Of a stretch of DNA of 64,000 nt, positions 1 through 64,000 are shown piece after piece (position 1 is the stretch's first letter; every line of letters starts with the position of its first letter). Position numbers and translations under genes: made by a program. Source of the DNA: Modestobacter versicolor (GTDB taxonomy: Bacteria; Actinomycetota; Actinomycetes; Mycobacteriales; Geodermatophilaceae); NCBI RefSeq assembly GCF_014195485.1, contig NZ_JACIBU010000001.1, forward strand, positions 744,001 through 808,000. The letters run 5' to 3'. A model generated the notes under the pieces. That model searched no databases. It worked only from the letters and a program-made list of their open reading frames with translations, and was not told the origin of the DNA.

Positions 1-45
1 GGTGGTTGCCCGCCGGAGGCGGCCGGCCGGCCCGTCGTCGGTCAC
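1..45 (-). CDS. Possible N-terminus of an unidentified gene (cut by window edge)
   Basis: A GTG at 45-43 opens a frame that runs off the left edge; only about 15 codons (VTDDGPAGRLRRATT) are visible. It begins two bases after the permease stop on the same strand, so it could be the next gene of that operon. A sensor kinase often follows such ABC-2 modules, but nothing in these residues identifies a family. No convincing ribosome binding site is seen. Confidence 0.25.
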   Translation of the reverse strand, partial: MTDDGPAGRLRRATT

Positions 46-47
46 GG

Positions 48-770
48 TCACACGTCCCGCCGCCGGAGCACGACCCCGGCGAGCACCGCGGACCCGGCTG
101 CCCAGGCGACGAGCACGAGACCGGCGGCCCACGGCGGCAGCAGGTGCGCCTCCGGAGGTGCGGGCGGCAGGACCAGGGCCTGGAGCGCCCGGCCGGGCAG
201 GTACGCGGTGACCTCCGGGGCGGTGACCACGACGACCGGGACGACGAGCAGCACGAAGGTCGTGGTGAGTCCGGCAGCGGGGGACCGGGTCAGCATCCCC
301 ACCGCGACGCCCAGCACGACGACGCAGCCCAGGGCGAGCACCGTGCCGAGCGCCGCCCGGAGCACGAGCGGGTGGGCGGGACCGTGGACGGCGTCCGGCG
401 CGGCCACCGCGGCGACCGACCACCCCACCGCGGCCGCGAGCACCAGCAGGGCGACCACCGCGCCGGTGTGCACGACGAACCTGGCCAGCAGCACCCGCGC
501 GCGGCGGGGCACGGCGGTGAACGTCGTCCGGGCGGTGCCGGCGCTGTGCTCCCCGGCGCCGGCGAGCACGGCGGTGCCGGCGACCAGCAGCTCGGCCAGC
601 AACAGGGCCGTGAGCGCCGAGTCGTACCCACCGGCCTCCGGCAGCAGGAGGTAGAGGCCGTAGAGCGCCACCAGGACCGTGGCGATCACGGCGTAGCAGG
701 CCACGGTCGAGCGCAGGCTCCGCAGCTTGACCCACTCCGAACGGACGGCACCGGACAGCCCGGCGGTCAC
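48..770 (-). CDS. ABC-2 type transporter permease
   Basis: Hydrophobic protein of 240 aa, the usual size of a single ABC-2 permease. About six membrane segments are visible, for example residues 23-40, 48-65, 95-115, 130-150, 155-175 and a C-terminal one ending in a basic LRRRDV tail. It should form the membrane channel of an exporter in the cytoplasmic membrane. The GTG start overlaps the ATPase stop by four bases (GTGA), so the two are translationally coupled. The N-terminus (SEWVKLRSLRST) is typical of permeases that work with drug or bacitracin-type export ATPases. The substrate cannot be told from the sequence. Confidence 0.88.
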   Translation of the reverse strand: MTAGLSGAVRSEWVKLRSLRSTVACYAVIATVLVALYGLYLLLPEAGGYDSALTALLLAELLVAGTAVLAGAGEHSAGTARTTFTAVPRRARVLLARFVVHTGAVVALLVLAAAVGWSVAAVAAPDAVHGPAHPLVLRAALGTVLALGCVVVLGVAVGMLTRSPAAGLTTTFVLLVVPVVVVTAPEVTAYLPGRALQALVLPPAPPEAHLLPPWAAGLVLVAWAAGSAVLAGVVLRRRDV

Positions 771-1681
771 CGGGTCACCGGGCCAGCGTCGAACTCGACG
801 GCGTCCCGGGTCAAGGCCAGGAAGGCGTCCTCCAGCGACGGGCGCTCCTCTACCAGTTCGCGCAGGCCGATCCCGTGCCGGCGGGCCACCTCCCCGACCT
901 CCGCCGCTGGCAGCCCCTCGACCACCAACTCGTCGGGGGCCGGGGTGCGGAGCGTCGCCCCCGGGCGGGCCAGCAGGTCGCGCAGCCGGTCGGGGTCGGC
1001 GGTGCGCACCCGCACCGTGGCCGGTGCCACCGAGTCGACCAGCTGGGCCACCGAGGTGTCGGCGACGAGCCGGCCACGGCCGATCACCACCACGTGCTCG
1101 GCGGTCGCGGCCAGCTCGCCCATCAGGTGGCTCGAGACGAACACGGTGCGTCCCTCGGCGGCGAGCCGGCGCAGCAGGCCGCGGACCCAGACCACCCCGT
1201 CGGGGTCCAGCCCGTTCACCGGCTCGTCCAGCAGCAGGACGGCCGGGTCGCCGAGCAGCGCCGCTGCGATGCCCAGCCGCTGGGACATGCCCAACGAGAA
1301 CGCGCCGGTCCGGCGGCCACCGACCTCGGTCAACCCCACCTCGGCGAGCACCTCGTCCACCCGCCGGCGGCCGAGGCCGTGCGTGACGGCCAGGGCCAGC
1401 AGGTGGGCCCGGGCGGTGCGCCCCGGGTGCGCGCCCCGGGCCTCGAGCAGCGCGCCCACCTCGGTGAGCGGGGCGGCGTGCTCGGCGTACCGGCGTCCGC
1501 GGACGAGCACCCGGCCGCTGGTGGGTGCGTCCAGGCCGACGACCATCCGCATCGACGTGGACTTCCCCGAGCCGTTGGGCCCTAGGAAGCCGGTGACCCG
1601 GCCGGGCCGCACCGTGAGGGTCAGGTCCTGCACCGCCCACCGCTCGCCGTACCGCTTGCTGACGTCCTCGAACTCGATCAC
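767..1681 (-). CDS. ABC transporter ATP-binding protein (ABC-2 exporter family)
   Basis: ATPase of 304 aa that should power export through the adjacent permease. Walker A is GPNGSGKST at residues 34-42. The signature is FSLGMSQ (a variant of LSGGQ, common in the CcmA/NatA-like drug-export group), Walker B is VLLLDEP, followed by the H-loop in SSHL. The last 90 residues form the accessory domain seen in bacitracin/daunorubicin-type ATPases, with the conserved PSLEDAFL motif. ATG start; overlaps the permease by four bases. The upstream 90 bp to the next gene holds no obvious regulatory motif. Confidence 0.93.
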   Translation of the reverse strand: MIEFEDVSKRYGERWAVQDLTLTVRPGRVTGFLGPNGSGKSTSMRMVVGLDAPTSGRVLVRGRRYAEHAAPLTEVGALLEARGAHPGRTARAHLLALAVTHGLGRRRVDEVLAEVGLTEVGGRRTGAFSLGMSQRLGIAAALLGDPAVLLLDEPVNGLDPDGVVWVRGLLRRLAAEGRTVFVSSHLMGELAATAEHVVVIGRGRLVADTSVAQLVDSVAPATVRVRTADPDRLRDLLARPGATLRTPAPDELVVEGLPAAEVGEVARRHGIGLRELVEERPSLEDAFLALTRDAVEFDAGPVTR

Positions 1682-1771
1682 GGCACCGACGCTAGGGACG
1701 CGCCCGCGGGACGTCGTCCGTCGCGAGGACCATCATCGGGCGGGTGGGCTACACCCCCCGGAGGACGGTCG

Positions 1772-1960
1772 TCAGCCGACGCGGCAGACGCAGCCCCGGC
1801 CCTCATCGCTGCTCGCCACGGTGGCCTGGCAGAACCGGACGCCGATCCGGTCGTGGGCGCTCATCGGGTGCGGGCACGCCGGGCAGCGCTCCTCGGTGCC
1901 GACGGCGTCGGACGGCTTGGTCCCGGGGACGGTGCCGGGGGAGTACGTGGGGGCGGTCAT
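1772..1960 (-). CDS. Small conserved protein with a four-Cys, zinc-ribbon-like motif
   Basis: 62 aa. After a low-complexity N-terminus comes CPACPHPMSAHDRIGVRFC and then RGCVC, which gives two Cys pairs with an internal HD. This arrangement (CPxC, HPxxxHDR, a single Cys, RGC[IV]C) is shared by a family of short hypothetical proteins in actinobacteria. The cysteines and histidines suggest zinc binding, but no function is known. The gene stands alone between the ABC exporter and a divergent small gene, and its probable promoter is the left arm of the inverted repeat at 2048-2110. Confidence 0.75.
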   Translation of the reverse strand: MTAPTYSPGTVPGTKPSDAVGTEERCPACPHPMSAHDRIGVRFCQATVASSDEGRGCVCRVG

Positions 1961-2047
1961 GGCGTCGGCCTGACTCCGCCGACGGCTCGGCGGTGGTGGG
2001 CGTCGTCGCGGCGGGGGTGCCGGGACGGACGCGGTGGGACCGTGCCC

Positions 2048-2110
2048 CCGACGCTACGCCGGTGGCGCGGTCGGGCGGAGCCGCTGGGGCGGCGGAGCGC
2101 GTAGCGTCGG
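2048..2110. promoter_or_regulatory. 12-bp perfect inverted repeat carrying two divergent -10-like elements
   Basis: CCGACGCTACGC (2048-2059) and GCGTAGCGTCGG (2099-2110) are perfect reverse complements 39 bp apart. Each arm, read outward, contains TAGCGT, a plausible actinobacterial -10 box. The left arm points at the 62-aa gene (start 1960) and the right arm at the 40-aa gene (start 2150). The symmetry therefore gives two identical back-to-back promoters, or a shared regulator site. The -35 regions are weak. Confidence 0.45.
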
Positions 2111-2149
2111 CCTCCCGGGGCCGCGTGGCTCCCCGACGAGGGAGTGGTC

Positions 2150-2272
2150 ATGGTCGACAAGCGCGCGTCCAAGAAGTCCGGCTCGAGCATCAAGGAGAAG
2201 CGGGCTGCCAAGAAGGCCGCCGCGGAGACCACCTCGGGCATGGAGAAGCTGACCCACCCGACCAAGCGCTGA
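2150..2272 (+). CDS. Small lysine-rich conserved protein (40 aa)
   Basis: ATG preceded by GAGGGAG at 2137-2143, a good ribosome binding site. The 40-aa product is strongly basic, with KRASKKSG, KEKRAAKKAA and a C-terminal MEKLTHPTKR. Short proteins of this kind (MVDKR...KSIKEKR...MEKL) recur in actinobacterial genomes without an assigned role; the charge suggests nucleic acid or ribosome contact, which is inference. It is followed by a hairpin terminator and converges on the UPF0303 gene. Confidence 0.72.
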   Translation: MVDKRASKKSGSSIKEKRAAKKAAAETTSGMEKLTHPTKR

Positions 2273-2280
2273 CCGCGCGG

Positions 2281-2294
2281 CCGGGGCTCCCCGG
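2281..2294. terminator. Hairpin between convergent genes
   Basis: CCGGGG-CT-CCCCGG, a 6-bp GC stem filling the gap between the stops at 2272 and 2295. There is no U tract, which is usual in such GC-rich genomes. Confidence 0.5.
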
Positions 2295-2771
2295 TCAGCC
2301 GCGCTGCTGCGCGACGAGCTCCCGCAGGGCGTCGACGACCACCCGGTGGTCCTCGACCTGCGGGAGCCCGGACACCACGACGACCCCGATCGGCCCGACG
2401 TCCCGGACCAGCAGCGGGAACCCGCCGCCGTGGGCGACGTAGCGCTCCGGGTCCAGGCCGAACTGCTCCTCGAACGTCGTGCCGGCCTCCCGCGACCGCT
2501 GCCCGACGTAGAGCGAGCTGTGCCCGAACCGGTGCACCGTGGCCGCCTTGCGGGCGATCCAGGTGTCGTTGTCCGGGGTGGCGCCGGTGAGGGCCGCGTG
2601 GAACAGCTGGTGCCCGTGCCGGGACACCTCGATCGCCACCGGCAGCTGCTCGGCCCGGGCGCGGGCGACCAGCGCCGACCCGAGCGCCCAGGCGTCGTCG
2701 TTGGTGAAGCGGGTCAGCTGCAGCTCGTCCTCCTGGGCGGCGAGCTCGGCCAGGGCGGGGAAGTCGGTCAC
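2295..2771 (-). CDS. UPF0303 / heme-degrading-domain family protein
   Basis: 158 aa read from GTG at 2771, two bases after the pdxY stop. The sequence carries the family's hallmarks: FTNDDAWALG near residue 24, an IEVSRHGHQLFHAAL strand, the WIARKAATVHRFGHSS helix, and GGGFPLLVRDVGPIGVVVVSGLPQVEDH near the C-terminus. The fold is that of the GlcG/HbpS (DUF336) group; yeast YBR137W is a distant member. The biochemical role is unsettled. Co-transcription with pyridoxal kinase is suggested by the spacing but gives no clear functional clue. Confidence 0.8.
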   Translation of the reverse strand: MTDFPALAELAAQEDELQLTRFTNDDAWALGSALVARARAEQLPVAIEVSRHGHQLFHAALTGATPDNDTWIARKAATVHRFGHSSLYVGQRSREAGTTFEEQFGLDPERYVAHGGGFPLLVRDVGPIGVVVVSGLPQVEDHRVVVDALRELVAQQRG

Positions 2772-2773
2772 GG

Positions 2774-3625
2774 TCAGACCTCGGTGACGTCGAAGGTGCG
2801 GGTGGGGGAGGTGTACTCGTCCTGTGCGGCGACCAGCAGGATCTCCCGGGAGCCCGCCTCCGCCGTCATCCGGAGCAGCCCGAACACCGAGGCGGCCGCG
2901 CGGCCCAGCGCCTCGCCGGCCGAGCGGGTGTCCAGCCAGTGCGCCAGGAACAGCGCGGCGATCGCGTCCCCGGCGCCGTTGACCGACAGGTCCAGCCGCG
3001 GGGTGCGCACCCGGAAGTGCCGGCCGCCCTCGCTGGCCAGCAGGTCGACCGCGTCGTCCGGGGTGTCCTCGGCGACCAGGGAGGTGGTCAGCACGACCCG
3101 CGGGCCCATCGCCTGGACGGCGGCGACCGCCTCCGTGACCGACGCCAGCGAACCGGTCGCCCGCTGGGCCAGCAGCTCCAGCTCGAAGTGGTTGGGCGTC
3201 ACGATGTCGGCAGCCGGGACGGCGACCTCGCGGAGGAACTCCGGGATGCCCGGGCGGACGAAGACCCCGCGGCCGACGTCGCCGATGACCGGGTCGCAGC
3301 ACCACACCGCCGCCGGGTTGGCGGCGCGCACCTTGGCCACCGAGCCGAGCACGGCGTGCCCGATGTCGGCCGAGCCGAGGTAGCCGGAGAGGACGGCGTC
3401 GCAGCTGCCCAGCACGCCGCGGTCCTCGATGCCCTGCACGACCTCGTCGACGGCCTGGCCGTCGAAGACCCGGCCGGTCCACGCGCCGTAGCCGGTGTGG
3501 TTGGAGAACTGGACGGTGTGCACCGGCCAGACCTCGATCCCCAGGCGCTGCAGGGGGAAGACCGCCGAGGCGTTGCCGGCGTGGCCGTAGGCCACGTGCG
3601 ACTGGATCGACAGGACGTTCACCAT
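2774..3625 (-). CDS. pdxY: Pyridoxal kinase
   Basis: 283 aa, ribokinase superfamily. It phosphorylates pyridoxal with ATP to give pyridoxal 5'-phosphate in the cytoplasmic B6 salvage pathway. The N-terminus (VLSIQSHVAYGHAGN and VQFSNHTGYG) and the C-terminal SVNGAGDAIAALF, which holds the catalytic Asp and anion hole, match PdxY closely. The start is taken at ATG 3625 because the PdxY N-terminus begins there; an in-frame GTG at 3643 would add six unconserved residues. Downstream it is nearly contiguous with the UPF0303 gene. Confidence 0.93.
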   Translation of the reverse strand: MVNVLSIQSHVAYGHAGNASAVFPLQRLGIEVWPVHTVQFSNHTGYGAWTGRVFDGQAVDEVVQGIEDRGVLGSCDAVLSGYLGSADIGHAVLGSVAKVRAANPAAVWCCDPVIGDVGRGVFVRPGIPEFLREVAVPAADIVTPNHFELELLAQRATGSLASVTEAVAAVQAMGPRVVLTTSLVAEDTPDDAVDLLASEGGRHFRVRTPRLDLSVNGAGDAIAALFLAHWLDTRSAGEALGRAAASVFGLLRMTAEAGSREILLVAAQDEYTSPTRTFDVTEV

Positions 3626-3659
3626 GCGCTGACCGTCGCACACCGCCCGGGCCGGGCCG

Positions 3660-4490
3660 TCAGGCGGTCGCCGGACCCGCCTGCGGCCGGCGGGCGACCT
3701 CCACGTGCGGGCGCGACTGCCACAGCGCCCACTCGGCGCTGACGTCGCCGGCGGTGCGCAGCAGCTGGGGCAGGTGCTCGCCCAGCAGCTGGTCGGTCGA
3801 GGTCTCCGCGGCGTGCACGGTCACGTTCATCGCGGCCCGGACCCGGCCCTCGCCGTCCCGCACCGGGACGGCGACCGACCGCACCCCCGGGGCCAGCTCC
3901 TCGTCGGCGAGCGCCCAGCCGCGGGCGCGCACCTCGGTGAGCTCGTCGGCGAGCTGGCCGGCGGTGCGGCCGATGTAGGGCGGCAGGCCCGCCCGACTCG
4001 GCTCGGCCAGCGTGCGGGCCAGCTCGTCGGGGGAGAGCGCGGCCAGCAGCACCTTGCCCTGGGAGGTCTGCGCGGCCGGGAAGCGGGTGCCGATCTCCAC
4101 CCGCAGGGTGATCAGCTTCGGGACGGCGACCCGGGCGACGTAGACGATGTCCGACCCGTCGAGCTGGGCCATCGAGGAGGACTCGCCGGTGCGGGCGACC
4201 AGCTCCGCCAGGTGCGGCCGGGCGATGTCCCACAGGCCCAGCGCGCCGACGTACGCCATGCCGAGGGTCAGCACCCGGGGGGTGAGCTGGAACTGGCCGC
4301 CGGTGCTGCGGACGAAGCCCAGCTCCTCCAGCGTCAGCAGCAGCCGGCGCGCCGTCGGCCGGGCGAGCCCGACCCGGCCGGCCACCTCGCTGAGCGACAT
4401 CGCCGGGCGCTCGGTGCTGAAGCAGGCGAGCACGTCCAGCCCGCGGGCCAGCGCCTCGACGAAGTCCGGTCCCTGACCGCGACCAGCCAT
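3660..4490 (-). CDS. IclR-family transcriptional regulator
   Basis: 276 aa from ATG 4490. The N-terminal winged helix (EALARGLDVLACF, then SLSEVAGRVGLARPTARRLLLTLEELGFV) and the C-terminal ligand-sensing domain are both complete. The closest architecture is the PcaR/PobR branch, which controls aromatic catabolism. The gene lies 13 bp downstream of the amidohydrolase on the same strand and probably regulates it and the divergent dioxygenase operon. The paired inverted repeats at 6034 and 6176 are candidate operators. In-frame GTG codons further upstream would overlap the amidohydrolase. Confidence 0.9.
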   Translation of the reverse strand: MAGRGQGPDFVEALARGLDVLACFSTERPAMSLSEVAGRVGLARPTARRLLLTLEELGFVRSTGGQFQLTPRVLTLGMAYVGALGLWDIARPHLAELVARTGESSSMAQLDGSDIVYVARVAVPKLITLRVEIGTRFPAAQTSQGKVLLAALSPDELARTLAEPSRAGLPPYIGRTAGQLADELTEVRARGWALADEELAPGVRSVAVPVRDGEGRVRAAMNVTVHAAETSTDQLLGEHLPQLLRTAGDVSAEWALWQSRPHVEVARRPQAGPATA

Positions 4491-4503
4491 CCCGGGCCCC
4501 CGG

Positions 4504-6003
4504 TCAGCCCGCGTCGCCGGAGTCGCCGGAGTCGCCGAAGACGCTGCCGCGGGCACCGTGGGTGCTGGCCGACTTGTACTCGGTGTACGTGTACGGGTTG
4601 TCCAGCACCTCGTCGCCGGGCAGGGCGGGGTTCATGCCCTGCACCCAGGTCTCCTCGCCCATCTCGCCGCGCAGGTGCTCGACCGTCGCGTCGACCGCCC
4701 GGCGGACCGCCGGCAGGTCGGCGCCGACCAGCCGGTGGGCGTGCTTCACGACCCGGCCGTCGACGAGCACGGTGTGCACGTCGCCGCGCTGGGCCTGGAA
4801 GGCGACGTGGCCGTAGGGGTTGAGCAGCGGGAAGGACACCGGCGAGGCGTCGTTCTTGATCAGCACGACGTCGGCGCGCTTGCCCGGCTCCAGGCTGCCC
4901 AGGTCGTCGCGGCCCAGCGCCCGGGCACCGCCGCGGGTGGCCCAGTCGACGACCTGCTCGGCGCGCAGGTGCACCTGGGTGACGGTCTCGCCCTTGGCGT
5001 GCGCCTCCAGGTGCTCCCGGGACCGGTCGGCGCCCAGCGTGGTGCGCATCGCGGAGAACAGGTCGCTGCTCCACCAGACGCTGGTGTCCATCGACAGCGA
5101 CACCGGGATGCCGTGCCGGCGCACCTGCCAGGTGGGCGGGTAGCCCTGGCCGGCGCTCTGCTCGGACTCGGTGGAGACCGAGATCGAGCCGCCGGTGGCG
5201 GCGATCCGGTGGTAGGAGTCGGTGCTCAGGGTGGCCGCGTGCACGTACACCGTCTCGGGGGCCATGAAGCCGTGCTCGTGCATGAGCCGGATGCCCTCGT
5301 CGTTCGTCGCGCCCCAGACCCCGGCGTGGGTGGTGACCGGGAGGCCCAGCTCGCGGGCGACCTCGAAGGCCGCCTTCTCCGGGAAGGCCGGGTCGCCGGT
5401 GACGTCGAAGGCCAGCTGCAGGCCCAGCCGGCCCTCGTCCTGCCGGCGGCGCAGGAACGACTGCACCGCCGGGTCGGCGGTCCACTCCCACGGGCCGGCC
5501 TGGATGTTGCCGTAGGCGAGCACGAACCGGCCCGGGACGGCGAGCAGCGCGTCGGCGGCGGCCTCGGCGTGGTCGACGCTCTGCAGGCCGTGCGACCAGT
5601 CGACGGTGGTGGTGACCCCGGCCTCCAGGGCGTCCCAGGCGGAGAGCAGGTTGCCGGCGTGCACGTCCTCCGGGCGGAAGGCGCGGCCGTGCTCGAGGTA
5701 GTACCAGACGAAGTACTGGGTGAGCGTCCAGTCGGCGCCGTAGCCGCGCATCGCCGTCTGCCACATGTGCCGGTGGGTGTCGACCATCCCGGGCATGACG
5801 ATGCCCCCGCGGGCGTCGATCTCGGCGGTGCCCTCGGGCACCTCCAGCGCGGTGCCGACGGCGGCGACCCGGCCGTCGACGACCAGCACGTCGGCCTCGG
5901 GCAGCAGGGTGTGCGCGTTGTCCATGGTCAGCACCGTGCCGCCGCGCAGCACCACGGGCTGGCCGGCTGCCGGGGCCACGACGTCGGCGTCGGGGTGGGA
6001 CAT
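4504..6003 (-). CDS. ATZ/TRZ-type metal-dependent amidohydrolase
   Basis: 499 aa, ATG preceded by AGGAGG at good spacing. It is a cytoplasmic TIM-barrel hydrolase of the cytosine deaminase/chlorohydrolase superfamily: the metal-binding VDTHRHMW (HxH) is near residue 70, further His ligands lie in THAG and VHAATLS, and an Asp in SMDTS. The typical C-terminal SLEPGKRADVVLI strand follows. Members remove amino, halo or similar groups from heteroaromatic rings. Placed beside an extradiol dioxygenase operon, it may catalyse an early step on a substituted ring; the exact substrate is unknown. The C-terminus carries a low-complexity GDSGDSGD stretch. Confidence 0.87.
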   Translation of the reverse strand: MSHPDADVVAPAAGQPVVLRGGTVLTMDNAHTLLPEADVLVVDGRVAAVGTALEVPEGTAEIDARGGIVMPGMVDTHRHMWQTAMRGYGADWTLTQYFVWYYLEHGRAFRPEDVHAGNLLSAWDALEAGVTTTVDWSHGLQSVDHAEAAADALLAVPGRFVLAYGNIQAGPWEWTADPAVQSFLRRRQDEGRLGLQLAFDVTGDPAFPEKAAFEVARELGLPVTTHAGVWGATNDEGIRLMHEHGFMAPETVYVHAATLSTDSYHRIAATGGSISVSTESEQSAGQGYPPTWQVRRHGIPVSLSMDTSVWWSSDLFSAMRTTLGADRSREHLEAHAKGETVTQVHLRAEQVVDWATRGGARALGRDDLGSLEPGKRADVVLIKNDASPVSFPLLNPYGHVAFQAQRGDVHTVLVDGRVVKHAHRLVGADLPAVRRAVDATVEHLRGEMGEETWVQGMNPALPGDEVLDNPYTYTEYKSASTHGARGSVFGDSGDSGDAG

Positions 6004-6033
6004 GGACTCCTCCTGAGAGCAGCACCGGCACCG

Positions 6034-6049
6034 GCGGACGAGTGTCCGC
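6034..6049. promoter_or_regulatory. Inverted repeat, candidate IclR operator (copy 1)
   Basis: GCGGAC-GAGT-GTCCGC followed by AC, 31 bp upstream of the amidohydrolase start. The same arms and trailing AC recur at 6176. Assignment to the neighbouring IclR protein is inference. Confidence 0.45.
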
Positions 6050-6134
6050 ACAACGGTCAACCCGGATCTGCGCCTCACCTTCCGGGTGACCCGGCCCACA
6101 TGTCAAGAGGGCTCGCGCCGAGCCGGTCCTGCTG

Positions 6135-6164
6135 TTGACAAGCGACGTCGGACCGCCCAAGACT
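6135..6164 (+). promoter_or_regulatory. Candidate promoter for the dioxygenase operon
   Basis: TTGACA at 6135-6140 is followed after 18 bp by AAGACT at 6159-6164. On the other strand a second TTGACA (complement of 6101-6106) points toward the amidohydrolase, so the 216-bp gap holds divergent promoters. Confidence 0.4.
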
Positions 6165-6175
6165 CCGGGCCACCA

Positions 6176-6191
6176 GCGGACGCCCGTCCGC
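6176..6191. promoter_or_regulatory. Inverted repeat, candidate IclR operator (copy 2)
   Basis: GCGGAC-GCCC-GTCCGC followed by AC, 29 bp before the CoA-transferase start and just downstream of the proposed -10. The position would suit repression of the operon. The arms are identical to copy 1. Confidence 0.45.
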
Positions 6192-6219
6192 ACCAGGTCG
6201 ACGAGGAGCGAGCGGACCG

Positions 6220-7410
6220 ATGACCGGACCACGGGCAGTGCCCGGCGCCACCGCGGCCAGGGGCCCGCTGGCCGGTCTGCTGGTCGCGGACTTCTCCCGG
6301 GTGCTGGCCGGCCCGTACGCCACGATGCTGCTGGCCGACATGGGCGCCGAGGTGGTGAAGGTCGAGGGCCCGGCCGGCGACGACACCCGCAGCTGGCAGC
6401 CCCCGGTCCGGGACGGCGTCTCCACGTACTACCTGGGGGTCAACCGCAACAAGCGGTCGGTGGCGCTGGACCTCAAGGACCCCGACGACCGGGCGGTGGC
6501 GCAGGAGCTGGCCCGCCGGGCCGACGTCGTGGTGGAGAACTTCAAGACCGGCGGTCTGGCCCGGTTCGGCCTCGACTACGACTCGGTGGCCGCGGGCAAT
6601 CCGCGCGTCGTCTACGCCTCGATCACCGGTTTCGGCAGCCAGCCCGAGGGCGCGCCGCTGCCCGGCTACGACCTGATCGTGCAGGCGATCTCCGGCCTGA
6701 TGAGCCTCACCGGCGACCCGGACGGCGAGCCGTTCCGGGCGGGGATCTCGGTCTTCGACGTCATGGCCGGGCTGCACGCCACCATCGGCGTGCTGTCGGC
6801 GCTCAACCTGCGGCACGAGACCGGCCGGGGCCAGCACGTGGAGGTCAACCTGCTCTCCTCGGCGCTGTCCGGGCTGGTCAACCACGCCAGCGCCGTCGTC
6901 GCCGGCGGCGTCGTGCCGTTCCGGATGGGCAACAGCCACCCCAGCCTGTTCCCGTACGAGCCGCTGCCCTGCGCCGACGGCGACCTGATCATCACCGCGG
7001 GCAACAACGGCCAGTTCCGCAAGCTGGTCGAGGTGCTGGGCGTGCCGGAGCTCGCCGACGACCCACGGTTCGCCCGCAACGAGGACCGGACGGCGAACCG
7101 GGACGAGCTGCGGCCGCTGCTGGTCGACCGGCTGCGCACCCGGTCCAAGCAGGACTGGTTCACCGACATCATCGCCGCCGGCGTGCCGTGCGGGCCGATC
7201 AACACCGTCGACCAGGGCGTCGCCTTCGCCGAGCGGATCGGCCTGGACCCGGTGGTCACGGTGGGGGAGGGCGGCGCGGGCATCCCCTCGGTGCGCAACC
7301 CGATCACCTTCTCCGAGACCCCGGCCGACTACCGGTTGCCACCACCGGCGCTGGACGAGCACGGTGCGGAGATCCGCCGCTGGCTGGCCACCCCCGAGGA
7401 GCAGGCGTGA
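6220..7410 (+). CDS. Family III CoA-transferase (CaiB/BaiF)
   Basis: 396 aa, the usual family length. It transfers CoA between carboxylic acids through a covalent aspartyl intermediate; the catalytic Asp is D180 in ISVFDVMAG. Other family blocks are VADFSRVLAGPYATMLLADMGAEVVKVE near residues 24-50, NRNKRSVALDL, VVENFKTGG and VEVNLLSS. It is the first gene of the operon that includes the LigAB-type dioxygenase, and its stop overlaps the next start (GTGA). It probably makes the CoA ester that the citrate-synthase-like lyase then cleaves. Confidence 0.93.
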   Translation: MTGPRAVPGATAARGPLAGLLVADFSRVLAGPYATMLLADMGAEVVKVEGPAGDDTRSWQPPVRDGVSTYYLGVNRNKRSVALDLKDPDDRAVAQELARRADVVVENFKTGGLARFGLDYDSVAAGNPRVVYASITGFGSQPEGAPLPGYDLIVQAISGLMSLTGDPDGEPFRAGISVFDVMAGLHATIGVLSALNLRHETGRGQHVEVNLLSSALSGLVNHASAVVAGGVVPFRMGNSHPSLFPYEPLPCADGDLIITAGNNGQFRKLVEVLGVPELADDPRFARNEDRTANRDELRPLLVDRLRTRSKQDWFTDIIAAGVPCGPINTVDQGVAFAERIGLDPVVTVGEGGAGIPSVRNPITFSETPADYRLPPPALDEHGAEIRRWLATPEEQA

Positions 7411-8231
7411 CCGAGTACCCGACCGCACTGGGCGCCTCCAGCCGGGACGCCATCACGCTGCTCGGCCACGACCTGGCGCGCGACGTGATGGGCTCCGTCG
7501 GCTTCGGGGAGCTGGCCTTCTGGCTGGCCACCCAGCGCCGTCCCGCCCCGGGGGAGACCCGGGTCTTCGAGGCGGTGCTCGCGGCGCTCGCCGACCACGG
7601 GTTCACCCCCACCGCGATCGTCACCCGGCTCACCTACCTGTCCGCGCCCGACTCGGTGCAGGGCGCGCTGGCGGCCGGGCTGCTCGGCGGCGGCTCCCGC
7701 TTCCTCGGGGTCACCGAGGACTGCGGCCGCTTCCTGCACGACGTGCTCACCGGGGTCGAGGGTGACCTGCCCACCGACGACGCCGGCTGGGACGCGCTGG
7801 CCCTGGAGACCGTGACCGCCCAGCGGGCGGCGCGGCGCTTCGTCCCCGGCCTCGGGCACCACGTGCACAAGGACGGCGACCCGCGCACCCCGAGGCTGCT
7901 GGAGATCGCCACCGAGGAGGGGCTGTTCGGCCCGCACCTGTCGCTGTTCGCCGCCATCGGGCGGGTGCACCCCCAGGTGCTCGGGCGGACGCTGCCGCTC
8001 AACGGCGCCGGGGTGTGCGGCGCCGCGCTGGCCGACCTCGGGCTGCCGCTGGACCTGCTGCGCGGCTTCGCGCTGCTCGCCCGCACCGCCGGGCTCATCG
8101 GCCAGCTCGCCGAGGAGCTGCGCCACCCGGTGGCCAACGACGTCTTCCTCTCCGTCGACCTGGCCAACCGGTCGGTCGACCCCGACCCGTACGTGCCCGA
8201 CCCGCTCCCGGGTCCGCACCCCGCGCACTGA
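7407..8231 (+). CDS. Citryl-CoA-lyase-like protein (citrate synthase superfamily)
   Basis: 274 aa, shorter than citrate synthase (about 370-430 aa) and the size of stand-alone citryl-CoA-lyase-type proteins. The active-site region is recognisable in GLGHHVHKDGDPRTPRLLEIA (compare GFGHRVYKNYDPR in citrate synthase), followed by GAGVCGAALADLGLPLDLLRGFALLARTAGLIGQLAEE. It should cleave or form a C-C bond next to a CoA thioester. Coupling by a GTGA overlap to the CoA-transferase suggests a two-step activation and cleavage of a hydroxy acid made by ring fission. True citryl-CoA specificity is not shown. Confidence 0.8.
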   Translation: MTEYPTALGASSRDAITLLGHDLARDVMGSVGFGELAFWLATQRRPAPGETRVFEAVLAALADHGFTPTAIVTRLTYLSAPDSVQGALAAGLLGGGSRFLGVTEDCGRFLHDVLTGVEGDLPTDDAGWDALALETVTAQRAARRFVPGLGHHVHKDGDPRTPRLLEIATEEGLFGPHLSLFAAIGRVHPQVLGRTLPLNGAGVCGAALADLGLPLDLLRGFALLARTAGLIGQLAEELRHPVANDVFLSVDLANRSVDPDPYVPDPLPGPHPAH

Positions 8232-8248
8232 GACCAACGGAGGTCGTC

Positions 8249-9136
8249 ATGGCTGAACTGGCCGCGGTCATCGCGTCCACCCACCACCCCTTCTACTACC
8301 GCGCGAGCACCGCCACCGGGGCGGACCGGCCGCCGTTCGCCGACGAGTGGGTGGCGAAGATCGAGCGGTTCCGGGAGACCCTCACCGCCGCCGAGCCCGA
8401 CGTGCTGGTGATGGTGGGCAGCGACCACTTCCACCAGCTCTGGCTGGACAACATGCCGCAGTTCCTGGTGGGCAAGGCGCCGTTCTTCGACGCCAACTGG
8501 CACAACGAGGAGCGCGAGTTCGGGCTGCCGCGGATGACGCTGCGCGGCGAGGAGGACCTCGCCGCGCACATCCTGCGCGACGGGCTGGACCGCGACTTCG
8601 ACCTGGCGTTCAGCAACGAGCTGCGGATCGACCACAGCATCACCTGCCCGATCATCACGCTGCGGCCCGAGGCCGACCTGCCGATCGTGCCGGTCTACAC
8701 CAACATCTTCGCCCCGCCGATGCCGCAGCCCAAGCGCTTCGTCCAGCTCGGCCGGGCGCTGCGGGAGATGGTGGAGTCGTGGGAGAGCGACAAGCGGGTG
8801 GCCATCATCGGCACCGGCCACCTGTCGCTCGAGCTCGGCGGCCCGCGCCAGTTCGGCGAGCACGGCCCGGACCCGGAGTTCGACCGCAAGGCGGTGGAGT
8901 GGATCGCCAGCGGTGACATCGAGGGCTGCCTGGCCGAGGTGACGCTGGAGAGCCTGCACCACCCGGGCAACGCCACCCACGGGTTCATGGACTTCATGCT
9001 GATGATGGGTGCGGCCGGGGAGGGCCAGAAGGCCGACCACGTCGACACCCTGGACCTGTTCCACACCATGGAGGCCTACTTCACGTGGTACCCGAACGGG
9101 GTGCCGTCCCGGGGCGCTGCGGAGGTGCGGTCGTGA
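8249..9136 (+). CDS. Extradiol ring-cleavage dioxygenase, class III, catalytic (LigB-type) subunit
   Basis: 295 aa with GGAG upstream. Non-heme Fe(II) dioxygenase that opens a catecholic ring. LigB-like blocks include ASTHHPFYYR (residues 9-18, an Fe-ligand His), VMVGSDHFHQLW (second His near 60), the RIDHSITCPI motif and GTGHLSLELGGPR containing the likely base His. The N-terminus is closest to protocatechuate 4,5- and gallate-type enzymes, but the substrate cannot be fixed. The downstream LigA-like gene overlaps by four bases and supplies the small subunit. Confidence 0.88.
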   Translation: MAELAAVIASTHHPFYYRASTATGADRPPFADEWVAKIERFRETLTAAEPDVLVMVGSDHFHQLWLDNMPQFLVGKAPFFDANWHNEEREFGLPRMTLRGEEDLAAHILRDGLDRDFDLAFSNELRIDHSITCPIITLRPEADLPIVPVYTNIFAPPMPQPKRFVQLGRALREMVESWESDKRVAIIGTGHLSLELGGPRQFGEHGPDPEFDRKAVEWIASGDIEGCLAEVTLESLHHPGNATHGFMDFMLMMGAAGEGQKADHVDTLDLFHTMEAYFTWYPNGVPSRGAAEVRS

Positions 9137-9492
9137 GCAAGTACCTGCTGGACAAGTTCCTGTTCACCGTCGACCGCGACCCCGAGCTGACCGAGCGGTA
9201 CCGCGAGGACCCGGCCGGCACGGTCGAGTGGTGGGAGCGGGAGATGGCGGGCACGCTGCTCAACGCCATCGCGGCCGAGAAGACCACCTGGCTCGCCTTC
9301 GACGACGAGGAGCGCCGGGCGCTGCGCGAGCACGACCACGTGGCGCTGTTCCAGATGGGGGCGCACCCGTTCCTGACCCTGACCCTGTTCATCGCCGTGT
9401 TCGAGCGCGACCACGGCCCGCTGGAGTACCAGAAGGCCTACGGGAAGGCGATGGAGCACGTCACCATGCCGTACCCGGACATCACCACCTGA
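9133..9492 (+). CDS. Extradiol dioxygenase small (LigA-type) subunit
   Basis: 119 aa starting at GTG 9133 inside the stop of the LigB-type gene. The helical sequence LLDKFLFTVDRDPELTERYREDP followed by LTDEE-like DDEERRALREHD and LFQMGAHPFL resembles the alpha chain of protocatechuate 4,5-dioxygenase, which caps the active site of the catalytic subunit. It has no catalytic metal ligands of its own. Start chosen because of the GTGA overlap; an upstream in-frame start would lie inside the preceding gene. Confidence 0.85.
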   Translation: MSKYLLDKFLFTVDRDPELTERYREDPAGTVEWWEREMAGTLLNAIAAEKTTWLAFDDEERRALREHDHVALFQMGAHPFLTLTLFIAVFERDHGPLEYQKAYGKAMEHVTMPYPDITT

Positions 9493-9532
9493 CCTGCCCG
9501 AGCCCGCCCGAGCCCCCGACGACGAGGACCTC

Positions 9533-11308
9533 ATGAGCGACGCAGCCACCCCCTCTCCCACCCACGACACCGACGTCCTGGTGGTCGGCTCCGGGCCGGC
9601 CGGTGCGGCCGCGGCGCTGTTCCTCGCCACCTACGGCACCCGGGCCCTGCTGATCACCAAGTACGGCCGGCTCTCCGACACGCCCCGGGCGCACATCACC
9701 AACCAGCGCACGATGGAGGCGCTGCGCGACGTGGGCCTCGAGGAGCGGCTGATGCGCGAGGCGACGCCGTGGGAGTACATGGGCAACACGACGTTCTGCA
9801 CCAGCCTCGCGGGGGAGGAGCTGGGCCGGATCCCGTCCTGGGGCACCGACACGGTGCGGCACGCCGACTACGAGCTGCAGAGCCCGTGCACGATGCTCGA
9901 CGCCCCGCAGACCATCACCGAGCCGGTCATGGTGCAGGCCGCCCAGGAGCGCGGGGCCCGGGTCCGGTTCGACACCGAGTACCTCTCCCACTCCCAGGAC
10001 GACGACGGCGTCACCACCACCGTCCGCGACCGGCTGACCGGCCGGGAGCACACCATCCGCTCCCGGTACCTGATCGGCGCCGACGGGGCGCGCAGCAAGG
10101 TCGCCGCCGACCTGGACCTGCCGTTCGAGGGCCCGGGCGCGGTGGGCGGCGCGATGAGCATCGTGTTCGAGGCCGACCTGTCCCACCTGGTCGCCCACCG
10201 CCCCTCCGTCCTCTACTGGATGCTCCAGCCGGGTGCGGAGAAGGAGGGCGTCGGCCTGGGCGTGCTGCGGATGATCAAGCCCTGGACCGAGTGGATGCTC
10301 ATGTGGGGCTACGAGGTCGCCGCCGGGCCGCCGACCTTCACCGACGAGGTCGTCCGCGAGCTCGCGGTGGCCCTGGTCGGCACCGACGACTTCGAGATGC
10401 GGGTGAAGTCCGCCTCGCCGTGGACGGTCAACCACCACTTCGCCACCACGATCGCCCGCGGCCGGGTGTTCTGCGCCGGCGACGCGGTGCACCGGCACCC
10501 GCCGACGAACGGGCTGGGCTCCAACACCTCGATCCAGGACTCCTACAACCTGGCCTGGAAGCTGGCCCACGTCGTCGCCGGCACCGCGGACCCCTCGCTG
10601 CTGGACAGCTACGACGCCGAGCGGGCGCCGATCGCCCGGCAGGTCGTCGAGCGGGCCAACCAGAGCATCGCCGACACCGGCCGGATCCTGCAGGCGCTGG
10701 ACCTCTCCGACACCACCGACGTCGGCAAGCTCGAGGCCCAGCTCGCGCTGCGCAAGGCGCCCGGGCCGGAGGGGGAGAAGGTGCGGGCCGCGCTGCGCGA
10801 GGCGATCGCCTACAAGGCCCACGAGTTCGACGCCCACGGGGTGGAGCACAACCAGCGGTACGCCTCCTCGGCGGTCGTGCCCGACGGCACCCCGATGCCC
10901 GAGTACCGCCGGGACCCCGAGCTGTACGCCCAGCCGACGACCTGGCCCGGCGCGAAGCTGCCGCACACCTGGGTCACCCGCGGCGGCCACCGGGTCTCCA
11001 CCCTGGACCTGGTCGGCAAGGGGTCGTTCAGCGTGGTCACCGGCATCGGCGGCGAGCCCTGGCTGGAGGCCGCCGCCGAGCTCGCGGCCGAGCGGGGCCT
11101 GACCATCACCCCCGTCTCGATCGGCCCGGGCCGGCCGATCGAGGACCCGTACGGCACCTGGGCCGACCTGCGGGAGATCGGCGACGCCGGCGTGCTGCTG
11201 GTCCGCCCGGACCTCTACGTCGCCGGCCGGCACGCCGGTGCCCCGGCCTCGGCCGACGCCGCCCGGGCCTGGTTGTCCGACGTCCTCGGCGCGGTGCTCG
11301 GCCGCTGA
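9533..11308 (+). CDS. FAD-dependent aromatic hydroxylase (phenol hydroxylase/TfdB-like)
   Basis: 591 aa, the size of 2,4-dichlorophenol 6-monooxygenase. Rossmann FAD motif VVGSGPAGAAAALFLATYG at residues 16-34, the DG motif IGADGARSKV near 185, and the GD motif RVFCAGDAVHRHPPTNGLGSNTSIQD near 315, which binds the FAD ribityl chain. The C-terminal 150 residues form the thioredoxin-like domain of the group. It inserts one oxygen ortho to a phenolic hydroxyl using NAD(P)H, and would make the catechol for the LigAB-type enzyme. Separated from the dioxygenase by 40 bp, same strand. Confidence 0.9.
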   Translation: MSDAATPSPTHDTDVLVVGSGPAGAAAALFLATYGTRALLITKYGRLSDTPRAHITNQRTMEALRDVGLEERLMREATPWEYMGNTTFCTSLAGEELGRIPSWGTDTVRHADYELQSPCTMLDAPQTITEPVMVQAAQERGARVRFDTEYLSHSQDDDGVTTTVRDRLTGREHTIRSRYLIGADGARSKVAADLDLPFEGPGAVGGAMSIVFEADLSHLVAHRPSVLYWMLQPGAEKEGVGLGVLRMIKPWTEWMLMWGYEVAAGPPTFTDEVVRELAVALVGTDDFEMRVKSASPWTVNHHFATTIARGRVFCAGDAVHRHPPTNGLGSNTSIQDSYNLAWKLAHVVAGTADPSLLDSYDAERAPIARQVVERANQSIADTGRILQALDLSDTTDVGKLEAQLALRKAPGPEGEKVRAALREAIAYKAHEFDAHGVEHNQRYASSAVVPDGTPMPEYRRDPELYAQPTTWPGAKLPHTWVTRGGHRVSTLDLVGKGSFSVVTGIGGEPWLEAAAELAAERGLTITPVSIGPGRPIEDPYGTWADLREIGDAGVLLVRPDLYVAGRHAGAPASADAARAWLSDVLGAVLGR

Positions 11309-11322
11309 CCGGGAGGGACGAC

Positions 11323-12558
11323 GTGGCGCTTCCCGAGGAGACGACGTCCGACCCCACCCCCCGGGAGCTGCTGGCCCGGGCCGCCGCGCTGCGGCCGCTG
11401 CTGCGCGCCCAGGCCGAGGACGCCGAACGGCGCGGGCACTACGGCGAGGAGGTGCACCGGGCGCTGGTCGACGCCGACCTCTACCGGGTGCTCACCCCGC
11501 GCCGGTACGGCGGCCTGGAGGTCGACCTGTCCACGTACGCGCGGCTGGTCATCGAGGTCTCCCGCGGCGACCCGTCGACCGGCTGGTGCTACGGCCTGGG
11601 GCACAACCACAACCTGACCACCGCCGCCCACTGGGGGCAGGCGGCGCAGGACGAGGTGTTCGCCGCGCCGGCCGGCTACTACCGGTCCTCGCACAGCATC
11701 GCCGGCGCGAGCACCGCCGTCCGGGTGGACGGCGGGTACCGGGTCAGCGGCCGGTCCCCGTACCAGTCCGGGGTGCCGTACTCGACCCACTCGACGGTGA
11801 ACGCGGTCGTCGAGGGCGAGACCCGGGCGGACGGCGCGCCGCTGCTGATCGCGGCGATCATCCCGCACGAGGAGGTCACCGTGCTCGACGACTGGGGCGG
11901 TGACCGCACGCTGGGGCTGCGGGGGAGCGGGTCGAACACGGTGGTGGTGTCCGACGTCGTCGTCCCCGAGCACCGGGTGTGCCGGTTCGACTGGATCACC
12001 CACGACTACACCGGCCCCTCGATCGGCACCGAGCTGCACGGCAACCCGCTGTACCTCGGCCCGGTCGCCGGCTTCCTGCACATGTCCCTGGCCAGCCCGG
12101 TGGTGGGCGCGGCGCGGGCGGCGCTGGACGAGTACGAGCAGATCATCACCACCCGCAACTCGCCGTTCCCGCCGTTCGCCCCGCGCCGGGAGGACCCGCT
12201 GCACCAGCTGGACCTGGGCACCGCGATGACCATGACCGACGCCGCCGAGGCCGTGCTGGTCCGCTGCGGCGACCTGTACATGGAGCACGCCGAGGCGACC
12301 GTGCGCCACGGGGTGCCGTTCACGCTGGAGACCGACGCCCGGCTCTACGGGATGGCGCAGCGGGCGTCGGAGCTGGCCAGCGAGGCCGTCGGCCTGCTGT
12401 TCCGGTCCGCCGGCTCGTCGGCGGCGATGGCCGGGCACCCGATGCAGCGGTACTACCGGGACGTCGCGATGGTGCGGGGCCACCTGTCCTCGCAGTACGC
12501 CTGGACGGCGATGAAGCTCGCCCAGGTGCACCTCGGGCTGCGGGTGGGCCCGTACTGA
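11323..12558 (+). CDS. Acyl-CoA-dehydrogenase-fold flavin monooxygenase
   Basis: 411 aa from GTG 11323 with GGGAGG at 11311-11316. It has the acyl-CoA dehydrogenase fold (N-terminal helical domain, middle beta domain with SGRSPYQSGV, C-terminal four-helix bundle) but lacks a catalytic Glu in the usual position. It resembles two-component monooxygenases such as HsaA or HpaB-like enzymes and SfnC-type proteins. Expected role: FADH2-dependent hydroxylation of a ring. No flavin reductase lies in this operon; the nearest ones (15629, 35396) belong to sulfur loci. Why the cluster needs a second hydroxylase is not evident. Confidence 0.8.
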   Translation: MALPEETTSDPTPRELLARAAALRPLLRAQAEDAERRGHYGEEVHRALVDADLYRVLTPRRYGGLEVDLSTYARLVIEVSRGDPSTGWCYGLGHNHNLTTAAHWGQAAQDEVFAAPAGYYRSSHSIAGASTAVRVDGGYRVSGRSPYQSGVPYSTHSTVNAVVEGETRADGAPLLIAAIIPHEEVTVLDDWGGDRTLGLRGSGSNTVVVSDVVVPEHRVCRFDWITHDYTGPSIGTELHGNPLYLGPVAGFLHMSLASPVVGAARAALDEYEQIITTRNSPFPPFAPRREDPLHQLDLGTAMTMTDAAEAVLVRCGDLYMEHAEATVRHGVPFTLETDARLYGMAQRASELASEAVGLLFRSAGSSAAMAGHPMQRYYRDVAMVRGHLSSQYAWTAMKLAQVHLGLRVGPY

Positions 12559-12570
12559 GCCGGCCGGGGC

Positions 12571-12900
12571 TCAGGAGCGGGGCTGCACCTCGCCCATCGG
12601 GCCCCAGCCGGCCAGGTCGGGGGAGTCGACGTACATGATCGACGGGGTGGCCGAGACCCAGTCCGGCATCTCCCCGATCGCCTTCTGGAAGTGGTCGGAC
12701 GCGGTGTGCACGGCGCCGGCCCCGGCGTCCCGGAAGCCCTCGACGAGCACCCAGGTGTGCGGCTCCTCCACGCTGCGCGACCACTCGAAGAAGACGTTGC
12801 CGGGCTCGGCCCGGACGGCCTCGGTGAACTCGCGGACCAGCTCCGGCCACCGGTCGTCGAACTCGGGACGGACCGGCCACTTCACGACGATGAGGATCAC
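12571..12900 (-). CDS. ABM-domain (YgiN-like) quinol monooxygenase
   Basis: 109 aa, a single antibiotic-biosynthesis-monooxygenase ferredoxin-like domain. Typical features are the N-terminal MILIVVKWPVRPE strand, EPGNVFFEWSRS, the VLVEGFRD strand, and a HTASDHFQKAI helix. Small cofactor-free members oxidise quinols or cleave hydroxylated aromatics. It converges on the monooxygenase operon, 12 bp from its stop, so it is a separate transcript even if functionally related. Confidence 0.8.
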   Translation of the reverse strand: MILIVVKWPVRPEFDDRWPELVREFTEAVRAEPGNVFFEWSRSVEEPHTWVLVEGFRDAGAGAVHTASDHFQKAIGEMPDWVSATPSIMYVDSPDLAGWGPMGEVQPRS

Positions 12901-13004
12901 CCGGCCAGCCTAGGTCGGGCCCGCGGGGCCGGCAGCAACGGAACTCCGTCGTCTCGTGGGCGTTGACCGGGGCTCCGGTCGTGGGGTTCACTCTCTCGGG
13001 GGAG

Positions 13005-13022
13005 TTCCGATAACTATCGGAA
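13005..13022. promoter_or_regulatory. Perfect palindrome upstream of the xylanase gene
   Basis: TTCCGATA-AC-TATCGGAA, 8-bp arms, 59 bp upstream of the GH10 start. Secreted xylanase genes of actinobacteria often carry a palindromic repressor site of the GAAA-N-TTTC type here. This one has similar placement but a different core, so a LacI-type sugar repressor is only a proposal. Confidence 0.45.
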
Positions 13023-13081
13023 GTTCTCCAGGTCACGCAGCAACGCTGCTACGCGCACCGACCCGAGGGGACACGGGACAC

Positions 13082-15565
13082 ATGGGACGACGACGTCTGG
13101 GAGCCGGAGCAGCGATGCTCGGCATGGTGGCCACCGCGGGGGTGACGGTCGCGCCATCGGCCGCCGCCGCACCCGCCACCGTGCACACGGCGGACTTCGA
13201 GCAGGGCACCGGCGGCTGGTACGGCCGCGGTGGGGCGCAGGTCGCGCCGAGCACCACGACCGCGCGCAGCGGTGCGCAGAGCCTGGCCGTCACCGGCCGC
13301 ACCCAGGCCTGGGAGGGCCCGGGCCTGGACGCGCGCACGCTGCTGCCGGCCGGCACGTACGACGTGGAGGCATGGGTGCGGCTGGCCGACACCGCGCCGG
13401 AGCTGGAGACCGACGTGGTCACGCTCAGCGCCGCGCGCACGCCCACCGGGGGCACGACGGCCTACGACACCGTCGCCTGGCAGGTCGCGGTCTCCGACAG
13501 CACCTGGACCAGGGTCGGCGGCACCTACCAGGTCGGCACCAGCAACAGCGCGCTCGAGCTGTACCTGGAGAGCCCGGACGCCACCCAGGCGTTCTTCGTC
13601 GACGACGTGACGATCACCGGGGAGGCCGCCGGCCCGGCGGAGCCCGGCACCCGGACCGACCTGGCCGCGGACTTCGAGAGCGGCCTGGCCGGCTGGGGTC
13701 CGCGCGGGGCCGCGCAGGTCGCGCTGACCACCGACGACGCGCACGCCGGCGCCACCAGCCTGCGGGCGACCAACCGGCTGGAGGCCTGGCAGGGCCCGAC
13801 GGTCGACGTCACCCAGGGCCTGGCCGTCGGCGAGACCGTGCAGGTGTCGGTCTGGGCCAAGCTCGCGCCGGGCTCCGCGCCCGCCTCGCTCAAGGCCTCG
13901 ATCCAGCGGGACCGCGGGACGAGCACGAACTACGACAACGTCGCCGGCGCCAGCGCGGTCGTCACCGCCGACGCCTGGACCGAGCTGCGGGGCACCTACA
14001 CCCTCGGCGCGGCCATCGACCGGGCCCAGCTCTACGTCGAGGGCGACGCCGGTGTCAGCTTCCTCATCGACGACTTCTCCCTCGCCGGGTTCACCGAGAC
14101 CCCGGTGCAGGACGTGCCCGGCCTCAAGGACGTGCTGGGCGAGGACGGCTTCGAGCACGTGGGCGTCGCGATCGACCAGCGGGAGACCGTCGGCCGCCCG
14201 GCGCAGCTCGTGCAGCGGCACTTCAACGCCTTCACCCCGGAGAACGACGGGAAGCCCGCCGAGGTGCAGCCGGTCGAGGGGCAGTTCACCTTCGGCGACC
14301 TCGACGCGCTGCTGGACTTCGCCGACGCCACCGGCACGCAGGTCTACGGCCACGTGCTGGTCTGGCACTCGCAGACGCCGGACTGGTTCTTCCTGGACGG
14401 TCAGCGGCCGCTGACCAGCAGCCCGGCCGACCAGGCCCTGCTGCGCGCCCGGATGGAGGCGCACATCAAGGCCATCGCCGACCACGTGAACGCCCGGTAC
14501 CCCGACGGCGACAGCCCGATCTGGGCGTGGGACGTCGTCAACGAGGTCATCGCCGACGGTGACAACGCCAACCCGCACGACATGCGCGACAGCCGCTGGT
14601 TCCAGGTGCTCGGCGAGACCTTCGTGGACACCGCCTTCCGGCTGGCCGACCGCTACTTCCCGCAGCAGGCGCTGTTCATCAACGACTACAACACCGAGAT
14701 GCCGACCAAGCGGGCCGACTACCTGGAGCTCGTCTCCAGCCTGATCGCCCGTGGCGTGCCGATCGACGGGGTGGGCCACCAGGCGCACGTCGACTTCGCC
14801 CGGCCCGTGCAGTGGCTCGACGACTCGCTGACCGCGGTGGAGAAGCTCTCCGCCCGGACCGGCCGGCCGCTGCTGCAGGCGATCACCGAGCTGGACGTCA
14901 GCGACTCCAAGGAGAACAACGGCGCCGACGTCAGCAACGGCACGGTGCCGCAGCACTCCCCGGCGATGGCCGACCAGGACCAGGCCGAGACCGAGCTCGG
15001 GTACTACTACCGGGACCTGTTCGACGTGCTGCGCAAGCACTCGGGGTCGATCGAGTCGGTGACCTTCTGGGGCATCAGCAACGGCCGCAGCTGGCTGCGC
15101 ACCTGGCCGGCGGCCCGGCCGTGGGAGTCGCCGCTGCCCTTCGACGACGACCTGCAGGTCATGCCCGCCTACTGGGGCATCGTCGACCCGGCACAGCTCG
15201 CAGCGCGCCCGGCCGACGTCCTGCCGCCGCGCATCGCCGGGCACGACGCCGTGCCCGCCACCGCGAACCGCACCGGCACGGCGCGGGTGACCTACACCGC
15301 TCCCGAGGCCGGGGACACCCGGGACCGCTCGGTGAAGGTCGACTGCACTCCCAGGTCGGGCTCGCAGTTCACCGTGGGCACCACCCAGGTGACCTGCACC
15401 GCGCGGGACAAGGCCGGCAACGTGGCCACCCCGGCGACCTTCGACGTGGTGGTCACCGCTGCCCCGGCGCAGCCGCCGGCCGCGGAGCACCCGGTCGTCA
15501 CCGCGGTCAAGCGGCTGATCAGCGGCATCCTGGACGCCGTCCTCCGGCTGGTGGGCCGGCGCTGA
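13082..15565 (+). CDS. Secreted endo-1,4-beta-xylanase, GH10, with two CBMs and a HYR-like domain
   Basis: 827 aa. A Sec signal peptide occupies residues 1 to about 29 (basic MGRRR, hydrophobic core, AAAAP cleavage region). Two tandem carbohydrate-binding modules of the CBM4/9/22 type follow (about 33-180 and 193-340, each opening with ADFE.G..GW). The GH10 barrel spans about 347-700, with acid/base E488 in WDVVNE and nucleophile E603 in ITELDVS. The C-terminus is a HYR-like beta domain (VDCTPRSGSQFTVGTTQVTC.A.D..GN). It hydrolyses xylan outside the cell. Start chosen at ATG 13082 because the signal peptide begins there. No sortase signal; the end is an amphipathic helix. Confidence 0.93.
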   Translation: MGRRRLGAGAAMLGMVATAGVTVAPSAAAAPATVHTADFEQGTGGWYGRGGAQVAPSTTTARSGAQSLAVTGRTQAWEGPGLDARTLLPAGTYDVEAWVRLADTAPELETDVVTLSAARTPTGGTTAYDTVAWQVAVSDSTWTRVGGTYQVGTSNSALELYLESPDATQAFFVDDVTITGEAAGPAEPGTRTDLAADFESGLAGWGPRGAAQVALTTDDAHAGATSLRATNRLEAWQGPTVDVTQGLAVGETVQVSVWAKLAPGSAPASLKASIQRDRGTSTNYDNVAGASAVVTADAWTELRGTYTLGAAIDRAQLYVEGDAGVSFLIDDFSLAGFTETPVQDVPGLKDVLGEDGFEHVGVAIDQRETVGRPAQLVQRHFNAFTPENDGKPAEVQPVEGQFTFGDLDALLDFADATGTQVYGHVLVWHSQTPDWFFLDGQRPLTSSPADQALLRARMEAHIKAIADHVNARYPDGDSPIWAWDVVNEVIADGDNANPHDMRDSRWFQVLGETFVDTAFRLADRYFPQQALFINDYNTEMPTKRADYLELVSSLIARGVPIDGVGHQAHVDFARPVQWLDDSLTAVEKLSARTGRPLLQAITELDVSDSKENNGADVSNGTVPQHSPAMADQDQAETELGYYYRDLFDVLRKHSGSIESVTFWGISNGRSWLRTWPAARPWESPLPFDDDLQVMPAYWGIVDPAQLAARPADVLPPRIAGHDAVPATANRTGTARVTYTAPEAGDTRDRSVKVDCTPRSGSQFTVGTTQVTCTARDKAGNVATPATFDVVVTAAPAQPPAAEHPVVTAVKRLISGILDAVLRLVGRR

Positions 15566-15579
15566 CCGGCTGACCGACC

Positions 15580-15617
15580 CGGTGCCCCCGTCCGCCTCCC
15601 GGTGGGCGGGGGCACCG
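15580..15617. terminator. Hairpin terminator between convergent genes
   Basis: CGGTGCCCCCG (15580-15590) pairs perfectly with CGGGGGCACCG (15607-15617), an 11-bp stem between the stops of the xylanase and the FMN reductase. Confidence 0.7.
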
Positions 15618-15628
15618 TGCCGTCCGGG

Positions 15629-16129
15629 TCAGCCGGCGCGGTGCCCGCGGGCGGCGGCGACCTGCGGACCGGCGGCGACCAGCCAGTCGTCCAGCGCGCC
15701 GGGGGAGTCCCAGGCCTTGTCCAGCAGGTAGAGCCCCCGGGTCGGGGTGGTCGCGCCGAGCTCGACCAGCACCGGCTTGAGCAGCAGGTCCGGCGCCAGG
15801 GCGTGCCCCGGGCCGGCGCCCAGCATGAGCGGGACCGCGACCACGCCGGCCAGGTCGCCGGTGCCCACCTGGTCCAGGAAGAGCTTGAGCAGGCCGGTGT
15901 AGGTGGCCTTGTAGGTGGGGCTGGCGACGACGGCGACCTCCGCCTCGCGCAGCGCGGTGACCGCCTCGGCGACCGCCGGGTCGCCCCACCCGAGCAGGCC
16001 CGCGCCCAGGTCGATGACGTCGACGACGAGGTCCGGCGGGGCGCCGGTCAGCCGCTCGACCACGAGCTCGGCGGCGGAGCGGGTGCGGGAGCGGGGCTTG
16101 GGGTTGCCGACCACGGCGATCGTGCTCAC
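15629..16129 (-). CDS. NAD(P)H-dependent FMN reductase (SsuE/MsuE-like)
   Basis: 166 aa flavodoxin-fold reductase. STIAVVGNPKPRSRT at the N-terminus binds the FMN phosphate, and VVASPTYKATYTGLLKLFLDQV is the conserved central block of NADPH-dependent FMN reductases of sulfonate monooxygenase systems. It supplies reduced FMN to partner monooxygenases. Start at GTG 16129, which overlaps the stop of a six-codon frame (MVRFAS, from ATG 16146). The gene is divergent from the SAM-IV-controlled gene and shares its promoter region, which supports a sulfur-starvation role; LLM-type partners lie at 32846-35399. Confidence 0.87.
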   Translation of the reverse strand: MSTIAVVGNPKPRSRTRSAAELVVERLTGAPPDLVVDVIDLGAGLLGWGDPAVAEAVTALREAEVAVVASPTYKATYTGLLKLFLDQVGTGDLAGVVAVPLMLGAGPGHALAPDLLLKPVLVELGATTPTRGLYLLDKAWDSPGALDDWLVAAGPQVAAARGHRAG

Positions 16130-16141
16130 GACGCAAATCTC

Positions 16142-16187
16142 ACCATGTCGATCGTATTTGACGGGATGCGGGTCGGTCTGCCACTCT
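16142..16187 (+). promoter_or_regulatory. Promoter of the first SAM-IV transcript, with shared 22-bp element
   Basis: TTGACG at 16158-16163, 18 bp, then CACTCT at 16182-16187; the riboswitch begins 8 nt later. The block 16142-16163 (ACCATGTCGATCGTATTTGACG) recurs with one mismatch at the second SAM-IV locus. On the opposite strand the block contains TACGAT, a -10-like box pointing at the FMN reductase. Confidence 0.6.
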
Positions 16188-16194
16188 CGGCTCA

Positions 16195-16308
16195 GGTCAC
16201 GAGTGCCAGCGCGAAGCCCCGGCTCGCTGGCCGGCAACCCTCCTCCGCGAGCGGGTGCCCCGGGTGACGACCTGGCGGTCGCAGTTCCGCGACCGCAAAG
16301 CGCGGACC
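16195..16308 (+). promoter_or_regulatory. SAM-IV riboswitch
   Basis: The run from GGTCACGAGTGCCAGCG through GAAGCCCCGGCTCGCTGGC, CGGCAACCCTCC, GGGTGCCCCGGGTGA to GACC matches the SAM-IV core, with GGTC/GACC closing P1. It continues, as in SAM-IV and unlike SAM-I, with a P4 hairpin (16275-16296, GCGGTCGC/GCGACCGC) and the conserved AAAGCGCGGACC segment. It senses S-adenosylmethionine and should switch off the downstream desulfurase-like gene when SAM is plentiful. Confidence 0.92.
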
Positions 16309-16322
16309 CGTGCCCCGGGTCC
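16304..16322 (+). promoter_or_regulatory. Likely expression-platform hairpin of the riboswitch
   Basis: GGACCCG-TGCCC-CGGGTCC, a 7-bp stem whose 5' arm is the 3' end of the aptamer. Folding is therefore mutually exclusive with aptamer pairing. It lies just ahead of the AGGAG ribosome binding site (16333-16337), with no U tract, so control of translation is more likely than termination. Confidence 0.5.
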
Positions 16323-16344
16323 CCGGCCCGTCAGGAGCACCACC

Positions 16345-17727
16345 GTGTCCAGCGCCGTCCTCTGCGCCCCCGCCGCCGTCCAGCCCGCCGCCGTCGCGCC
16401 GATCGTGCCGGGGGCCACCCCGCTGCTCCCCGTGGTCGGCGCCGACACCCGGGTGCCGCTCGTGCCCGGCGGCACCGCCCGCTACGTCGACCTGGACACC
16501 GCCGCCAGCAGCCGGGCGCTGGAGCAGGTCGCCGCCCGGGTCACCGAGGCGTTGCCGCTGTACTCCAGCGTGCACCGGGGTGCGGGGTACCTGTCCCAGG
16601 TCTCCACCGCGCTCTACGAGGACGCCCGGGCCACCGTGGCCGGCTTCGTCGGCGCGCGCGGCGACGACGTCTGCGTGCTGGTGCGGCACACCACCGACGC
16701 GCTCAACCTGCTCGCCGGCTGCGTGCCCGACGGCGGCGCCGTGCTGGTGCTCGACTGCGAGCACCACGCCGACCTGCTGCCCTGGCAGCAGCGCGGCCCG
16801 GTCACCGTGCTGCCGACCGGGGCCACCGTGGTCGAGACGCTGCGCGCGCTGGGCACCGAGCTGGCTGCCGCGCCGTACGCGCTGATCGCCGTCACCGGCG
16901 CCTCCAACGTCACCGGCGAGTCGCTGCCGCTGGACGAGGTGGTGCAGCTGGCCCACGCGGCCGGCGCCCGGGTGCTGGTCGACGGCGCGCAGCTGGTGCC
17001 GCACCGGCGGTTCTCCCTCGCCGGCTCCGGCGCCGACTACGTGGCGTTCTCCGGGCACAAGACCTACGCGCCGTTCGGCTCCGGGGCCCTGGTCGGCCGG
17101 CGCGACTGGCTGGACGCCGCCCCCGCGTACCTCGCCGGCGGCGGGGCGGTGCAGGAGGTGACCGTCGAGCGGACCAGCTGGGTGGCCGCGCCGCACCGGC
17201 ACGAGGGCGGCTCGCCCAACGTGCTGGGCGCGGTGGCGCTGGCCGCGGCGTGCGACGCGCTGGCCGCGCTGCCCGCCGGGGCGCTGGCCGAGCACGAGCG
17301 GGCGCTGCGCGAGCGGCTGGTGGCCGGGCTGGCCGCGCTGCCGGGCGTGCGGGTGCTGCGCATCTGGGCCGACTCCGCCGAGCCGACCGGCGTCGTCTCC
17401 TTCACCGTGGCCGGCGCCGACCCCGGCCTGGTCGCCGCGTACCTCTCCGCCGAGCACGGCATCGGGGTGCGCGACGGCCGGTTCTGCGCCCACCCGCTGC
17501 TGGCCCGCCTCGGCGTGCCGGCGGGGGCGCTGCGGGCCAGCGTCGGCGTGGGCAGCAGCCTGGACGACGTCGAGGCGCTGCTCGGCGCGCTGGACGCCTT
17601 CCTGTCCGCCGGGCCGCAGGTGCCCTACGCGCAGGTCGCCGGCCGCTGGCAGCCCGCCGACGACCCGCGGGCCACCGATCTCTCCTCGGCCGCGCGGGGC
17701 GCCGGCTGCGGGCCGTCGGTGCGGTGA
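16345..17727 (+). CDS. Class V aminotransferase, cysteine-desulfurase-like
   Basis: 460 aa PLP enzyme from GTG 16345 (AGGAG upstream). K239 in FSGHKTYAPFGSGAL is the PLP-binding Lys, preceded by VDGAQLVPH. C381 in VRDGRFCAHPLL occupies the position of the persulfide Cys of SufS/CsdA-type desulfurases. The SAM-IV riboswitch shows a role in sulfur amino acid or sulfur-transfer metabolism. It could mobilise sulfur from cysteine or a cysteine derivative. The N-terminal 50 residues are Ala/Pro-rich and unconserved. An open frame extends upstream to 16255, but that region is riboswitch RNA, not protein. Confidence 0.85.
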   Translation: MSSAVLCAPAAVQPAAVAPIVPGATPLLPVVGADTRVPLVPGGTARYVDLDTAASSRALEQVAARVTEALPLYSSVHRGAGYLSQVSTALYEDARATVAGFVGARGDDVCVLVRHTTDALNLLAGCVPDGGAVLVLDCEHHADLLPWQQRGPVTVLPTGATVVETLRALGTELAAAPYALIAVTGASNVTGESLPLDEVVQLAHAAGARVLVDGAQLVPHRRFSLAGSGADYVAFSGHKTYAPFGSGALVGRRDWLDAAPAYLAGGGAVQEVTVERTSWVAAPHRHEGGSPNVLGAVALAAACDALAALPAGALAEHERALRERLVAGLAALPGVRVLRIWADSAEPTGVVSFTVAGADPGLVAAYLSAEHGIGVRDGRFCAHPLLARLGVPAGALRASVGVGSSLDDVEALLGALDAFLSAGPQVPYAQVAGRWQPADDPRATDLSSAARGAGCGPSVR

Positions 17728-17735
17728 CCGGCCGC

Positions 17736-18644
17736 TCAGCGCGGCAGCAGCACCGTGCGCAGCTCGTGGGCGCCGTCGGCGCGGGTCGCCTCGTAGAACC
17801 AGCGGGCACCGCCGCCGGGCAGCGCCACGACGTCGGCGTACCGCAGGCCGGCCGGCGGGTGCGGGCTCTGCAGCAGCGGTCCGCCGGCGGCGGCGGTGAA
17901 CGCGCCGTCGCCGTCCTGCACGGCCAGGCCGGTGCGCTCCTCCCAGTTCTCCGCCGCGGTGGCCCGGCCGTCGTAGAGCGCCCAGCTGCGGTCGCCGTCC
18001 AGCACCACGGTCGCGACGCGGACCCCGCGGGCGTCCCAGCTGCCCGGGGTGCCGGCCAGCGCGGTGCCCTGCCAGGTCCACTCGACGCCGTCGGGGCTGG
18101 TGGCGTGCTCGGTGGTCATCCGGTCGGTGGCGTCGGGGTCGTCGAGCGGGTGCACCGAGGCCCACAGGTGCCACCGGGTGCCGTCGTGCCGCAGCACCGG
18201 GTCCTTGACCGCGGCCGCGTCGCTGCCGGGCAGCACGGTGCGCGGGGTCGCGGTCGCCAGCCCGGCGACCGTGCCGGCCTCGAGCAGGTCGACCCGCCAG
18301 TGCTTGGTGCCCGGCGTCGCGCAGCTGACGTAGAGCCGCCAGCGGCCCTCCGGCGTGTGCACCAGCGCCGGGCGCTCCAGCGACTCCGCGCCGAACGCGT
18401 CCTTGCCGATCGCCACGACCGGCTCGAAGCGGACCCCGTCGTCGGAGCGGGCGACCACGTTGGCGAAACCGCGGCCCTCGCCGACCGGCCGGCGCAGCCG
18501 GTAGGCCAGCCACCACGTGCCGTCGACCAGCTGCGCCGAGGGACCACCGGCCCAGGAGCCCGGGCGCGGGTCCTCGGGGGCGAGGACGACGTCCGCCTGC
18601 GACCAGAAGGGGCCGGGCTCGGGGGGCTGGGGTCTGCTGGGCAC
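17736..18644 (-). CDS. Beta-propeller glycoside-hydrolase-like protein (GH43/GH32 fold)
   Basis: About 302 aa, no signal peptide. Repeated blades with SDDGVRFEPV, KDPVLRHDGTRWHLWASV and ATSPDGVEWTW are characteristic of five-bladed propeller glycosidases and related sugar-binding proteins. An Asp in KDPV and an early WSQADVVL strand fit the family, but I cannot place a full catalytic triad, so hydrolytic activity is uncertain. Two GTG starts are possible (18644 or 18659). The gene converges on the desulfurase-like gene and is divergent from the sulfotransferase. Confidence 0.7.
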   Translation of the reverse strand: MPSRPQPPEPGPFWSQADVVLAPEDPRPGSWAGGPSAQLVDGTWWLAYRLRRPVGEGRGFANVVARSDDGVRFEPVVAIGKDAFGAESLERPALVHTPEGRWRLYVSCATPGTKHWRVDLLEAGTVAGLATATPRTVLPGSDAAAVKDPVLRHDGTRWHLWASVHPLDDPDATDRMTTEHATSPDGVEWTWQGTALAGTPGSWDARGVRVATVVLDGDRSWALYDGRATAAENWEERTGLAVQDGDGAFTAAAGGPLLQSPHPPAGLRYADVVALPGGGARWFYEATRADGAHELRTVLLPR

Positions 18645-18700
18645 GGCGCCAGTCTGCACACCCCGCCGCCGTCGCCCGCACCCCTCCCGGAGGCCCGCCC

Positions 18701-19708
18701 GTGACCACCGACCGCCTGCCCCAGTTCGTGATCGCCGGCGCGCCCAAGGCCGGCACCACGGCGCTGCACGCCGCGCTGGCCACCCACCCCGGGCTGTTCC
18801 TGTCGCCGGTGAAGGAGCCGAAGTACTACCTCACCGACGGCCGGCCACCCCCGCGCAGCGGCCAGCGCGGGCCCGGCGACGCGCACAGCGCGCGGGAGTG
18901 GGTGTGGCGGCGGGAGGAGTACCTGCGGCTGTTCGCCGGGGCCCCGGCCGGCACGGTGCGCGGCGAGAGCACGCCGTTCTACCTCTACGACCGCGCGGCG
19001 CAGCAGCGGCTGGTCGCCGACGTCCCCGACGTGAAGGTGGTCGTGGTGGTGCGCGACCCGGTCGACCGGGCGCACTCCAACTGGGCGCACCTGCGGGCCG
19101 ACGGTCTGGAGCCGGAGGCCGACTTCCTGGCCGCCGTCCGGGACGAGGAACGGCGGGTCGCCGCCGGCTGGGCGCCGTTCTGGCACTACCGGGGCCTGGG
19201 CACCTACGGGATCCAGCTGCGCGACCTGCACCGGCTGGTGCCCCGCGAGCGGGTGTTCCTGCTGCGCTACCGGCAGCTGGTCGACACCCCGGCGGAGACC
19301 CTCGACCGGGTCAGCCGGTTCCTCGGCGTCGAGCCGGGGCTGGCGCACACCGTGGCGCCGGAGAACGTCAAGCCGCACGTCCCCGACTCCCCGCGGTACC
19401 GGCTGCTGGCCCGGGTGACCCGGGCCGGTGCCGCGCTCGGCGCGTACGCACCGCCGCAGGTGTGGCGGCAGGCCAGCCGGCCGCTGCTCGCCGCCCTGCA
19501 CGCCGGCCGCGCCCCGCGCCCGCCGCTGCCGGTGGAGGTGCGCCGGGAGGTGCTGGCCCCGCTGCTGCCCGACATCGAGCTGCTCGAGGAGCTCACCGGC
19601 GAGGGCTTCGCCGACTGGAAGGGCGACACCGGGCGCGGGGACTTCCGCTCCGCAGCGCCGCCCGCTCCTGAGACCCCGCACCACCTACCGAGGAGAGGTC
19701 GCCCGTGA
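18701..19708 (+). CDS. PAPS-dependent sulfotransferase
   Basis: 335 aa. The 5'-phosphosulfate loop FVIAGAPKAGTTALHAAL (residues 9-26) and the 3'-phosphate motif VVVRDPVDRAHSNW (about 112-125) identify a PAPS-binding sulfotransferase of the heparan N-/O-sulfotransferase-like group. It moves sulfate from PAPS to a hydroxyl or amine of an unknown acceptor, often a glycan or lipid. There are no membrane segments. GTG start; the stop overlaps the carbonic-anhydrase-like gene. Its neighbours in a sulfur-regulated stretch fit, but there is no direct evidence of co-regulation. Confidence 0.88.
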   Translation: MTTDRLPQFVIAGAPKAGTTALHAALATHPGLFLSPVKEPKYYLTDGRPPPRSGQRGPGDAHSAREWVWRREEYLRLFAGAPAGTVRGESTPFYLYDRAAQQRLVADVPDVKVVVVVRDPVDRAHSNWAHLRADGLEPEADFLAAVRDEERRVAAGWAPFWHYRGLGTYGIQLRDLHRLVPRERVFLLRYRQLVDTPAETLDRVSRFLGVEPGLAHTVAPENVKPHVPDSPRYRLLARVTRAGAALGAYAPPQVWRQASRPLLAALHAGRAPRPPLPVEVRREVLAPLLPDIELLEELTGEGFADWKGDTGRGDFRSAAPPAPETPHHLPRRGRP

Positions 19709-20055
19709 CCACCACCGACGAGCTGCTCGAGGGGAACGCCCGCGACGCCGAGTCGTTCTCCGGCCTGATCCGCTCCCTGGCGATCAGCCAGCGGCTGCTC
19801 GGCACGCGGGAGGTGGTGCTCGTGCACCACACCGACTGCGGCATGCTGACCTTCAGCGACGAGGACTTCCGGTCCGGCATCGAGGCCGAGGTCGGCAGCC
19901 GGCCCGAGTGGCACTCGGAGGCGTTCGCCGACCTGGCGGACGACGTCCGGGCGTCGCGGCAGCGCATCCTGGACAGCCCGTACATCCCGGTGAAGGACAG
20001 CGTGCGCGGATTCGTGTTCGACGTCGCCACCGGCCTGCTCACCGAGGTGGACTGA
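19705..20055 (+). CDS. Carbonic-anhydrase-like protein lacking the first zinc-ligand block
   Basis: 116 aa, against about 163 aa for the beta-carbonic anhydrases it matches (Rv1284-like). The N-terminus (TTDELLEGNARDAESF) and everything from LIRSLAISQRLLGTREVVLVHHTDCGMLTF to FVFDVATGLLTEV are preserved. The roughly 47 residues between them, which normally carry CMDAR (zinc Cys, catalytic Asp-Arg) and the IRNAGG turn, are absent at about residue 20. HHTDCG (H42, C45) keeps the other two zinc ligands. The deletion is in frame and the ribosome binding site (AGGAGAGG) and GTGA overlap are intact, so it is translated but should be catalytically dead or altered. Confidence 0.8.
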   Translation: MTTTDELLEGNARDAESFSGLIRSLAISQRLLGTREVVLVHHTDCGMLTFSDEDFRSGIEAEVGSRPEWHSEAFADLADDVRASRQRILDSPYIPVKDSVRGFVFDVATGLLTEVD

Positions 20056-20058
20056 CCC

Positions 20059-20859
20059 ATGAGCCTGACCGACACCGACACGTTCGCCGCCGACTGGGCG
20101 GACTGGCACGCGCAGCACGAGGCGGCCCGCGCCGACCGGCACGGCTTCCTGGCGATCACCGGCCTGCACTGGCTGACCGGCGAGCCGCAGCGGCTCGACG
20201 GCGCGCCCGGGGAGTGGTGGACCGGCGCGGACGGGCCCGTCGTCCGGCTGGCCGACGGCGAGGAGCTGGTCGTCGACGGGCAGCCGGTGCACGGCGAGCA
20301 CGCCTTCGGCGTCATCCCCGAGCGCGGTGGGGTGACCGTCGGGTACGGGGACGCCGTCATCGAGGTGGCCCGGCGGGGCGGCTCGGACGTCGTCCGGCCG
20401 CGGCACCCGTCGAACCCGGTGCTGGTCGGCTACCCGGGGACGCCGGCGTACCCGGCGGACCCGCGGTGGGCGCTGACCGGGCGGTACGTGCCGTTCGACG
20501 AGCCGCGGCCGACGACGGTCGGCGCCGTGGTCGAGGGGCTGCAGCACGTCTACGACGCCCCCGGCCGGATCGAGTTCACCCTCGACGGGCAGCAGCTGGC
20601 GCTCACCGCGTTCAACGGCTCGACGCCGGGCAGCCTGTTCGTGCTGTTCACCGACGAGACGTCCGGGGTGACCACGTACGCGGCGAACCGCTCGGTGCAG
20701 GTCGCGCCGCCGGCGGCCGACGGCACGGTGACCTTGGACCTGAACCGGGCCACCAACCTGCCGTGCGCCTACACCGCGTTCGCCACCTGCCCGCTGCCGC
20801 CGGCGGAGAACCACCTGCCGGTCGCGGTCGAGGCCGGGGAGAAGAAGCCGGTCGGCTGA
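20059..20859 (+). CDS. DUF1684 family protein
   Basis: 266 aa. The family signature is near the C-terminus: DLNRATNLPCAYTAFATCPLPP..N.LPVAVEAGEK, with the conserved N-terminal HGFLAITGLHWLTGE. No signal peptide or membrane segment. The function is unknown; members occur widely in bacteria as single-domain cytoplasmic proteins. Three bases downstream of the carbonic-anhydrase-like stop, so it probably belongs to the sulfotransferase transcript. Confidence 0.85.
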   Translation: MSLTDTDTFAADWADWHAQHEAARADRHGFLAITGLHWLTGEPQRLDGAPGEWWTGADGPVVRLADGEELVVDGQPVHGEHAFGVIPERGGVTVGYGDAVIEVARRGGSDVVRPRHPSNPVLVGYPGTPAYPADPRWALTGRYVPFDEPRPTTVGAVVEGLQHVYDAPGRIEFTLDGQQLALTAFNGSTPGSLFVLFTDETSGVTTYAANRSVQVAPPAADGTVTLDLNRATNLPCAYTAFATCPLPPAENHLPVAVEAGEKKPVG

Positions 20860-20876
20860 GCGGTCAGGTCCTGACG

Positions 20877-20895
20877 GGCGGTGCGCCGCACCGCC
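20877..20895. terminator. Hairpin terminator between convergent genes
   Basis: GGCGGTGC-GCC-GCACCGCC, an 8-bp perfect stem between the stops at 20859 and 20898. It is flanked by a direct repeat of GGTCAGGTCCT. Confidence 0.65.
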
Positions 20896-20897
20896 GG

Positions 20898-21401
20898 TCA
20901 GGTCCTCCTCAGGTCGGCACGGTGGACCAGCGCCTCGCGCCCGTGGTACTCGGCACGCTTCCAGAAGCTCAGCCCGGCCTTCTCGGCCACGCGGACTGAC
21001 GCGGTGTTGCCCGGGTCGATGATGGCGATGACGTGGTCCACGCCTCCTCGCAGCCGGACGAACTCCGTGACGGCCCGGGCAGCCTCGGTGGCCAGGCCCT
21101 TCCCCTGGTGCCGCGGCAGGACGTGGTAGCCGAGCTCGAGCGACTCACCGTCGATCGGCTGCCACGTCAGACCGCAGTCCCCGACGAAGTCGCCGTCCTC
21201 GGTCTCGATGACCCAGAGCCCGAAGCCGTCCCTGGCGTAGTTGCGCACGTTCCAGTCGATCCAGTTCCGGCACTCGCTCCGGGACATCGGGTGGTCGTAG
21301 TGCTCCATCACGACGGGGTCGCCGAGCAGCGACTCCATGAGGTCCAGGTCGCCGTCGGACATCCTGCGGAAGCGGAGGCGGGGGCTGTCGGGTACGTCCA
21401 C
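20898..21401 (-). CDS. GNAT N-acetyltransferase (RimJ/RimL-like)
   Basis: 167 aa. Acetyl-CoA-binding motif A is visible as LELGYHVLPRHQGKGLATEAARAV (about residues 89-112; the Q/R-x-x-G-x-A loop is HQGKGLA). RLRFRRMSDGDLDLMESLLGDP at the N-terminus and the C-terminal NTASVRVAEKAGLSF are typical of the RimJ/RimL branch, which acetylates protein N-termini or small amines. The substrate is unknown; single gene. Confidence 0.88.
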   Translation of the reverse strand: MDVPDSPRLRFRRMSDGDLDLMESLLGDPVVMEHYDHPMSRSECRNWIDWNVRNYARDGFGLWVIETEDGDFVGDCGLTWQPIDGESLELGYHVLPRHQGKGLATEAARAVTEFVRLRGGVDHVIAIIDPGNTASVRVAEKAGLSFWKRAEYHGREALVHRADLRRT

Positions 21402-21454
21402 GGCGGGAGGCTAGGGGAGCTGACCGCGCCGCTGCGCACGAACGTTTCGCAGGC

Positions 21455-22978
21455 CTAGAAGGGTGGCGGGTCGCCGGGCGGTCCGGTCGGCGGTCGAGGG
21501 GTGCGACCGGGCGGTGGCGCGTCATCGGCCGGGTGCCCGTCGGGCCAGGTGGTGAGCACCTGACCGGTGGGGGTGGTGAACCGGAGGCCGCCGGCCGGCA
21601 GGGCGTGCAGCTGCCAGCCGGGCGCCTGGTGGACGAGCCGGTGGTGGTGGCGGCACAGGCAGCAGAGGTTCTCCGCGGCGGTGTCGCCCGCGGGCCAGCG
21701 GGTGACGTGGTGCTGGTCGCAGCGCCGACCGGGGCGCCGGCAGCCGGGGAACCGGCACCGGCGGTCACGGAGCTGGACGAAGCGGCGCAGCGGGTCGGTG
21801 GGCCGGTAGGCGTCGGTCGGTGGCGGCGGCCCGAGGGCTCGGCCGGCGCGGAGACCGCCGCCGTCGGTGAGGGCGAGGAGCTGGCCGGTCAGCTCGTCGA
21901 CGAGGCCGATCTGCGGCCGTGCGGCGAGCGCGGTGTCGCAGAGGCTGCGGGTGTCCAACAGGTGAGCGAGGTCCGTGCAGTCGGTGGCGGCGCTGTCAGC
22001 GGTGGCGGCGCTGCCGTCGGCCGGGTCGTCGGCCGGGTCGTCGGCGGGGAGCAGGCCGAGGGCACGAACGGTCTCGGCCGGGACCACGTCGCCGCCGACC
22101 TCGCCGGGTTCGTCACCGCCCAGCAGGGTGCGCACGGTGGCGAGCACGGTGAGCTGCGCCTGCACCGGGGCCAGCCCGTGCTCACCGGGCCGGAGCACGA
22201 GGTCGACGAGGCAGTCGGCCATCCGCTGCTGCCGGGTGCGCGGGTCGTCGGGCGCCGAAGCGGCGTCGGCGTACTGGCGCAGTGCGTCCTCCATGGCGCG
22301 CAGGACGGGCAGCGGCAGGTCGGTGACCGCCAGCGTGCCGAGGCCGTCGCCGGTGGGGTGCACGGCGACCGCCCGTGCGCGGAGGGCCGCCTGCACCCGC
22401 CGGGTGATGGCCTGGCCGTCGAGTCGTTGCACGACCCGGTGCGCGGCGGCGCGCAGCTGCGTCGGGGTCTTGTGCCCGAGCCGGGCCAGCAGTCGGCCCT
22501 CCGCCTCGGCGCGCAGGTCGTCGTCGAGCGGGGCGAGGACCTGGCACATCGCGGTGGCGTGCTCCCAGGTGAGCTCGCCCTGCTCCAGGGCCGCCAGGGT
22601 GGCGGGCAGCCGGTGGACCAGCTGCAGCGACTGCACCATCCAGGACTGTGCGGTCGCCGAGGTCACCGAGAGGGCGGCGGCGACCTCGTCCACGGCCCAC
22701 TCGCTGACGCTGAGCAGCACCTCCGGCCGACCCGCGCGGGTGGCCGCCGCGGCGGCACCGATCTCGGTGTCGGGCCGGTCGTTGCCGGCAGGCCGAGCGC
22801 GGCAGAAGTCGGCGATCCACCGCGCTCGCCAGGCCTGGGAGGAGCTGATCGCCTGCTGTTCCTCCCGGAGCAGGTCGAGCAGGATGCCGCCCTGCTCCAG
22901 GAATGCCCGCAGCGGCGCGAAGGCCGCGTCGGACCATCCCGCGCGGGGTGGCGCCTCAGCGACAATGGAGTCGAACAC
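21455..22978 (-). CDS. DUF222/13E12-type HNH endonuclease
   Basis: 507 aa from GTG 22978. The long helical DUF222 region is followed by an HNH domain near the C-terminus: LRDRRCRFPGCRRP...CDQHHVTRWPAGDTAAENLCCLCRHHHRLVH, with four zinc-binding Cys and the catalytic His pair. Proline-rich tail. These proteins are multicopy in actinobacteria, and some mycobacterial 13E12 members belong to the LexA regulon. Here the SOS box covers the start codon itself. A -10-like TATCAT (22991-22986) ends seven bases before the GTG, so the mRNA is probably leaderless. Stops at UAG, one of four such stops in the window. Confidence 0.88.
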   Translation of the reverse strand: MFDSIVAEAPPRAGWSDAAFAPLRAFLEQGGILLDLLREEQQAISSSQAWRARWIADFCRARPAGNDRPDTEIGAAAAATRAGRPEVLLSVSEWAVDEVAAALSVTSATAQSWMVQSLQLVHRLPATLAALEQGELTWEHATAMCQVLAPLDDDLRAEAEGRLLARLGHKTPTQLRAAAHRVVQRLDGQAITRRVQAALRARAVAVHPTGDGLGTLAVTDLPLPVLRAMEDALRQYADAASAPDDPRTRQQRMADCLVDLVLRPGEHGLAPVQAQLTVLATVRTLLGGDEPGEVGGDVVPAETVRALGLLPADDPADDPADGSAATADSAATDCTDLAHLLDTRSLCDTALAARPQIGLVDELTGQLLALTDGGGLRAGRALGPPPPTDAYRPTDPLRRFVQLRDRRCRFPGCRRPGRRCDQHHVTRWPAGDTAAENLCCLCRHHHRLVHQAPGWQLHALPAGGLRFTTPTGQVLTTWPDGHPADDAPPPGRTPRPPTGPPGDPPPF

Positions 22979-22986
22979 ACGTTCGA
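22971..22986. promoter_or_regulatory. LexA/SOS box overlapping the HNH gene start
   Basis: TCGAACACACGTTCGA, an exact match to the actinobacterial TCGAAC-N4-GTTCGA SOS box. It abuts the -10-like element and contains the GTG start codon (22978-22976), so bound LexA would block initiation directly. Confidence 0.85.
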
Positions 22987-23070
22987 TGATACCGAGGCGC
23001 CAGCCCGCTGACCAGCAGAGACGACGTCTGTGGACAACGGCGCGATCGCCGGAGCAGGTGGGCGTCCCGG

Positions 23071-23943
23071 CTACGGGGCGGGGGTCCCGGCGTCGCGCAG
23101 CCCGGTTGCTGCGCGGACCAGGGACGCGACGGCAGGGGACCGGCTGCCCGCGGGCCAGGCGAGCACCGTGGTGATGGCCGGTGCGTCGGGGACCGGCACC
23201 GCGACGTGCTCGGGCCACTGCCAGGCGCGGCTGGACGCCGGGATGACGAGCAGGGTGCGGCCGAGCGCCACGAGCTGGGCGAGCTGGGACTGGGTGTGCA
23301 CCTCCGGCCCCGGCCCGTCCGGGTAGGAGCCGTCGAGCCGGGGCCACCGGGCGATCGGCAGGTCCGGCACGTCGCTCACCTCGGCCATCGTGAGCCGGTC
23401 ACGCGCGGCGAGCGGGTGCCGGGCGGGCACGATCGCCACCTGGCCCTCGACCAGCAGGTCCTCGGTGTCGAACCCGTCGAGGTCGTCGACCGGCCGGTGC
23501 ATCACCGCGACGTCGGCGCTGCCGTCGCGGAGCAGGCCGGCCTGCTCGCCGACCTCGCAGAGCAGCACCTCGACCGGGGGCTGACCCGGGTCGCCGGCGA
23601 CCGCGTCCAGCAGCCGCTGCAGCAGCTCGTGCGACGCCCCGGCCTTGGTGACCAGCACCAGCGGGCGCGCGGGGTCGGCGGCCCGCCGGGTCCGGCGGCC
23701 GGCGGCGGTCACCGCGTCCAGAGCCGTGCGGGCCTCGCGGAGCAGCACCCGGCCGGCGTCGGTGAGCGCCGTGCCCCGGCGGTCGCGGTCCAGGAGCCGG
23801 ACCCCGAGCCGGTGCTCGAGCTGGCGGATGGCGCGGGACAGCGGCGGCTGCGCCATGCCGAGCCGGTCGGCGGCCCGGCCGAAGTGCAGCTCCTCCGCGA
23901 CCGCGACGAAGTACCGGAGCTCGCGGGTCTCCAGGTCGGTCAC
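23071..23943 (-). CDS. LysR-family transcriptional regulator
   Basis: 290 aa. The N-terminal HTH (ELRYFVAVAEELHFGRAADRLGMAQPPLSRAIRQLEHRLGVRLLDR) is complete and is followed by a periplasmic-binding-like effector domain starting LVLVTKAGASHELL. Divergent from the SDR gene at 24028, which is the likely target. The T-N11-A palindrome at 23965-23977 lies between the two genes. Ends with UAG. Confidence 0.92.
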   Translation of the reverse strand: MTDLETRELRYFVAVAEELHFGRAADRLGMAQPPLSRAIRQLEHRLGVRLLDRDRRGTALTDAGRVLLREARTALDAVTAAGRRTRRAADPARPLVLVTKAGASHELLQRLLDAVAGDPGQPPVEVLLCEVGEQAGLLRDGSADVAVMHRPVDDLDGFDTEDLLVEGQVAIVPARHPLAARDRLTMAEVSDVPDLPIARWPRLDGSYPDGPGPEVHTQSQLAQLVALGRTLLVIPASSRAWQWPEHVAVPVPDAPAITTVLAWPAGSRSPAVASLVRAATGLRDAGTPAP

Positions 23944-23964
23944 CGGCCGAGCGTACGGCGCTGA

Positions 23965-23977
23965 TACCCGCCGGGTA
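23965..23977. promoter_or_regulatory. Candidate LysR-type binding site
   Basis: TACCCG-C-CGGGTA, a perfect palindrome that is also a T-N11-A LTTR core, midway between the divergent LysR and SDR genes. A second inverted repeat, CGACCG-GAT-CGGTCG, lies at 23985-23999. Confidence 0.5.
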
Positions 23978-24027
23978 CCTCAACCGACCGGATCGGTCGT
24001 GGACACCGGCTGCCCGGCCCGCCGAGC

Positions 24028-24753
24028 ATGGCCGACGTGGACGACACGAGGACGGCGCTGGTCACCGGCGCGAACAAGGGCATCGGCTACGCCATCGCGG
24101 CGGGCCTCGGCGAGCTCGGCTTGCGGGTGGCGGTGGGCGCCCGGCACGACGCCCGGCGCGCGGAGGCCGTCGCCCGGCTGCGGGCCGCCGGTGTCGACGC
24201 GTTCGGGGTGGCCCTGGACGTGACCTCCGACGACAGCGTGGCCGCGGCCGCGGCGGTGATCGAGCGGACGGCGGGCCGGCTCGACGTGCTGGTGAACAAC
24301 GCGGGCATCTCCGGCCGGACCGACGGCGGCGCGCAGGACCCGACGACCCTGGACCTGGACGTCGTCCGCACGGTGCTGGACACCAACGTGTTCGGCGTCG
24401 TCCGGGTGACCAACGCGATGCTGCCGCTGCTCGGTCGCGCGCAGTCGCCGCGCATCGTCAACGTGTCCAGCACCATGGGCTCGCTGACCCTGCAGCCCGG
24501 CCCGGTGATGGCCGCCTACTCGCCCTCGAAGACGATGCTCACCAGCCTCACGACCCAGTACGCCCGCCGGCTGGCCGGCACGGCGGTCATCGTCAACGCC
24601 GCCTGCCCGGGCTACGTCGCGACCGACTTCACCGGCTTCGACGGGGAGCGGACGCCCGAGCAGGGGGCGGCCGTCGTGATCCGGCTCGCCACCCTGCCCG
24701 ACGACGGGCCGCGCGGCGGGTTCTTCGAGGAGGCCGGCGTCGCGCCCTGGTGA
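24028..24753 (+). CDS. Short-chain dehydrogenase/reductase
   Basis: 241 aa classical SDR. NAD(P)-binding TGANKGIGYAIA at residues 13-24, NNAG at about 91-94, catalytic Ser in VNVSS, and YSPSK supplying the Tyr-x3-Lys pair; PGYVATDF follows. An Arg after the Gly-rich loop (ARHDARR) suggests preference for NADPH. The plant carbonyl-reductase-like sequence gives no precise substrate. Divergent from, and probably controlled by, the LysR gene. Confidence 0.9.
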   Translation: MADVDDTRTALVTGANKGIGYAIAAGLGELGLRVAVGARHDARRAEAVARLRAAGVDAFGVALDVTSDDSVAAAAAVIERTAGRLDVLVNNAGISGRTDGGAQDPTTLDLDVVRTVLDTNVFGVVRVTNAMLPLLGRAQSPRIVNVSSTMGSLTLQPGPVMAAYSPSKTMLTSLTTQYARRLAGTAVIVNAACPGYVATDFTGFDGERTPEQGAAVVIRLATLPDDGPRGGFFEEAGVAPW

Positions 24754-24757
24754 GCCG

Positions 24758-25864
24758 TCAGGCCGGGACGGCGTGCGCGGCGACCCGGAACGGCGCCGCG
24801 TCGGGGGCCGCACCGACGGCGAGGTCCGCGAGCACCCGGCCGACCGCCGGCGCGGACTTGAAGCCGTGCCCGCTGAAGCCGGCCGCCACCACCACCGCGC
24901 CGATCCGGTCGAGCACGAACTCGCCGGTCGGCGTGGTGGTGTAGGTGCACGAGATCGGCTCCGGCGCCGAGGCGTCGAGCCCGGGCAGCCACCGGCGCAC
25001 ATACTCCTGCAGCTGCGCCAGCTGCCCCGGTTCCGGCAGGTGGTCGCGCCGGTCGGGGTGCACCTCCGGCCCGGTGCCGTGGAAGCCGACCTTCACGCCC
25101 TCGTTCGGGCTGGCCAGCCCGTACACCCCGCTGGGCCAGCCCTCGGCCGGGTCGGGGTCGGCGGTGAACGCCGGCCACCCCGCCGCCGGGTCCAGCGGCC
25201 GGAAGTGCGCCGGCTGCTCCTGGGTGACCCGCAGCGGGGGGAGCACCAGCCCGGGCAGGACGTCGGCTGTCCAGGCGCCGGCCGCCACGACGGCGGTGCG
25301 CGCCCGCACCACCGCCCCGGCCGCCGAGCGGACCAGCACCCCCTCGCAGTCCGGTTCGACGGCGGTGACCCGGCGGTGGTGCCGGACCACCGCCCCGTGC
25401 GCGGCCGCCGCCGCCTGCAGCGCGGTCACCGCGGCGTCGGCGTCCACCCGCCCGGCGGTGGCCGGCTCGTGCAGCACCGGCCCGGGGAACCGCATCCCCG
25501 GCCAGCGCTGCTCGGCCTCGGCGGCCGTGAGCCACTCGTGCGGCACCCCGGCGGTGGTCATCGCCGCGGCGACCTCCCGCAACCGCCCGAGGTCGGCCAC
25601 CGGCGCGGTGGCGACGCCCGGCGCCGGGTGCAGCACCCGGGCTCCGGACTCCTCCTCCAGCTCCGCCCACAGCCGCCGCGCCTCGGCCACCAGCGCCTGG
25701 TGGTGCGGCTGGGCGTAGGTGCTGCGGTAGATCCGGGAGCGGCCGTGCGAGGCGCCGTGCGCGTGCCCCGGCCCGAACCGCTCCAGCAGGACGACGTCCA
25801 CCCCGCGCCGGGCCAGCGCCCAGGCGGTCGCCGAGCCCATCACGCCCCCGCCGACCACCACCAC
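24758..25864 (-). CDS. Sarcosine/N-methyl-tryptophan oxidase-like FAD enzyme (SolA family)
   Basis: At least 368 aa. The FAD motif VVVVGGGVMGSATAW is at the N-terminus; HGASHGRSRIYRSTY and the C-terminal GFSGHGFKSAPAVGRVLADL are SolA/MSOX blocks. The Cys in SCTYTTTP aligns with the residue that binds FAD covalently in monomeric sarcosine oxidase. It oxidises a secondary or N-methyl amino acid, giving H2O2. The first normal start is GTG 25864, which leaves almost nothing before the FAD motif. A CTG at 25903 overlaps the upstream stop (CTGA) and would give 381 aa, nearer the family length. Last gene of the importer operon, so the substrate may be the imported compound. Confidence 0.83.
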   Translation of the reverse strand: MVVVGGGVMGSATAWALARRGVDVVLLERFGPGHAHGASHGRSRIYRSTYAQPHHQALVAEARRLWAELEEESGARVLHPAPGVATAPVADLGRLREVAAAMTTAGVPHEWLTAAEAEQRWPGMRFPGPVLHEPATAGRVDADAAVTALQAAAAAHGAVVRHHRRVTAVEPDCEGVLVRSAAGAVVRARTAVVAAGAWTADVLPGLVLPPLRVTQEQPAHFRPLDPAAGWPAFTADPDPAEGWPSGVYGLASPNEGVKVGFHGTGPEVHPDRRDHLPEPGQLAQLQEYVRRWLPGLDASAPEPISCTYTTTPTGEFVLDRIGAVVVAAGFSGHGFKSAPAVGRVLADLAVGAAPDAAPFRVAAHAVPA

Positions 25865-25899
25865 GTCGGTGCGGCGCGGGGTGGCCGGGCCGGCCGGGG

Positions 25900-26895
25900 T
25901 CAGGACGCCACCTGCGGGTTGACCACGGGCTCGTCGACGGCCTCGTCGGTGAGCCCCCAGCGCTCCAGGGTGGCGGTGTAGCTGCCGTCGTCGAAGACGT
26001 GCTGCAGGCCGGCCTGCACCGCCTCGACCAGCCCGTTGCCCTTGAGCGTCGTGGCCGCGACGTAGGTGGTGTTGGGCCAGCCGGCGTTGACCGTGCCGAC
26101 GATCGCCACCTGCCCCTTGCTCTCCTGGTAGACCGCGTTGGGGTTGGGCCCGAGGTAGGCGTCGACCCGGCCCGACCGGATGGCGAGCAGCGCGTCGGCG
26201 GCGTTGGCGTAGTAGTCCAGCGTCGCGGGCTCCAGCCCGGCGGCCTCGTTGTCGGCGTTCCAGTCCAGCAGGATGCGCTCCTGGTTGGTGCCCGAGCCGA
26301 CCGCGAGCGTGAGGCCGGCGATGTCGGCGGCCTCGGCGATCTCCAGGTCGCTGCCGCTCTGCGCGGTGAACGCCATGATCCCCTGCCGGTAGGTGGCGAA
26401 GTCGAACAGCTGCAGCCGCTCGGCGTTGACCCCGACGTTGCTGAACACCGCCTCGACGTCGCCGCTCTGCACCGACAGCGGCCACTGCTCCCAGGAGATG
26501 TTGCGCAGGTCGAGCTCGAGGCCCAGGGAGTCGGCGACCAGCGAGGCGATGTCGACCTCGCTGCCGACGACGGTGCTGTTGTCGTCGGCCAGGAAGCCCA
26601 GCGGGGGCTCACCGGTGCCCACGACGCCGACGGTGAGCCGGCCGTCGGCGGCGATCGCACCGGGCACCAGGGCGGCGGCGTCGGGGTCCTCGTCGCTGCT
26701 GACCCGGTCGGCCTGCTCGGGGCTGGTGTCGACGGAGAGCGGCTGGGCGGACCCGGCGTTGCTGGACTCGGCCCGCTCCTCGGCCTCGATGTCGGCCGAC
26801 GAGCTGCAGGCCGAGAGCAGCGTGACGGTGAACAGCAGCAGCGCGCTGGTCACCGGGAGGACCGGGCGGGTACGGGGCGTGCGGGTGCGGGTCAT
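25900..26895 (-). CDS. Amino-acid-type ABC substrate-binding lipoprotein (second copy)
   Basis: 331 aa, family 3 solute-binding protein. Lipoprotein signal with lipobox LLSAC near residue 30. Core blocks are LTVGVVGTGEPPLGFLADDNSTVVGSEVDIA, AVGSGTNQERIL and ALLAIRSGRVDAYLGP. It captures the substrate outside the membrane for the permease and ATPase upstream. It is a clear paralogue of the preceding gene (shared VDTSPEQ, SGTNQE, NGLV.AV, ERWGLT.EA), so the operon carries two receptors for one permease. Confidence 0.9.
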   Translation of the reverse strand: MTRTRTPRTRPVLPVTSALLLFTVTLLSACSSSADIEAEERAESSNAGSAQPLSVDTSPEQADRVSSDEDPDAAALVPGAIAADGRLTVGVVGTGEPPLGFLADDNSTVVGSEVDIASLVADSLGLELDLRNISWEQWPLSVQSGDVEAVFSNVGVNAERLQLFDFATYRQGIMAFTAQSGSDLEIAEAADIAGLTLAVGSGTNQERILLDWNADNEAAGLEPATLDYYANAADALLAIRSGRVDAYLGPNPNAVYQESKGQVAIVGTVNAGWPNTTYVAATTLKGNGLVEAVQAGLQHVFDDGSYTATLERWGLTDEAVDEPVVNPQVAS

Positions 26896-26921
26896 GGTGG
26901 GGTCCTCTCGGATGGGCGAGG

Positions 26922-27896
26922 TCAGGCGGCCGGGAGGCCGGGCGGGTTGGTCTCGGAGCGCTCGATCGCCTCGCTGGTCAGGCCCCAGCGCTCGAGCACC
27001 TCGGCGTAGCTGCCGTCCTCGATCGCGGCGTTCAGCGCGGCGGTGACCGCGGGTGCCAGCCCGTTGCCCTTCGCGGTGGCGACGGCGATCTGGGCGGTGT
27101 CCGGCCAGCCACCGTTCACGGTGCCGACGACCGCGAAGTCCTCCGGCGACCGGGCGGCCTTGTAGGCGGCGGTCGCGTTCGGGCCGAAGGAGAGGTCGAG
27201 CCGGCCGGACTGCAGGGCCAGCGTGGTGTCGCCGTCGTTCTCGAAGTACTCGACCTGCACCGGGTCCAGCCCGGCGGCGCGGTTCTGCTCGTCCCAGGCC
27301 AGCAGGATCTTCTCCTGGTTGGTGCCCGAGCCGACCGCGACGGTCAGCCCGGCGACGTCCGCCGGCTCGTCGATCTCGACGTCCGAGCCGGCCTGGGCGA
27401 GGAAGCCCAGCTCGTCCACGCGGTAGGAGGAGAAGTCGAACAGCTGCTTGCGCTCCTCGGTCACCGTGACGTTGGAGATGGTGACGTCGACGTCGCCGGA
27501 CCGGGTGGCCAGCGGCCAGTTCGCCCAGTCGGTCGGCACCAGCTGCAGCTCCAGGCCCAGCCCGTCGGCGACCAGCTGGGCGATGTCGGTCTCGTTGCCG
27601 ATCGCGGTGGCGTTGTCGTCGGCGTAGAAGGACAGCGGTGCGCTGAACGGCGACGTCGCCACCCGCAGCACGCCGTCGTCGACCAGGCCCGGGGGCAGCA
27701 GGGCGATCGCCTCGTCGCTGGGCTCGGTGCGCACGCGGTCCTGCTCGGGGCTGGTGTCCACGACCAGGGCGGTGCCGCCCTCGTCGGCGGCGGCCGCGCT
27801 CTCGATCTCCCCGGAGCTGCTGCACGCCCCGAGGGCCAGTGCGGACACGGCGGCCAGGGCGGCGACGAGCGGGGCTCGTCGGGTACGTGCGGTCAC
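26922..27896 (-). CDS. Amino-acid-type ABC substrate-binding lipoprotein (first copy)
   Basis: 324 aa with lipobox LALGAC near residue 25. LRVATSPFSAPLSFYADDNATAIGNETDIAQLVADGLGLEL and AVGSGTNQEKILLAWDEQNRAAGLDPVQVEYF belong to the family 3 (polar amino acid) receptors. The tandem paralogue follows after 26 bp. The gene comes after the ATPase, separated by two stable hairpins that could protect the receptor part of the mRNA. Sulfur control of the operon suggests a sulfur-containing amino acid or related ligand. Confidence 0.9.
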   Translation of the reverse strand: MTARTRRAPLVAALAAVSALALGACSSSGEIESAAAADEGGTALVVDTSPEQDRVRTEPSDEAIALLPPGLVDDGVLRVATSPFSAPLSFYADDNATAIGNETDIAQLVADGLGLELQLVPTDWANWPLATRSGDVDVTISNVTVTEERKQLFDFSSYRVDELGFLAQAGSDVEIDEPADVAGLTVAVGSGTNQEKILLAWDEQNRAAGLDPVQVEYFENDGDTTLALQSGRLDLSFGPNATAAYKAARSPEDFAVVGTVNGGWPDTAQIAVATAKGNGLAPAVTAALNAAIEDGSYAEVLERWGLTSEAIERSETNPPGLPAA

Positions 27897-27917
27897 GGTC
27901 TGTCTCTCCTCGGATGG

Positions 27918-27960
27918 GGCACACGGGCGTGTGCCATCGCCGGGCGGCGCACGGTGCGCC
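27918..27960. promoter_or_regulatory. Two tandem hairpins between ATPase and receptor genes
   Basis: GGCACACG-GG-CGTGTGCC (27918-27935) and GGCGCAC-G-GTGCGCC (27946-27960). Stem-loops in such intercistronic gaps commonly stabilise the receptor part of the mRNA or attenuate read-through; which applies here is open. Confidence 0.45.
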
Positions 27961-27987
27961 GTCCAGTCGGACTGTGGGTGGGGTCGG

Positions 27988-28794
27988 TTAGAGAACGCGC
28001 GCGAGGAAGGCGCGGGTGCGGTCGTGCTGCGGGGCGTCGATCACCTGCTCGGGCGGGCCCTGCTCGACCACCCGGCCCTCGTCCATGAAGACGACCTGGT
28101 CGGCGACCTCGCGGGCGAAGCCGATCTCGTGGGTGACCACGATCATCGTGGTGCCGCTGCGGGCGAGGTCCTCCATGACCGCGAGCACCTCACCGACCAG
28201 CTCCGGGTCCAGCGCCGACGTCGGCTCGTCGAAGAGCAGGACCGCCGGGCGCATGGCCAGCGCCCGGGCGATCGCCACCCGCTGCTGCTGCCCGCCGGAC
28301 AGCTGCCGCGGGTAGGCGCCCTCGCGGCCGGCCAGCCCGACCCGGGCGAGCAGCTCGCGGGCCTCGGCTTCGACCTCCCGGCGCCCGCGGCCCTGCGCGG
28401 AGACCGGGGCCTCGACGACGTTGTCCAGCGCGGTGAGGTGCGGGAAGAGGTTGAAGGACTGGAAGACGAACCCGAACCGGGTGCGCTGCCGCAGCACCTC
28501 CTTCTCCTGCAGCTCGTGCAGCCGCTCGCGCCCGCGGTGGGGCTTGCGGCGGTAGCCGACCAGCTCGCCGTCCAGCGCGACGAACCCGCGGTCGACCTTC
28601 TCCAGGTGGTTGATGCTGCGCAGCAGCGTCGACTTCCCCGAGCCCGACGGCCCGAGGACGACGGTCACCGTGCCCGGCTCGACCACCAGGTCGACGCCGT
28701 GCAGCACCTCCACGCCGGCGTAGGACTTGTGCACGCCGTGCACCTCGACCCGGCCGGGCCGGGTGTCGGTGGTCGGGAGCTCGACGGCGGTCAT
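27988..28794 (-). CDS. Amino-acid-type ABC transporter ATP-binding protein
   Basis: 268 aa. Walker [10 protein letters not shown] near residue 48, Q-loop in [20 protein letters not shown], signature [17 protein letters not shown], Walker [17 protein letters not shown], and H-loop VTHEIGF. It is of the GlnQ/TcyC group, which energises import of polar amino acids. It overlaps the permease stop (ATGA). It carries an insertion with [18 protein letters not shown] before the Q-loop. Only UAA-terminated gene seen in the window. Confidence 0.92.
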
Positions 28795-29759
28795 CGGGTG
28801 GCTCCGCGCGGTGCGCCGAAGCGGGAGAGGACGGCGCCGAGCTCGGACCGGACCCGCTGCAGCGGTGTGGGTGGCAGCGTCCGGACCGCGCCGCGGGCGT
28901 AGTGCCGCTCGACGTGGTACTGGACGACGGTGACCACGGTGGTGAGCACGACGTACCAGACCGCGGCGACCACGAGCATCGGCAGCACCCGCTGGGTCCG
29001 GCCGTAGATGACGCTCACCGTGTAGAACAGCTCGCCCAGCGCCAGCACGTAGACGATGGAGGTGCCCTTGAACAGGCCGATCACCTCGTTGACCGCGGTC
29101 GGCACGATGGTGCGCATGGCCTGCGGCAGGACGATCCGGGTGGTCTGCCGGCGGCGCGGGATGCCCAGCGAGGCGGCCGCCTCGTGCTGGCCCTGGTCGA
29201 CCGAGAGGATCCCGGCGCGGACGATCTCCGCCGAGTAGGCGGCCTGGTGCAGGCCCAGCCCCAGCACGGCGGCGCCGAACTTGTCGATCAGCGAGAGGGT
29301 CTCGACGCTGGCGAAGGACGGGCCGAACGGGATGCCGATGTCCAGGTGCTGGTAGAGGTAGGCGAGGTTGTACCAGAGCAGCAGCTGCAGGATCAGCGGC
29401 ACCGAGCGGAACACCCAGGTGTAGCCCCAGCTGACCGCCTGCAGCAGCGGCGAGCGGCTCAGCCGCATCAGCGCCAGCACGGTGCCCAGCGCGAAGCCGA
29501 GCACCGCGGTGATCGCGGTCAGCTGGATGGTGGTGAGCACCCCGCGGACGATCGACTCCTCGGTGAGGTAGGCGCCGACGACGTCCCACTCCCACCGCGG
29601 GTTGGTGACCAGGCTGTTGAGCACCATCGCCAGCAGGACGGCGACGACGGCGGTGGCGACCCAGCGGCCGGGGTGCCGGGCCGGCACCACCTGGAGCTGG
29701 TCGTAGGGCGTGCCCGCCGGCGACGCGGCGGCCGCCGGACGGGTCTCCAGCGTGGTCAT
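28791..29759 (-). CDS. Amino-acid-type ABC transporter permease
   Basis: 322 aa, HisMQ family. About six membrane segments, with the first near residues 35-55 after a polar N-terminus. The EAA loop, which docks with the ATPase, is [49 protein letters not shown] is the conserved first core helix. ATGA overlaps on both sides tie it to the GNAT gene and the ATPase. It has an N-terminal extension compared with the usual 220-240 aa. Confidence 0.92.
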
Positions 29760-30307
29760 CTCGGGTCTCCCGGGAGCTGCTTGTCGAAGGCGTAGAGGCG
29801 CTGGTCGACCGGCAGGGCGCGCAGCGTCTCGGTGTCGGTGGGGCGGGGGACGGCCGGGTCGAACAGCGGCGTCCAGCCGGCGGCCAGGTAGAGGTCGCGC
29901 GCCTCGGGCTGGCGCGGGCCGGTGGTCAGGTGCATCCGCCGGTAGCCCTGCTGGGCGGCGCGGAGCTCGAGCAGCGTGAGGACCCGGCGGGCCAGGCCGC
30001 GGCGACGGTGGGTGGCGGCGGTCCACATCCGCTTGACCTCGGCGGCACCGGAGGGGTGCCGCATGAAGGCGCCGCCGGCGACGGCCACGCCGTCGTCCAG
30101 CAGCAGGACGAAGTCGCCGTCCGGGGGGAGGAAGGCCTCGGCGGGGTAGCGGGTGAGCTCCTGGGACGCGCCGCCGAACAGGTCGCCGTAGCGGCTGTCG
30201 TACTCGGCGGCGAGCTCGGCGAACAACGGCGCCGTGAGCGGGTCGTCGGGGTGGACGCGGACCACCTGGAGCTGGTCAGGGGTGGTCGCGGACAGGGACG
30301 TGGACAT
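29756..30307 (-). CDS. GNAT N-acetyltransferase in the importer operon
   Basis: 183 aa. The acetyl-CoA motif is [27 protein letters not shown], and the C-terminal [29 protein letters not shown] follows the GNAT pattern. It is the first protein gene after the leader peptide and SAM-IV riboswitch, coupled to the permease by an ATGA overlap. GNAT genes in sulfur amino acid import operons (as with snaA/ytmI-type loci in Firmicutes) acetylate S-alkyl-cysteines before their oxidation. A similar job here is an attractive inference. Confidence 0.85.
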
Positions 30308-30401
30308 GCGGAGGGGACTCCTGCGGAGGGAGGTGGGCGCGCCGGACGCCGCCGCGGGCGGCGGGGTGGGTGCGGGGGAGGAGCGGGAGGGTGGCGCCGG
30401 G

Positions 30402-30503
30402 TCAGCGACAGAGCGCGCTGTCGGTGCGCAGCAGGTCGACGGTCGGCCGGCCGACCAGGTCGGCGGAGACGGCGCGCACCAGGCGCGAGCTGGTCTCTCC
30501 CAC
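30402..30503 (-). CDS. Sulfur-locus leader peptide (33 aa)
   Basis: GTG 30503 with GAGGAG upstream, between the SAM-IV riboswitch and the GNAT gene. The product ends GRPTVDLLRTDSALCR. The VDLLR...S.LC(R) end, with Cys as the next-to-last residue, matches the short actinobacterial leader peptides found before sulfur genes ([RH]xVDLxRxxSAxC). Ribosome progress through the terminal Cys and Arg codons may report cysteine supply. The same motif occurs in the divergent leader at 30796. Confidence 0.7.
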   Translation of the reverse strand: MGETSSRLVRAVSADLVGRPTVDLLRTDSALCR

Positions 30504-30534
30504 AGTGCTGCTCCTCGTTCGTCCCCTCGGGGAG

Positions 30535-30648
30535 GGGGCCGCTGCTTGCCGGGCGCGGACGCGCACGGCCAGGTCGTCACCCGGGGCACCCCGTCGCAGG
30601 GAGGGTTGCCGGCCAGCGAGCCGGGGCTTGACGCTGGCGCTCAGGACC
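30535..30648 (-). promoter_or_regulatory. SAM-IV riboswitch (second copy)
   Basis: Reading the minus strand from 30648: GGTCCTGAGCGCCAGCG, CAAGCCCCGGCTCGCTGGC, CGGCAACCCTCC, GGGGTGCCCCGGGTGA, GACC (ending 30572). A P4-like hairpin (GCGCG/CGCGC) and GGCAAGCAGCGGCCCC follow to 30535. This is the SAM-IV layout and closely parallels the copy at 16195. It is followed by the leader peptide and then GNAT, permease, ATPase, two receptors and an oxidase, all of which it should control by SAM level. Confidence 0.92.
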
Positions 30649-30656
30649 TGCGGCGG

Positions 30657-30702
30657 ACTGTAGGGCCCCACCCCGGCTGTCGTCAAATACGATCGACTTG
30701 GT
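30657..30702 (-). promoter_or_regulatory. Promoter of the second SAM-IV transcript, with shared 22-bp element
   Basis: Minus strand: ACCAAGTCGATCGTATTTGACG (30702-30681) contains the -35 TTGACG; 18 bp later comes TACAGT (30662-30657), and the riboswitch starts 9 nt downstream. The plus strand of the same block holds TACGAT (30688-30693), aimed at the leader peptide at 30796. The layout is the same as at 16142-16187. Confidence 0.65.
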
Positions 30703-30795
30703 AGACATACGCAGCCACCGACACGCCGGGACGGGAACAGCCCGCCCCCGCGGTCGCTTGGTCCCGACGAGCCCCGCAGGAGAGAGGAGACGCCC

Positions 30796-30891
30796 GTGCC
30801 CAGCACCGCCCTGGTCTGCCGCCGGCACGTCGACCTCCTGCGGACGTCGAGCGCGCAGTGTCGGCCGAGGCCTGCGACCCCGCGTCCCTGA
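30796..30891 (+). CDS. Sulfur-locus leader peptide (31 aa)
   Basis: GTG 30796 with a strong GGAGAGAGGAG ribosome binding site. The product is 31 aa and contains CRRHVDLLRTSSAQCR, a textbook match to the actinobacterial sulfur leader motif (RRHVDLLR..SA.C). It precedes the flavoprotein and LLM monooxygenase genes. The start of the next gene (30858) lies inside it, so translation of the two is linked. Cysteine-dependent attenuation is the expected mode and is inferred. Confidence 0.75.
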   Translation: MPSTALVCRRHVDLLRTSSAQCRPRPATPRP

Positions 30892-32831
30892 CCGCTCGTC
30901 CCTCCCCGGGAGCCCGCTTGTCCGCGTCCCCCGCACCCTCCCTCGGTCACCCCGGCCCGTCGATCGCCGTCGTCGGCGCCGGCCCGACCGCCATCGGCCT
31001 GCTCGAGCGGCTGATCGCCAGCGCGCCAGAGCTCGGCGACGGCAGCAGGCTGCAGGTGCACCTGGTCGACCCGCACCCGCCCGGTGGCGGGCGCGTCTGG
31101 CGCGCCGCCCAGCCGTCCCTGCTGTGGGCGAACTCGCTGGCCGCCGACGTCACCGTGCTGCCCGACCCCTCGGTCACCGTCGACGGTCCGGTGGGGGAGG
31201 GCACCACCCTGTGGCAGTGGGTCGAGGCGGTCGGCCGCGGCCTGCCGGCCGGCGACCCGGTGGGGGAGGAGGCCCGGCGGACGACGCCGACGTCCTTCCC
31301 CTCCCGCCCGCTGGTCAACGCCTACCTGGGGTGGGTGCTCGCCGAGGTGGTGGCCGCCGCCCGCCCGTGGGCCGACGTCCACCTGCTCGAGACCCGGGCG
31401 GTCGACGTCCGGGTGCGCACCGAGGGCGTCGACGTCGAGCTGGCCGACGGCCGGGTGCTCGCGGCCGACCTGGCCGTGCTCGCCCAGGGACACCTGGACG
31501 CGCACGCCACCCCTGCCGAGCAGGACGTGCAGCGGCGGGCCGACGCCGCCGGGCTCACCTACCTGCCCACCGGCTACACCGCCGACCTGGACCTCTCCCG
31601 GCTGGCGCCCGGTGAGGACGTGCTGGTGCGCGGCGCCGGCCTGGCCTTCGTCGACCTGATGGTGCTGCTCACCAGCGGTCGCGGCGGCCGGTTCGAGAGC
31701 GACGGCGACCGGCTGCGGTACCTGCCCTCGGGGCAGGAGCCGGTGCTGCACGTCGGCTCCCGGCGCGGGGTCCCGTACCGGGCCAAGCTCGGCTACGTCT
31801 GGCCCGGCCCGCCGGTGCCGCTGCGCTTCTTCACCCCCGAGGCGATCGACGACCGGTTCGGTGCCGACCGCCGGCTCGACCTGCGCGCCGACCTGGCCCC
31901 GGTGATCGTCCGGGAGCTCGGCTGGGCGCACTACACCGAGCTGTTCCGCACCGCTCCCGAGCGCACCACGCTGCCCTGGGCGGAGTTCGCCGCCGAGTAC
32001 GCGGCGACCGACGACCCGGTGCTGGTCGCCGACCTGGTGGCCCTCGCCGTCCCGGACCCGGCGGACCGGTTCGACCTCGCCGCCCGGGACCGCCCGCTCG
32101 GTGGTGCCCGGTTCGGCAGCGCCGACGAGCTGCAGGAGGCGGTGCGCGGGCTGGTCCGCGCCGACCTCGCCCGCTCGGCCGACCCCCGGCACAGCGCCGA
32201 CCAGGCCGTGTTCACCGCGCTGCTGTTCTGCCACGGCACCATCGCCGGGCTGGTCGGCGCCGGCCGGCTGACCCCGCGGTCGGAGGCCGAGGACGTCTCC
32301 GGCTGGTGGATGAACCTGTTCAGCTACCTGGCCAGCGGGCCGCCCGCGCCGCGGCTGGCCGAGCTGCTCGCCCTCTCCGAGGCCGGCGTGATCCGGTTCC
32401 TCGGTGCCGACACCCGGGTCGAGCTCGACGTCGACGCCGGGATGTTCCGCGCCCGGTCGGCCTCGGTCGACGCGGTGGTCACCGCCCGGGCGCTGGTCGA
32501 GGCCCGCATCCCGGCCCCCGCGGTGTCCGCCACCCCCGACCAGCTGGTCACCTCGCTGCTGGCCCGCGGGGTGGCCGCGGAGAAGACGGTCGGTGGGGGC
32601 ATCGGCACCGGCCGGCTCGCCGTCGACCCCGGTCAGCGGGTGGTCAGCGCCACCGGGCAGGTGCAGGAACGGCTCTTCGCGGTCGGCTTCTGGACCTCCG
32701 GCGCGCAGGTGGCCGCCTTCGCCCGGCCCCGCACCAACGCCCCGTTCTTCCGCCAGAACGACGCCCTGGCCCGCCGGCTGTGGCAGGCCGTCGTCCCCGC
32801 CGCGCGCGCCCTCGCCGCGTCCGCCGCCTGA
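30858..32831 (+). CDS. FAD/NAD(P)-binding flavoprotein
   Basis: 657 aa. Dinucleotide-binding AVVGAGPTAIGLLERLI is near residue 37; GGGRVW..AQPSLLWANS and the VLVRGAGLAFVDLMVLLTSGRGG second Rossmann motif (about 255-277) are typical of the FAD-NAD(P)-binding proteins related to HcaD and lysine/ornithine hydroxylases. Probably an N- or S-oxygenase or a reductase acting with the LLM enzymes. The GTG start lies 34 bp inside the leader peptide. A TTG at 30918 is an alternative start that would avoid the overlap. First enzyme of a four-gene sulfur-responsive operon. Confidence 0.8.
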   Translation: MSAEACDPASLTARPSPGARLSASPAPSLGHPGPSIAVVGAGPTAIGLLERLIASAPELGDGSRLQVHLVDPHPPGGGRVWRAAQPSLLWANSLAADVTVLPDPSVTVDGPVGEGTTLWQWVEAVGRGLPAGDPVGEEARRTTPTSFPSRPLVNAYLGWVLAEVVAAARPWADVHLLETRAVDVRVRTEGVDVELADGRVLAADLAVLAQGHLDAHATPAEQDVQRRADAAGLTYLPTGYTADLDLSRLAPGEDVLVRGAGLAFVDLMVLLTSGRGGRFESDGDRLRYLPSGQEPVLHVGSRRGVPYRAKLGYVWPGPPVPLRFFTPEAIDDRFGADRRLDLRADLAPVIVRELGWAHYTELFRTAPERTTLPWAEFAAEYAATDDPVLVADLVALAVPDPADRFDLAARDRPLGGARFGSADELQEAVRGLVRADLARSADPRHSADQAVFTALLFCHGTIAGLVGAGRLTPRSEAEDVSGWWMNLFSYLASGPPAPRLAELLALSEAGVIRFLGADTRVELDVDAGMFRARSASVDAVVTARALVEARIPAPAVSATPDQLVTSLLARGVAAEKTVGGGIGTGRLAVDPGQRVVSATGQVQERLFAVGFWTSGAQVAAFARPRTNAPFFRQNDALARRLWQAVVPAARALAASAA

Positions 32832-32845
32832 ACCCCCGGAGAGAC

Positions 32846-34042
32846 ATGAGCACCCACCTCCACCTCGCCGTCGCCCTGGACGGCGCCGGCTGGCACCCGG
32901 CCGCCTGGCGCGAGCCCGGCGCCCGCCCCACCGAGCTGCTCACCCCCCGGTACTGGGTCGACCTGGTCCAGGAGGCCGAGCGCGGCCTGCTCGACCTGGT
33001 GACCATCGAGGACGGGTTGTCCCTGCAGTCCACCGACCGCAGCGGCCCCGACGGCCGCACCGACCAGGTGCGCGGCCGGCTCGACGCCGTCCAGGTCGCC
33101 GCCCGGGTGGCGCCGCTGACCCGCTCGATCGGGCTGGTGCCGACCGCGGTGGTCACGCACACCGAGCCGTTCCACCTGTCCAAGGCGATCGCGACCCTCG
33201 ACTACGTCAGCACCGGCCGCGCCGGGGTCCGGGTCAAGGTCAGCGGCAGCCCCGCGGAGGCGGCCCACTTCGGCCGCCGCACCCTCCCCGAACTGGGCAG
33301 CCTCGACCCCGCCGACCCGCAGACCCAGGCGGCCCTGCGCGAGCTCTTCGACGAGGCCGCCGACTGGGTCGAGGTGCTCCGCCGGCTCTGGGACAGCTGG
33401 GAGGACGACGCGGAGATCCGGGACGTCGCGACCGGCCGGTTCGTCGACCGGGAGAAGCTGCACTACATCGACTTCGAGGGCCGGTCGTTCTCGGTGAAGG
33501 GCCCGTCGATCACCCCGCGCCCGCCGCAGGGCCAGCCGGTAGTGGCCGCCCTGGCCCACCAGGCCATCCCGTTCGAGCTGGTCGGGCGCAGCGCCGACCT
33601 CGGCTTCGTCACGCCCGCCGACCGCGCCGACGCCGGCCGGGTCGTCGGGGAGGTGCGGGCGGCGCAGCAGGCCGCCGGCCGGGCGGGGGAGACCGTGCAC
33701 GTCTGGGGTGACCTGGTCGTCTTCCTGGACGACGACGCCGCCACCGCCCGGGCCCGCCGGGAGCGGCTCGACGAGACCGCCGGCGCCGCGTACACCAGCG
33801 ACGCGCTGGTCTTCACCGGCACGCCCGCCGAGCTCGCCGACCTGCTCACCGACTGGGCCGCGGCCGGGCTGACCGGCTACCGGCTGCGTCCGGCCGCGCT
33901 GCCGCACGACCTCCGGCAGGTCACCACCGGGCTGGTCCCGGAGCTGCAGCGCCGCGGTCTGTTCCGCACCGCCTACGAGGCGGACACCCTGCGCGGCCTG
34001 CTCGGGCTGCCGCGCCCCGCCAACCGCTACGCCACTGTCTGA
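32846..34042 (+). CDS. LLM-class flavin-dependent monooxygenase (first)
   Basis: 398 aa, bacterial luciferase-like TIM barrel. LDLVTIEDGLSLQSTD, LDAVQVAARVAPLTRSIGLVPTAVVTHTEPFHLSKAIATLDYVSTGRAGV and FSVKGPSITPRPPQGQPVVAALAH are diagnostic blocks; FMNH2 is bound by the barrel. Family members oxidise organosulfur compounds, nitrilotriacetate or similar substrates. Start ATG 32846 with GGAGAG upstream. It is followed closely by a second, more canonical LLM gene and a flavin reductase, giving a complete two-component system. Confidence 0.88.
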   Translation: MSTHLHLAVALDGAGWHPAAWREPGARPTELLTPRYWVDLVQEAERGLLDLVTIEDGLSLQSTDRSGPDGRTDQVRGRLDAVQVAARVAPLTRSIGLVPTAVVTHTEPFHLSKAIATLDYVSTGRAGVRVKVSGSPAEAAHFGRRTLPELGSLDPADPQTQAALRELFDEAADWVEVLRRLWDSWEDDAEIRDVATGRFVDREKLHYIDFEGRSFSVKGPSITPRPPQGQPVVAALAHQAIPFELVGRSADLGFVTPADRADAGRVVGEVRAAQQAAGRAGETVHVWGDLVVFLDDDAATARARRERLDETAGAAYTSDALVFTGTPAELADLLTDWAAAGLTGYRLRPAALPHDLRQVTTGLVPELQRRGLFRTAYEADTLRGLLGLPRPANRYATV

Positions 34043-34052
34043 GGACGTCGAC

Positions 34053-35399
34053 ATGACCAAGCAGGTGCACCTCGCCGCGCACTTCCCCGGCGTCAACAAC
34101 ACCACCGTGTGGAGCGACCCGGCCGCCGGCAGCCACATCGAGTTCGGCTCGTTCGTCCGGTTCGCCGAGGCCGCCGAGCGCGGGAAGTTCGACTTCCTGT
34201 TCCTCGCCGAGGGCCTCCGGCTGCGCGAGCAGAACGGCGCCATCTACGACCTGGACGTCGTGGGCCGCCCGGACACCTTCACCGTGCTGGCCGCCCTGGC
34301 CGCGGTCACCGAGCACCTCGGCCTGGCCGGCACGATCAACTCCACCTTCAACGAGCCCTACGAGGTGGCCCGCCAGTTCGCCTCGCTCGACCACCTCTCC
34401 GGCGGCCGGGCGGCCTGGAACGTCGTCACCTCCTGGGACGCGTTCACCGGGGAGAACTTCCGGCGCGGGGGCTTCCTCGCCCAGGACCAGCGCTACGAGC
34501 GGGCCCGGACGTTCCTGCAGACGGTGACCGAGCTGCTGGACAGCTGGCGGGGCGACGAGGTGGTCGCCGACCAGCAGAGCGGCGTGTTCCTGGCCGACCC
34601 GGACGCCGGCCGGTTCGCGCACTCCGACGCGCACTTCGACATCGCCGGCCGGTTCGACGTCCCGCGCAGCCCGCAGGGCCGGCCGGTGGTCTTCCAGGCC
34701 GGTGACTCCGAGGAGGGCCGGGAGTTCGCGGCCTCGGCGGCCGACGCCATCTTCAGCCGGCACGGCACCAAGGAGGCCGGGCAGGCCTTCTACACCGACG
34801 TCAAGGGCCGGTTGGAGAAGTACGGCCGCCGCCGAGAGGACCTGCTGATCCTGCCGGCCGCCACCTTCGTCATCGGCGACACCGACGCCGAGGCCGCCGA
34901 GCTCGCCGCCGAGGTGCGCAAGCAGCAGGTGTCCGGGCAGACGGCGCTGCGCAAGCTCGAGGAGGTCTGGAACCGCGACCTCTCCGGCTACGACCCCGAC
35001 GGCCCGCTGCCCGAGGTCGACCCGCTGGTCGGCGAGCACACCGTGGCCAAGGGGCGGGCCAGCGTGCGGATGAACCGGGACCCGCTGGCCGTCGCGCGGG
35101 ACTGGCGCGAGCAGGCCGAGGCCAAGGGCCTGTCCATCCGCGAGCTGATGATCGAGGTCAGCAGCCGGCAGAACTTCATCGGCAGCGCCGCGACCGTGGC
35201 CGAGCAGATCGACGACCTGGTGCAGTCCGACGCCAGCGACGGGTTCATCCTCGTCCCGCACCTGACCCCCGGCGGGCTCGACCCGTTCGTCGACGCCGTC
35301 GTCCCGCTGCTGCAGGAGCGCGGCGTGTACCGCACCGAGTACCCGGGGACGACGCTGCGCGACAACCTGGGCCTGCCGCCGCTCGGGGCCCCGGCGTGA
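34053..35399 (+). CDS. LLM-class monooxygenase, NtaA/SnaA/DszA family (second)
   Basis: 448 aa, the usual length of the NtaA/SnaA/DszA group. Characteristic blocks: FDFLFLAEGLRLRE, TINSTFNEPYEVARQFASLDHLSGGRAAWNVVTSWD, ENFRRGGFLAQDQRYERA and GRPVVFQAGDSEEGREFAA. Such enzymes use FMNH2 and O2 to oxidise sulfones, sulfonates or chelators. In this locus they probably release sulfur from an organic compound. Spaced 10 bp from the first LLM gene and overlapping the reductase by four bases. Confidence 0.92.
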   Translation: MTKQVHLAAHFPGVNNTTVWSDPAAGSHIEFGSFVRFAEAAERGKFDFLFLAEGLRLREQNGAIYDLDVVGRPDTFTVLAALAAVTEHLGLAGTINSTFNEPYEVARQFASLDHLSGGRAAWNVVTSWDAFTGENFRRGGFLAQDQRYERARTFLQTVTELLDSWRGDEVVADQQSGVFLADPDAGRFAHSDAHFDIAGRFDVPRSPQGRPVVFQAGDSEEGREFAASAADAIFSRHGTKEAGQAFYTDVKGRLEKYGRRREDLLILPAATFVIGDTDAEAAELAAEVRKQQVSGQTALRKLEEVWNRDLSGYDPDGPLPEVDPLVGEHTVAKGRASVRMNRDPLAVARDWREQAEAKGLSIRELMIEVSSRQNFIGSAATVAEQIDDLVQSDASDGFILVPHLTPGGLDPFVDAVVPLLQERGVYRTEYPGTTLRDNLGLPPLGAPA

Positions 35400-35887
35400 G
35401 CGCCGAGCTGGCCACGGGGCTGGCCGCGGAGTTCCGGGCGGTGATGGCCGGGGTCGCCACGCCGGTCTCGGTGGTCACCACCCTCACTGACGGGCACCCG
35501 CACGGGACGACGGTGAGCGCGTTCGCGTCGCTGTCGATGGCGCCGCCGATGGTGCTGGTCTCGCTGGACCGGGGCTCGGAGCTGCTCGCCCGGCTGGGGC
35601 ACGGCAGCGTGTTCGGGGTCAACGTGCTCGGCAGCGACCAGGCCTCGCTCGCGCTGGCGTTCGCCCGCAAGGGCAGCGACAAGTTCGCCGGCGTGCGGTG
35701 GTCGGACGACGCGGGCGCGCCGCGGCTGGCCGGCAGCCCGGGCTGGCTGGCCTGCACCGTCACCCAGCTGGTCGAGGGCGGTGACCACGTGATCGTGCTG
35801 GGCGAGGTGCAGCGCGCGGCGACCACCGCCGCGGCGCCGCTGACCTACCACGCCCGCACGTTCGGCACGCACGCCGCGGCGTCGTGA
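35396..35887 (+). CDS. Flavin reductase (HpaC/DszD-like)
   Basis: 163 aa. FRAVMAGVATPVSVVTTLTDGHPHGTTVSAFASLSMAPPMVLVSLDRGSELL is the FMN-binding split barrel of the HpaC family, and the C-terminal YHARTFGTH completes it. It reduces FMN with NAD(P)H for the two LLM monooxygenases. The GTG start is inside the stop of the upstream gene, showing tight coupling. Last gene of the operon; a direct repeat of GTCTGAC (35892-35898 and 35902-35908) follows before chrA. Confidence 0.92.
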   Translation: MSAELATGLAAEFRAVMAGVATPVSVVTTLTDGHPHGTTVSAFASLSMAPPMVLVSLDRGSELLARLGHGSVFGVNVLGSDQASLALAFARKGSDKFAGVRWSDDAGAPRLAGSPGWLACTVTQLVEGGDHVIVLGEVQRAATTAAAPLTYHARTFGTHAAAS

Positions 35888-35937
35888 CGGGGTCTGACAT
35901 CGTCTGACCCTCGCACCACCGACCCGACGGAGACGCC

Positions 35938-37326
35938 GTGCCCAGCGACGCCCCTGCCTCCCCGCCCGCCACCCCGGGGGAGACCGTGCCGCTGCGCACG
36001 GCGACCCGGGCGTGGTTCCTCATCTCGCTGCAGACCTTCGGTGGGCCGGCCGGCCAGATCGCGGTGATGCAGCGGACGCTCGTCGACGAGCAGCGCTGGA
36101 TCGGGCAGCGCCGGTTCCTGCACGCGATGAACTACTGCATGCTGCTGCCCGGCCCGGAGGCGCAGCAGCTGGCGACCTACGTGGGGTGGCTGCTCAACGG
36201 CGTCCGCGGCGGGCTGATCGCCGGTGGGCTGTTCGTGCTGCCCGGCGTGGTCGCGCTGCTGGCGCTGTCCGGGGTGTACGTGGCCTACGGCGACACGACC
36301 GCGGTCGGTGCGGTGTTCGCCGGGCTCGCCCCCGCGGTCGTGGCGATCGTCGTCCAGGCGGTGGTCCGGGTGGCCAAGCGGGCGCTGAACAGCACCGCGC
36401 TGGTGGCCATCGCGGTGGCTGCCTTCCTCGCGCTCGCGCTGTTCGGGGTGCCGTTCCCGGTCGTCGTCGCGCTCGCCGGGGTGGCCGGCTGGGCGCTGGC
36501 CCGGCGGCGTCCCGGGTCGGTGCCCGAGGGGCCCACCGACAGCGCCGACGACGGCCCGGCACCGGTGATCAGCGACGACGTGCTGCACACCGAGCGGCCC
36601 TCCACCCGGCGCAGCGTGCGGGTGCTGGTGATCGGCCTGCTGGTGTGGAGCGCGCCGGTGCTCGCGGTGCTGCTGCTCACCGGCCGGGACAGCGTCTTCG
36701 CCCAGCAGGGGCTGTTCTTCTCCGGGGCCGCGGTGGTGACCTTCGGCGGCGCGTACGCGGTGCTGGCCTACGTCGCCCAGCAGGCGGTGCAGGTCTACGG
36801 CTGGCTGGCGCCGGGGGAGATGGTGCGCGGTCTGGCGCTCGCCGAGACCACCCCCGGGCCGCTGATCATGGTCGTGCAGTTCGTCGCGTTCCTCGGCGCC
36901 TACCGCGACCCGGGGTCCCTGGACCCCTGGGTCGCCGCGGTCCTCGGCTCGTTCCTGGTCGTCTGGGTGACCTTCGTGCCCAGCTTCCTGTTCGTGCTGC
37001 TCGGCGCGCCGTACATGGAGCGGCTGCGGGGCAACCGGTCGCTGTCGGCGGCGCTGACCGGGATCACCGCCGCGGTGGTCGGGGTGATCGCCAACCTGGG
37101 CCTCTACTTCGCGGTGCACACGCTGTTCCGCGACACCGTCTCCGTCGACGCGTCGGTGCTGGCGCTCGAGCTCCCCGACCTCACCGAGCCGCGCTGGGTG
37201 GCGTTCGCGATCGCCGCGGTCGCCGCCGTCCTGCTGTTCCGGGTGAAGTGGTCGGTGCTGCGGACGCTGGGTGTCTGCGCCGCCCTCGGGCTCGTCGCCG
37301 GGCTGGCCGGGCTGCCGGTCGGCTAG
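35938..37326 (+). CDS. chrA: Chromate transporter
   Basis: 462 aa bidomain CHR protein. The first half contains FLISLQTFGGPAGQIAVMQRTLVDEQRWIGQRRFLHAMNYCMLLPGPEAQQLATYVGWLLNG, the second FSGAAVVTFGGAYAVLAYV and APGEMVRGLALAETTPGPLIMVVQFVAFLGA. About ten membrane segments. It exports chromate (possibly sulfate-coupled) across the cytoplasmic membrane. GTG start. The stop UAG shares the palindrome CTAG with the UAG of the convergent antiporter gene. Confidence 0.93.
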   Translation: MPSDAPASPPATPGETVPLRTATRAWFLISLQTFGGPAGQIAVMQRTLVDEQRWIGQRRFLHAMNYCMLLPGPEAQQLATYVGWLLNGVRGGLIAGGLFVLPGVVALLALSGVYVAYGDTTAVGAVFAGLAPAVVAIVVQAVVRVAKRALNSTALVAIAVAAFLALALFGVPFPVVVALAGVAGWALARRRPGSVPEGPTDSADDGPAPVISDDVLHTERPSTRRSVRVLVIGLLVWSAPVLAVLLLTGRDSVFAQQGLFFSGAAVVTFGGAYAVLAYVAQQAVQVYGWLAPGEMVRGLALAETTPGPLIMVVQFVAFLGAYRDPGSLDPWVAAVLGSFLVVWVTFVPSFLFVLLGAPYMERLRGNRSLSAALTGITAAVVGVIANLGLYFAVHTLFRDTVSVDASVLALELPDLTEPRWVAFAIAAVAAVLLFRVKWSVLRTLGVCAALGLVAGLAGLPVG

Positions 37327-38984
37327 CGCTCGCGGGCGGGCAGCAGGCCCTCCTCGTGGTCCAGCTCGCGCTCCAGGATCCGCAGCCCCTCGTCGGGCAG
37401 CCGCGCGCCGTCGCGCCAGCGCAGCAGCTCCTCGCGCTGGGCGGCGATCACCGCGCGGCGCAGCCGCAGCGCCGCCTCGTAGGTGGGGGACAGCGGGATG
37501 TCGCCGCCCTCGGCGCTGCTCAGCACGTCCAGCCGCTTGCGGTAGCGGTCCAGCCGGCCGCTCAGCTGCGCCCGCAGGTAGCCGATCGCCTGGTCGTCGA
37601 CGGCGTCGTGCTCCTCCGACTGCAGCGACTCCAGCCGGGCCAGCCCGGCCTCTGCCGCGGCGATCCGGGCCTGGTTGCGCAGCCGCGCCTCGTCGGCCTG
37701 GTCGGCGCGGCAGCCCAGGGCCCGCACCAGCGGGGCGAAGGTGACGCCCTGCCCGACCAGGGTGACCAGCACCGCCAGGAACGCGCAGAACAGCAGCAGG
37801 TCGCGGTCGGGGAACGGCGCGCCGCTGTCGGTGACCAGCGGCAGCGTGAAGATCGCGGCCAGGCTGATCACCCCGCGGGTACCGGCCCAGCTGAGCACCA
37901 CGATCTCGCGGATGCTGAGCCGGCCGCTGAACGGCCCGGTCGGCGGGCCGTCGTCCGCGTCGTCCATCTCCTGCCCACCGAGCTGGCTGTGCGCCCAGCG
38001 CGGCAGCGACTCGGTGAGCAGCAGCCACAGCGGCCGGACGAGCAGCACGCAGCCCACGGTGATCGCGGCCGCGGTGACGATCGTGGAGGTCTCGTACTGG
38101 CCCAGCCCACGGATCACGGTGGGCAGCTGCTGGCCGATGAGCAGGAAGACGATGCCCTCGAGCAGGAAGTCGACCAGCCGCCAGACGGCGTCGGTCTGCA
38201 GCCGGCTGGCCCCCGACGTCCAGTACGGGGTGTTGTGCCCGATGACCAGGCCGGCGACGACCACGGCCAGCACGCCGGAGACGTGCACCGCCTCGCCCAG
38301 CAGGTAGGCGACGAACGGGGTGGCCAGCGAGATGGCGTTGGAGGACAGCGGGTCGCGGCGGAGCCGGCGCAGCGGGCGGACGCCGTAGGCCACCACCAGG
38401 CCGGCGGCGACGCCGCCCGCGGCGGCGATGACGAACTCGCCGACGGCGGCCGGGGTGGAGAAGCCGTCGCCCTGGGCGGCGGTGACCGCGACGGTGAGCA
38501 GGGTGAGCGCGGTCGCGTCGTTGAGCAGCCCCTCGCCCTGGATGAGGGTGATCAGCCGGGGCGGCAGGCCGACCTTGCGGCCCACCGACAGCGCCGCCAC
38601 CGGGTCCGGCGGGGCGACGGCCGCGCCCAGCGCGATGCCCGCCGCCAGCGTCGCGCCGGTGACGAACAGCGCGAAGCCGGCCCCGATCAGCACCGCGGTG
38701 ACCAGCACCAGCAGCACCGACAGGCTGACCACCGTGCGCAGGTTGCGCCGGATCGCGGTGAGCGAGGAGTCCAGCGCTGCGCTGTAGAGCAGCGGCGGCA
38801 GCACCAGGGTGAGCACGAGGTGCGGGTCGAGCGTCACGTTCGGCCCGGGCAGGAAGGCGTAGCCGATGCCCGCCAGGGTGAGCAGCGCCGCCGCCGGCAG
38901 CCCGGTGTGGTCGGCGACCCAGCGCACCGCGACGATCACCGCCACCGCGCCGAGGACCAGCAGCAACATCGTCTCGGCGCTCAC
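37323..38984 (-). CDS. Na+/H+ antiporter (CPA1 family)
   Basis: 553 aa. Twelve or so membrane segments in the first 400 residues: LPPLLYSAALDSSL, the ion-binding EGLLNDATALTLL helix and SWAGTRGVISLAA are hallmark CPA1 motifs. A cytoplasmic C-terminal part follows, with RLESLQSEEHDAVDDQAIGYLRAQL and long charged helices. It exchanges Na+ (or K+) for protons for pH and salt balance. It converges on chrA and overlaps it by four bases, both ending in UAG. Confidence 0.92.
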   Translation of the reverse strand: MSAETMLLLVLGAVAVIVAVRWVADHTGLPAAALLTLAGIGYAFLPGPNVTLDPHLVLTLVLPPLLYSAALDSSLTAIRRNLRTVVSLSVLLVLVTAVLIGAGFALFVTGATLAAGIALGAAVAPPDPVAALSVGRKVGLPPRLITLIQGEGLLNDATALTLLTVAVTAAQGDGFSTPAAVGEFVIAAAGGVAAGLVVAYGVRPLRRLRRDPLSSNAISLATPFVAYLLGEAVHVSGVLAVVVAGLVIGHNTPYWTSGASRLQTDAVWRLVDFLLEGIVFLLIGQQLPTVIRGLGQYETSTIVTAAAITVGCVLLVRPLWLLLTESLPRWAHSQLGGQEMDDADDGPPTGPFSGRLSIREIVVLSWAGTRGVISLAAIFTLPLVTDSGAPFPDRDLLLFCAFLAVLVTLVGQGVTFAPLVRALGCRADQADEARLRNQARIAAAEAGLARLESLQSEEHDAVDDQAIGYLRAQLSGRLDRYRKRLDVLSSAEGGDIPLSPTYEAALRLRRAVIAAQREELLRWRDGARLPDEGLRILERELDHEEGLLPARER

Positions 38985-39030
38985 CCGGTCAGTCTCCCCG
39001 ACCGGGTGCCGCGCTCCGGGGAGGTGTGGG

Positions 39031-39993
39031 TCAGCGGCGGGCGGCCGCCAGCTCCGCGGCGGTCGGCGGGTCGGCGCCGGCGCGGGTGCAGGCCAGCGCC
39101 GCGGCGAGGGCGGCGTCGTCGAGCAGCGGCGCCAGCTCGTCGTCCGGCAGGCCGGCGAGCGCGTCGTGGGTCAGCGTCCCGGTGCGCACCAGCCCGGAGA
39201 ACAGCGCGGCGGCCAGGGTGTCGCCGGCGCCGACGGTGTCCACGACGGCGACCGCCGGGGGCTGCCGGCGGAGCAGCGGCCGGCCGGGGCGGGCGGCCCG
39301 CAGCGGCGCACCGCCGTCGGTGACCACGACCAGCGCCGGCCCGTCGTCGGCCCAGCGCAGCGCGGCCTCGTCCAGGTCCGCGCCGGGCTCGAGCCACTCG
39401 AGGTCCTCGGCGCTCACCTTGACCAGGTCGGCGGTGCGGCGCAGCTCCTCGATCCGCGCCCGGACGGCGTCCTCGTCGCCCATCAGCGAGGCGCGGACGT
39501 TCGGGTCGAAGCTGACCAGCGCGCTGCCCTCGGCGCGCACCCGGCGCACCAGCCCGGCGATGGCGTCCGACCCGGGCGGCGTCCAGCTGGAGATGGAGCC
39601 GATGTGCACGACCCGGGTGCCGGCCGGCCAGTCGCGGGCCAGCTCCTCGGGGGTCCACTGCCAGTCCGCGGCGCCGACGGTGTGGAAGGAGTAGCCGGCC
39701 GACCCGTCGTCCCGCAGCTCGACCACGGCCAGGCTCACCGGCTCAGGCGCGTCGACCATCGCGTCGGTGGCCACGCCGTTGCGGGCTGCGTGCCCGCGCA
39801 GCAGCGAGCCGAACGGCCCGGGGCCCACCCGGGACATCAGGTGCACCTCGTTGCCCAGGCGGGCGGCGGCGACGGCGACGTTGAGCGCGTTGCCGCCGGG
39901 GAAGGCGGTGTACTGCGGTGCGCCGGCACCGGCACCGGCGGCCACCGGGATGAGGTCGACGACGAGCTCGCCACAGACGGTGATCACGGCCAC
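39031..39993 (-). CDS. PfkB-family carbohydrate kinase (fructokinase-like)
   Basis: 320 aa from GTG 39993. Ribokinase fold: CGELVVDLIP at the N-terminus, FPGGNALNVAVAAARLG (substrate-binding PfkB signature 1), FDPNVRASLM, and DTVGAGDTLAAALFSG holding the catalytic Asp and anion hole (signature 2). It phosphorylates a sugar, probably fructose, with ATP. Stands alone; the 173-bp gap to the divergent DUF4956 gene shows no motif I can assign. Confidence 0.88.
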   Translation of the reverse strand: MAVITVCGELVVDLIPVAAGAGAGAPQYTAFPGGNALNVAVAAARLGNEVHLMSRVGPGPFGSLLRGHAARNGVATDAMVDAPEPVSLAVVELRDDGSAGYSFHTVGAADWQWTPEELARDWPAGTRVVHIGSISSWTPPGSDAIAGLVRRVRAEGSALVSFDPNVRASLMGDEDAVRARIEELRRTADLVKVSAEDLEWLEPGADLDEAALRWADDGPALVVVTDGGAPLRAARPGRPLLRRQPPAVAVVDTVGAGDTLAAALFSGLVRTGTLTHDALAGLPDDELAPLLDDAALAAALACTRAGADPPTAAELAAARR

Positions 39994-40166
39994 ACGGTAG
40001 CTGCGGGCTCGTGCGCGGTCGCAGCGCCCGGGGAGCACGCACAGCGACGGCACAGCGGACGACCAGTACCGGGACATCGGCCGCCGGTTCCCTGAGGCCT
40101 GCGCGTCGCCGTGCGTCCACCGCACGGCCGTCGCGGGTCCACTGAACCGTCACCCGAGGGAAGCCG

Positions 40167-40790
40167 ATGTCCCCGTTCCTCCTGCCCGCCGCCGACCTCG
40201 TCGCGATCACCCTGCTGACGTTCGGCGTCTACTTCCCCCGGCACCGCCGGCGCGACCTGGTGGTCGCCTACCTGGCGGTCAACGTCGGCGTGCTCGCCGT
40301 CGCGAGCGTGCTGGCCGACAGCACGGTCGGCGCGGGGCTGGGGCTGGGGCTGTTCGGGGTGCTGTCGATCATCCGGCTGCGCTCGACCGAGCTGGACCAG
40401 CACGAGGTCGCCTACTACTTCTCCGCGCTCGCCCTCGGCCTGCTCGGCGGGCTCGGCTCCACCTCCGCGCTGCCGCTGATGGCCCTGGTCGTCGCCGTGC
40501 TGTACCTGGCCGGGCACCCGCGGCTGCTCCGCCGGCACCGCCAGCACGCGATGGTGCTGGACCGCGCCTTCACCGACGAGGCAGCGCTCACCGCGCACCT
40601 GGAGGGCGTGCTCGGCGCCCGGGTGCACCAGGTGACCGTGCAGCGGGTCGACCTGGTGAACGACACCACGCTGGTCGACGTCCGGTACCAGGCGGTCGAC
40701 CGGCTCGGTGAGCACCGGGCGGCGGCCGTCGCCGCCGGGTTCCCGGCCGGCACCGCCGCCCCGGCCCCGCTCGGCTCGGTCGCCCGGTGA
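40167..40790 (+). CDS. DUF4956 membrane protein
   Basis: 207 aa. Four N-terminal membrane segments (about residues 5-23, 28-48, 55-75, 90-115) lead into a cytoplasmic domain. The conserved FGVLSIIRLRSTELDQHEVAYYFSALALGLL is the DUF4956 signature. In many bacteria this gene precedes a VTC-domain polyphosphate polymerase, as here, where the VTC gene overlaps it by four bases. Likely a membrane partner of that enzyme. Confidence 0.88.
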   Translation: MSPFLLPAADLVAITLLTFGVYFPRHRRRDLVVAYLAVNVGVLAVASVLADSTVGAGLGLGLFGVLSIIRLRSTELDQHEVAYYFSALALGLLGGLGSTSALPLMALVVAVLYLAGHPRLLRRHRQHAMVLDRAFTDEAALTAHLEGVLGARVHQVTVQRVDLVNDTTLVDVRYQAVDRLGEHRAAAVAAGFPAGTAAPAPLGSVAR

Positions 40791-41581
40791 CGGCGCTCGC
40801 CGCCGTCGCCGGCCTCGCGCCGATCACGCTCGAGGAGCTGGTCGAGCAGGCCGCGCTGCAGACCCGGGTCGACCGCAAGTACGTCGTGCCGGTCACCGTC
40901 GCCGAGCAGCTCGTGGCCGGGCTGGCCGGCTGCGCCCGGGTGCTGGACGTCGGCGGTCGCCGCGACCTCGGGTACGCCTCGCTGTACTTCGACACCCCCG
41001 AGCTGACCAGCTACCTGCTGGCCGCGCGGGGCCGGCGGCGCCGGTTCAAGGTCCGCCGCCGCACCTACGCCGACACCGGGCAGTCGTTCCTGGAGGTGAA
41101 GACCCGCGGCGGCCGGGGCTGCACCGTCAAGGAGCGGACGCCGGACGACGACGGGCACGCCCTCGCCCTGGACGCGGCCGGTCGGCGGTTCGTCGACGAG
41201 GTGCTCGGCCGCGCCGGGATCGACCCGGTCGCCGCCGAGCTGGTGCCGGTGCTCACCACCCGGTACGAGCGCACGACCCTGCTCCTCCCCGCACCCGCCA
41301 GCCGGGTCACCGTCGACACCGGTCTGCGCTGGGCCGTCCCCGGCGGCCCCGACCTCGGGCTGCCCGGGCTGGCGATCGTCGAGACCAAGTCCAGCTCGAC
41401 GCCGTCGGTCGCCGACCGCCGGCTGTGGCGGGCCGGCCACCGCCCCAGCCGGGTCTCCAAGTACGGCACCGGACTGGCCGCGCTGCACGAGCACCTGCCG
41501 GCCAACAGGTGGCACCCGGTGCTGCGCCGGCACTTCGACCCCGACCCCACCCCGACTCCCCAGGAGCGCACCGCCTCATGA
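40787..41581 (+). CDS. VTC-domain polyphosphate polymerase-like protein
   Basis: 264 aa. VTC tunnel fold: TRVDRKYVVP, LYFDTPELTSY, RRRFKVRRRTY, SFLEVKTRGGRG, LTTRYERTTLLL, VTVDTGL and IVETKSSS give the alternating basic and acidic residues that bind triphosphate and metal in the catalytic tunnel. It probably makes polyphosphate from ATP at the membrane, with DUF4956 as partner. Coupled by GTGA and ATGA overlaps to both neighbours. Confidence 0.88.
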   Translation: MTALAAVAGLAPITLEELVEQAALQTRVDRKYVVPVTVAEQLVAGLAGCARVLDVGGRRDLGYASLYFDTPELTSYLLAARGRRRRFKVRRRTYADTGQSFLEVKTRGGRGCTVKERTPDDDGHALALDAAGRRFVDEVLGRAGIDPVAAELVPVLTTRYERTTLLLPAPASRVTVDTGLRWAVPGGPDLGLPGLAIVETKSSSTPSVADRRLWRAGHRPSRVSKYGTGLAALHEHLPANRWHPVLRRHFDPDPTPTPQERTAS

Positions 41582-43353
41582 AGCTCGCCACGATCCGGCA
41601 CACCCTCTCCGCCGCCGCGCTGGCCGCCGTCCTCGCCGGCTGCTCGGCGTCGGGCAGCACCACCACCGGCACCGCGACCGCCGACACCTCCACCGAGGTG
41701 TCGGACGCGGTCGCGGCGAGCGCAGGCACGAGCGTGGCCGACGCCCTCGCCGCGAACGCCGCGACCACCGACCAGAGCAGCGACGCCGGCTACGACGAGG
41801 CCGCCGCCGTCGCGGTGGACCTGGGGGCGGACTCCACCGACGCGGCCGGGGTGGTCATCGCCGACGGCACCGTGACCATCACCGCCGCCGGCACGTACGT
41901 GCTCAGCGGCACCCTGGCCGGTCAGGTCGTCGTCGACACCGACGGCGCGGCGACCCTGGTGCTCGACGGGGCGGACGTGACCTCGGAGACCACCGCGGCG
42001 CTCGCGGTGATGAACGCCGAACGGGCGGTCGTCGTGCTGGCCGACGGCTCGACCAACTCGCTGGCCGACGCCGCCGAGTACGCCTCGGCCGACGAGGAGC
42101 CGAACGCCGCGCTGTACAGCGCCGCCGACCTGACCCTCACCGGCACCGGGGAGCTGACCGTCACCGGCAACGCCAACGACGGCATCGCCGGCAAGGACGG
42201 GCTGGTCGTGCAGTCCGGCACGATCACCGTCGACGCGGTGGACGACGGCATCCGCGGCAAGGACCACCTGGTGGTCCGCGACGGCTCGGTCACCGTGACC
42301 GCCGGTGGTGACGGGCTCAAGGCCGACGACGCCGAGGACGAGACGGCCGGCTACGTGCTCGTCGCCGGCGGCACGGTCGACGTCACCGCCGGGGGCGACG
42401 GCGTCCAGGCATTCACCGACGTGGTCGTCTCCGGCGGCACGCTGGACGTGACCGCAGGTGGCGGGAGCTCGGCGACCGTCGCCGACGACGCCTCGGCGAA
42501 GGGGCTGAAGGGCGAGGTCAGCGTGGTGGTCGGCGGCGGCACGGTGTCCGTCGACGCCGCCGACGACGCGGTGCACAGCAACGGCGCGGTGAGCGTGCAG
42601 GACGGGACGCTGACCCTGGCCAGCGGCGACGACGGCGTGCACGCCGACACCGACCTGACCGTCGCCGGCGGGACCGTCACGGTGATCGGTGCCTACGAGG
42701 GGCTGGAGAGCGCGGCGGTGACCATCGCCGGCGGGGACGTCGACGTCACCGCGAGCGACGACGGGATCAACGTCGCCGGGGGCAACGACAGCTCGGCGGA
42801 GCAGGGCCCCGGCGGTGCGGGCGACGCGTTCGCCGCGACCGGCGACCTCCTGCTGACGATCAGCGGCGACACCCTGGCCGTCGACTCCGGTGGCGACGGG
42901 CTGGACTCCAACGGCTCGGCGGTGATGACCGGCGGCACGGTGACCGTGAGCGGGCCGACCGACGCGGGCAACGGCGCGCTGGACGTCAACGGCACCTTCG
43001 ACGTCTCCGGCGGGACGCTGCTGGCCGCCGGCAGCTCGGGGATGCTCGTCTCGCCGTCGACCGACTCGGCCCAGGGCTGGCTCGCCGCCGTGCTGACCAC
43101 GACGGCGTCGGCCGGCGACACGGTCGAGATCGTGGCGGGCGACGGCACCGTGGTCGCCAGCTCCACCGTCGCGAAGGACGCCCAGTCGGTCGTCTTCTCC
43201 TCGGCCGACGTCACGACGGGGGAGACGTACACGGTCACCGTGGACGGCGCGGACGCCGGCACCGCGACCGCCGGCGAGGCGGCCGAAGGCGGCATGGGCG
43301 GCGGTGGCATGGGCGGCGGTGGCCCGATGGGCGGCCGCCCCGGCGACAACTGA
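41578..43353 (+). CDS. Secreted lipoprotein with carbohydrate-binding (DUF4353-type) repeats
   Basis: 591 aa. Lipoprotein signal with lipobox LAGCS near residue 22, then a Thr/Ser/Ala-rich linker. The rest is a right-handed beta-helix-like array of repeats of the form GTV.V.AG.DG(L/V)..., about 12-14 turns from residue 90 to 480, which is the carbohydrate-binding DUF4353 type. It ends in a beta domain and a Gly/Met-rich tail (GGMGGGGMGGGG). Strongly acidic. With DUF4956 and VTC it forms a cassette often found with CotH-like proteins; no CotH kinase is present here. ATGA overlap with the VTC gene. Confidence 0.83.
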   Translation: MKLATIRHTLSAAALAAVLAGCSASGSTTTGTATADTSTEVSDAVAASAGTSVADALAANAATTDQSSDAGYDEAAAVAVDLGADSTDAAGVVIADGTVTITAAGTYVLSGTLAGQVVVDTDGAATLVLDGADVTSETTAALAVMNAERAVVVLADGSTNSLADAAEYASADEEPNAALYSAADLTLTGTGELTVTGNANDGIAGKDGLVVQSGTITVDAVDDGIRGKDHLVVRDGSVTVTAGGDGLKADDAEDETAGYVLVAGGTVDVTAGGDGVQAFTDVVVSGGTLDVTAGGGSSATVADDASAKGLKGEVSVVVGGGTVSVDAADDAVHSNGAVSVQDGTLTLASGDDGVHADTDLTVAGGTVTVIGAYEGLESAAVTIAGGDVDVTASDDGINVAGGNDSSAEQGPGGAGDAFAATGDLLLTISGDTLAVDSGGDGLDSNGSAVMTGGTVTVSGPTDAGNGALDVNGTFDVSGGTLLAAGSSGMLVSPSTDSAQGWLAAVLTTTASAGDTVEIVAGDGTVVASSTVAKDAQSVVFSSADVTTGETYTVTVDGADAGTATAGEAAEGGMGGGGMGGGGPMGGRPGDN

Positions 43354-43447
43354 GCCGGCCGGCGCGGTGCCGGAACCGGGGGACCCGGCGCCGCGTTGGG
43401 TCTCAGGCGGGGCTCGGACGCCCTGCCGTCCCCGACCAGAAAGAGCC

Positions 43448-43513
43448 ATGAGCCCCAGTCACAGTCCCCAGGCCACGCACCCCGCCTCCGCTGAGGGGGT
43501 GCGTGGCCGGTGA
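43448..43513 (+). CDS. Possible upstream ORF in the leader of the CNNM gene
   Basis: ATG 43448 opens 21 codons (MSPSHSPQATHPASAEGVRGR) ending in a TGA that overlaps the GTG of the next gene. It runs through both arms of the hairpin at 43471-43508, so a ribosome translating it would open that hairpin. No strong ribosome binding site (AAGAG is 5 nt upstream). No known peptide family. Confidence 0.4.
   Translation: MSPSHSPQATHPASAEGVRGR
43471..43508 (+). promoter_or_regulatory. 13-bp perfect hairpin masking the CNNM ribosome binding site
   Basis: GGCCACGCACCCC (43471-43483) pairs perfectly with GGGGTGCGTGGCC (43496-43508), with a 12-nt loop. The 3' arm carries the GGGG part of the Shine-Dalgarno-like GAGGGGG (43493-43499) and ends one base before the GTG start at 43510. 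It looks like a translational on/off element rather than a terminator. Confidence 0.6.
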
Positions 43514-44901
43514 CCGAGGTCCTGTCCCTGTTGCTCGGCGTGGTGGTCGTGCTGGCGATCACCGTCGTCACCGGGTACTTCGTGGCCCAGGAGTTCGCCT
43601 ACATGGCGGTGGACCGGGCGACTCTGGCCGCTCGCGCCGCGGACGGTGACAGCACCGCCGCGCGCGCCCTCGCGGTCACCCGCCGCACCTCCTTCATGCT
43701 CTCCGGCGCCCAGCTGGGGATCACCGTCACCGGCCTGCTGGTCGGCTACGTGGCCGAGCCCCTCATCGGGGACTCCCTGGGCGCGCTGCTGGGCGGCGTC
43801 GGCATCCCGACGGCCGTCAGCGTCGCCGTGGGTGCGGTGCTCGCCCTGCTGTTCTCCACCGTCGTCCAGATGCTGTTCGGCGAGCTGTTCCCCAAGAACC
43901 TGGCCATCGCCCGCCCCGAGCCGGTCGCCCGCTGGCTGGGCACCTCGACGACGGTCTACCTGAAGGTCTTCGGACCGCTGATCTGGGTGTTCGACCAGGC
44001 GTCGAACCTGCTGCTGCGGGCGTTGCGGATCGAGCCGGTGCACGACGTGGAGCACGCCGCGACCGCCCGCGACCTCGAGCACATCGTCGAGGAGTCCCGG
44101 GACAGCGGTGACCTCCCGGCGGAGCTGTCGATGCTGGTCGACCGCATCCTGGACTTCCCGGACCGGACCGTCGAGCACGCCATGATCCCGCGGCCCCGGG
44201 TGGGCACGGTGGCGACCACCGACACGCTCGGGACGCTGCGCACGCTGATGAGCCGGGGCCACTCCCGCTACCCGGTGTCCGACGCCGGCGACGTCGTCGG
44301 CGTGGTGCACCTGGCCGACCTGCTCGCCACCCCGGAGCCGGACTCGGCGCCGGTCACCGCCATCGCCCGCGAGTGCCCGGTCGTCTCGACGTTCACCCCG
44401 CTGCCCGACGCCCTGCGGCTGCTCACCGAGACCGGCGAGCAGCTGGCCTGCGTCATCGACGAGTACGGCGGGTTCGCCGGGGTGCTCACCCTGGAGGACC
44501 TGGCCGAGGAGCTCGTCGGCGAGATCACCGACGAGCACGACGCCGACGTCGACCCGGCGTACGTGCCGGTCGAGGGCGACGGCGTGTGGGAGATGGCCGG
44601 CGACGTGCACGTCGACGAGGTGGAGCGCTCGCTCGCCGTCGACCTGCCGCGCGGCCCCTACGAGACGATCGCCGGCCTGGTGATCGCGGCGGCCGGGGAA
44701 CTGCCCCAGCCCGGCGCACGGCTGACCGTCGAGCTGCCGCCCGACCCGGGCGACCTGGTCCACGACGACGACCCCCGGCCCCGGCTGCTGCACGTCGAGG
44801 TGCTGGCCGTGGAGCGGCACGTGCCGGCGCGGGTGCGGCTCGAGCTGCCCGACCGCGCCCTGTCCGGTGCGGCCGCCACCGCCGAGGAGGGCTCCCGATG
44901 A
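43510..44901 (+). CDS. CNNM/TlyC-type membrane protein with CBS domains
   Basis: 463 aa. N-terminal CNNM (DUF21) domain with three or four membrane helices and FVAQEFAYMAVDR, LSGAQLGITVTGLLVGYVAEP and VVQMLFGELFPKNLAIARPE. Two CBS domains follow (HAMIPRPRVGTVATTDTL, SRYPVSDAGDVVGVVHLADLLATP; DEYGGFAGVLTLEDLAEELVGEI), then a C-terminal CorC/HlyC domain. Family members handle Mg2+/Co2+ efflux; the haemolysin name is historical. GTG start; next gene overlaps by four bases. Confidence 0.92.
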   Translation: MTEVLSLLLGVVVVLAITVVTGYFVAQEFAYMAVDRATLAARAADGDSTAARALAVTRRTSFMLSGAQLGITVTGLLVGYVAEPLIGDSLGALLGGVGIPTAVSVAVGAVLALLFSTVVQMLFGELFPKNLAIARPEPVARWLGTSTTVYLKVFGPLIWVFDQASNLLLRALRIEPVHDVEHAATARDLEHIVEESRDSGDLPAELSMLVDRILDFPDRTVEHAMIPRPRVGTVATTDTLGTLRTLMSRGHSRYPVSDAGDVVGVVHLADLLATPEPDSAPVTAIARECPVVSTFTPLPDALRLLTETGEQLACVIDEYGGFAGVLTLEDLAEELVGEITDEHDADVDPAYVPVEGDGVWEMAGDVHVDEVERSLAVDLPRGPYETIAGLVIAAAGELPQPGARLTVELPPDPGDLVHDDDPRPRLLHVEVLAVERHVPARVRLELPDRALSGAAATAEEGSR

Positions 44902-45923
44902 GCGACGACCCGCGGGTGGTGATCGCCGCGACGGTGGTCATCGTCGCCCTGTCCGCCTTCTTCGTCGCCGTCGAGTTCGCCGCGCTGGCGGCCAAGCGGC
45001 ACCGGCTGGAGGAGGCGGCGCCGACCAGCCGGTCGGCGCGGGCCGCGCTGCGCAACTCCGCGGAGCTGACCCTGCTGCTGGCCGGCTCGCAGCTGGGCAT
45101 CACCGCCGCCACCCTGGCCCTCGGCGCGATCAGCAAGCCGGCGGTGCACCACTGGCTCACCCCGTTGTTCGAGGACTGGGGGCTGCCGGTCGTCGCCGCC
45201 GACGTCGTCGGCTTCGTGCTGGCGCTGCTGGTCGTGACCTTCGTCCACCTCGTCGTCGGCGAGATGGCGCCGAAGTCCTGGGCGATCGCCCACCCGGAGC
45301 GGTCGGCCACCCTGCTGGCCGTGCCCATGCGGGCCTTCATGGCCCTGTTCCGGCCGGTGCTCCGTGCGCTGAACTCCGCCGCCAACCGGCTGGTGCGCGC
45401 GGTGGGGGTGGAGCCGACCGACGAGCTCGCCGTCGGGCACAGCCCCGACGCGCTGCGGCACCTCGTCGAGCACTCGGCGAACGTGGGCGCTCTCGACGCC
45501 GGCTTCTCCGCCCAGATCTCCGGCGCGCTGGAGCTGGAACGGCTCACCGTCCGCGACCTGCTCACCGCCGGGGCACCGCTGGCCGCGGTGCCCGCGGGCG
45601 CCACCGTGGGCGACGTGCGGGAGGCGACCCGGCGCACCGGGCACCTGCGCATCCTGCTCGGCGACCGGGCGCAGCTCACCGGCGTCGTGCACGTCCGCGA
45701 CACCCTCGCCGCCACCGCCGGGGAGCCGGCGGCTTCCCTCGCCCGCCCGGTGTTCGCGCTCCCGGCCGGCACGACCGTGCACGCCGCTCTCCGGTCGATG
45801 CGGGAGACCCGCAACCACCTCGCGGTCGTCACCGACGGCGGTGCGGTCCTGGGGGTGGTGACGCTGGCGGACGTGCTGCGCCGGCTCCTCCCGCAGCCGG
45901 GGGTCGTGGCCGCGACCGGCTGA
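44898..45923 (+). CDS. CNNM/TlyC-type membrane protein, shorter partner
   Basis: 341 aa. CNNM domain (FFVAVEFAALAAKRHRLEE, LLAGSQLGITAATLALGAISKP, VTFVHLVVGEMAPKSWAIAHPE) followed by degenerate CBS repeats (VRDLLTAGAPLAAVPAGATVGDV; HLAVVTDGGAVLGVVTLADVLRRLL). The CorC/HlyC domain of its neighbour is missing. Tandem long/short CNNM pairs are common in actinobacteria and may work as heteromers. ATGA coupled. Confidence 0.9.
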   Translation: MSDDPRVVIAATVVIVALSAFFVAVEFAALAAKRHRLEEAAPTSRSARAALRNSAELTLLLAGSQLGITAATLALGAISKPAVHHWLTPLFEDWGLPVVAADVVGFVLALLVVTFVHLVVGEMAPKSWAIAHPERSATLLAVPMRAFMALFRPVLRALNSAANRLVRAVGVEPTDELAVGHSPDALRHLVEHSANVGALDAGFSAQISGALELERLTVRDLLTAGAPLAAVPAGATVGDVREATRRTGHLRILLGDRAQLTGVVHVRDTLAATAGEPAASLARPVFALPAGTTVHAALRSMRETRNHLAVVTDGGAVLGVVTLADVLRRLLPQPGVVAATG

Positions 45924-45961
45924 ACGGACCGGGGCGGCGCCGGTCGTGCTGGTCCGCGGGA

Positions 45962-46000
45962 GCTCGTGCTCTGCTCACCCCTGGGGAGCAGAGCACGAGC
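45962..46000. terminator. Strong bidirectional hairpin terminator
   Basis: GCTCGTGCTCTGCTC (45962-45976) and GAGCAGAGCACGAGC (45986-46000) form a perfect 15-bp stem with a 9-nt loop between the convergent stops at 45923 and 46020. Confidence 0.85.
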
Positions 46001-46019
46001 GTCGACGGTGGGTCTGCCC

Positions 46020-47087
46020 TCAGAGGTCGTTCGGGTAGACCACGCCGAGCTGGGCGCGGACGCCGTCGAGCAGCCGCATCGTGGCCAGCGAGTGCTCCAG
46101 CGGCATCACCGGGCTCTCGGCGAGCCCCTGCTGCAGGCACCGGGTCACCTCGCGCAGCTCGTGCACGTAGCCCGACCCGATCAGCTCGAACTCCTCGGTG
46201 CGCACCTCGGCGTCACCGGCCTGCACGTCCAGCCGGGTGGGCCGGTAGACCGAGTCCGGGCCGGTGGCCCGCACCCAGCCCTCGCTGCCGCAGACCATCG
46301 CGGTGTGCGGCGAGCGGGCCAGCAGCGACGTGGTCAGCTGCGCCTGCGCACCCGAGGCGTAGGAGAGCGTGAGCGCGTTCTGCGCGTCGACGCCCTCGGC
46401 GTTCAGCGTGCCGACGGCGGACACCGAGTCGGGCAGGCCGAGCGTGCCCCAGGCCCACAGCAGCGGGTAGACGGCGAGGTCGAGCAGCGCCCCGCCGCCG
46501 TCCGCCCGCGCCCAGATCCGGGCGGTCGGGTCGAGCGGCGCGGGGAACGCCACCTCGGCGGTCACCCAGTGCACGGTGCCGATCTCGCCCGAGGCGGCGA
46601 TCTGCAGCGCCCGCTGCATCGCCGGCAGGAACCGGGTCCAGAGCGCCTCCATCAGGAACAGCCCGCGCTCCCGCGCCAGGTCGACCAGCTCCTGCGCCTC
46701 GCGGGCGTTGATGGTCACCGGCTTCTCGCACAGCACCGACTTGCCCGCGGTCAGCGCCGCCCGCACCACCTCGGCGTGCTGCGCGTGCGGGGTGGCCACG
46801 TAGACGACCTCGACCTCGGGGTCGGCCAGCAGCGCCTGGTAGCCCAGCTGCTCGCCGGTGTCGGAGTACGACGCCGCGAAGCCGAACTGGTCGGCGAACG
46901 CCGCGGCCTTGTCCGCCCGCCGGGAGCTGACGGCCTGCAGGACGGCGTCGGGCAGCTGCGCCAGGTCCGCGGTCACCGTGGCCGCGATCGCGCCGGTGGC
47001 CACCACGCCCCAGCGGACCGGCCGGCCGGTCGCGGTGCGCGGGTCGGCGTCGAGCAGCTCGGGACGGGCGATGAAGGGGGAGGTCAC
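46020..47087 (-). CDS. Gfo/Idh/MocA-family oxidoreductase
   Basis: 355 aa. Rossmann start VRWGVVATGAIAATVTADLAQLPDAVLQAVSSR; the CEKP motif (SVLCEKPVTINAREAQELVDLAR) with its Lys; ALWTRFLPAMQRA and GALLDLAVYPLLWAWG complete the family pattern of trans-dihydrodiol/1,5-anhydro-sugar-type dehydrogenases. It oxidises or reduces a sugar or cyclitol with NAD(P). The start lies 13 bp from the CebR-like operator, suggesting sugar repression. Confidence 0.9.
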   Translation of the reverse strand: MTSPFIARPELLDADPRTATGRPVRWGVVATGAIAATVTADLAQLPDAVLQAVSSRRADKAAAFADQFGFAASYSDTGEQLGYQALLADPEVEVVYVATPHAQHAEVVRAALTAGKSVLCEKPVTINAREAQELVDLARERGLFLMEALWTRFLPAMQRALQIAASGEIGTVHWVTAEVAFPAPLDPTARIWARADGGGALLDLAVYPLLWAWGTLGLPDSVSAVGTLNAEGVDAQNALTLSYASGAQAQLTTSLLARSPHTAMVCGSEGWVRATGPDSVYRPTRLDVQAGDAEVRTEEFELIGSGYVHELREVTRCLQQGLAESPVMPLEHSLATMRLLDGVRAQLGVVYPNDL

Positions 47088-47099
47088 GCGCTCACGCTA

Positions 47100-47113
47100 G
47101 GGGAGCGCTCCCA
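47100..47113. promoter_or_regulatory. CebR-like (LacI family) operator
   Basis: GGGGAGCGCTCCCA matches the CebR cello-oligosaccharide repressor site TGGGAGCGCTCCCA at 13 of 14 positions, with a perfect 12-bp palindrome at 47101-47112. It lies between the divergent oxidoreductase and DUF1349 genes and could control both. Confidence 0.65.
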
Positions 47114-47149
47114 GCCCCCGCGCACCGTGCGGCTGGCTACCGTGCCGGG

Positions 47150-47737
47150 ATGAGCGAGATGCAGGTGCAGCCGTGGAGCGCCGGCACGTGGACGACGCCG
47201 CCGGTGGCGGTGACCGAGGACGGGCCCGACCTGCTGGTCACCGCCGCTCAGGGAAGCGACGCCTGGCGGCACACCAGCTACGGCTTCGTGCACGACGACG
47301 CGCACGCGCTGCTGGCCCCGCTGCCGTCCCCCGGCGCGGTCGAGGTGACCTTCGACCTCGGCTGGGACGGCCAGTTCGACCAGGCCGGGCTCGTGCTGCG
47401 GGCCGACGCCGAGACCTGGCTCAAGGCCGGGGTCGAGTTCTCCGACGGCAGCCCCCAGGTCGGCGCCGTGGTGACCCTCGGCCGGTCGGACTGGTCGGTC
47501 GCGCCGGTGCCGGGGTGGGCCGGCCGCCGGGTGACCGTGCGGGCCAGCCGGGCCGGCGACGCGGTCACCGTCCGGGCCCGGGTGGACGACGAGCCGTTCC
47601 GCCTCGTCCGGCTGGCGTACCTCCCCCCGGACGTCGCGGTGCAGGCCGGGCCGTACTGCTGCGCCCCCACCCGCCCCGGCCTGGTCGTGCGGTTCCGCCG
47701 GTGGGCCACCGGACCGGCCGACACCGCGCTGCACTGA
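47150..47737 (+). CDS. DUF1349 (concanavalin-like) protein
   Basis: 195 aa. The family core is visible: DAWRHTSYGFVHDDAHALLAPLP, VEVTFDLGWDGQFDQAGLVLRADAETWLKAGVEFSDGSPQVGAVVTLGRSDWS and FRLVRLAYLPPDVAVQAGPYCCAP. Beta-sandwich fold related to sugar-binding lectin domains. No signal peptide, so intracellular; role unknown. A -10-like TACCGT precedes it. Its position beside a CebR-like site points to sugar metabolism. Confidence 0.85.
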   Translation: MSEMQVQPWSAGTWTTPPVAVTEDGPDLLVTAAQGSDAWRHTSYGFVHDDAHALLAPLPSPGAVEVTFDLGWDGQFDQAGLVLRADAETWLKAGVEFSDGSPQVGAVVTLGRSDWSVAPVPGWAGRRVTVRASRAGDAVTVRARVDDEPFRLVRLAYLPPDVAVQAGPYCCAPTRPGLVVRFRRWATGPADTALH

Positions 47738-47740
47738 GCC

Positions 47741-47758
47741 GCCGTCCCGCTGGACGGC
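47741..47758. terminator. Hairpin between convergent genes
   Basis: GCCGTCC-CGCT-GGACGGC, a 7-bp stem just after the DUF1349 stop (47737) and before the esterase stop (47814). Confidence 0.55.
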
Positions 47759-47813
47759 GCCGCCGGCATGCCCGCCGTCGCCGGCGCGGTGGTCGCGCAC
47801 CGGGCGTGCGCCC

Positions 47814-48686
47814 TCAGCCGCGCTCCAGCACCCGGCGCAGGAAGGTCCCCACCCGCTGCAGCGCCGCATCCGCGGCCGGGTCGGTGCCGTGGTGCAGCTG
47901 GAACACGTGGGTCGCCCCGGCCTCCACCTCGAGGGTGACGGGGACGCCGGCCGCCGCGGCCCGCGCGGCCAGCCCGGTGGCGTCGTCGAGCAGGACCTCC
48001 GCCGAGCCGACCTGCACCAGCAGCGGCGGGAGGCCCCGCAGATCGGCGAAGAGCGGGCTGACCAGCGGCTCGCCGACCCCGGCCGCGCCGGCGTACTGCG
48101 CGGCTCGCGGAGCGAGGGCGGCCGCCGAGAGCACCGGGTCGAGGGCGGCGCGCTCGTGGTGGCTGGCACCGGACAGGGTGAGGTCGGTCCACGGCGAGAA
48201 CACGACCGTGCCGGCCGGCTGCGGCAGCCCGCGGTCGCGGAGCACGACCTCGAGCGCCAGGGCCAGCCCACCCCCGGCCGACTCGCCGACGACGACCACC
48301 TGCTCCGCGCGGACCCCGGAGGCCAGCAGCGCGACGTAGCAGGCGACCGCGTCCTCGACCGCAGCGGGGTGCGGGTGCTCGGGCGCCAGCCGGTAGTCGA
48401 CCACCACGGCCCGGGCACCGCCCGCCCGGGCGACCGCCGAGGCCAGCCGGACCGACGCGCGCGCCGACCCCACCACGTAGGCGCCGCCGTGCAGGTACAG
48501 CAGCACGCCGCCGGGGTCGGGTGCGCCGTCGACGCGGACGTCGACCACCGGCACGCCGCCCAGGTCGGTGGTGGCCGCCCGGACGTCGGCCTTGGCCGGG
48601 GTGGCGGTCAGGAACGCATCGAAGGCGGCCCGCGCGAGGGCGAGGTCACCGGTGAGGTCGAGAGGGGCAGGCCGAACGGTGTCCAT
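47814..48686 (-). CDS. Alpha/beta hydrolase of the hormone-sensitive-lipase family
   Basis: 290 aa. Oxyanion motif LYLHGGAYVVGSA, nucleophile elbow VVVGESAGGGLAL, a later Asp (DD in EVLLDDA) and His in GATHVFQLHHG form the catalytic set of HSL-type esterases (GDXG family). It cleaves short acyl esters in the cytoplasm. GGAGGAG precedes the ATG. Divergent from a MarR gene, the probable regulator. Confidence 0.9.
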   Translation of the reverse strand: MDTVRPAPLDLTGDLALARAAFDAFLTATPAKADVRAATTDLGGVPVVDVRVDGAPDPGGVLLYLHGGAYVVGSARASVRLASAVARAGGARAVVVDYRLAPEHPHPAAVEDAVACYVALLASGVRAEQVVVVGESAGGGLALALEVVLRDRGLPQPAGTVVFSPWTDLTLSGASHHERAALDPVLSAAALAPRAAQYAGAAGVGEPLVSPLFADLRGLPPLLVQVGSAEVLLDDATGLAARAAAAGVPVTLEVEAGATHVFQLHHGTDPAADAALQRVGTFLRRVLERG

Positions 48687-48747
48687 GGTGTCCTCCTCCA
48701 GGGGGGCGTGACCGCCCCGCTCGGTACGGTGAAGCCGATTCCAGGAA

Positions 48748-48776
48748 ACAATCTTCCGCGTAATGCATTCTGTCAA
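48748..48776 (-). promoter_or_regulatory. Esterase promoter with embedded palindrome (candidate MarR operator)
   Basis: Minus strand TTGACA (48776-48771), 17 bp, GATTGT (48753-48748). The spacer contains the palindrome AATGCATT (48762-48769), a plausible MarR site. This AT-rich patch stands out in the GC-rich surroundings. Confidence 0.5.
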
Positions 48777-48788
48777 CGAGGAGGCCGC

Positions 48789-49244
48789 GTGAGCACGGAC
48801 GAGCTGGACCTGGTCGACGTCCTGGACAGGTTCGTCCGGCTGGAGACCGTGCTGTGGAACGCCCTCGACGCCCGGCTGGTCGATGCCTCGGACGTGACGC
48901 TCGGCCGGCTGCAGACGCTGCGCGTGATCCAGCGGACGCCGGACTGCCGGGTGCACGACGTGGTGCAGCAGCTGGCCATCACGGTGGGCGGCGCGAGCAA
49001 GGCGGTCGACCGGATCGAGGCCGCGGGCCTGTGTCGCCGCCGGGCGCACCCCACCGACCGGCGGTCCTCGATCCTGGAGGTGACGCCGGCCGGTGAGCGG
49101 CTGATCGCCGACGGCACCGCGCTGCTGCGGGCCGAGCTCACCCGGCGGATGGGAGCCGTGCTGCCCGACGGGACGCTGCGGGAGTTCGCCGCCGTCGTCG
49201 ACCGGCTGCTGGCCGCACACGACGACATCGAGGCAGGCGGCTGA
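48789..49244 (+). CDS. MarR-family transcriptional regulator
   Basis: 151 aa from GTG 48789 with GAGGAGG upstream. Winged helix: TLGRLQTLRVIQRTPDCRVHDVVQQLAITVGGASKAVDRIEAAGLCRRRAHPTDRRSSILEVTPAGERLI, including the wing with DRR. Divergent from the esterase by about 100 bp; it probably represses both genes. Confidence 0.9.
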   Translation: MSTDELDLVDVLDRFVRLETVLWNALDARLVDASDVTLGRLQTLRVIQRTPDCRVHDVVQQLAITVGGASKAVDRIEAAGLCRRRAHPTDRRSSILEVTPAGERLIADGTALLRAELTRRMGAVLPDGTLREFAAVVDRLLAAHDDIEAGG

Positions 49245-49319
49245 CCGGCCATGCCCGCAGCGGTGCGTCCCGATCAGGTACCGGGACGCAGCACGAGGGC
49301 TGGGGGTGATGATCGGGCG

Positions 49320-50165
49320 ATGAGCGCAGCCCCCACCGTCGGCACCACCGGTTCCACCGGCCACCTCGGGAGCCGGGTCGCCCGGCGGCTGGCCGCGGCG
49401 GGCGTCCCGCAGCGGCTGCTGGTGCGCGACCCCGCGCGGGCTCCGCAGCTGCCCGGCAGCACGGTGGCCGTCGCGCCCTACGACGACGCGGCAGCGGTGC
49501 GGACGGCGCTGGACGGGTTGTCGACCGTGCTGATGGTGTCGGCGGCCGAGCACCCCGACCGGGTCGGCCAGCACCGCACGTTCATCGACGCGGCCGCGGA
49601 CGCCGGGGTCGAGCACCTGGTCTACGTCTCGTTCCTCGGCGCCGCGCCCGACGCGACGTTCACCCTCGCCCGCGACCACTGGGCCACCGAGCAGCACGTC
49701 CGGGCCCGGGGGCTGCGCGCGACGTTCCTGCGCGACTCGCTCTACGCCGACTTCTTCCCGTACCTCACCGGCGAGGACGGCGTGATCCGCGGACCGGCGG
49801 GCGAGGGCCGGGTGGCCGCCGTGGCCCAGGACGACATCGCCGACGCGGCGGCGGCGGTGCTGCTGGACCCGGCAGCGCACGCCGGCGCCACCTACGACCT
49901 GACCGGCCCGGAGGCGCTCACGCTGGGCGAGGTGGCGGAGACGATCACCGCCGTCACCGGACGCCCGGTGCGCTACGTCCCCGAGACCGTCGAGGAGGCG
50001 TACGCGTCCCGCGCCTCCTACGGCGCCCCGGACTGGCAGGTGGACGCCTGGGTGTCCACCTACACCGCCATCGCGGCCGGCGAGCTGGCCACCGTGTCGG
50101 GCGCAGTCGAGGCGCTGACCGGTCACCCCGCGCGCGGCCTCGCCGAGGTGCTGCGCGCCGGGTGA
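49320..50165 (+). CDS. NmrA-like NAD(P)-binding protein
   Basis: 281 aa from ATG 49320. Atypical SDR: GTTGSTGHLGSRVARRLAAAG at the N-terminus binds the dinucleotide; LVRDPARAPQLPG, STVLMVSAAEHPDRVGQHRTFIDAAADAGVEHLVYVSFLGAAPDATF and WATEQHVRARGLRATFLRDSLYADFF follow the NmrA/TMR pattern. The Tyr-x3-Lys pair is absent, as usual in this group, so it may be a redox sensor or quinone reductase. Single gene. Confidence 0.87.
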   Translation: MSAAPTVGTTGSTGHLGSRVARRLAAAGVPQRLLVRDPARAPQLPGSTVAVAPYDDAAAVRTALDGLSTVLMVSAAEHPDRVGQHRTFIDAAADAGVEHLVYVSFLGAAPDATFTLARDHWATEQHVRARGLRATFLRDSLYADFFPYLTGEDGVIRGPAGEGRVAAVAQDDIADAAAAVLLDPAAHAGATYDLTGPEALTLGEVAETITAVTGRPVRYVPETVEEAYASRASYGAPDWQVDAWVSTYTAIAAGELATVSGAVEALTGHPARGLAEVLRAG

Positions 50166-50307
50166 CCTCCGGTCCGGCCGGACGGCGTCCGCCCGGGCCC
50201 TGTCGTCCCGACCTCGGGCGCTACGTCAATTGACCCGTTTCTGCCCGCGGCCGGCCCGCCGGGCCGGTGCGTCCTTGACCGGTGCTGTGAGCGGGGTCAT
50301 GCTCGAC

Positions 50308-50342
50308 GTGCGACATCGCACCAGGCGTTCAGATATCGCACA
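50308..50342. promoter_or_regulatory. Candidate IclR-type operators upstream of the selenoprotein operon
   Basis: GTGCGA-CA-TCGCAC (50308-50321) is a perfect palindrome; GTTCAGATATCGCACA (50327-50342) agrees at 12 of 16 positions with the PcaU-type site GTTCGATAATCGCACA. The shared ATCGCAC half-sites are 20 bp apart, two helical turns. The IclR gene at 57214 is the likely partner. Confidence 0.5.
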
Positions 50343-50395
50343 CCGCGAGACGGCCCGGTCCGATACGACCCGTCCAGCGCCCGACGGAGGCGACG

Positions 50396-51232
50396 ATGAC
50401 CCGCAGCACGGCAGAACGAGCGCCCGCCCCGGTGGCGGCCGATGCCGCCCCCCGCCCGCAGCTCCAGGTGAGCGGGGTGAACAAGACCTACCAGGCCCGC
50501 CGGGGTGAGGTGCACGCCCTCAGCGACGTGAACCTGACCATCGGGCGGGGGGAGTTCATCTCCCTGGTCGGCCGGTCGGGGTGTGGGAAGACGACGTTGC
50601 TGCGGATCCTGGCCGGGCTGCTGCCGCCCACCTCGGGGGTGGTGGAGGCCGACGGGGAGAGCATCTGGCGCAACGGCAAGCGCAACGACGAGGCGTTCAA
50701 GCAGTTCGGGTTGGTGTTCCAGGACGCCAACCTGTTCCCCTGGTACACCGTGGCGGAGAACGTGTCGCTGCCGCTGAAGCTGCGCGGGATGGGCAAGAAG
50801 GCCCGCCTGGCGCGGGCGGGGGAGCTGTGCGAGCTGGTCGGGCTGCCCGGCTTCGAGAACGCCTACCCCCGGGAGCTGTCCGGTGGGATGCGGCAGCGGG
50901 CGGCGATCGCCCGCGCGCTGTCCTACGACCCGACCATCCTGCTGATGGACGAGCCCTTCGGCGCCCTGGACGCCCTCACCCGGGACAAGATGAACCTGGA
51001 GCTGCAGAACATCCACGCCCAGGCCGGGGCCACCGTGGTGTTCGTGACCCACTCCATCCCCGAGGCGGTGTTCCTGGCCGACCGGGTCGTGCTGCTCACC
51101 CCCCGACCGGGCCGGATCCGGTCGGTCACCCCCGTCTCGCTGGCCCGCCCCCGCTCGCTGGTCACCGAGACCAGCCAGGAGTTCCAAGACGTCGTCCGGG
51201 TGCTGCGCAGCGAGCTGGACGAGGAGGACTGA
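50396..51232 (+). CDS. ABC transporter ATP-binding protein, NitT/TauT type
   Basis: 278 aa. Walker A GRSGCGKTT near residue 59, Q-loop FGLVFQDANLFPWYTVAENV, signature LSGGMRQRAAIARALSYDP, Walker B ILLMDEPFGALDALTR, H-loop VTHSIPEA. The FPW after the Q-loop and GALDALTR are typical of nitrate/sulfonate/taurine importers. First gene of the selenoprotein operon; its stop overlaps the permease start by one base. No substrate-binding protein gene is present nearby. Confidence 0.92.
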   Translation: MTRSTAERAPAPVAADAAPRPQLQVSGVNKTYQARRGEVHALSDVNLTIGRGEFISLVGRSGCGKTTLLRILAGLLPPTSGVVEADGESIWRNGKRNDEAFKQFGLVFQDANLFPWYTVAENVSLPLKLRGMGKKARLARAGELCELVGLPGFENAYPRELSGGMRQRAAIARALSYDPTILLMDEPFGALDALTRDKMNLELQNIHAQAGATVVFVTHSIPEAVFLADRVVLLTPRPGRIRSVTPVSLARPRSLVTETSQEFQDVVRVLRSELDEED

Positions 51233-52104
51233 TGACCACCACCAGCAACCACCCGATCAGCGAAGACGCCACCCCCGCCAGCGCCACCGATGGTGGCGCG
51301 CGCAGGTCGGGGTTGTTCGGGGACCGGGAACGGCTGATGAAGGTGCTGCCCTGGATCTCCAGCCCCATCCTGCTGCTCCTACTGCTGGGCAGCTGGCAGT
51401 TCGCCGTCTCGGTGGTCGGGGTCTCGGAGTTCATCCTCCCCGCCCCCTCTGCCGTCTGGGACTCCCTGGTCACCCTGCTGTCCGGGTCGGCGGTCTACCA
51501 CGACATCTGGATCACCCTCACCGAGGTCCTCATCGGCTTCGCCGTGGCACTCATCGCCGGGGTCGCGATCGGCGCGGTGCTGGGCCGGGTCGTCTGGCTC
51601 GAGCGCGCCGTGCAGCCGGCGATGGTCGCCTTCCAGGTCGTGCCCAAGGTCGCGTTCATCCCGATCTTCGTGATCTGGTTCGGCTTCGGCACCACCTCCA
51701 AGATCATCATGGCGGCGATCCTGGCGTTCTTCCCGATCATGCTCAACGTGATGCTCGGGGTCCGCTCGGTCGACCGCGGTCACCGCGACGTCATGCGCGG
51801 GCTGGGTGCGACCCGCTGGGCCACCTTCCGCAACCTGGAACTGCCCTCCACGCTGCCCTACGTGTTCGCCGGCGCCGAGGTCGCCATCGTCTTCGCCGTC
51901 ATCGGCGCCATCGTCGGGGAGTACCTCGGTGGCAGCGAAGGCCTCGGCCACCTCGTCGTCTCCAGCCTCAACGCACTCGATGCACCCCAGCTGTTCGCCG
52001 TGATCATCCTGCTCGCCCTGATGGGCTCCCTGCTGTATCTCGCCGTCACCACCACCAAACGCCTGGTCATCCCCTGGCACGACTCCGTCGCAGGACAGCA
52101 GTGA
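51232..52104 (+). CDS. ABC transporter permease, NitT/TauT type
   Basis: 290 aa, six membrane segments from about residue 40. The SsuC/TauC-like EAA region is HRDVMRGLGATRWATFRNLELPSTLPYVFAGAEVAIVFAVIGAIVGEYLG; VPKVAFIPIFVIWFGFGTTSKI is equally characteristic. It forms the importer channel with the ATPase encoded upstream. The receptor must be encoded elsewhere or be replaced by another protein. Confidence 0.92.
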   Translation: MTTTSNHPISEDATPASATDGGARRSGLFGDRERLMKVLPWISSPILLLLLLGSWQFAVSVVGVSEFILPAPSAVWDSLVTLLSGSAVYHDIWITLTEVLIGFAVALIAGVAIGAVLGRVVWLERAVQPAMVAFQVVPKVAFIPIFVIWFGFGTTSKIIMAAILAFFPIMLNVMLGVRSVDRGHRDVMRGLGATRWATFRNLELPSTLPYVFAGAEVAIVFAVIGAIVGEYLGGSEGLGHLVVSSLNALDAPQLFAVIILLALMGSLLYLAVTTTKRLVIPWHDSVAGQQ

Positions 52105-53207
52105 GCGTCGAGGCGGCAGCCGGCAGCGAGGTGGACGTCGACATCGACGACGTCCGCCGGGCGCTGGAGCACTACGCGAGCAAGGGCTGGAGTGACGGCC
52201 TGCCGGTGATGCCGGTGACCGAGAGCTACCTGGCCGAGTTCCTGGCCACCACCGACCGCGCGCCGTCGGACGTGGTCTTCGAGATGCCGCACCTCAACCG
52301 CACCTGCACGGTGCGCGCGGCGGCGATCAACGCCGGGCTGGCCGGCTGCCTGCCGGAGTACTTCCCGGTGGTGCTGGCCGCCTGGGAGGCGCTCACCCTG
52401 GACGGCTACGCGACCCGTGGCATCTGGCAGAGCACCACCGGCACCGCACCGCTGCTGATCGTCAACGGCCCGGTGCGCGAGCGGATCGGGCTGAACAGCC
52501 GGGGCAACGTGTTCGGCTCCGGCTTCCGGGCCAACGCCACCATCGGCCGGGCCATCCGGCTCACCGCCATCAACGTCTTCGGGCTGCGGCCGCACGAGCT
52601 GGACCAGGCGACCCAGGGCACGCCGGCGAAGTACACCGCCTGCATCGCCGAGAACGAGGAGCAGAGCCCCTGGCCGGCGCTGCACGTCGAGCACGGGATG
52701 AGCGCGGCCGACAGCGCGGTCACCGGCATGGTCGTCCGCTCGGTGCTGCACATCGAGGCCCGGCACACCGTCGTCCCCGAGCAGCTCGCGCTGGACCTGG
52801 CCGGCTCGCTGGCCCGCACCGGCGCGCTGATCCACGAGACCATCAGCGGCTGCCTGGTGCTCGGCCCCGAGCACGCCGAGCTGTTCGCCCGGGCCGGCTG
52901 GAGCAAGACCGACGTCCGGCAGGCGGTGTACGAGCGGGCCTGGAACAGCCGGGAGGCGCTGGCCGCCGTCGGCAAGGACGCGGTCTCCCGCAGCACCCGC
53001 TGGCGGGTGCCGGCCGACCACCCCGACGCCGTCCCCGACCGGGCGTCGGAGGCCGGCGGCGACCGGGTCGAGGTGCTGAACTCGCCCGAGGCCCTGCTCG
53101 TCGTGGTCGCCGGTGCCAACAACTCCGGCGTCTCCGCCGTCATCGAGACCTTCGGCCCGCGCGGCGGTGCACCGTCGACCGCCCGGGTGGCCGAGCCCCG
53201 CCCATGA
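52101..53207 (+). CDS. Conserved protein of unknown function in the selenoprotein operon
   Basis: 368 aa, no signal peptide or membrane segments. I do not recognise a named domain. Conserved-looking blocks include GWSDGLPVMPVTESYL (residues 29-44), LNRTCTVRAAAINAGLAGCLPEYFPVVLAAWEAL, LLIVNGPVRERIGLNSRGNVFGSGFRANATIGRAIRLTAINVFG, KYTACIAENEEQSPW and the C-terminal LLVVVAGANNSGV. Proteins with this GWSDGLPV/NGP.R..G.NS pattern are, to my recollection, found beside UGSC-motif proteins. Two Cys lie in the TCTV and GCLPEYFP segments. It may be a catalytic partner of the selenoprotein; that is inference. GTG start overlaps the permease stop. Confidence 0.8.
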   Translation: MSVEAAAGSEVDVDIDDVRRALEHYASKGWSDGLPVMPVTESYLAEFLATTDRAPSDVVFEMPHLNRTCTVRAAAINAGLAGCLPEYFPVVLAAWEALTLDGYATRGIWQSTTGTAPLLIVNGPVRERIGLNSRGNVFGSGFRANATIGRAIRLTAINVFGLRPHELDQATQGTPAKYTACIAENEEQSPWPALHVEHGMSAADSAVTGMVVRSVLHIEARHTVVPEQLALDLAGSLARTGALIHETISGCLVLGPEHAELFARAGWSKTDVRQAVYERAWNSREALAAVGKDAVSRSTRWRVPADHPDAVPDRASEAGGDRVEVLNSPEALLVVVAGANNSGVSAVIETFGPRGGAPSTARVAEPRP

Positions 53208-53235
53208 GCACCACCCCCACCGAGAGGACACCGCG

Positions 53236-53517
53236 ATGAGCACCGTGGACACCACCGGGCAGCAGACCCCGGCCGGCGACGACCAGCAGGTCGACGAGGC
53301 GCTGCAGGGGCTGCGCGACGTCCTGGCCGCCGACGGGTACGTGCTGGGCTGGTCCCGGCAGGGCGACGCCGAGCTGGTCGTGCAGGTCGCCGCGGGTGAG
53401 GGCGCCTGCGAGGACTGCCTGGTCCCGGAGACGGTGATGCACGCGATCCTCACCGACGCGCTCACCTCGACCCCGTACTCGGTCGCCCGGGTCGAGCTGC
53501 CGGCCGGAGCCAAGTGA
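53236..53517 (+). CDS. Small CxxC protein (NifU-C-terminal-like size and pattern)
   Basis: 93 aa from ATG 53236. After a polar N-terminus come two short strands and GACEDCLVPETVMHAILTDAL, a CxxC at the start of a helix, as in small redox or Fe-S carrier domains. No family is certain. Overlapped by the FAD oxidoreductase start (GTGA). A thiol pair next to an FAD enzyme, a probable Fe-S dehydratase and a selenoprotein suggests electron or metal transfer among them, which is speculative. Confidence 0.7.
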   Translation: MSTVDTTGQQTPAGDDQQVDEALQGLRDVLAADGYVLGWSRQGDAELVVQVAAGEGACEDCLVPETVMHAILTDALTSTPYSVARVELPAGAK

Positions 53518-54878
53518 CGGCGGTCCGCCCGGGCGCTGCGACGCTCGTCGAACCCAGCCGGGAGATCCCGGTCCACGGCGAGTTCGACGTCGTGGTCATC
53601 GGCGGCGGCCCGGCCGGGCTGATGGCGGCCACCGCGGCCGCCCGGCAGGGCCGCTCGACGCTGCTGGTGGAGCGCTACGGCTTCCTCGGGGGCGCCGGCA
53701 CCGCCGGCGGGCTGAGCACCTTCTGCGGGCTGCACGCCAAGGTGCACGGCGAGCACGTCCAGGTGGTGCACGGGCTGGCCGACGAGCTGCTCGAGCGGCT
53801 GGCCAAGCTCGACGGGCTCTCGGCCCCGCACCTGACGATCAACGACGGCATCCTGGCCCAGGCCTTCGACATCTCCAGCTACAAGCTGGCCGCCGACGAG
53901 CTGGTCACCGGTGCCGGGGCCGGGCTGCTCTTCCACGCCATGGCCGTGGCGGTGGTGATGACCGACGAGGCCACCATCGACGCGGTGGTCATCGAGTCCA
54001 AGTCCGGCCGGGCCGCCGTCCGCGGTCGGGTGTTCATCGACGCCTCCGGGGACGCCGACGTCGCCGCCTGGGCCGGCGTCCCGTTCGAGACCTCGCCGCA
54101 CCTGCTCTTCCCGTCGATGATGTTCCGGATCAACGGGGTCGACGTGGCAGCGGCGGGAGAGCGGCCCTGGCGCACCGTCGAGCGGCTGATGGACGAGGCC
54201 GAGCAGGCCGGCACCCACCGCTTCCCGCGGAAGAAGCCGATCGTCCGGCCGCAGCGCAACCCGCTGGAGTGGCGGGCCAACCTGACCCAGCTGAGCAACG
54301 CCGACGGCAGCGCGATCGACGGCACCGACGTCGAGCAGCTGACCCGCGGCGAGCTGCAGGGCCGCCAGCAGGTGTTCGACGCCTTCGCCTTCATCCGCGA
54401 CCGCACCCCGGGCTTCGGCAGCTCCTACATCGTCGACATCGCCCCGCAGGTCGGCATCCGGGAGACCCGCCGGGTGGTCGGCGACCACGTGCTCACCGAG
54501 GACGACGTGCTGGACTGCGTGGACTTCCCCGACACCATCGGGGTCAACGGCTGGCCGGTCGAGGCGCACGTCGCCGGCACCGTCGAGTTCCGCTGGCAGC
54601 GCGGGGAGGACTCCCGCGGGTTCAACCAGCTGCCCTACCGGATGCTGCTGCCGCAGCGCGTGGACAACCTGCTCGTCGTCGGCCGGTGCGCCTCGATGAC
54701 GCAGATGGGCCAGTCCTCGGCGCGGGTCACCGGCCCGTGCTTCGCCATGGGCCAGGCCGCCGGTACCGCGGCCGCCCTCGCGCTGGACGACGGCAGCACG
54801 CTGCGCGGTGTCGACGTGGGCCGGCTCCAGCAGCGGCTGCGCGGCGACGGCGCCTTCCTCGGGGACGAGCCGGCGTGA
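53514..54878 (+). CDS. FAD-dependent oxidoreductase (FAD_oxidored family)
   Basis: 454 aa. Rossmann motif DVVVIGGGPAGLMAATAAARQG at residues 25-46, then ERYGFLGGAGTAGGLSTFCGL and GRVFIDASGDADVAAWAGVPFE, and the C-terminal NLLVVGRCASMTQMGQSSARVTGPCFAMGQAAGTAAAL. This is the PF12831-type flavoprotein architecture, often paired with other enzymes in sugar-acid and thiol redox loci. The Cys in FCGL and RCAS could be redox active. Overlaps neighbours at both ends by four bases. Confidence 0.88.
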   Translation: MTAVRPGAATLVEPSREIPVHGEFDVVVIGGGPAGLMAATAAARQGRSTLLVERYGFLGGAGTAGGLSTFCGLHAKVHGEHVQVVHGLADELLERLAKLDGLSAPHLTINDGILAQAFDISSYKLAADELVTGAGAGLLFHAMAVAVVMTDEATIDAVVIESKSGRAAVRGRVFIDASGDADVAAWAGVPFETSPHLLFPSMMFRINGVDVAAAGERPWRTVERLMDEAEQAGTHRFPRKKPIVRPQRNPLEWRANLTQLSNADGSAIDGTDVEQLTRGELQGRQQVFDAFAFIRDRTPGFGSSYIVDIAPQVGIRETRRVVGDHVLTEDDVLDCVDFPDTIGVNGWPVEAHVAGTVEFRWQRGEDSRGFNQLPYRMLLPQRVDNLLVVGRCASMTQMGQSSARVTGPCFAMGQAAGTAAALALDDGSTLRGVDVGRLQQRLRGDGAFLGDEPA

Positions 54879-56545
54879 GGGAGCTGCGGAGCAACTTCGA
54901 GCCCGGCACCACCCGCTGGGCGATGCGGCGGGCGCAGTGGACGGCGCTGGGCATCCCCGAGGCGGACATGGAGAAGCCCAAGATCGCCATCGTCAACAGC
55001 TCGTCGGGGCTGGCCAGCTGCTTCAGCCACCTCGACGGCATCGTCGGCCCGTTGAAGGAGGCCGTCCGGGCGGCCGGCGGGGTGCCCTTCGAGGTGCGGA
55101 CGGCGGCGCCCAGCGACGCGATCACCAGCGCCGGCCGGGCCGGGCAGTACATCCTGCCCACCCGCGACCTGGTGGCCAGCGACATCGAGGTGGCCGTCGA
55201 GGGGGCGCTGCTGGACGGCATGGTCACCCTCGCCTCCTGCGACAAGACCACCCCCGCCCAGCTGATGGCCGCCGCCCGGCTGGACATCCCGACGATCGTG
55301 GTCGGCTGCGGCTACCAGCCCTCGGGGCTGTTCCGCGGTGAGCACGTCGACTTCGAGGACGTCTTCCTCTACGCCGGGCACGTGGCCACCGGGAAGATGA
55401 CGGTCGAGGACCTCGCCGAGATGGCGAGCAACGCCGTCACGGGCCCGGGCGTCTGCGCCGGGATGGGCACCGCCAACTCCATGCACATCGCCACCGAGGC
55501 GCTGGGCATGGCGCTGCCGGGCAGCACCCCGGTGCTCGCGAACAGCCCGCGGATGTGGGACGCGGTGCGGGCAGCCGGTGCCCGGATCGTCGAGATGGTC
55601 GACGAGGACCTGCGCCCGCGCACCGTGCTCACCCCGGGTGCCTTCCGCAACGCGGTCGCCGCTGTGCTCGCCGTCAGCGGCTCGGTCAACTGCGTGAAGC
55701 ACCTGCAGGCGGTGGCCGTCGAGGCCGGCTGCGACGTCGACGTGATCGCGCTGTTCGAGGAGCTCGCCGGGCAGGTGCCGCTGCTGTCGGCGGTCAAGCC
55801 CAACGGCGACCGGCAGATCGACGAGTTCGAGGCCGCGGGCGGGGCGCAGGCGCTGCTGCACCAGCTGCGGCCCTTCCTGGACCTGGACCAGCTGACCGTG
55901 TCCGGCGCGACGCAGCGGGAGGTGCTCGGCGGGGTCACCGTCGCCGACCCCGACGTCATCCGCCCGGTCGGGGACCCGCTGGCCCGCCACCCCGGGGTGA
56001 TGGTCGTCCGCGGGTCGCTCGCCCCGGACGGCGCGCTGGTCAAGCGCACCGTCGCCGACGACGGCATCAAGCAGTTCAGCGGCCCGGCCCGGGTGTTCCG
56101 CTCCCGCGAGGAGGGGCTCGCCGCGATCCGCGGCGGCGAGGTGCGGGCCGGCCAGGTGCTGGTGCTCAGCGGGCTGGGCCTGCGCGGCGCCCCGGGGATG
56201 GGCTTCACCTCGGCGTTCATCTTCGCCCTGGACGGCGCCGGCCTCGGCGACGAGGTGGTGGTGGTGACCGACGGGCAGATGTCCGGCCTGGTCAACAAGG
56301 GCCTGGTGGTGGCCGAGGTCGCGCCGGAAGCGGCGCTCGGCGGCCCGCTGGCGCTGGTCGAGGACGGCGACGTCATCAGCGTCGACGTCGAGGCCCGCAC
56401 GGTCGACCTGGACGTCGACCCGGCCGTGCTCGAGGAACGGCGGGGCCGCCTGGCGCCGCCGGAGACGCCCAGCGGCTGCGGCTGGCTGTCGGTGTACGCC
56501 CGGTCGGTCCAGCCGGTGTCCCGCGGCGCCACGCTCGGCGCCTGA
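54875..56545 (+). CDS. Dihydroxy-acid/sugar-acid dehydratase (IlvD/Edd family)
   Basis: 556 aa, the usual family length. Three Cys align with the Fe-S cluster ligands: C49 (LASCFSH), C122 (LASCDKTTPAQ) and C194 (GVCAGMGTANSM). The C-terminal half has VVVTDGQMSG and GLVVAEVAPEAALGGPLALVEDGD. It removes water from a 2,3-dihydroxy acid to give a 2-keto acid. Being outside any branched-chain biosynthesis context, it is more likely a catabolic sugar-acid enzyme. Coupled to the FAD gene by GTGA and followed after 24 bp by the selenoprotein gene. Confidence 0.92.
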   Translation: MRELRSNFEPGTTRWAMRRAQWTALGIPEADMEKPKIAIVNSSSGLASCFSHLDGIVGPLKEAVRAAGGVPFEVRTAAPSDAITSAGRAGQYILPTRDLVASDIEVAVEGALLDGMVTLASCDKTTPAQLMAAARLDIPTIVVGCGYQPSGLFRGEHVDFEDVFLYAGHVATGKMTVEDLAEMASNAVTGPGVCAGMGTANSMHIATEALGMALPGSTPVLANSPRMWDAVRAAGARIVEMVDEDLRPRTVLTPGAFRNAVAAVLAVSGSVNCVKHLQAVAVEAGCDVDVIALFEELAGQVPLLSAVKPNGDRQIDEFEAAGGAQALLHQLRPFLDLDQLTVSGATQREVLGGVTVADPDVIRPVGDPLARHPGVMVVRGSLAPDGALVKRTVADDGIKQFSGPARVFRSREEGLAAIRGGEVRAGQVLVLSGLGLRGAPGMGFTSAFIFALDGAGLGDEVVVVTDGQMSGLVNKGLVVAEVAPEAALGGPLALVEDGDVISVDVEARTVDLDVDPAVLEERRGRLAPPETPSGCGWLSVYARSVQPVSRGATLGA

Positions 56546-56569
56546 CCGACCGATGAGGAGGAGACAGAC

Positions 56570-57103
56570 GTGACCCGCGAAGTCCTGCTCGACCCGACCG
56601 GCGACGGCGACGGTGCCGGCGACACCCGGCTGGCGCCGCGGCTGCGCAGCCTGAAGGGGGCGCGGATCGGCCTGCTGGACAACACCAAGCCGAACGCCTC
56701 GGTGGTGCTCGCCGAGGTGGCCCGCCAGCTGCGCCGCGACTTCGACGCCGGCGAGGTGACCACCTACGTCAAGGGCTACTTCGGCACCCCGGTGGAGGAG
56801 AGCCAGATTCAGCAGATCCTCAAGAACTGCGACTTCGTCGTGGCCGGGATCGGCGATTAGGGCTCCTGCAGCGCGGCCAGTGTGGCCGACGGAGTCCTGC
56901 TGGAGCGGGCCGGTGTGCCCGCCGTCAGCATCTGCACCGACGCGTTCCGGGTCCCTGGCGAGGCGATGGCCAAGGCCTACGGGTTCCCCGGCTACCGGTT
57001 CCTGGTGGTCCCGCACCCGCTCGCCAGCCTGGACCAGCAGCAGATCAGCGAGCGGGTCTCCACCGCGCTCGCCGAGCTGGTGGGCATCGTCGTCAGCGGC
57101 TGA
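56570..57103 (+). CDS. UGSC-motif selenoprotein with selenocysteine encoded by UAG
   Basis: 177 aa read through one in-frame UAG (56858-56860, codon 97). The N-terminal half ends VVAGIGD; then come [UAG]-GSC and SAASVADGVLLERAGVPAVSICTDAF, so the stop falls exactly on the U of the UGSC motif. The frame is otherwise open to a UGA at 57103, and similarity to the family runs across the codon. GAGGAG precedes the GTG start. UGSC proteins normally have UGA-coded Sec or Cys here. UAG-decoded selenocysteine has been reported for Geodermatophilus and Blastococcus, consistent with this genome. U97 and C100 form a UxxC redox pair. The function is unknown; a simple nonsense mutation is the alternative. 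The SelA/B/D machinery and tRNA-Sec are not in this window. Confidence 0.88.
56861..56897 (+). promoter_or_regulatory. SECIS-like hairpin directly after the UAG codon
   Basis: GGCTCC (56861-56866) can pair with GGAGTCC (56891-56897, one bulged T). An upper stem GGCC/GGCC (56875-56878, 56884-56887) carries loop AGTGT, which holds the G-U expected in a bacterial SECIS loop. The loop begins 18 nt after the codon, within the known spacing range. GC-rich coding sequence forms hairpins easily, so the prediction is moderate. Confidence 0.5.
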
Positions 57104-57213
57104 GCCGACGGTGGGGGTGGGGTCGCCCGGGAGGGCGGCCCCACCTCGGCGGCACCGGCCGGCCGGCGGTCGTGGCACACTCCGGGCCCGCGCACGACCA
57201 CCGGGCCGACGAG

Positions 57214-58038
57214 GTGACTGACACGGAGCAGGACGAGTCCCTGGAGCGGGGCGACCACTACGCCAAGACCTTCGCCCGGGGCCTGGAGACGATCCGGGCG
57301 TTCAGCCCCGAGGAGCCCGAGCTCTCGGTGAGCGACGTCGCCCGCAAGACCGGCATGCCGCGGGCCGCCGCCCGCCGCTTCCTGCTCACCCTGCTCGACC
57401 TCGGCTACGTCGGGGTCACCGCCGAGCGCCGGTTCTTCCTGCGCCCCGCCGTGCTCGAGCTGGGCTTCACCTACCTGTCGACGCTGACGCTGCCGCAGCT
57501 GGCCCGGCCGCGGCTGGTCGAGCTGACCGCCGAGCTGGGGGAGACCACCAGCCTCGGCGTCCGGGACGGCGACGACATCGTCTACGTCGCCCACGTCCCG
57601 GTGCGCCGCACGTTCAGCGCCGGCATCACGGTCGGCACCCGGGGCCCGGCGTACCTCAGCTCCCACGGACGGGTGCTCCTCGGCGCGCTGCCGCCGGCCG
57701 AGCTCGAGGCCTACCTGCAGCGGGTCCGGCTGGAGCGGCGCACCACGCACACCGTGCCCGACCGCGAGGCGCTGCGGCAGCGCATCGAGGAGGGCCGCGC
57801 CCAGGGCTGGGTCGCCGTCGACGAGGAGCTGGAGGACGGCGTCACCTCCCTCGCGGTGCCGGTGCACGGACCGGACGGCGACGTCGTCGCCTCGCTCAAC
57901 CTCGCGAGCCACAGCAACCGCGAGTCCGTCGGCGCCCGGCGGCCGCAGACCATCGCCGCCCTCCAGCGGACCGCGGCCGCGCTCACCCGGGAGCTGCGGC
58001 TGCTGGGCGGGACCACCGACACCCGCAACCGGCTCTGA
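57214..58038 (+). CDS. IclR-family transcriptional regulator
   Basis: 274 aa from GTG 57214 (an upstream GTG at 57172 is possible). HTH: AKTFARGLETIRAFSPEEPELSVSDVARKTGMPRAAARRFLLTLLDLGYV. The C-terminal effector domain includes GDDIVYVAHVPVRRTFSAGITVGTRGPAYLSSHGRVLLGALPPAELEAYL. It is of the PcaU/PobR branch and is separated by 110 bp from the selenoprotein gene. The PcaU-like sites at 50308-50342 are its likely target, so the effector is probably the imported substrate or an intermediate. Confidence 0.92.
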   Translation: MTDTEQDESLERGDHYAKTFARGLETIRAFSPEEPELSVSDVARKTGMPRAAARRFLLTLLDLGYVGVTAERRFFLRPAVLELGFTYLSTLTLPQLARPRLVELTAELGETTSLGVRDGDDIVYVAHVPVRRTFSAGITVGTRGPAYLSSHGRVLLGALPPAELEAYLQRVRLERRTTHTVPDREALRQRIEEGRAQGWVAVDEELEDGVTSLAVPVHGPDGDVVASLNLASHSNRESVGARRPQTIAALQRTAAALTRELRLLGGTTDTRNRL

Positions 58039-58064
58039 GCGGTCGGCCACGGCAGGATGAGCCG

Positions 58065-59267
58065 GTGACCTCCGTGCCGCACCTCGCGTCCCGGCTGCAG
58101 GGCTTCGGGACGACGGTCTTCGCCGAGATGAGCGCGCTGGCGGTGGCCACCGGCTCGATCAACCTGGGCCAGGGCTTCCCCGACCAGCCCGGCCCGGCCG
58201 AGGTGCTCGACGTGGCCCGCGCGGCGATCGGCACCGCGCACGACCAGTACCCGCCCGGCCCCGGCCAGCCCGACCTGCGCGCGGCGATCGCCGAGCACCA
58301 CCGGCGGTTCACCGGGCTGGGCTACGACCCGGCCGACGAGGTGCTGGTGACCGCCGGGGCGACCGAGGCGCTCACCGCCGCGCTGATCGCGCTGCTGGAG
58401 CCCGGCGACGAGGTCGTGCTGTTCGAGCCGATGTACGACAGCTACGCCGCCGCGGTCGCGATGGCCGGCGGCGTGCTGCGCCCGGTGCCGCTGCGGCCCC
58501 CGCCGGCCGCCGCCGGGGAGGTCACCACCGGGGCGTGGACCTTCGACGAGGCCGAGCTGCGCGCCGCGGTCACCCCGCGGGCCCGGCTGCTGCTGCTCAA
58601 CACCCCGCACAACCCGACCGGCAAGGTCTTCACCCGCCCCGAGCTCGCCGTGCTGGCCGACGTCGCCGAGCGCGGCGACCTGCTCGTGCTCACCGACGAG
58701 GTCTACGAGCACCTGGTCTTCACCGGCAGCGAGCACGTCTCCCCGGCCACCCTGCCGGGCATGCGCGACCGGACGCTGGTGGTCGGCAGCGGCGGCAAGA
58801 CCTTCAACACCACCGGCTGGAAGATCGGCTGGGTCTGCGGACCGGCGCCGCTGGTCTCCGCCGTCCGCACCGCCAAGCAGTTCCTCACCTACGTCAACGG
58901 CGGGCCCTTCCAGCCGGCGATCGCCGCCGGGCTGCGGCTGCCCGACGACTTCTTCCGGCGGGTGGCGCACGACCTCGAGCAGCACCGCGACCTGCTGGTC
59001 ACCGGGCTGGCCGAGGCCGGGCTGCCGGTGATCAGCCCGCAGGCCACCTACTTCGCCACCGTCGACGTCCGGCCGCTCCAGCCCGACGGCGACGGCTGGG
59101 CGTTCTGCCGGTCGCTGCCCGAGCGGGCGGGGGTGGTCGCCGTCCCGACCGAGGTGTTCTACGCCGCCGACCACGCCCCGCTCGGCCGGCACCTGGTGCG
59201 GTTCGCGTTCTGCAAGCACGAGGAGGTCCTCGGCGAGGCCGTGGCCCGGTTGAGGAGGATGCGATGA
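58065..59267 (+). CDS. Class I/II aminotransferase (glutamine transaminase K/YbdL-like)
   Basis: 400 aa, fold type I PLP enzyme. INLGQGFPDQPGP, DQYPPGPGQPDLRAAIA, NTPHNPTGKVF, LTDEVYEHLVF and GSGGKTFNTTGWKIGW (PLP Lys in GGKTF) match the kynurenine/methionine aminotransferase group. The next gene, an omega-amidase-like nitrilase, overlaps by four bases. This pairing suggests glutamine-dependent transamination of keto acids such as 2-keto-4-methylthiobutyrate, with the 2-oxoglutaramate product cleared by the amidase. Confidence 0.88.
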   Translation: MTSVPHLASRLQGFGTTVFAEMSALAVATGSINLGQGFPDQPGPAEVLDVARAAIGTAHDQYPPGPGQPDLRAAIAEHHRRFTGLGYDPADEVLVTAGATEALTAALIALLEPGDEVVLFEPMYDSYAAAVAMAGGVLRPVPLRPPPAAAGEVTTGAWTFDEAELRAAVTPRARLLLLNTPHNPTGKVFTRPELAVLADVAERGDLLVLTDEVYEHLVFTGSEHVSPATLPGMRDRTLVVGSGGKTFNTTGWKIGWVCGPAPLVSAVRTAKQFLTYVNGGPFQPAIAAGLRLPDDFFRRVAHDLEQHRDLLVTGLAEAGLPVISPQATYFATVDVRPLQPDGDGWAFCRSLPERAGVVAVPTEVFYAADHAPLGRHLVRFAFCKHEEVLGEAVARLRRMR

Positions 59268-60019
59268 GGATCGCCGCGGTCCAGCACGACATCGTCTGGG
59301 AGGACCGGGCGGCGAACTTCGACCGGCTCGCCCCGCAGGTGGCCCGGGCGGTCGGCGCCGGTGCCGAGCTGGTGCTGCTCAGCGAGACCTTCTCCACCGG
59401 CTTCTCGATGACCCCGGGGATCGGTGAGCCCGAGGGCGGCCCGTCGTCGCAGTTCCTGGGCGCGCAGGCCGCCGAGCACGGGGTGTGGGTGGCCGGCACC
59501 TGCCCGGAGACCGACGCCGGCGGGGAGCTGCCCTACAACTCCTTCGTGCTGGCCGGCCCCGACGGCAGCACGCACCGCTACCGCAAGCTGCACCCCTTCG
59601 CCGCCGAGCGCGACCGGTTCCGCTCCGGCGAGGGCCCGGTGACCGTGCAGGTCGGCGACCTGCGGGTCACCCCGTTCATCTGCTACGACCTGCGCTTCGC
59701 CGACGTGTTCTGGCAGACCGGGCCGGGCACCGACGTCTTCCTGGTGCCGGCGAACTGGCCCAGCGCCCGGCGGCACCACTGGACGACGCTGCTGCAGGCC
59801 CGCGCGATCGAGAACCAGGCCTACGTCGTGGGCTGCAACCGGGTGGGCGTCGCGGGCGACGGCACCGAGCACGCCGGGGACAGCCGGGTCATCAGCCCGA
59901 TGGGCGAGCTGCTGGCCACCGCGTCGGGGGTGGAGACGATCGTCCTGGCCGACGTCGACCCGGCCGAGGTGGCCGCCACCCGCGACCGGTTCCGGTTCCT
60001 CGCCGACCGCCGCGGCTGA
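59264..60019 (+). CDS. Carbon-nitrogen hydrolase, omega-amidase-like (YafV/NIT2 type)
   Basis: 251 aa nitrilase-superfamily enzyme. Catalytic triad visible: E41 (LLSETFSTGF), K108 (YRKLHPF) and C140 (FICYDLRF). ETFSTGFSM is characteristic of the omega-amidase branch. It hydrolyses 2-oxoglutaramate or 2-oxosuccinamate to the keto acid and ammonia. ATGA overlap with the aminotransferase gene supports the glutamine transaminase/omega-amidase couple. Confidence 0.9.
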   Translation: MRIAAVQHDIVWEDRAANFDRLAPQVARAVGAGAELVLLSETFSTGFSMTPGIGEPEGGPSSQFLGAQAAEHGVWVAGTCPETDAGGELPYNSFVLAGPDGSTHRYRKLHPFAAERDRFRSGEGPVTVQVGDLRVTPFICYDLRFADVFWQTGPGTDVFLVPANWPSARRHHWTTLLQARAIENQAYVVGCNRVGVAGDGTEHAGDSRVISPMGELLATASGVETIVLADVDPAEVAATRDRFRFLADRRG

Positions 60020-60028
60020 CGGCGTCCG

Positions 60029-61222
60029 TCAGCAGCGGGCCGGTTCCACCCGGCCGGTCACCTCGCCCAGGCCGATCCGGCTGCCGTCGGTGCCCGGCGC
60101 GGTGGCGGTGATCGTCACGACGTCGCCGTCCTCCAGGAAGGTGCGGGCGGTGCCGTCGGGCAGCGGCAACGGCTGCCTCCCACCCCAGGACAGCTCGACC
60201 AGCGACCCCCACTGGTCCGGCGCGGGCCCGGAGACGGTGCCGGAGGCGTAGAGGTCGCCGGTCCGCAGCGCCGCGCCGTTGACGGTGAGGTGCGCCAGCT
60301 GCTGCGCGCCGGTCCAGTACGTGCAGCCGAAGGGCGGGCAGCTGACCAGGTGCCCGTTGACCCGCACCTCCAGCGCCAGGTCGAGCCCCCACGGGTGGTC
60401 GTCGTCGCGCAGGTAGGGCAGCGGCTCGGGGTCGCGCTCCGGCGCCGGCACCCGGGCGGCCGCCAGTGCGGCCAGCGGCACCACCCACGGCGAGACCGAG
60501 GTGAGGAAGGACTTGCTGAGGAACGGCCCGAGCGGCTGGTACTCCCAGGCCTGCAGGTCGCGGGCCGACCAGTCGTTGACCAGGCAGACGCCGAACACGT
60601 GGTCGGGGAAGGCGCTGACCGGCACCGGCGTGCCGGGGGCGGAGCCGGCGCCGACGACGAAGCCGACCTCGGCCTCCAGGTCCAGCCGCTGCGTCGGGCC
60701 GAACACCGGCGGCTCGTCCCGGGTCTGCGACTGCCCGTGCGGCCGGACGACGGCGGTGCCGGAGACCGCGACCGAGCCGGCCCGGCCGTGGTAACCGATC
60801 GGCAGGTGCCGCCAGTTGGGGCTCAGCGGCGGGGTTCCCGGGCGGAGGATCCGGCCGAGGTTCTCCGCGTGGTGCCGGGAGCTGTAGAAGTCGACGTAGT
60901 CGGCGACCTCGACCGGCAGGTGCAGCGCGACGCCGTCCCGCGGGTGCAGGTGCGGCTCGACGGCGCCCCGGTGCGCCGGGTCGGTGACCCAGCCGGTCAG
61001 CTGCGCCCGCAGCTCCGCCCAGGCGCGTGGCCCGCGGGCGAGGAAGGCGTTGAGCGTGCCGGTGGCGTGCACCGGGTCGCCGGTGGCCGCGGCCAGGTCG
61101 AGCACCAGGTCACCGATGGCGACGCCGGTCCGCCGCCGGTCGTCGCCGGCCGGGGAGAAGACGCCGAGGGGCAGGTTCGCCGGGCCGAACGGGGTGCCCG
61201 ACGGCAGGTCGAGCCAGCTCAC
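60029..61222 (-). CDS. fahA: Fumarylacetoacetase
   Basis: 397 aa. N-terminal SH3-like domain and the C-terminal FAH mixed beta-roll. Blocks include YVDFYSSRHHAENLGRILRP, PNWRHLPIGYHGRAGSVAVSG, LDLEAEVGFVVG (metal-binding Glu residues), NDWSARDLQAWEYQPLGPFLSKSFLTSVSPWVV and GDLYASGTVSGP. It cleaves fumarylacetoacetate to fumarate and acetoacetate, the last step of tyrosine breakdown. GTG start, 7 bp after the dioxygenase stop. Confidence 0.95.
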   Translation of the reverse strand: MSWLDLPSGTPFGPANLPLGVFSPAGDDRRRTGVAIGDLVLDLAAATGDPVHATGTLNAFLARGPRAWAELRAQLTGWVTDPAHRGAVEPHLHPRDGVALHLPVEVADYVDFYSSRHHAENLGRILRPGTPPLSPNWRHLPIGYHGRAGSVAVSGTAVVRPHGQSQTRDEPPVFGPTQRLDLEAEVGFVVGAGSAPGTPVPVSAFPDHVFGVCLVNDWSARDLQAWEYQPLGPFLSKSFLTSVSPWVVPLAALAAARVPAPERDPEPLPYLRDDDHPWGLDLALEVRVNGHLVSCPPFGCTYWTGAQQLAHLTVNGAALRTGDLYASGTVSGPAPDQWGSLVELSWGGRQPLPLPDGTARTFLEDGDVVTITATAPGTDGSRIGLGEVTGRVEPARC

Positions 61223-61229
61223 GTCGGGC

Positions 61230-62435
61230 TCACCTGCTGGGCCCCCGCCCCGACCAGCTCCAGGCGTAGCGGCCGTCGTCGACCGCCGTCCCGCCCTCGC
61301 CGAGGGACAGCGGCCGGAAGGTGTCGACCATGACGGCGAGCTCGTCGAACCGCTCGGCCCCCAGCGACGCCTCGATGGCGGCGGGCTGCGGCCCGTGGCT
61401 GTGCCCGCCCGGGTGCAGCGACACCGAGCCCGTGCCGATGCCGGAGCCCTTGCGTGCTTCGTAGTCGCCGGCGACGTAGAACATGACCTCGTCGGAGTCG
61501 ACGTTGGAGTGGAAGTAGGGCACCGGCACGGCCAGCGGGTGGTAGTCGACCTTGCGCGGCACGAAGGCGCAGATGACGAAGCCGGTGCCCTCGAAGACCT
61601 GGTGCACCGGCGGCGGCTGGTGCACCCGGCCGGTGATCGGCTCGAAGTCGCTGACGTCGAACGCGTAGGGGTAGAGGCAGCCGTCCCAGCCCACGACGTC
61701 GAAGGGGTGCTCCGGGACGACGTGCACCGTGCCGGCCAGCCCGCCGGGGCCGGCGCCGCGGTGCTTGACGACGACCTCCACGTCGGTGCCCTCGGCCAGC
61801 AGCGGCTCGGTCGGCGCGCGCAGGTCGCGCTCGCAGTACGGCGCGTGCTCGAGGAACTGCCCGTACCGGGACAGGTACCGCTTGGGCGGGGTGACGTGCG
61901 AGTTCGCCTCGACGGCGTAGCTGCGCAGCGGCTCGGCCCCGGTGGGCAGCCAGCGGTGGGTGGTCGCCCGCGGGATCACCACGAAGTCGCCCGGGCCGAC
62001 GTCCAGCGCGCCGAAGACGGTCTCCACGGTGGCGGTGCCGCGCTCGACGAACACGCACTCGTCGCCGGTGGCGTTGCGGTAGTACGGGCTGGGCAGGCTG
62101 CTCACCGCGTAGGAGATCCGCACGTCGGCGTTGCCCAGCACCAGCCGGCGGCCGGTCACCGGGTCCGTCGCCTCGTGCTCGTCGCCGGGGAACAGCTCGG
62201 GCAGCCGCAGGTGCCGGGGGAGCAGCGGGGTGTTGGGCGTCAGCGCCTGGTCGGGCAGCTCCCACGGCCGGGCGTCGACCAGCGAGGACGGGATGCCGCG
62301 GTGGTAGAGCAGCGCGGAGTCGGCGGTGAAGCCCTCCTCGCCCATCAGCTCCTCGGCGTACAGCCCGCCGTCCGGACGCCGGTGCTGGGTGTGCCGCTTG
62401 GGCGGGACGTCCCCCACCCGCCGGTAGTACGCCAT
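61230..62435 (-). CDS. hmgA: Homogentisate 1,2-dioxygenase
   Basis: 401 aa from ATG 62435 (GGTGGAG upstream; a GTG nine bases earlier is less likely). Cupin-fold Fe(II) enzyme. DECVFVERGTATVETVFG, FVVIPRATTHRW, HPFDVVGWDGCLYPYAFDVSDFEPITGRVHQPPPVHQVFEG, and YFHSNVDSDEVMFYVAGDY with its iron-binding His/Glu are all present. It opens the homogentisate ring to maleylacetoacetate. A maleylacetoacetate isomerase gene is not in the window. Confidence 0.95.
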   Translation of the reverse strand: MAYYRRVGDVPPKRHTQHRRPDGGLYAEELMGEEGFTADSALLYHRGIPSSLVDARPWELPDQALTPNTPLLPRHLRLPELFPGDEHEATDPVTGRRLVLGNADVRISYAVSSLPSPYYRNATGDECVFVERGTATVETVFGALDVGPGDFVVIPRATTHRWLPTGAEPLRSYAVEANSHVTPPKRYLSRYGQFLEHAPYCERDLRAPTEPLLAEGTDVEVVVKHRGAGPGGLAGTVHVVPEHPFDVVGWDGCLYPYAFDVSDFEPITGRVHQPPPVHQVFEGTGFVICAFVPRKVDYHPLAVPVPYFHSNVDSDEVMFYVAGDYEARKGSGIGTGSVSLHPGGHSHGPQPAAIEASLGAERFDELAVMVDTFRPLSLGEGGTAVDDGRYAWSWSGRGPSR

Positions 62436-62463
62436 GGTCTCCACCCTTCGGGCCGTTGCTCGT

Positions 62464-63735
<1,272 letters not shown>

Positions 63736-63810
63736 TCAGCCGGGTGGCGGCTGGGCACCCGGTACATCCCGCCTGCCCGGACGGCGCCGCTACTGTGCGC
63801 ATCGACCAGT

Positions 63811-63826
63811 TGTGACCGCGATCACC
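63811..63826. promoter_or_regulatory. CRP-like site ahead of the Lrp gene
   Basis: TGTGA-CCGCGA-TCACC matches the TGTGA-N6-TCACA consensus at 9 of 10 positions. It lies 14 bp before the Lrp start and just downstream of a -10-like TACTGT (63791-63796), a position that would repress. The near-palindrome could instead be an Lrp autoregulatory site. Confidence 0.45.
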
Positions 63827-63840
63827 CGAGGAGCCCCGCG

Positions 63841-64000
63841 ATGGCCCGGCTGGACACCCTGGACCTGGCGCTGCTCCGGGCGCTGACCGAGCACCCCAAG
63901 GCCGGCGCGCTGGAGCTGTCCCGGCGGCTCGGGGTGGCCCGCGGCACGGTGCAGGCGCGGCTGCAGCGGCTGGAGGAGTCCGGCGTCGTCACCGGCTACG
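63841..64000 (+). CDS. Lrp/AsnC-family regulator (cut by window edge)
   Basis: ATG with GAGGAG upstream; 53 codons are visible. The N-terminal HTH is LDTLDLALLRALTEHPKAGALELSRRLGVARGTVQARLQRLEESGVV, the standard AsnC domain. The ligand-binding RAM domain lies beyond the window. Divergent from the homogentisate operon, so it probably regulates tyrosine or phenylalanine breakdown. Confidence 0.9.
   Translation, partial: MARLDTLDLALLRALTEHPKAGALELSRRLGVARGTVQARLQRLEESGVVTGY

Follow-up and report, generated by a model that had tools for sequence, protein, structure and literature searches.

UAG as a predicted selenocysteine codon in a UGSC-family gene of Modestobacter versicolor, and the distribution of UAG and UGA codons in Geodermatophilaceae

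In 2016, Mukai et al. (Angew Chem) reportedly showed by labelling or mass spectrometry that UAG is read as selenocysteine (Sec) in Geodermatophilaceae. The available part of one later source describes a tRNA-Sec with the anticodon CUA in three Geodermatophilaceae genomes of its set, credits its reference 56 with UAG-containing formate dehydrogenases and UGSC-motif selenoproteins, and adds AhpC (PMC5330540); that UAG specifies Sec in Blastococcus is stated in the available part of another (PMC5133445). The initial annotation of the DNA studied here had referred to such reports from the family, and these two sources bear it out. UAG-encoded Sec, UGSC genes included, is already known for Geodermatophilaceae, and the gene described below is a further case.

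The present system shares with that of Mukai et al., as far as the available text describes it, a CUA tRNA-Sec and UAG in formate dehydrogenase and UGSC-motif proteins. It differs in the genome, which is another one and belongs to the genus Modestobacter (g1), and in the counting of codons and anticodons over 112 genomes of the family and 397 of the order; GrdB/PrdB-type UAG genes and UCA-keeping genera of the same family are added. With the UGSC family (PF24696, NF041046; 'UGSC-containing' in PMC2398784) it has in common, going by the available part of that source, the UxxC motif, the profile and the fusion to a second conserved domain, whereas the Sec codon is here UAG. The fold also differs, the model obtained here being flavodoxin/Rossmann-like with profile kinship to GrdB, whereas a thioredoxin-like fold is supposed in the available part of PMC2398784. 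Selenoprotein B and PrdB (TIGR01917, NF040794, NF040795, TIGR04483, PF07355) carry Sec at the aligned place; however, UGSC comprises the Sec half only, its partner is without a family match and the window protein scores far below the cut-offs. Finally, UGA-Sec systems in other actinobacteria of the order likewise have a tRNA-Sec, a hairpin after the codon and orthologous UGSC genes, but differ in codon and anticodon.

The additions made here are the location of the switch boundary inside the family, the replacement of UGA by UAG in orthologues, the family-wide counts and the finding that one Geodermatophilus carries a tRNA-Sec of the UAG type and another of the UGA type. This is a clean natural case in which the codon of the 21st amino acid moves between stop codons with the tRNA anticodon moving along, and how such a switch happens becomes testable because UCA-keeping genera (g6–g8), UAG genera and a possible two-codon strain occur in one family.

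The window gene and the selenocysteine machinery of its genome

The window is the whole stretch of DNA that was analysed, 64,000 nucleotides at C1:744001-808000 of a 4.59 Mb genome in two contigs. The gene of interest and its signals are as follows.

56570–57103, + strand: UGSC-family (seleno)protein gene, 177 codons with the UAG read through, 96 amino acids by the standard reading
56555–56563, + strand: ribosome-binding site GAGGAGGAG before GTG 56570, identified by eye
56858–56860, + strand: in-frame UAG, predicted Sec codon, residue 97, the U of UGSC
56874–56888, + strand: predicted SECIS-type hairpin, stem CGGCCA/TGGCCG with a GTG loop, 13 nt after the UAG (alignment columns 17–31)
56879–56881, + strand: Ser codon AGT in the hairpin apex

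The frame running from GTG 56570 to TGA 57101–57103 contains a single internal stop, TAG 56858–56860 at residue 97, as the initial annotation had stated in placing UAG as the sole break on the U of U-GSC. Its statement that family sequence resumes in frame after the stop also held: with TAG taken as U, the 177-residue product matches PF24696 (UGSC) at 210.6 bits over residues 6–174 (cut-off 25) and NCBIfam NF041046 ('UGSC family (seleno)protein') at 155.4 bits (cut-off 125). Standard annotation had been expected to give a truncated 96-residue protein or a pseudogene, and the standard reading does end at 96 residues. An alignment of homologues had been proposed to see whether residue 97 is U or C; in the U/C-x-x-C motif, column 97 is a stop or Cys and column 100 is Cys in all 33 UGSC rows. 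The view that UGA ends nearly all genes of the window agrees with its presence at the end of 36 of 39 open reading frames (at least 150 amino acids, with coding-like GC); UAG had been said to end four, of which three passed this filter and account for the remaining 3/39. When three more stretches of the genome are included, TGA ends 57 of 64 frames, TAG seven and TAA none. The initial annotation had suggested that this rarity may have favoured the move of Sec to UAG.

A CUA-anticodon tRNA-Sec and selA, selB and selD had been named as the genes to look for, and all were found. The tRNA-Sec at C1:1687097-1687188 has the anticodon CTA and is the best of five RF01852 matches in the genome (64.3 bits, covering the whole length of the tRNA); the next match, at 48.1 bits, is a serine tRNA. 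The selA gene (406.2 bits) starts approximately 90 nt past this tRNA on the same strand, selB (280.2 bits, with a start chosen by the analyst) overlaps the end of selA, and selD (390.4 bits) lies approximately 8.5 kb from the tRNA-Sec locus; all three score above their curated cut-offs. Other candidate Sec genes are also present. A second UGSC gene has TAG at the same site (C1:91271), two further UGSC genes have Cys there (GDCGSCSA), and the gene for formate dehydrogenase alpha, whose pieces together score 937.5 bits, is interrupted by one TAG within NQARI-u-HSSTVPG; the hairpin that comes after it has the loop GGTCT.

The hairpin after the window UAG is read as a predicted SECIS-type element. 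Among 26 Sec genes (20 UAG and six UGA, 19 distinct rows), columns 15–22 and 26–33 after the codon are paired in 96.1% of cells, against 86.1% on shuffling, and none of 500 shuffles reached the observed value; slid versions of the columns are paired in 12.5–55.9%. Three pairs change on both sides, with the compensated pairs resting on three rows, and 46 of 500 shuffles reach two of five covariation measures (pairs with a double change and pair types). The folding energy of the hairpin is unremarkable, with mean z values of −0.64 for 20 UAG, −0.83 for six UGA and −0.28 for 20 Cys genes. The apex codon AGT is present in 72/72 UAG genes, in 11 of 14 genes with UGA on site (three lack it) and in none of 25 Cys rows (25 of the 42 stopless matches), counts in which related sequences enter many times; in 12 genes of the window, AGT accounts for two of the 210 Ser codons, a thirteenth gene having been left out owing to a wrong frame.

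Downstream of the UAG, dN/dS ranges from about 0.05 to 0.78 in 19 chosen pairs of UAG genes, with dN below dS in every pair, and is 0.50 between the window gene and its nearest UAG orthologue. Three comparisons that involved the window gene each gave a higher amino-acid identity past the codon than ahead of it. The outcome named beforehand as refuting a Sec codon, namely a sense codon other than Cys at this place together with decay of the 3' half, was not seen in these pairs or relatives. A protein database search returned 734 homologues; the 120 matches listed carry Cys at the site without exception, and U appears in none of them, as is expected if annotation drops or cuts Sec forms. Where annotation allows for Sec at UGA alone, UAG-Sec genes would be overlooked or cut short.

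The reading to which a probability of about 0.94 is given is that UAG 56858–56860 is read as Sec by the CUA-anticodon tRNA-Sec encoded beside selA and selB, yielding a predicted 177-residue UGSC selenoprotein. SelA and SelD would make Sec on this tRNA and SelB would deliver it to the ribosome at the hairpin in competition with release factor 1 (RF1), such that a UAG that is not followed by a hairpin of this kind would still end a protein.

UAG and UGA across the family and the order

The tRNA-Sec search covered 112 genomes of the family, and anticodons were read with ARAGORN on 111 loci, taking the best match per genome where it reached at least about 52 bits. A CTA tRNA-Sec was found in 101 of the 112 genomes (genera g1–g5 and g9–g12), one of which (G059) has both CTA and TCA, and TCA alone was found in seven, all drafts (genera g6, g7 and g8). 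No tRNA-Sec match of at least 60 bits was present in G068, G072, G098 and G099 (72–82% complete), the one read in G072 being a serine tRNA. The CUA tRNA-Sec of the window's genome differs from the UCA tRNA-Sec of the family mainly in the anticodon arm.

In the same 112 genomes, 95 UGSC matches were found, spread over 54 genomes. A single TAG interrupts 72 of them (in 48 genomes), 23 have no stop, and an internal TGA occurs in none of the 95. Each of the 72 was read, and in 72/72 the TAG falls exactly on the U of UGSC, so its position is not due to chance. The order sample of 397 genomes, some of them from the family, was scored for at most eight UGSC candidates per genome. Outside the family it gave 34 matches in 26 genomes, 15 with TGA and 19 without a stop; TAG was found inside none of the 34. 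The TGA lies on the U in 14 of the 15, the off-site exception being a weak match (28.6 bits) in G221. Ten genomes have an on-site TGA, and nine of these have a TCA tRNA-Sec; the exception is G268 (57% complete), where the best match that was read is a serine tRNA. In one genome outside the family (G140:C9; L186, L207), a UCA tRNA-Sec lies approximately 150 nt downstream of a UGA UGSC gene on the same strand.

As a second test family, PF07355 (GrdB/PrdB-type selenoprotein B) was sought in the same 397-genome sample, giving 12 matches in 11 genomes, ten with a stop at the Sec site and two without a stop. The stop is TAG in 5/5 genes inside the family and TGA in 5/5 outside. The former are

L243, L244, L246, L247 and L250: genes of the GrdB/PrdB type from four genomes of the family, each with UAG as the codon at the Sec site

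In the stretch after the codon, L244 (TAG-PVCHGSVGLVARALEAAGIPT) and L245 (TGA-PVCHESVGLVARALEAAGIAT) differ at two of 21 residues. G157, the sole GrdB/PrdB genome outside the family that was checked for tRNA, has a TCA tRNA-Sec.

A tRNA pattern was also scanned against the genome_contigs collection of 84,980 species genomes and found 91 stretches, of which 80 were listed. All 80 have the anticodon arm CGCGGCCTCTAAAGCCG, most letters of which the pattern itself demands, and CUA tRNA-Secs with other anticodon arms would escape it. Geodermatophilaceae names (Modestobacter, Geodermatophilus, Blastococcus, Klenkia, Goekera, Trujillonella or the family name) are attached to 77 of the 80, and two more, 'Bacillus sp. 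AZ43' and 'Frankiales bacterium RYN_115', are probably the family members G030 and G061. The last of the 80 is a CUA tRNA-Sec on a 4.8 kb contig of a MAG named Jatrophihabitans (L271), together with selA-like and selD-like frames named by eye; the contig is mis-binned or transferred, or it reflects a wider spread of this tRNA.

Other readings of the window UAG were weighed against these data. A nonsense mutation in a decaying pseudogene would account for a standard reading that ends at 96 amino acids, and the two Cys paralogues in the genome could render the UAG gene dispensable. However, 48 genomes share this codon at this site, in 72 genes altogether, the sequence that follows it has dN below dS in all 19 pairs, the frame is intact with a ribosome-binding site and a partly kept gene neighbourhood, and a matching CUA tRNA-Sec exists in the genome; decay is thus considered very improbable. 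Even less credence is given to an amber-reading tRNA that would insert pyrrolysine or some other amino acid at the UAG. ARAGORN does label the CTA tRNA 'tRNA-Pyl', as the anticodon alone would give, but this tRNA matches the tRNA-Sec model over its whole length at 64.3 bits, it directly precedes selA and selB and it departs from the UCA tRNA-Sec of the family mainly in the anticodon arm. Furthermore, the site is Cys or a stop, and never Lys, in the loci and in the proteins among the matches listed.

Partial reading of the UAG, giving the 96-residue protein and some selenoprotein in a ratio set by selenium supply and RF1, would be a variant compatible with the best explanation. RF1 must act here because UAG ends other genes in this genome, and bacterial UGA-Sec recoding competes with RF2 according to the available part of PMC8124441. 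On the other hand, nothing was found to suggest that the 96-residue fragment has a use, and the sequence after the codon is conserved as much as that before it in the three comparisons. This variant is regarded as rather unlikely.

Direction of the codon switch

The UGSC tree contains 60 rows, 59 of which are different (L058 and L347 being one gene). In the IEALAD-UGSC subfamily, the 13 UAG rows group together (100/92) within a set of six UGA rows that come from outside the family, and the sister of this UAG clade is a UGA row (100/97). Such nesting is most simply explained by a replacement of UGA with UAG in this subfamily. The window's own subfamily comprises eight UAG rows from seven genes, and the nearest other row is Cys; a UGA orthologue was not found in the 397-genome order sample. 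A direct gain of UAG from Cys is therefore possible for the window's subfamily.

Geodermatophilus sp. LHW52908 (G059) carries, in addition to its CUA tRNA-Sec, a second tRNA-Sec with a UCA anticodon (81.8 bits; G059:C17:1173-2157, L021/L238). Beside it lies an AhpD-like gene (TIGR01926, 112.6 bits) with an in-frame TGA (CFY-U), after which a hairpin, ACGCAG-AGTTT-CTGCGT, was identified by eye. The stretch has a low GC content (0.59–0.65) and adjoins a piece of an ISAs1 transposase. Going by these genes, the strain may read both codons, with contamination as the alternative. Among weak relatives (20–26 bits), an inner TAG occurs in three and an inner TGA in one.

A wider scenario is put forward tentatively, with the odds somewhat against it. 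A single change in the family would have exchanged UGA for UAG as the Sec codon of all the selenoprotein families that it keeps, and LHW52908 would since have regained UGA-Sec through a mobile island bearing the UCA tRNA-Sec and the AhpD-like UGA selenoprotein, thereby running two Sec codons side by side.

Kinship to selenoprotein B, the partner protein and the operon

In an NCBIfam scan, 18 of 33 UGSC members matched TIGR01917 (glycine reductase selenoprotein B) at E ≤ 10, the best at 1.5e-5, and other weak matches were to sarcosine GrdF (14/33), PrdB (14/33) and betaine GrdH (6/33). The match of the window protein to GrdB covers residues 45–124, around the Sec, and its score of 14.5 bits against a TIGR01917 cut-off of 602.2 places it below membership of selenoprotein B. 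A comparison in hhalign of the UGSC profile with a profile of nine GrdB-type proteins, two of which are truncated, gave 93.5% with an E value of 2.3e-7, and Sec was aligned on Sec. From the repeated weak matches and the profile alignment, UGSC looks like the Sec half of the selenoprotein B family standing alone. This kinship is not stated in the available parts of PMC2398784, PMC9312934, PMC13188914 and PMC5330540, and it and the partner protein are additions made here as far as the UGSC literature examined goes.

The surroundings of the window gene are as follows.

50396–51232, + strand: ABC transporter ATPase (nitrate/sulfonate/taurine type)
51232–52104, + strand: ABC transporter permease, start assigned by eye
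52101–53207, + strand: partner protein, 368 amino acids, no Pfam or NCBIfam match, 3.4 kb before the UGSC gene
53236–53517, + strand: protein of approximately 93 amino acids, no family match, with a homologue near UGSC genes in L347 and L020
53514–54878, + strand: FAD-dependent oxidoreductase (PF12831, 381 bits)
54875–56545, + strand: IlvD/EDD-family dehydratase, start assigned by eye
57172–58038, + strand: IclR-type regulator, nearest to the PcaR/PcaU/PobR group

In a motif search of 51 loci, 45 had a partner of approximately 360 amino acids no more than 1.5 kb from UGSC, and in four of the 45 the two are fused. In six orthologous UGSC stretches (L342–L347, 14–18 kb), the partner is kept in 6/6, the FAD oxidoreductase and the IclR regulator in 5/6 each and the dehydratase in 1/6; the ABC genes are found in none of the six. 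Going by the gene neighbourhood and the kinship to the selenoprotein B of glycine reductase, our guess is an operon for the catabolism of a small organic compound, with Sec cleaving a C–N or similar bond. The enzyme, a presumed distant relative of the Sec half of selenoprotein B, might then use Sec97 and Cys100 as its active site and might act together with the partner in the uptake and breakdown of such a compound.

Several further observations concern the partner. Both Cys-type UGSC genes of the window's genome lie in one cluster (L020), each followed by an overlapping partner gene. In L063–L066, a UAG UGSC gene and the partner are fused in one frame of more than 500 codons. A fusion of UGSC with 'Unknown_1' is reported in the available part of PMC2398784, and 'Unknown_1' may be the same partner as that of the 52101–53207 type. 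The structural model of the partner at 52101–53207 gave weak matches to cyclic amide hydrolases (barbiturase and cyanuric acid hydrolase).
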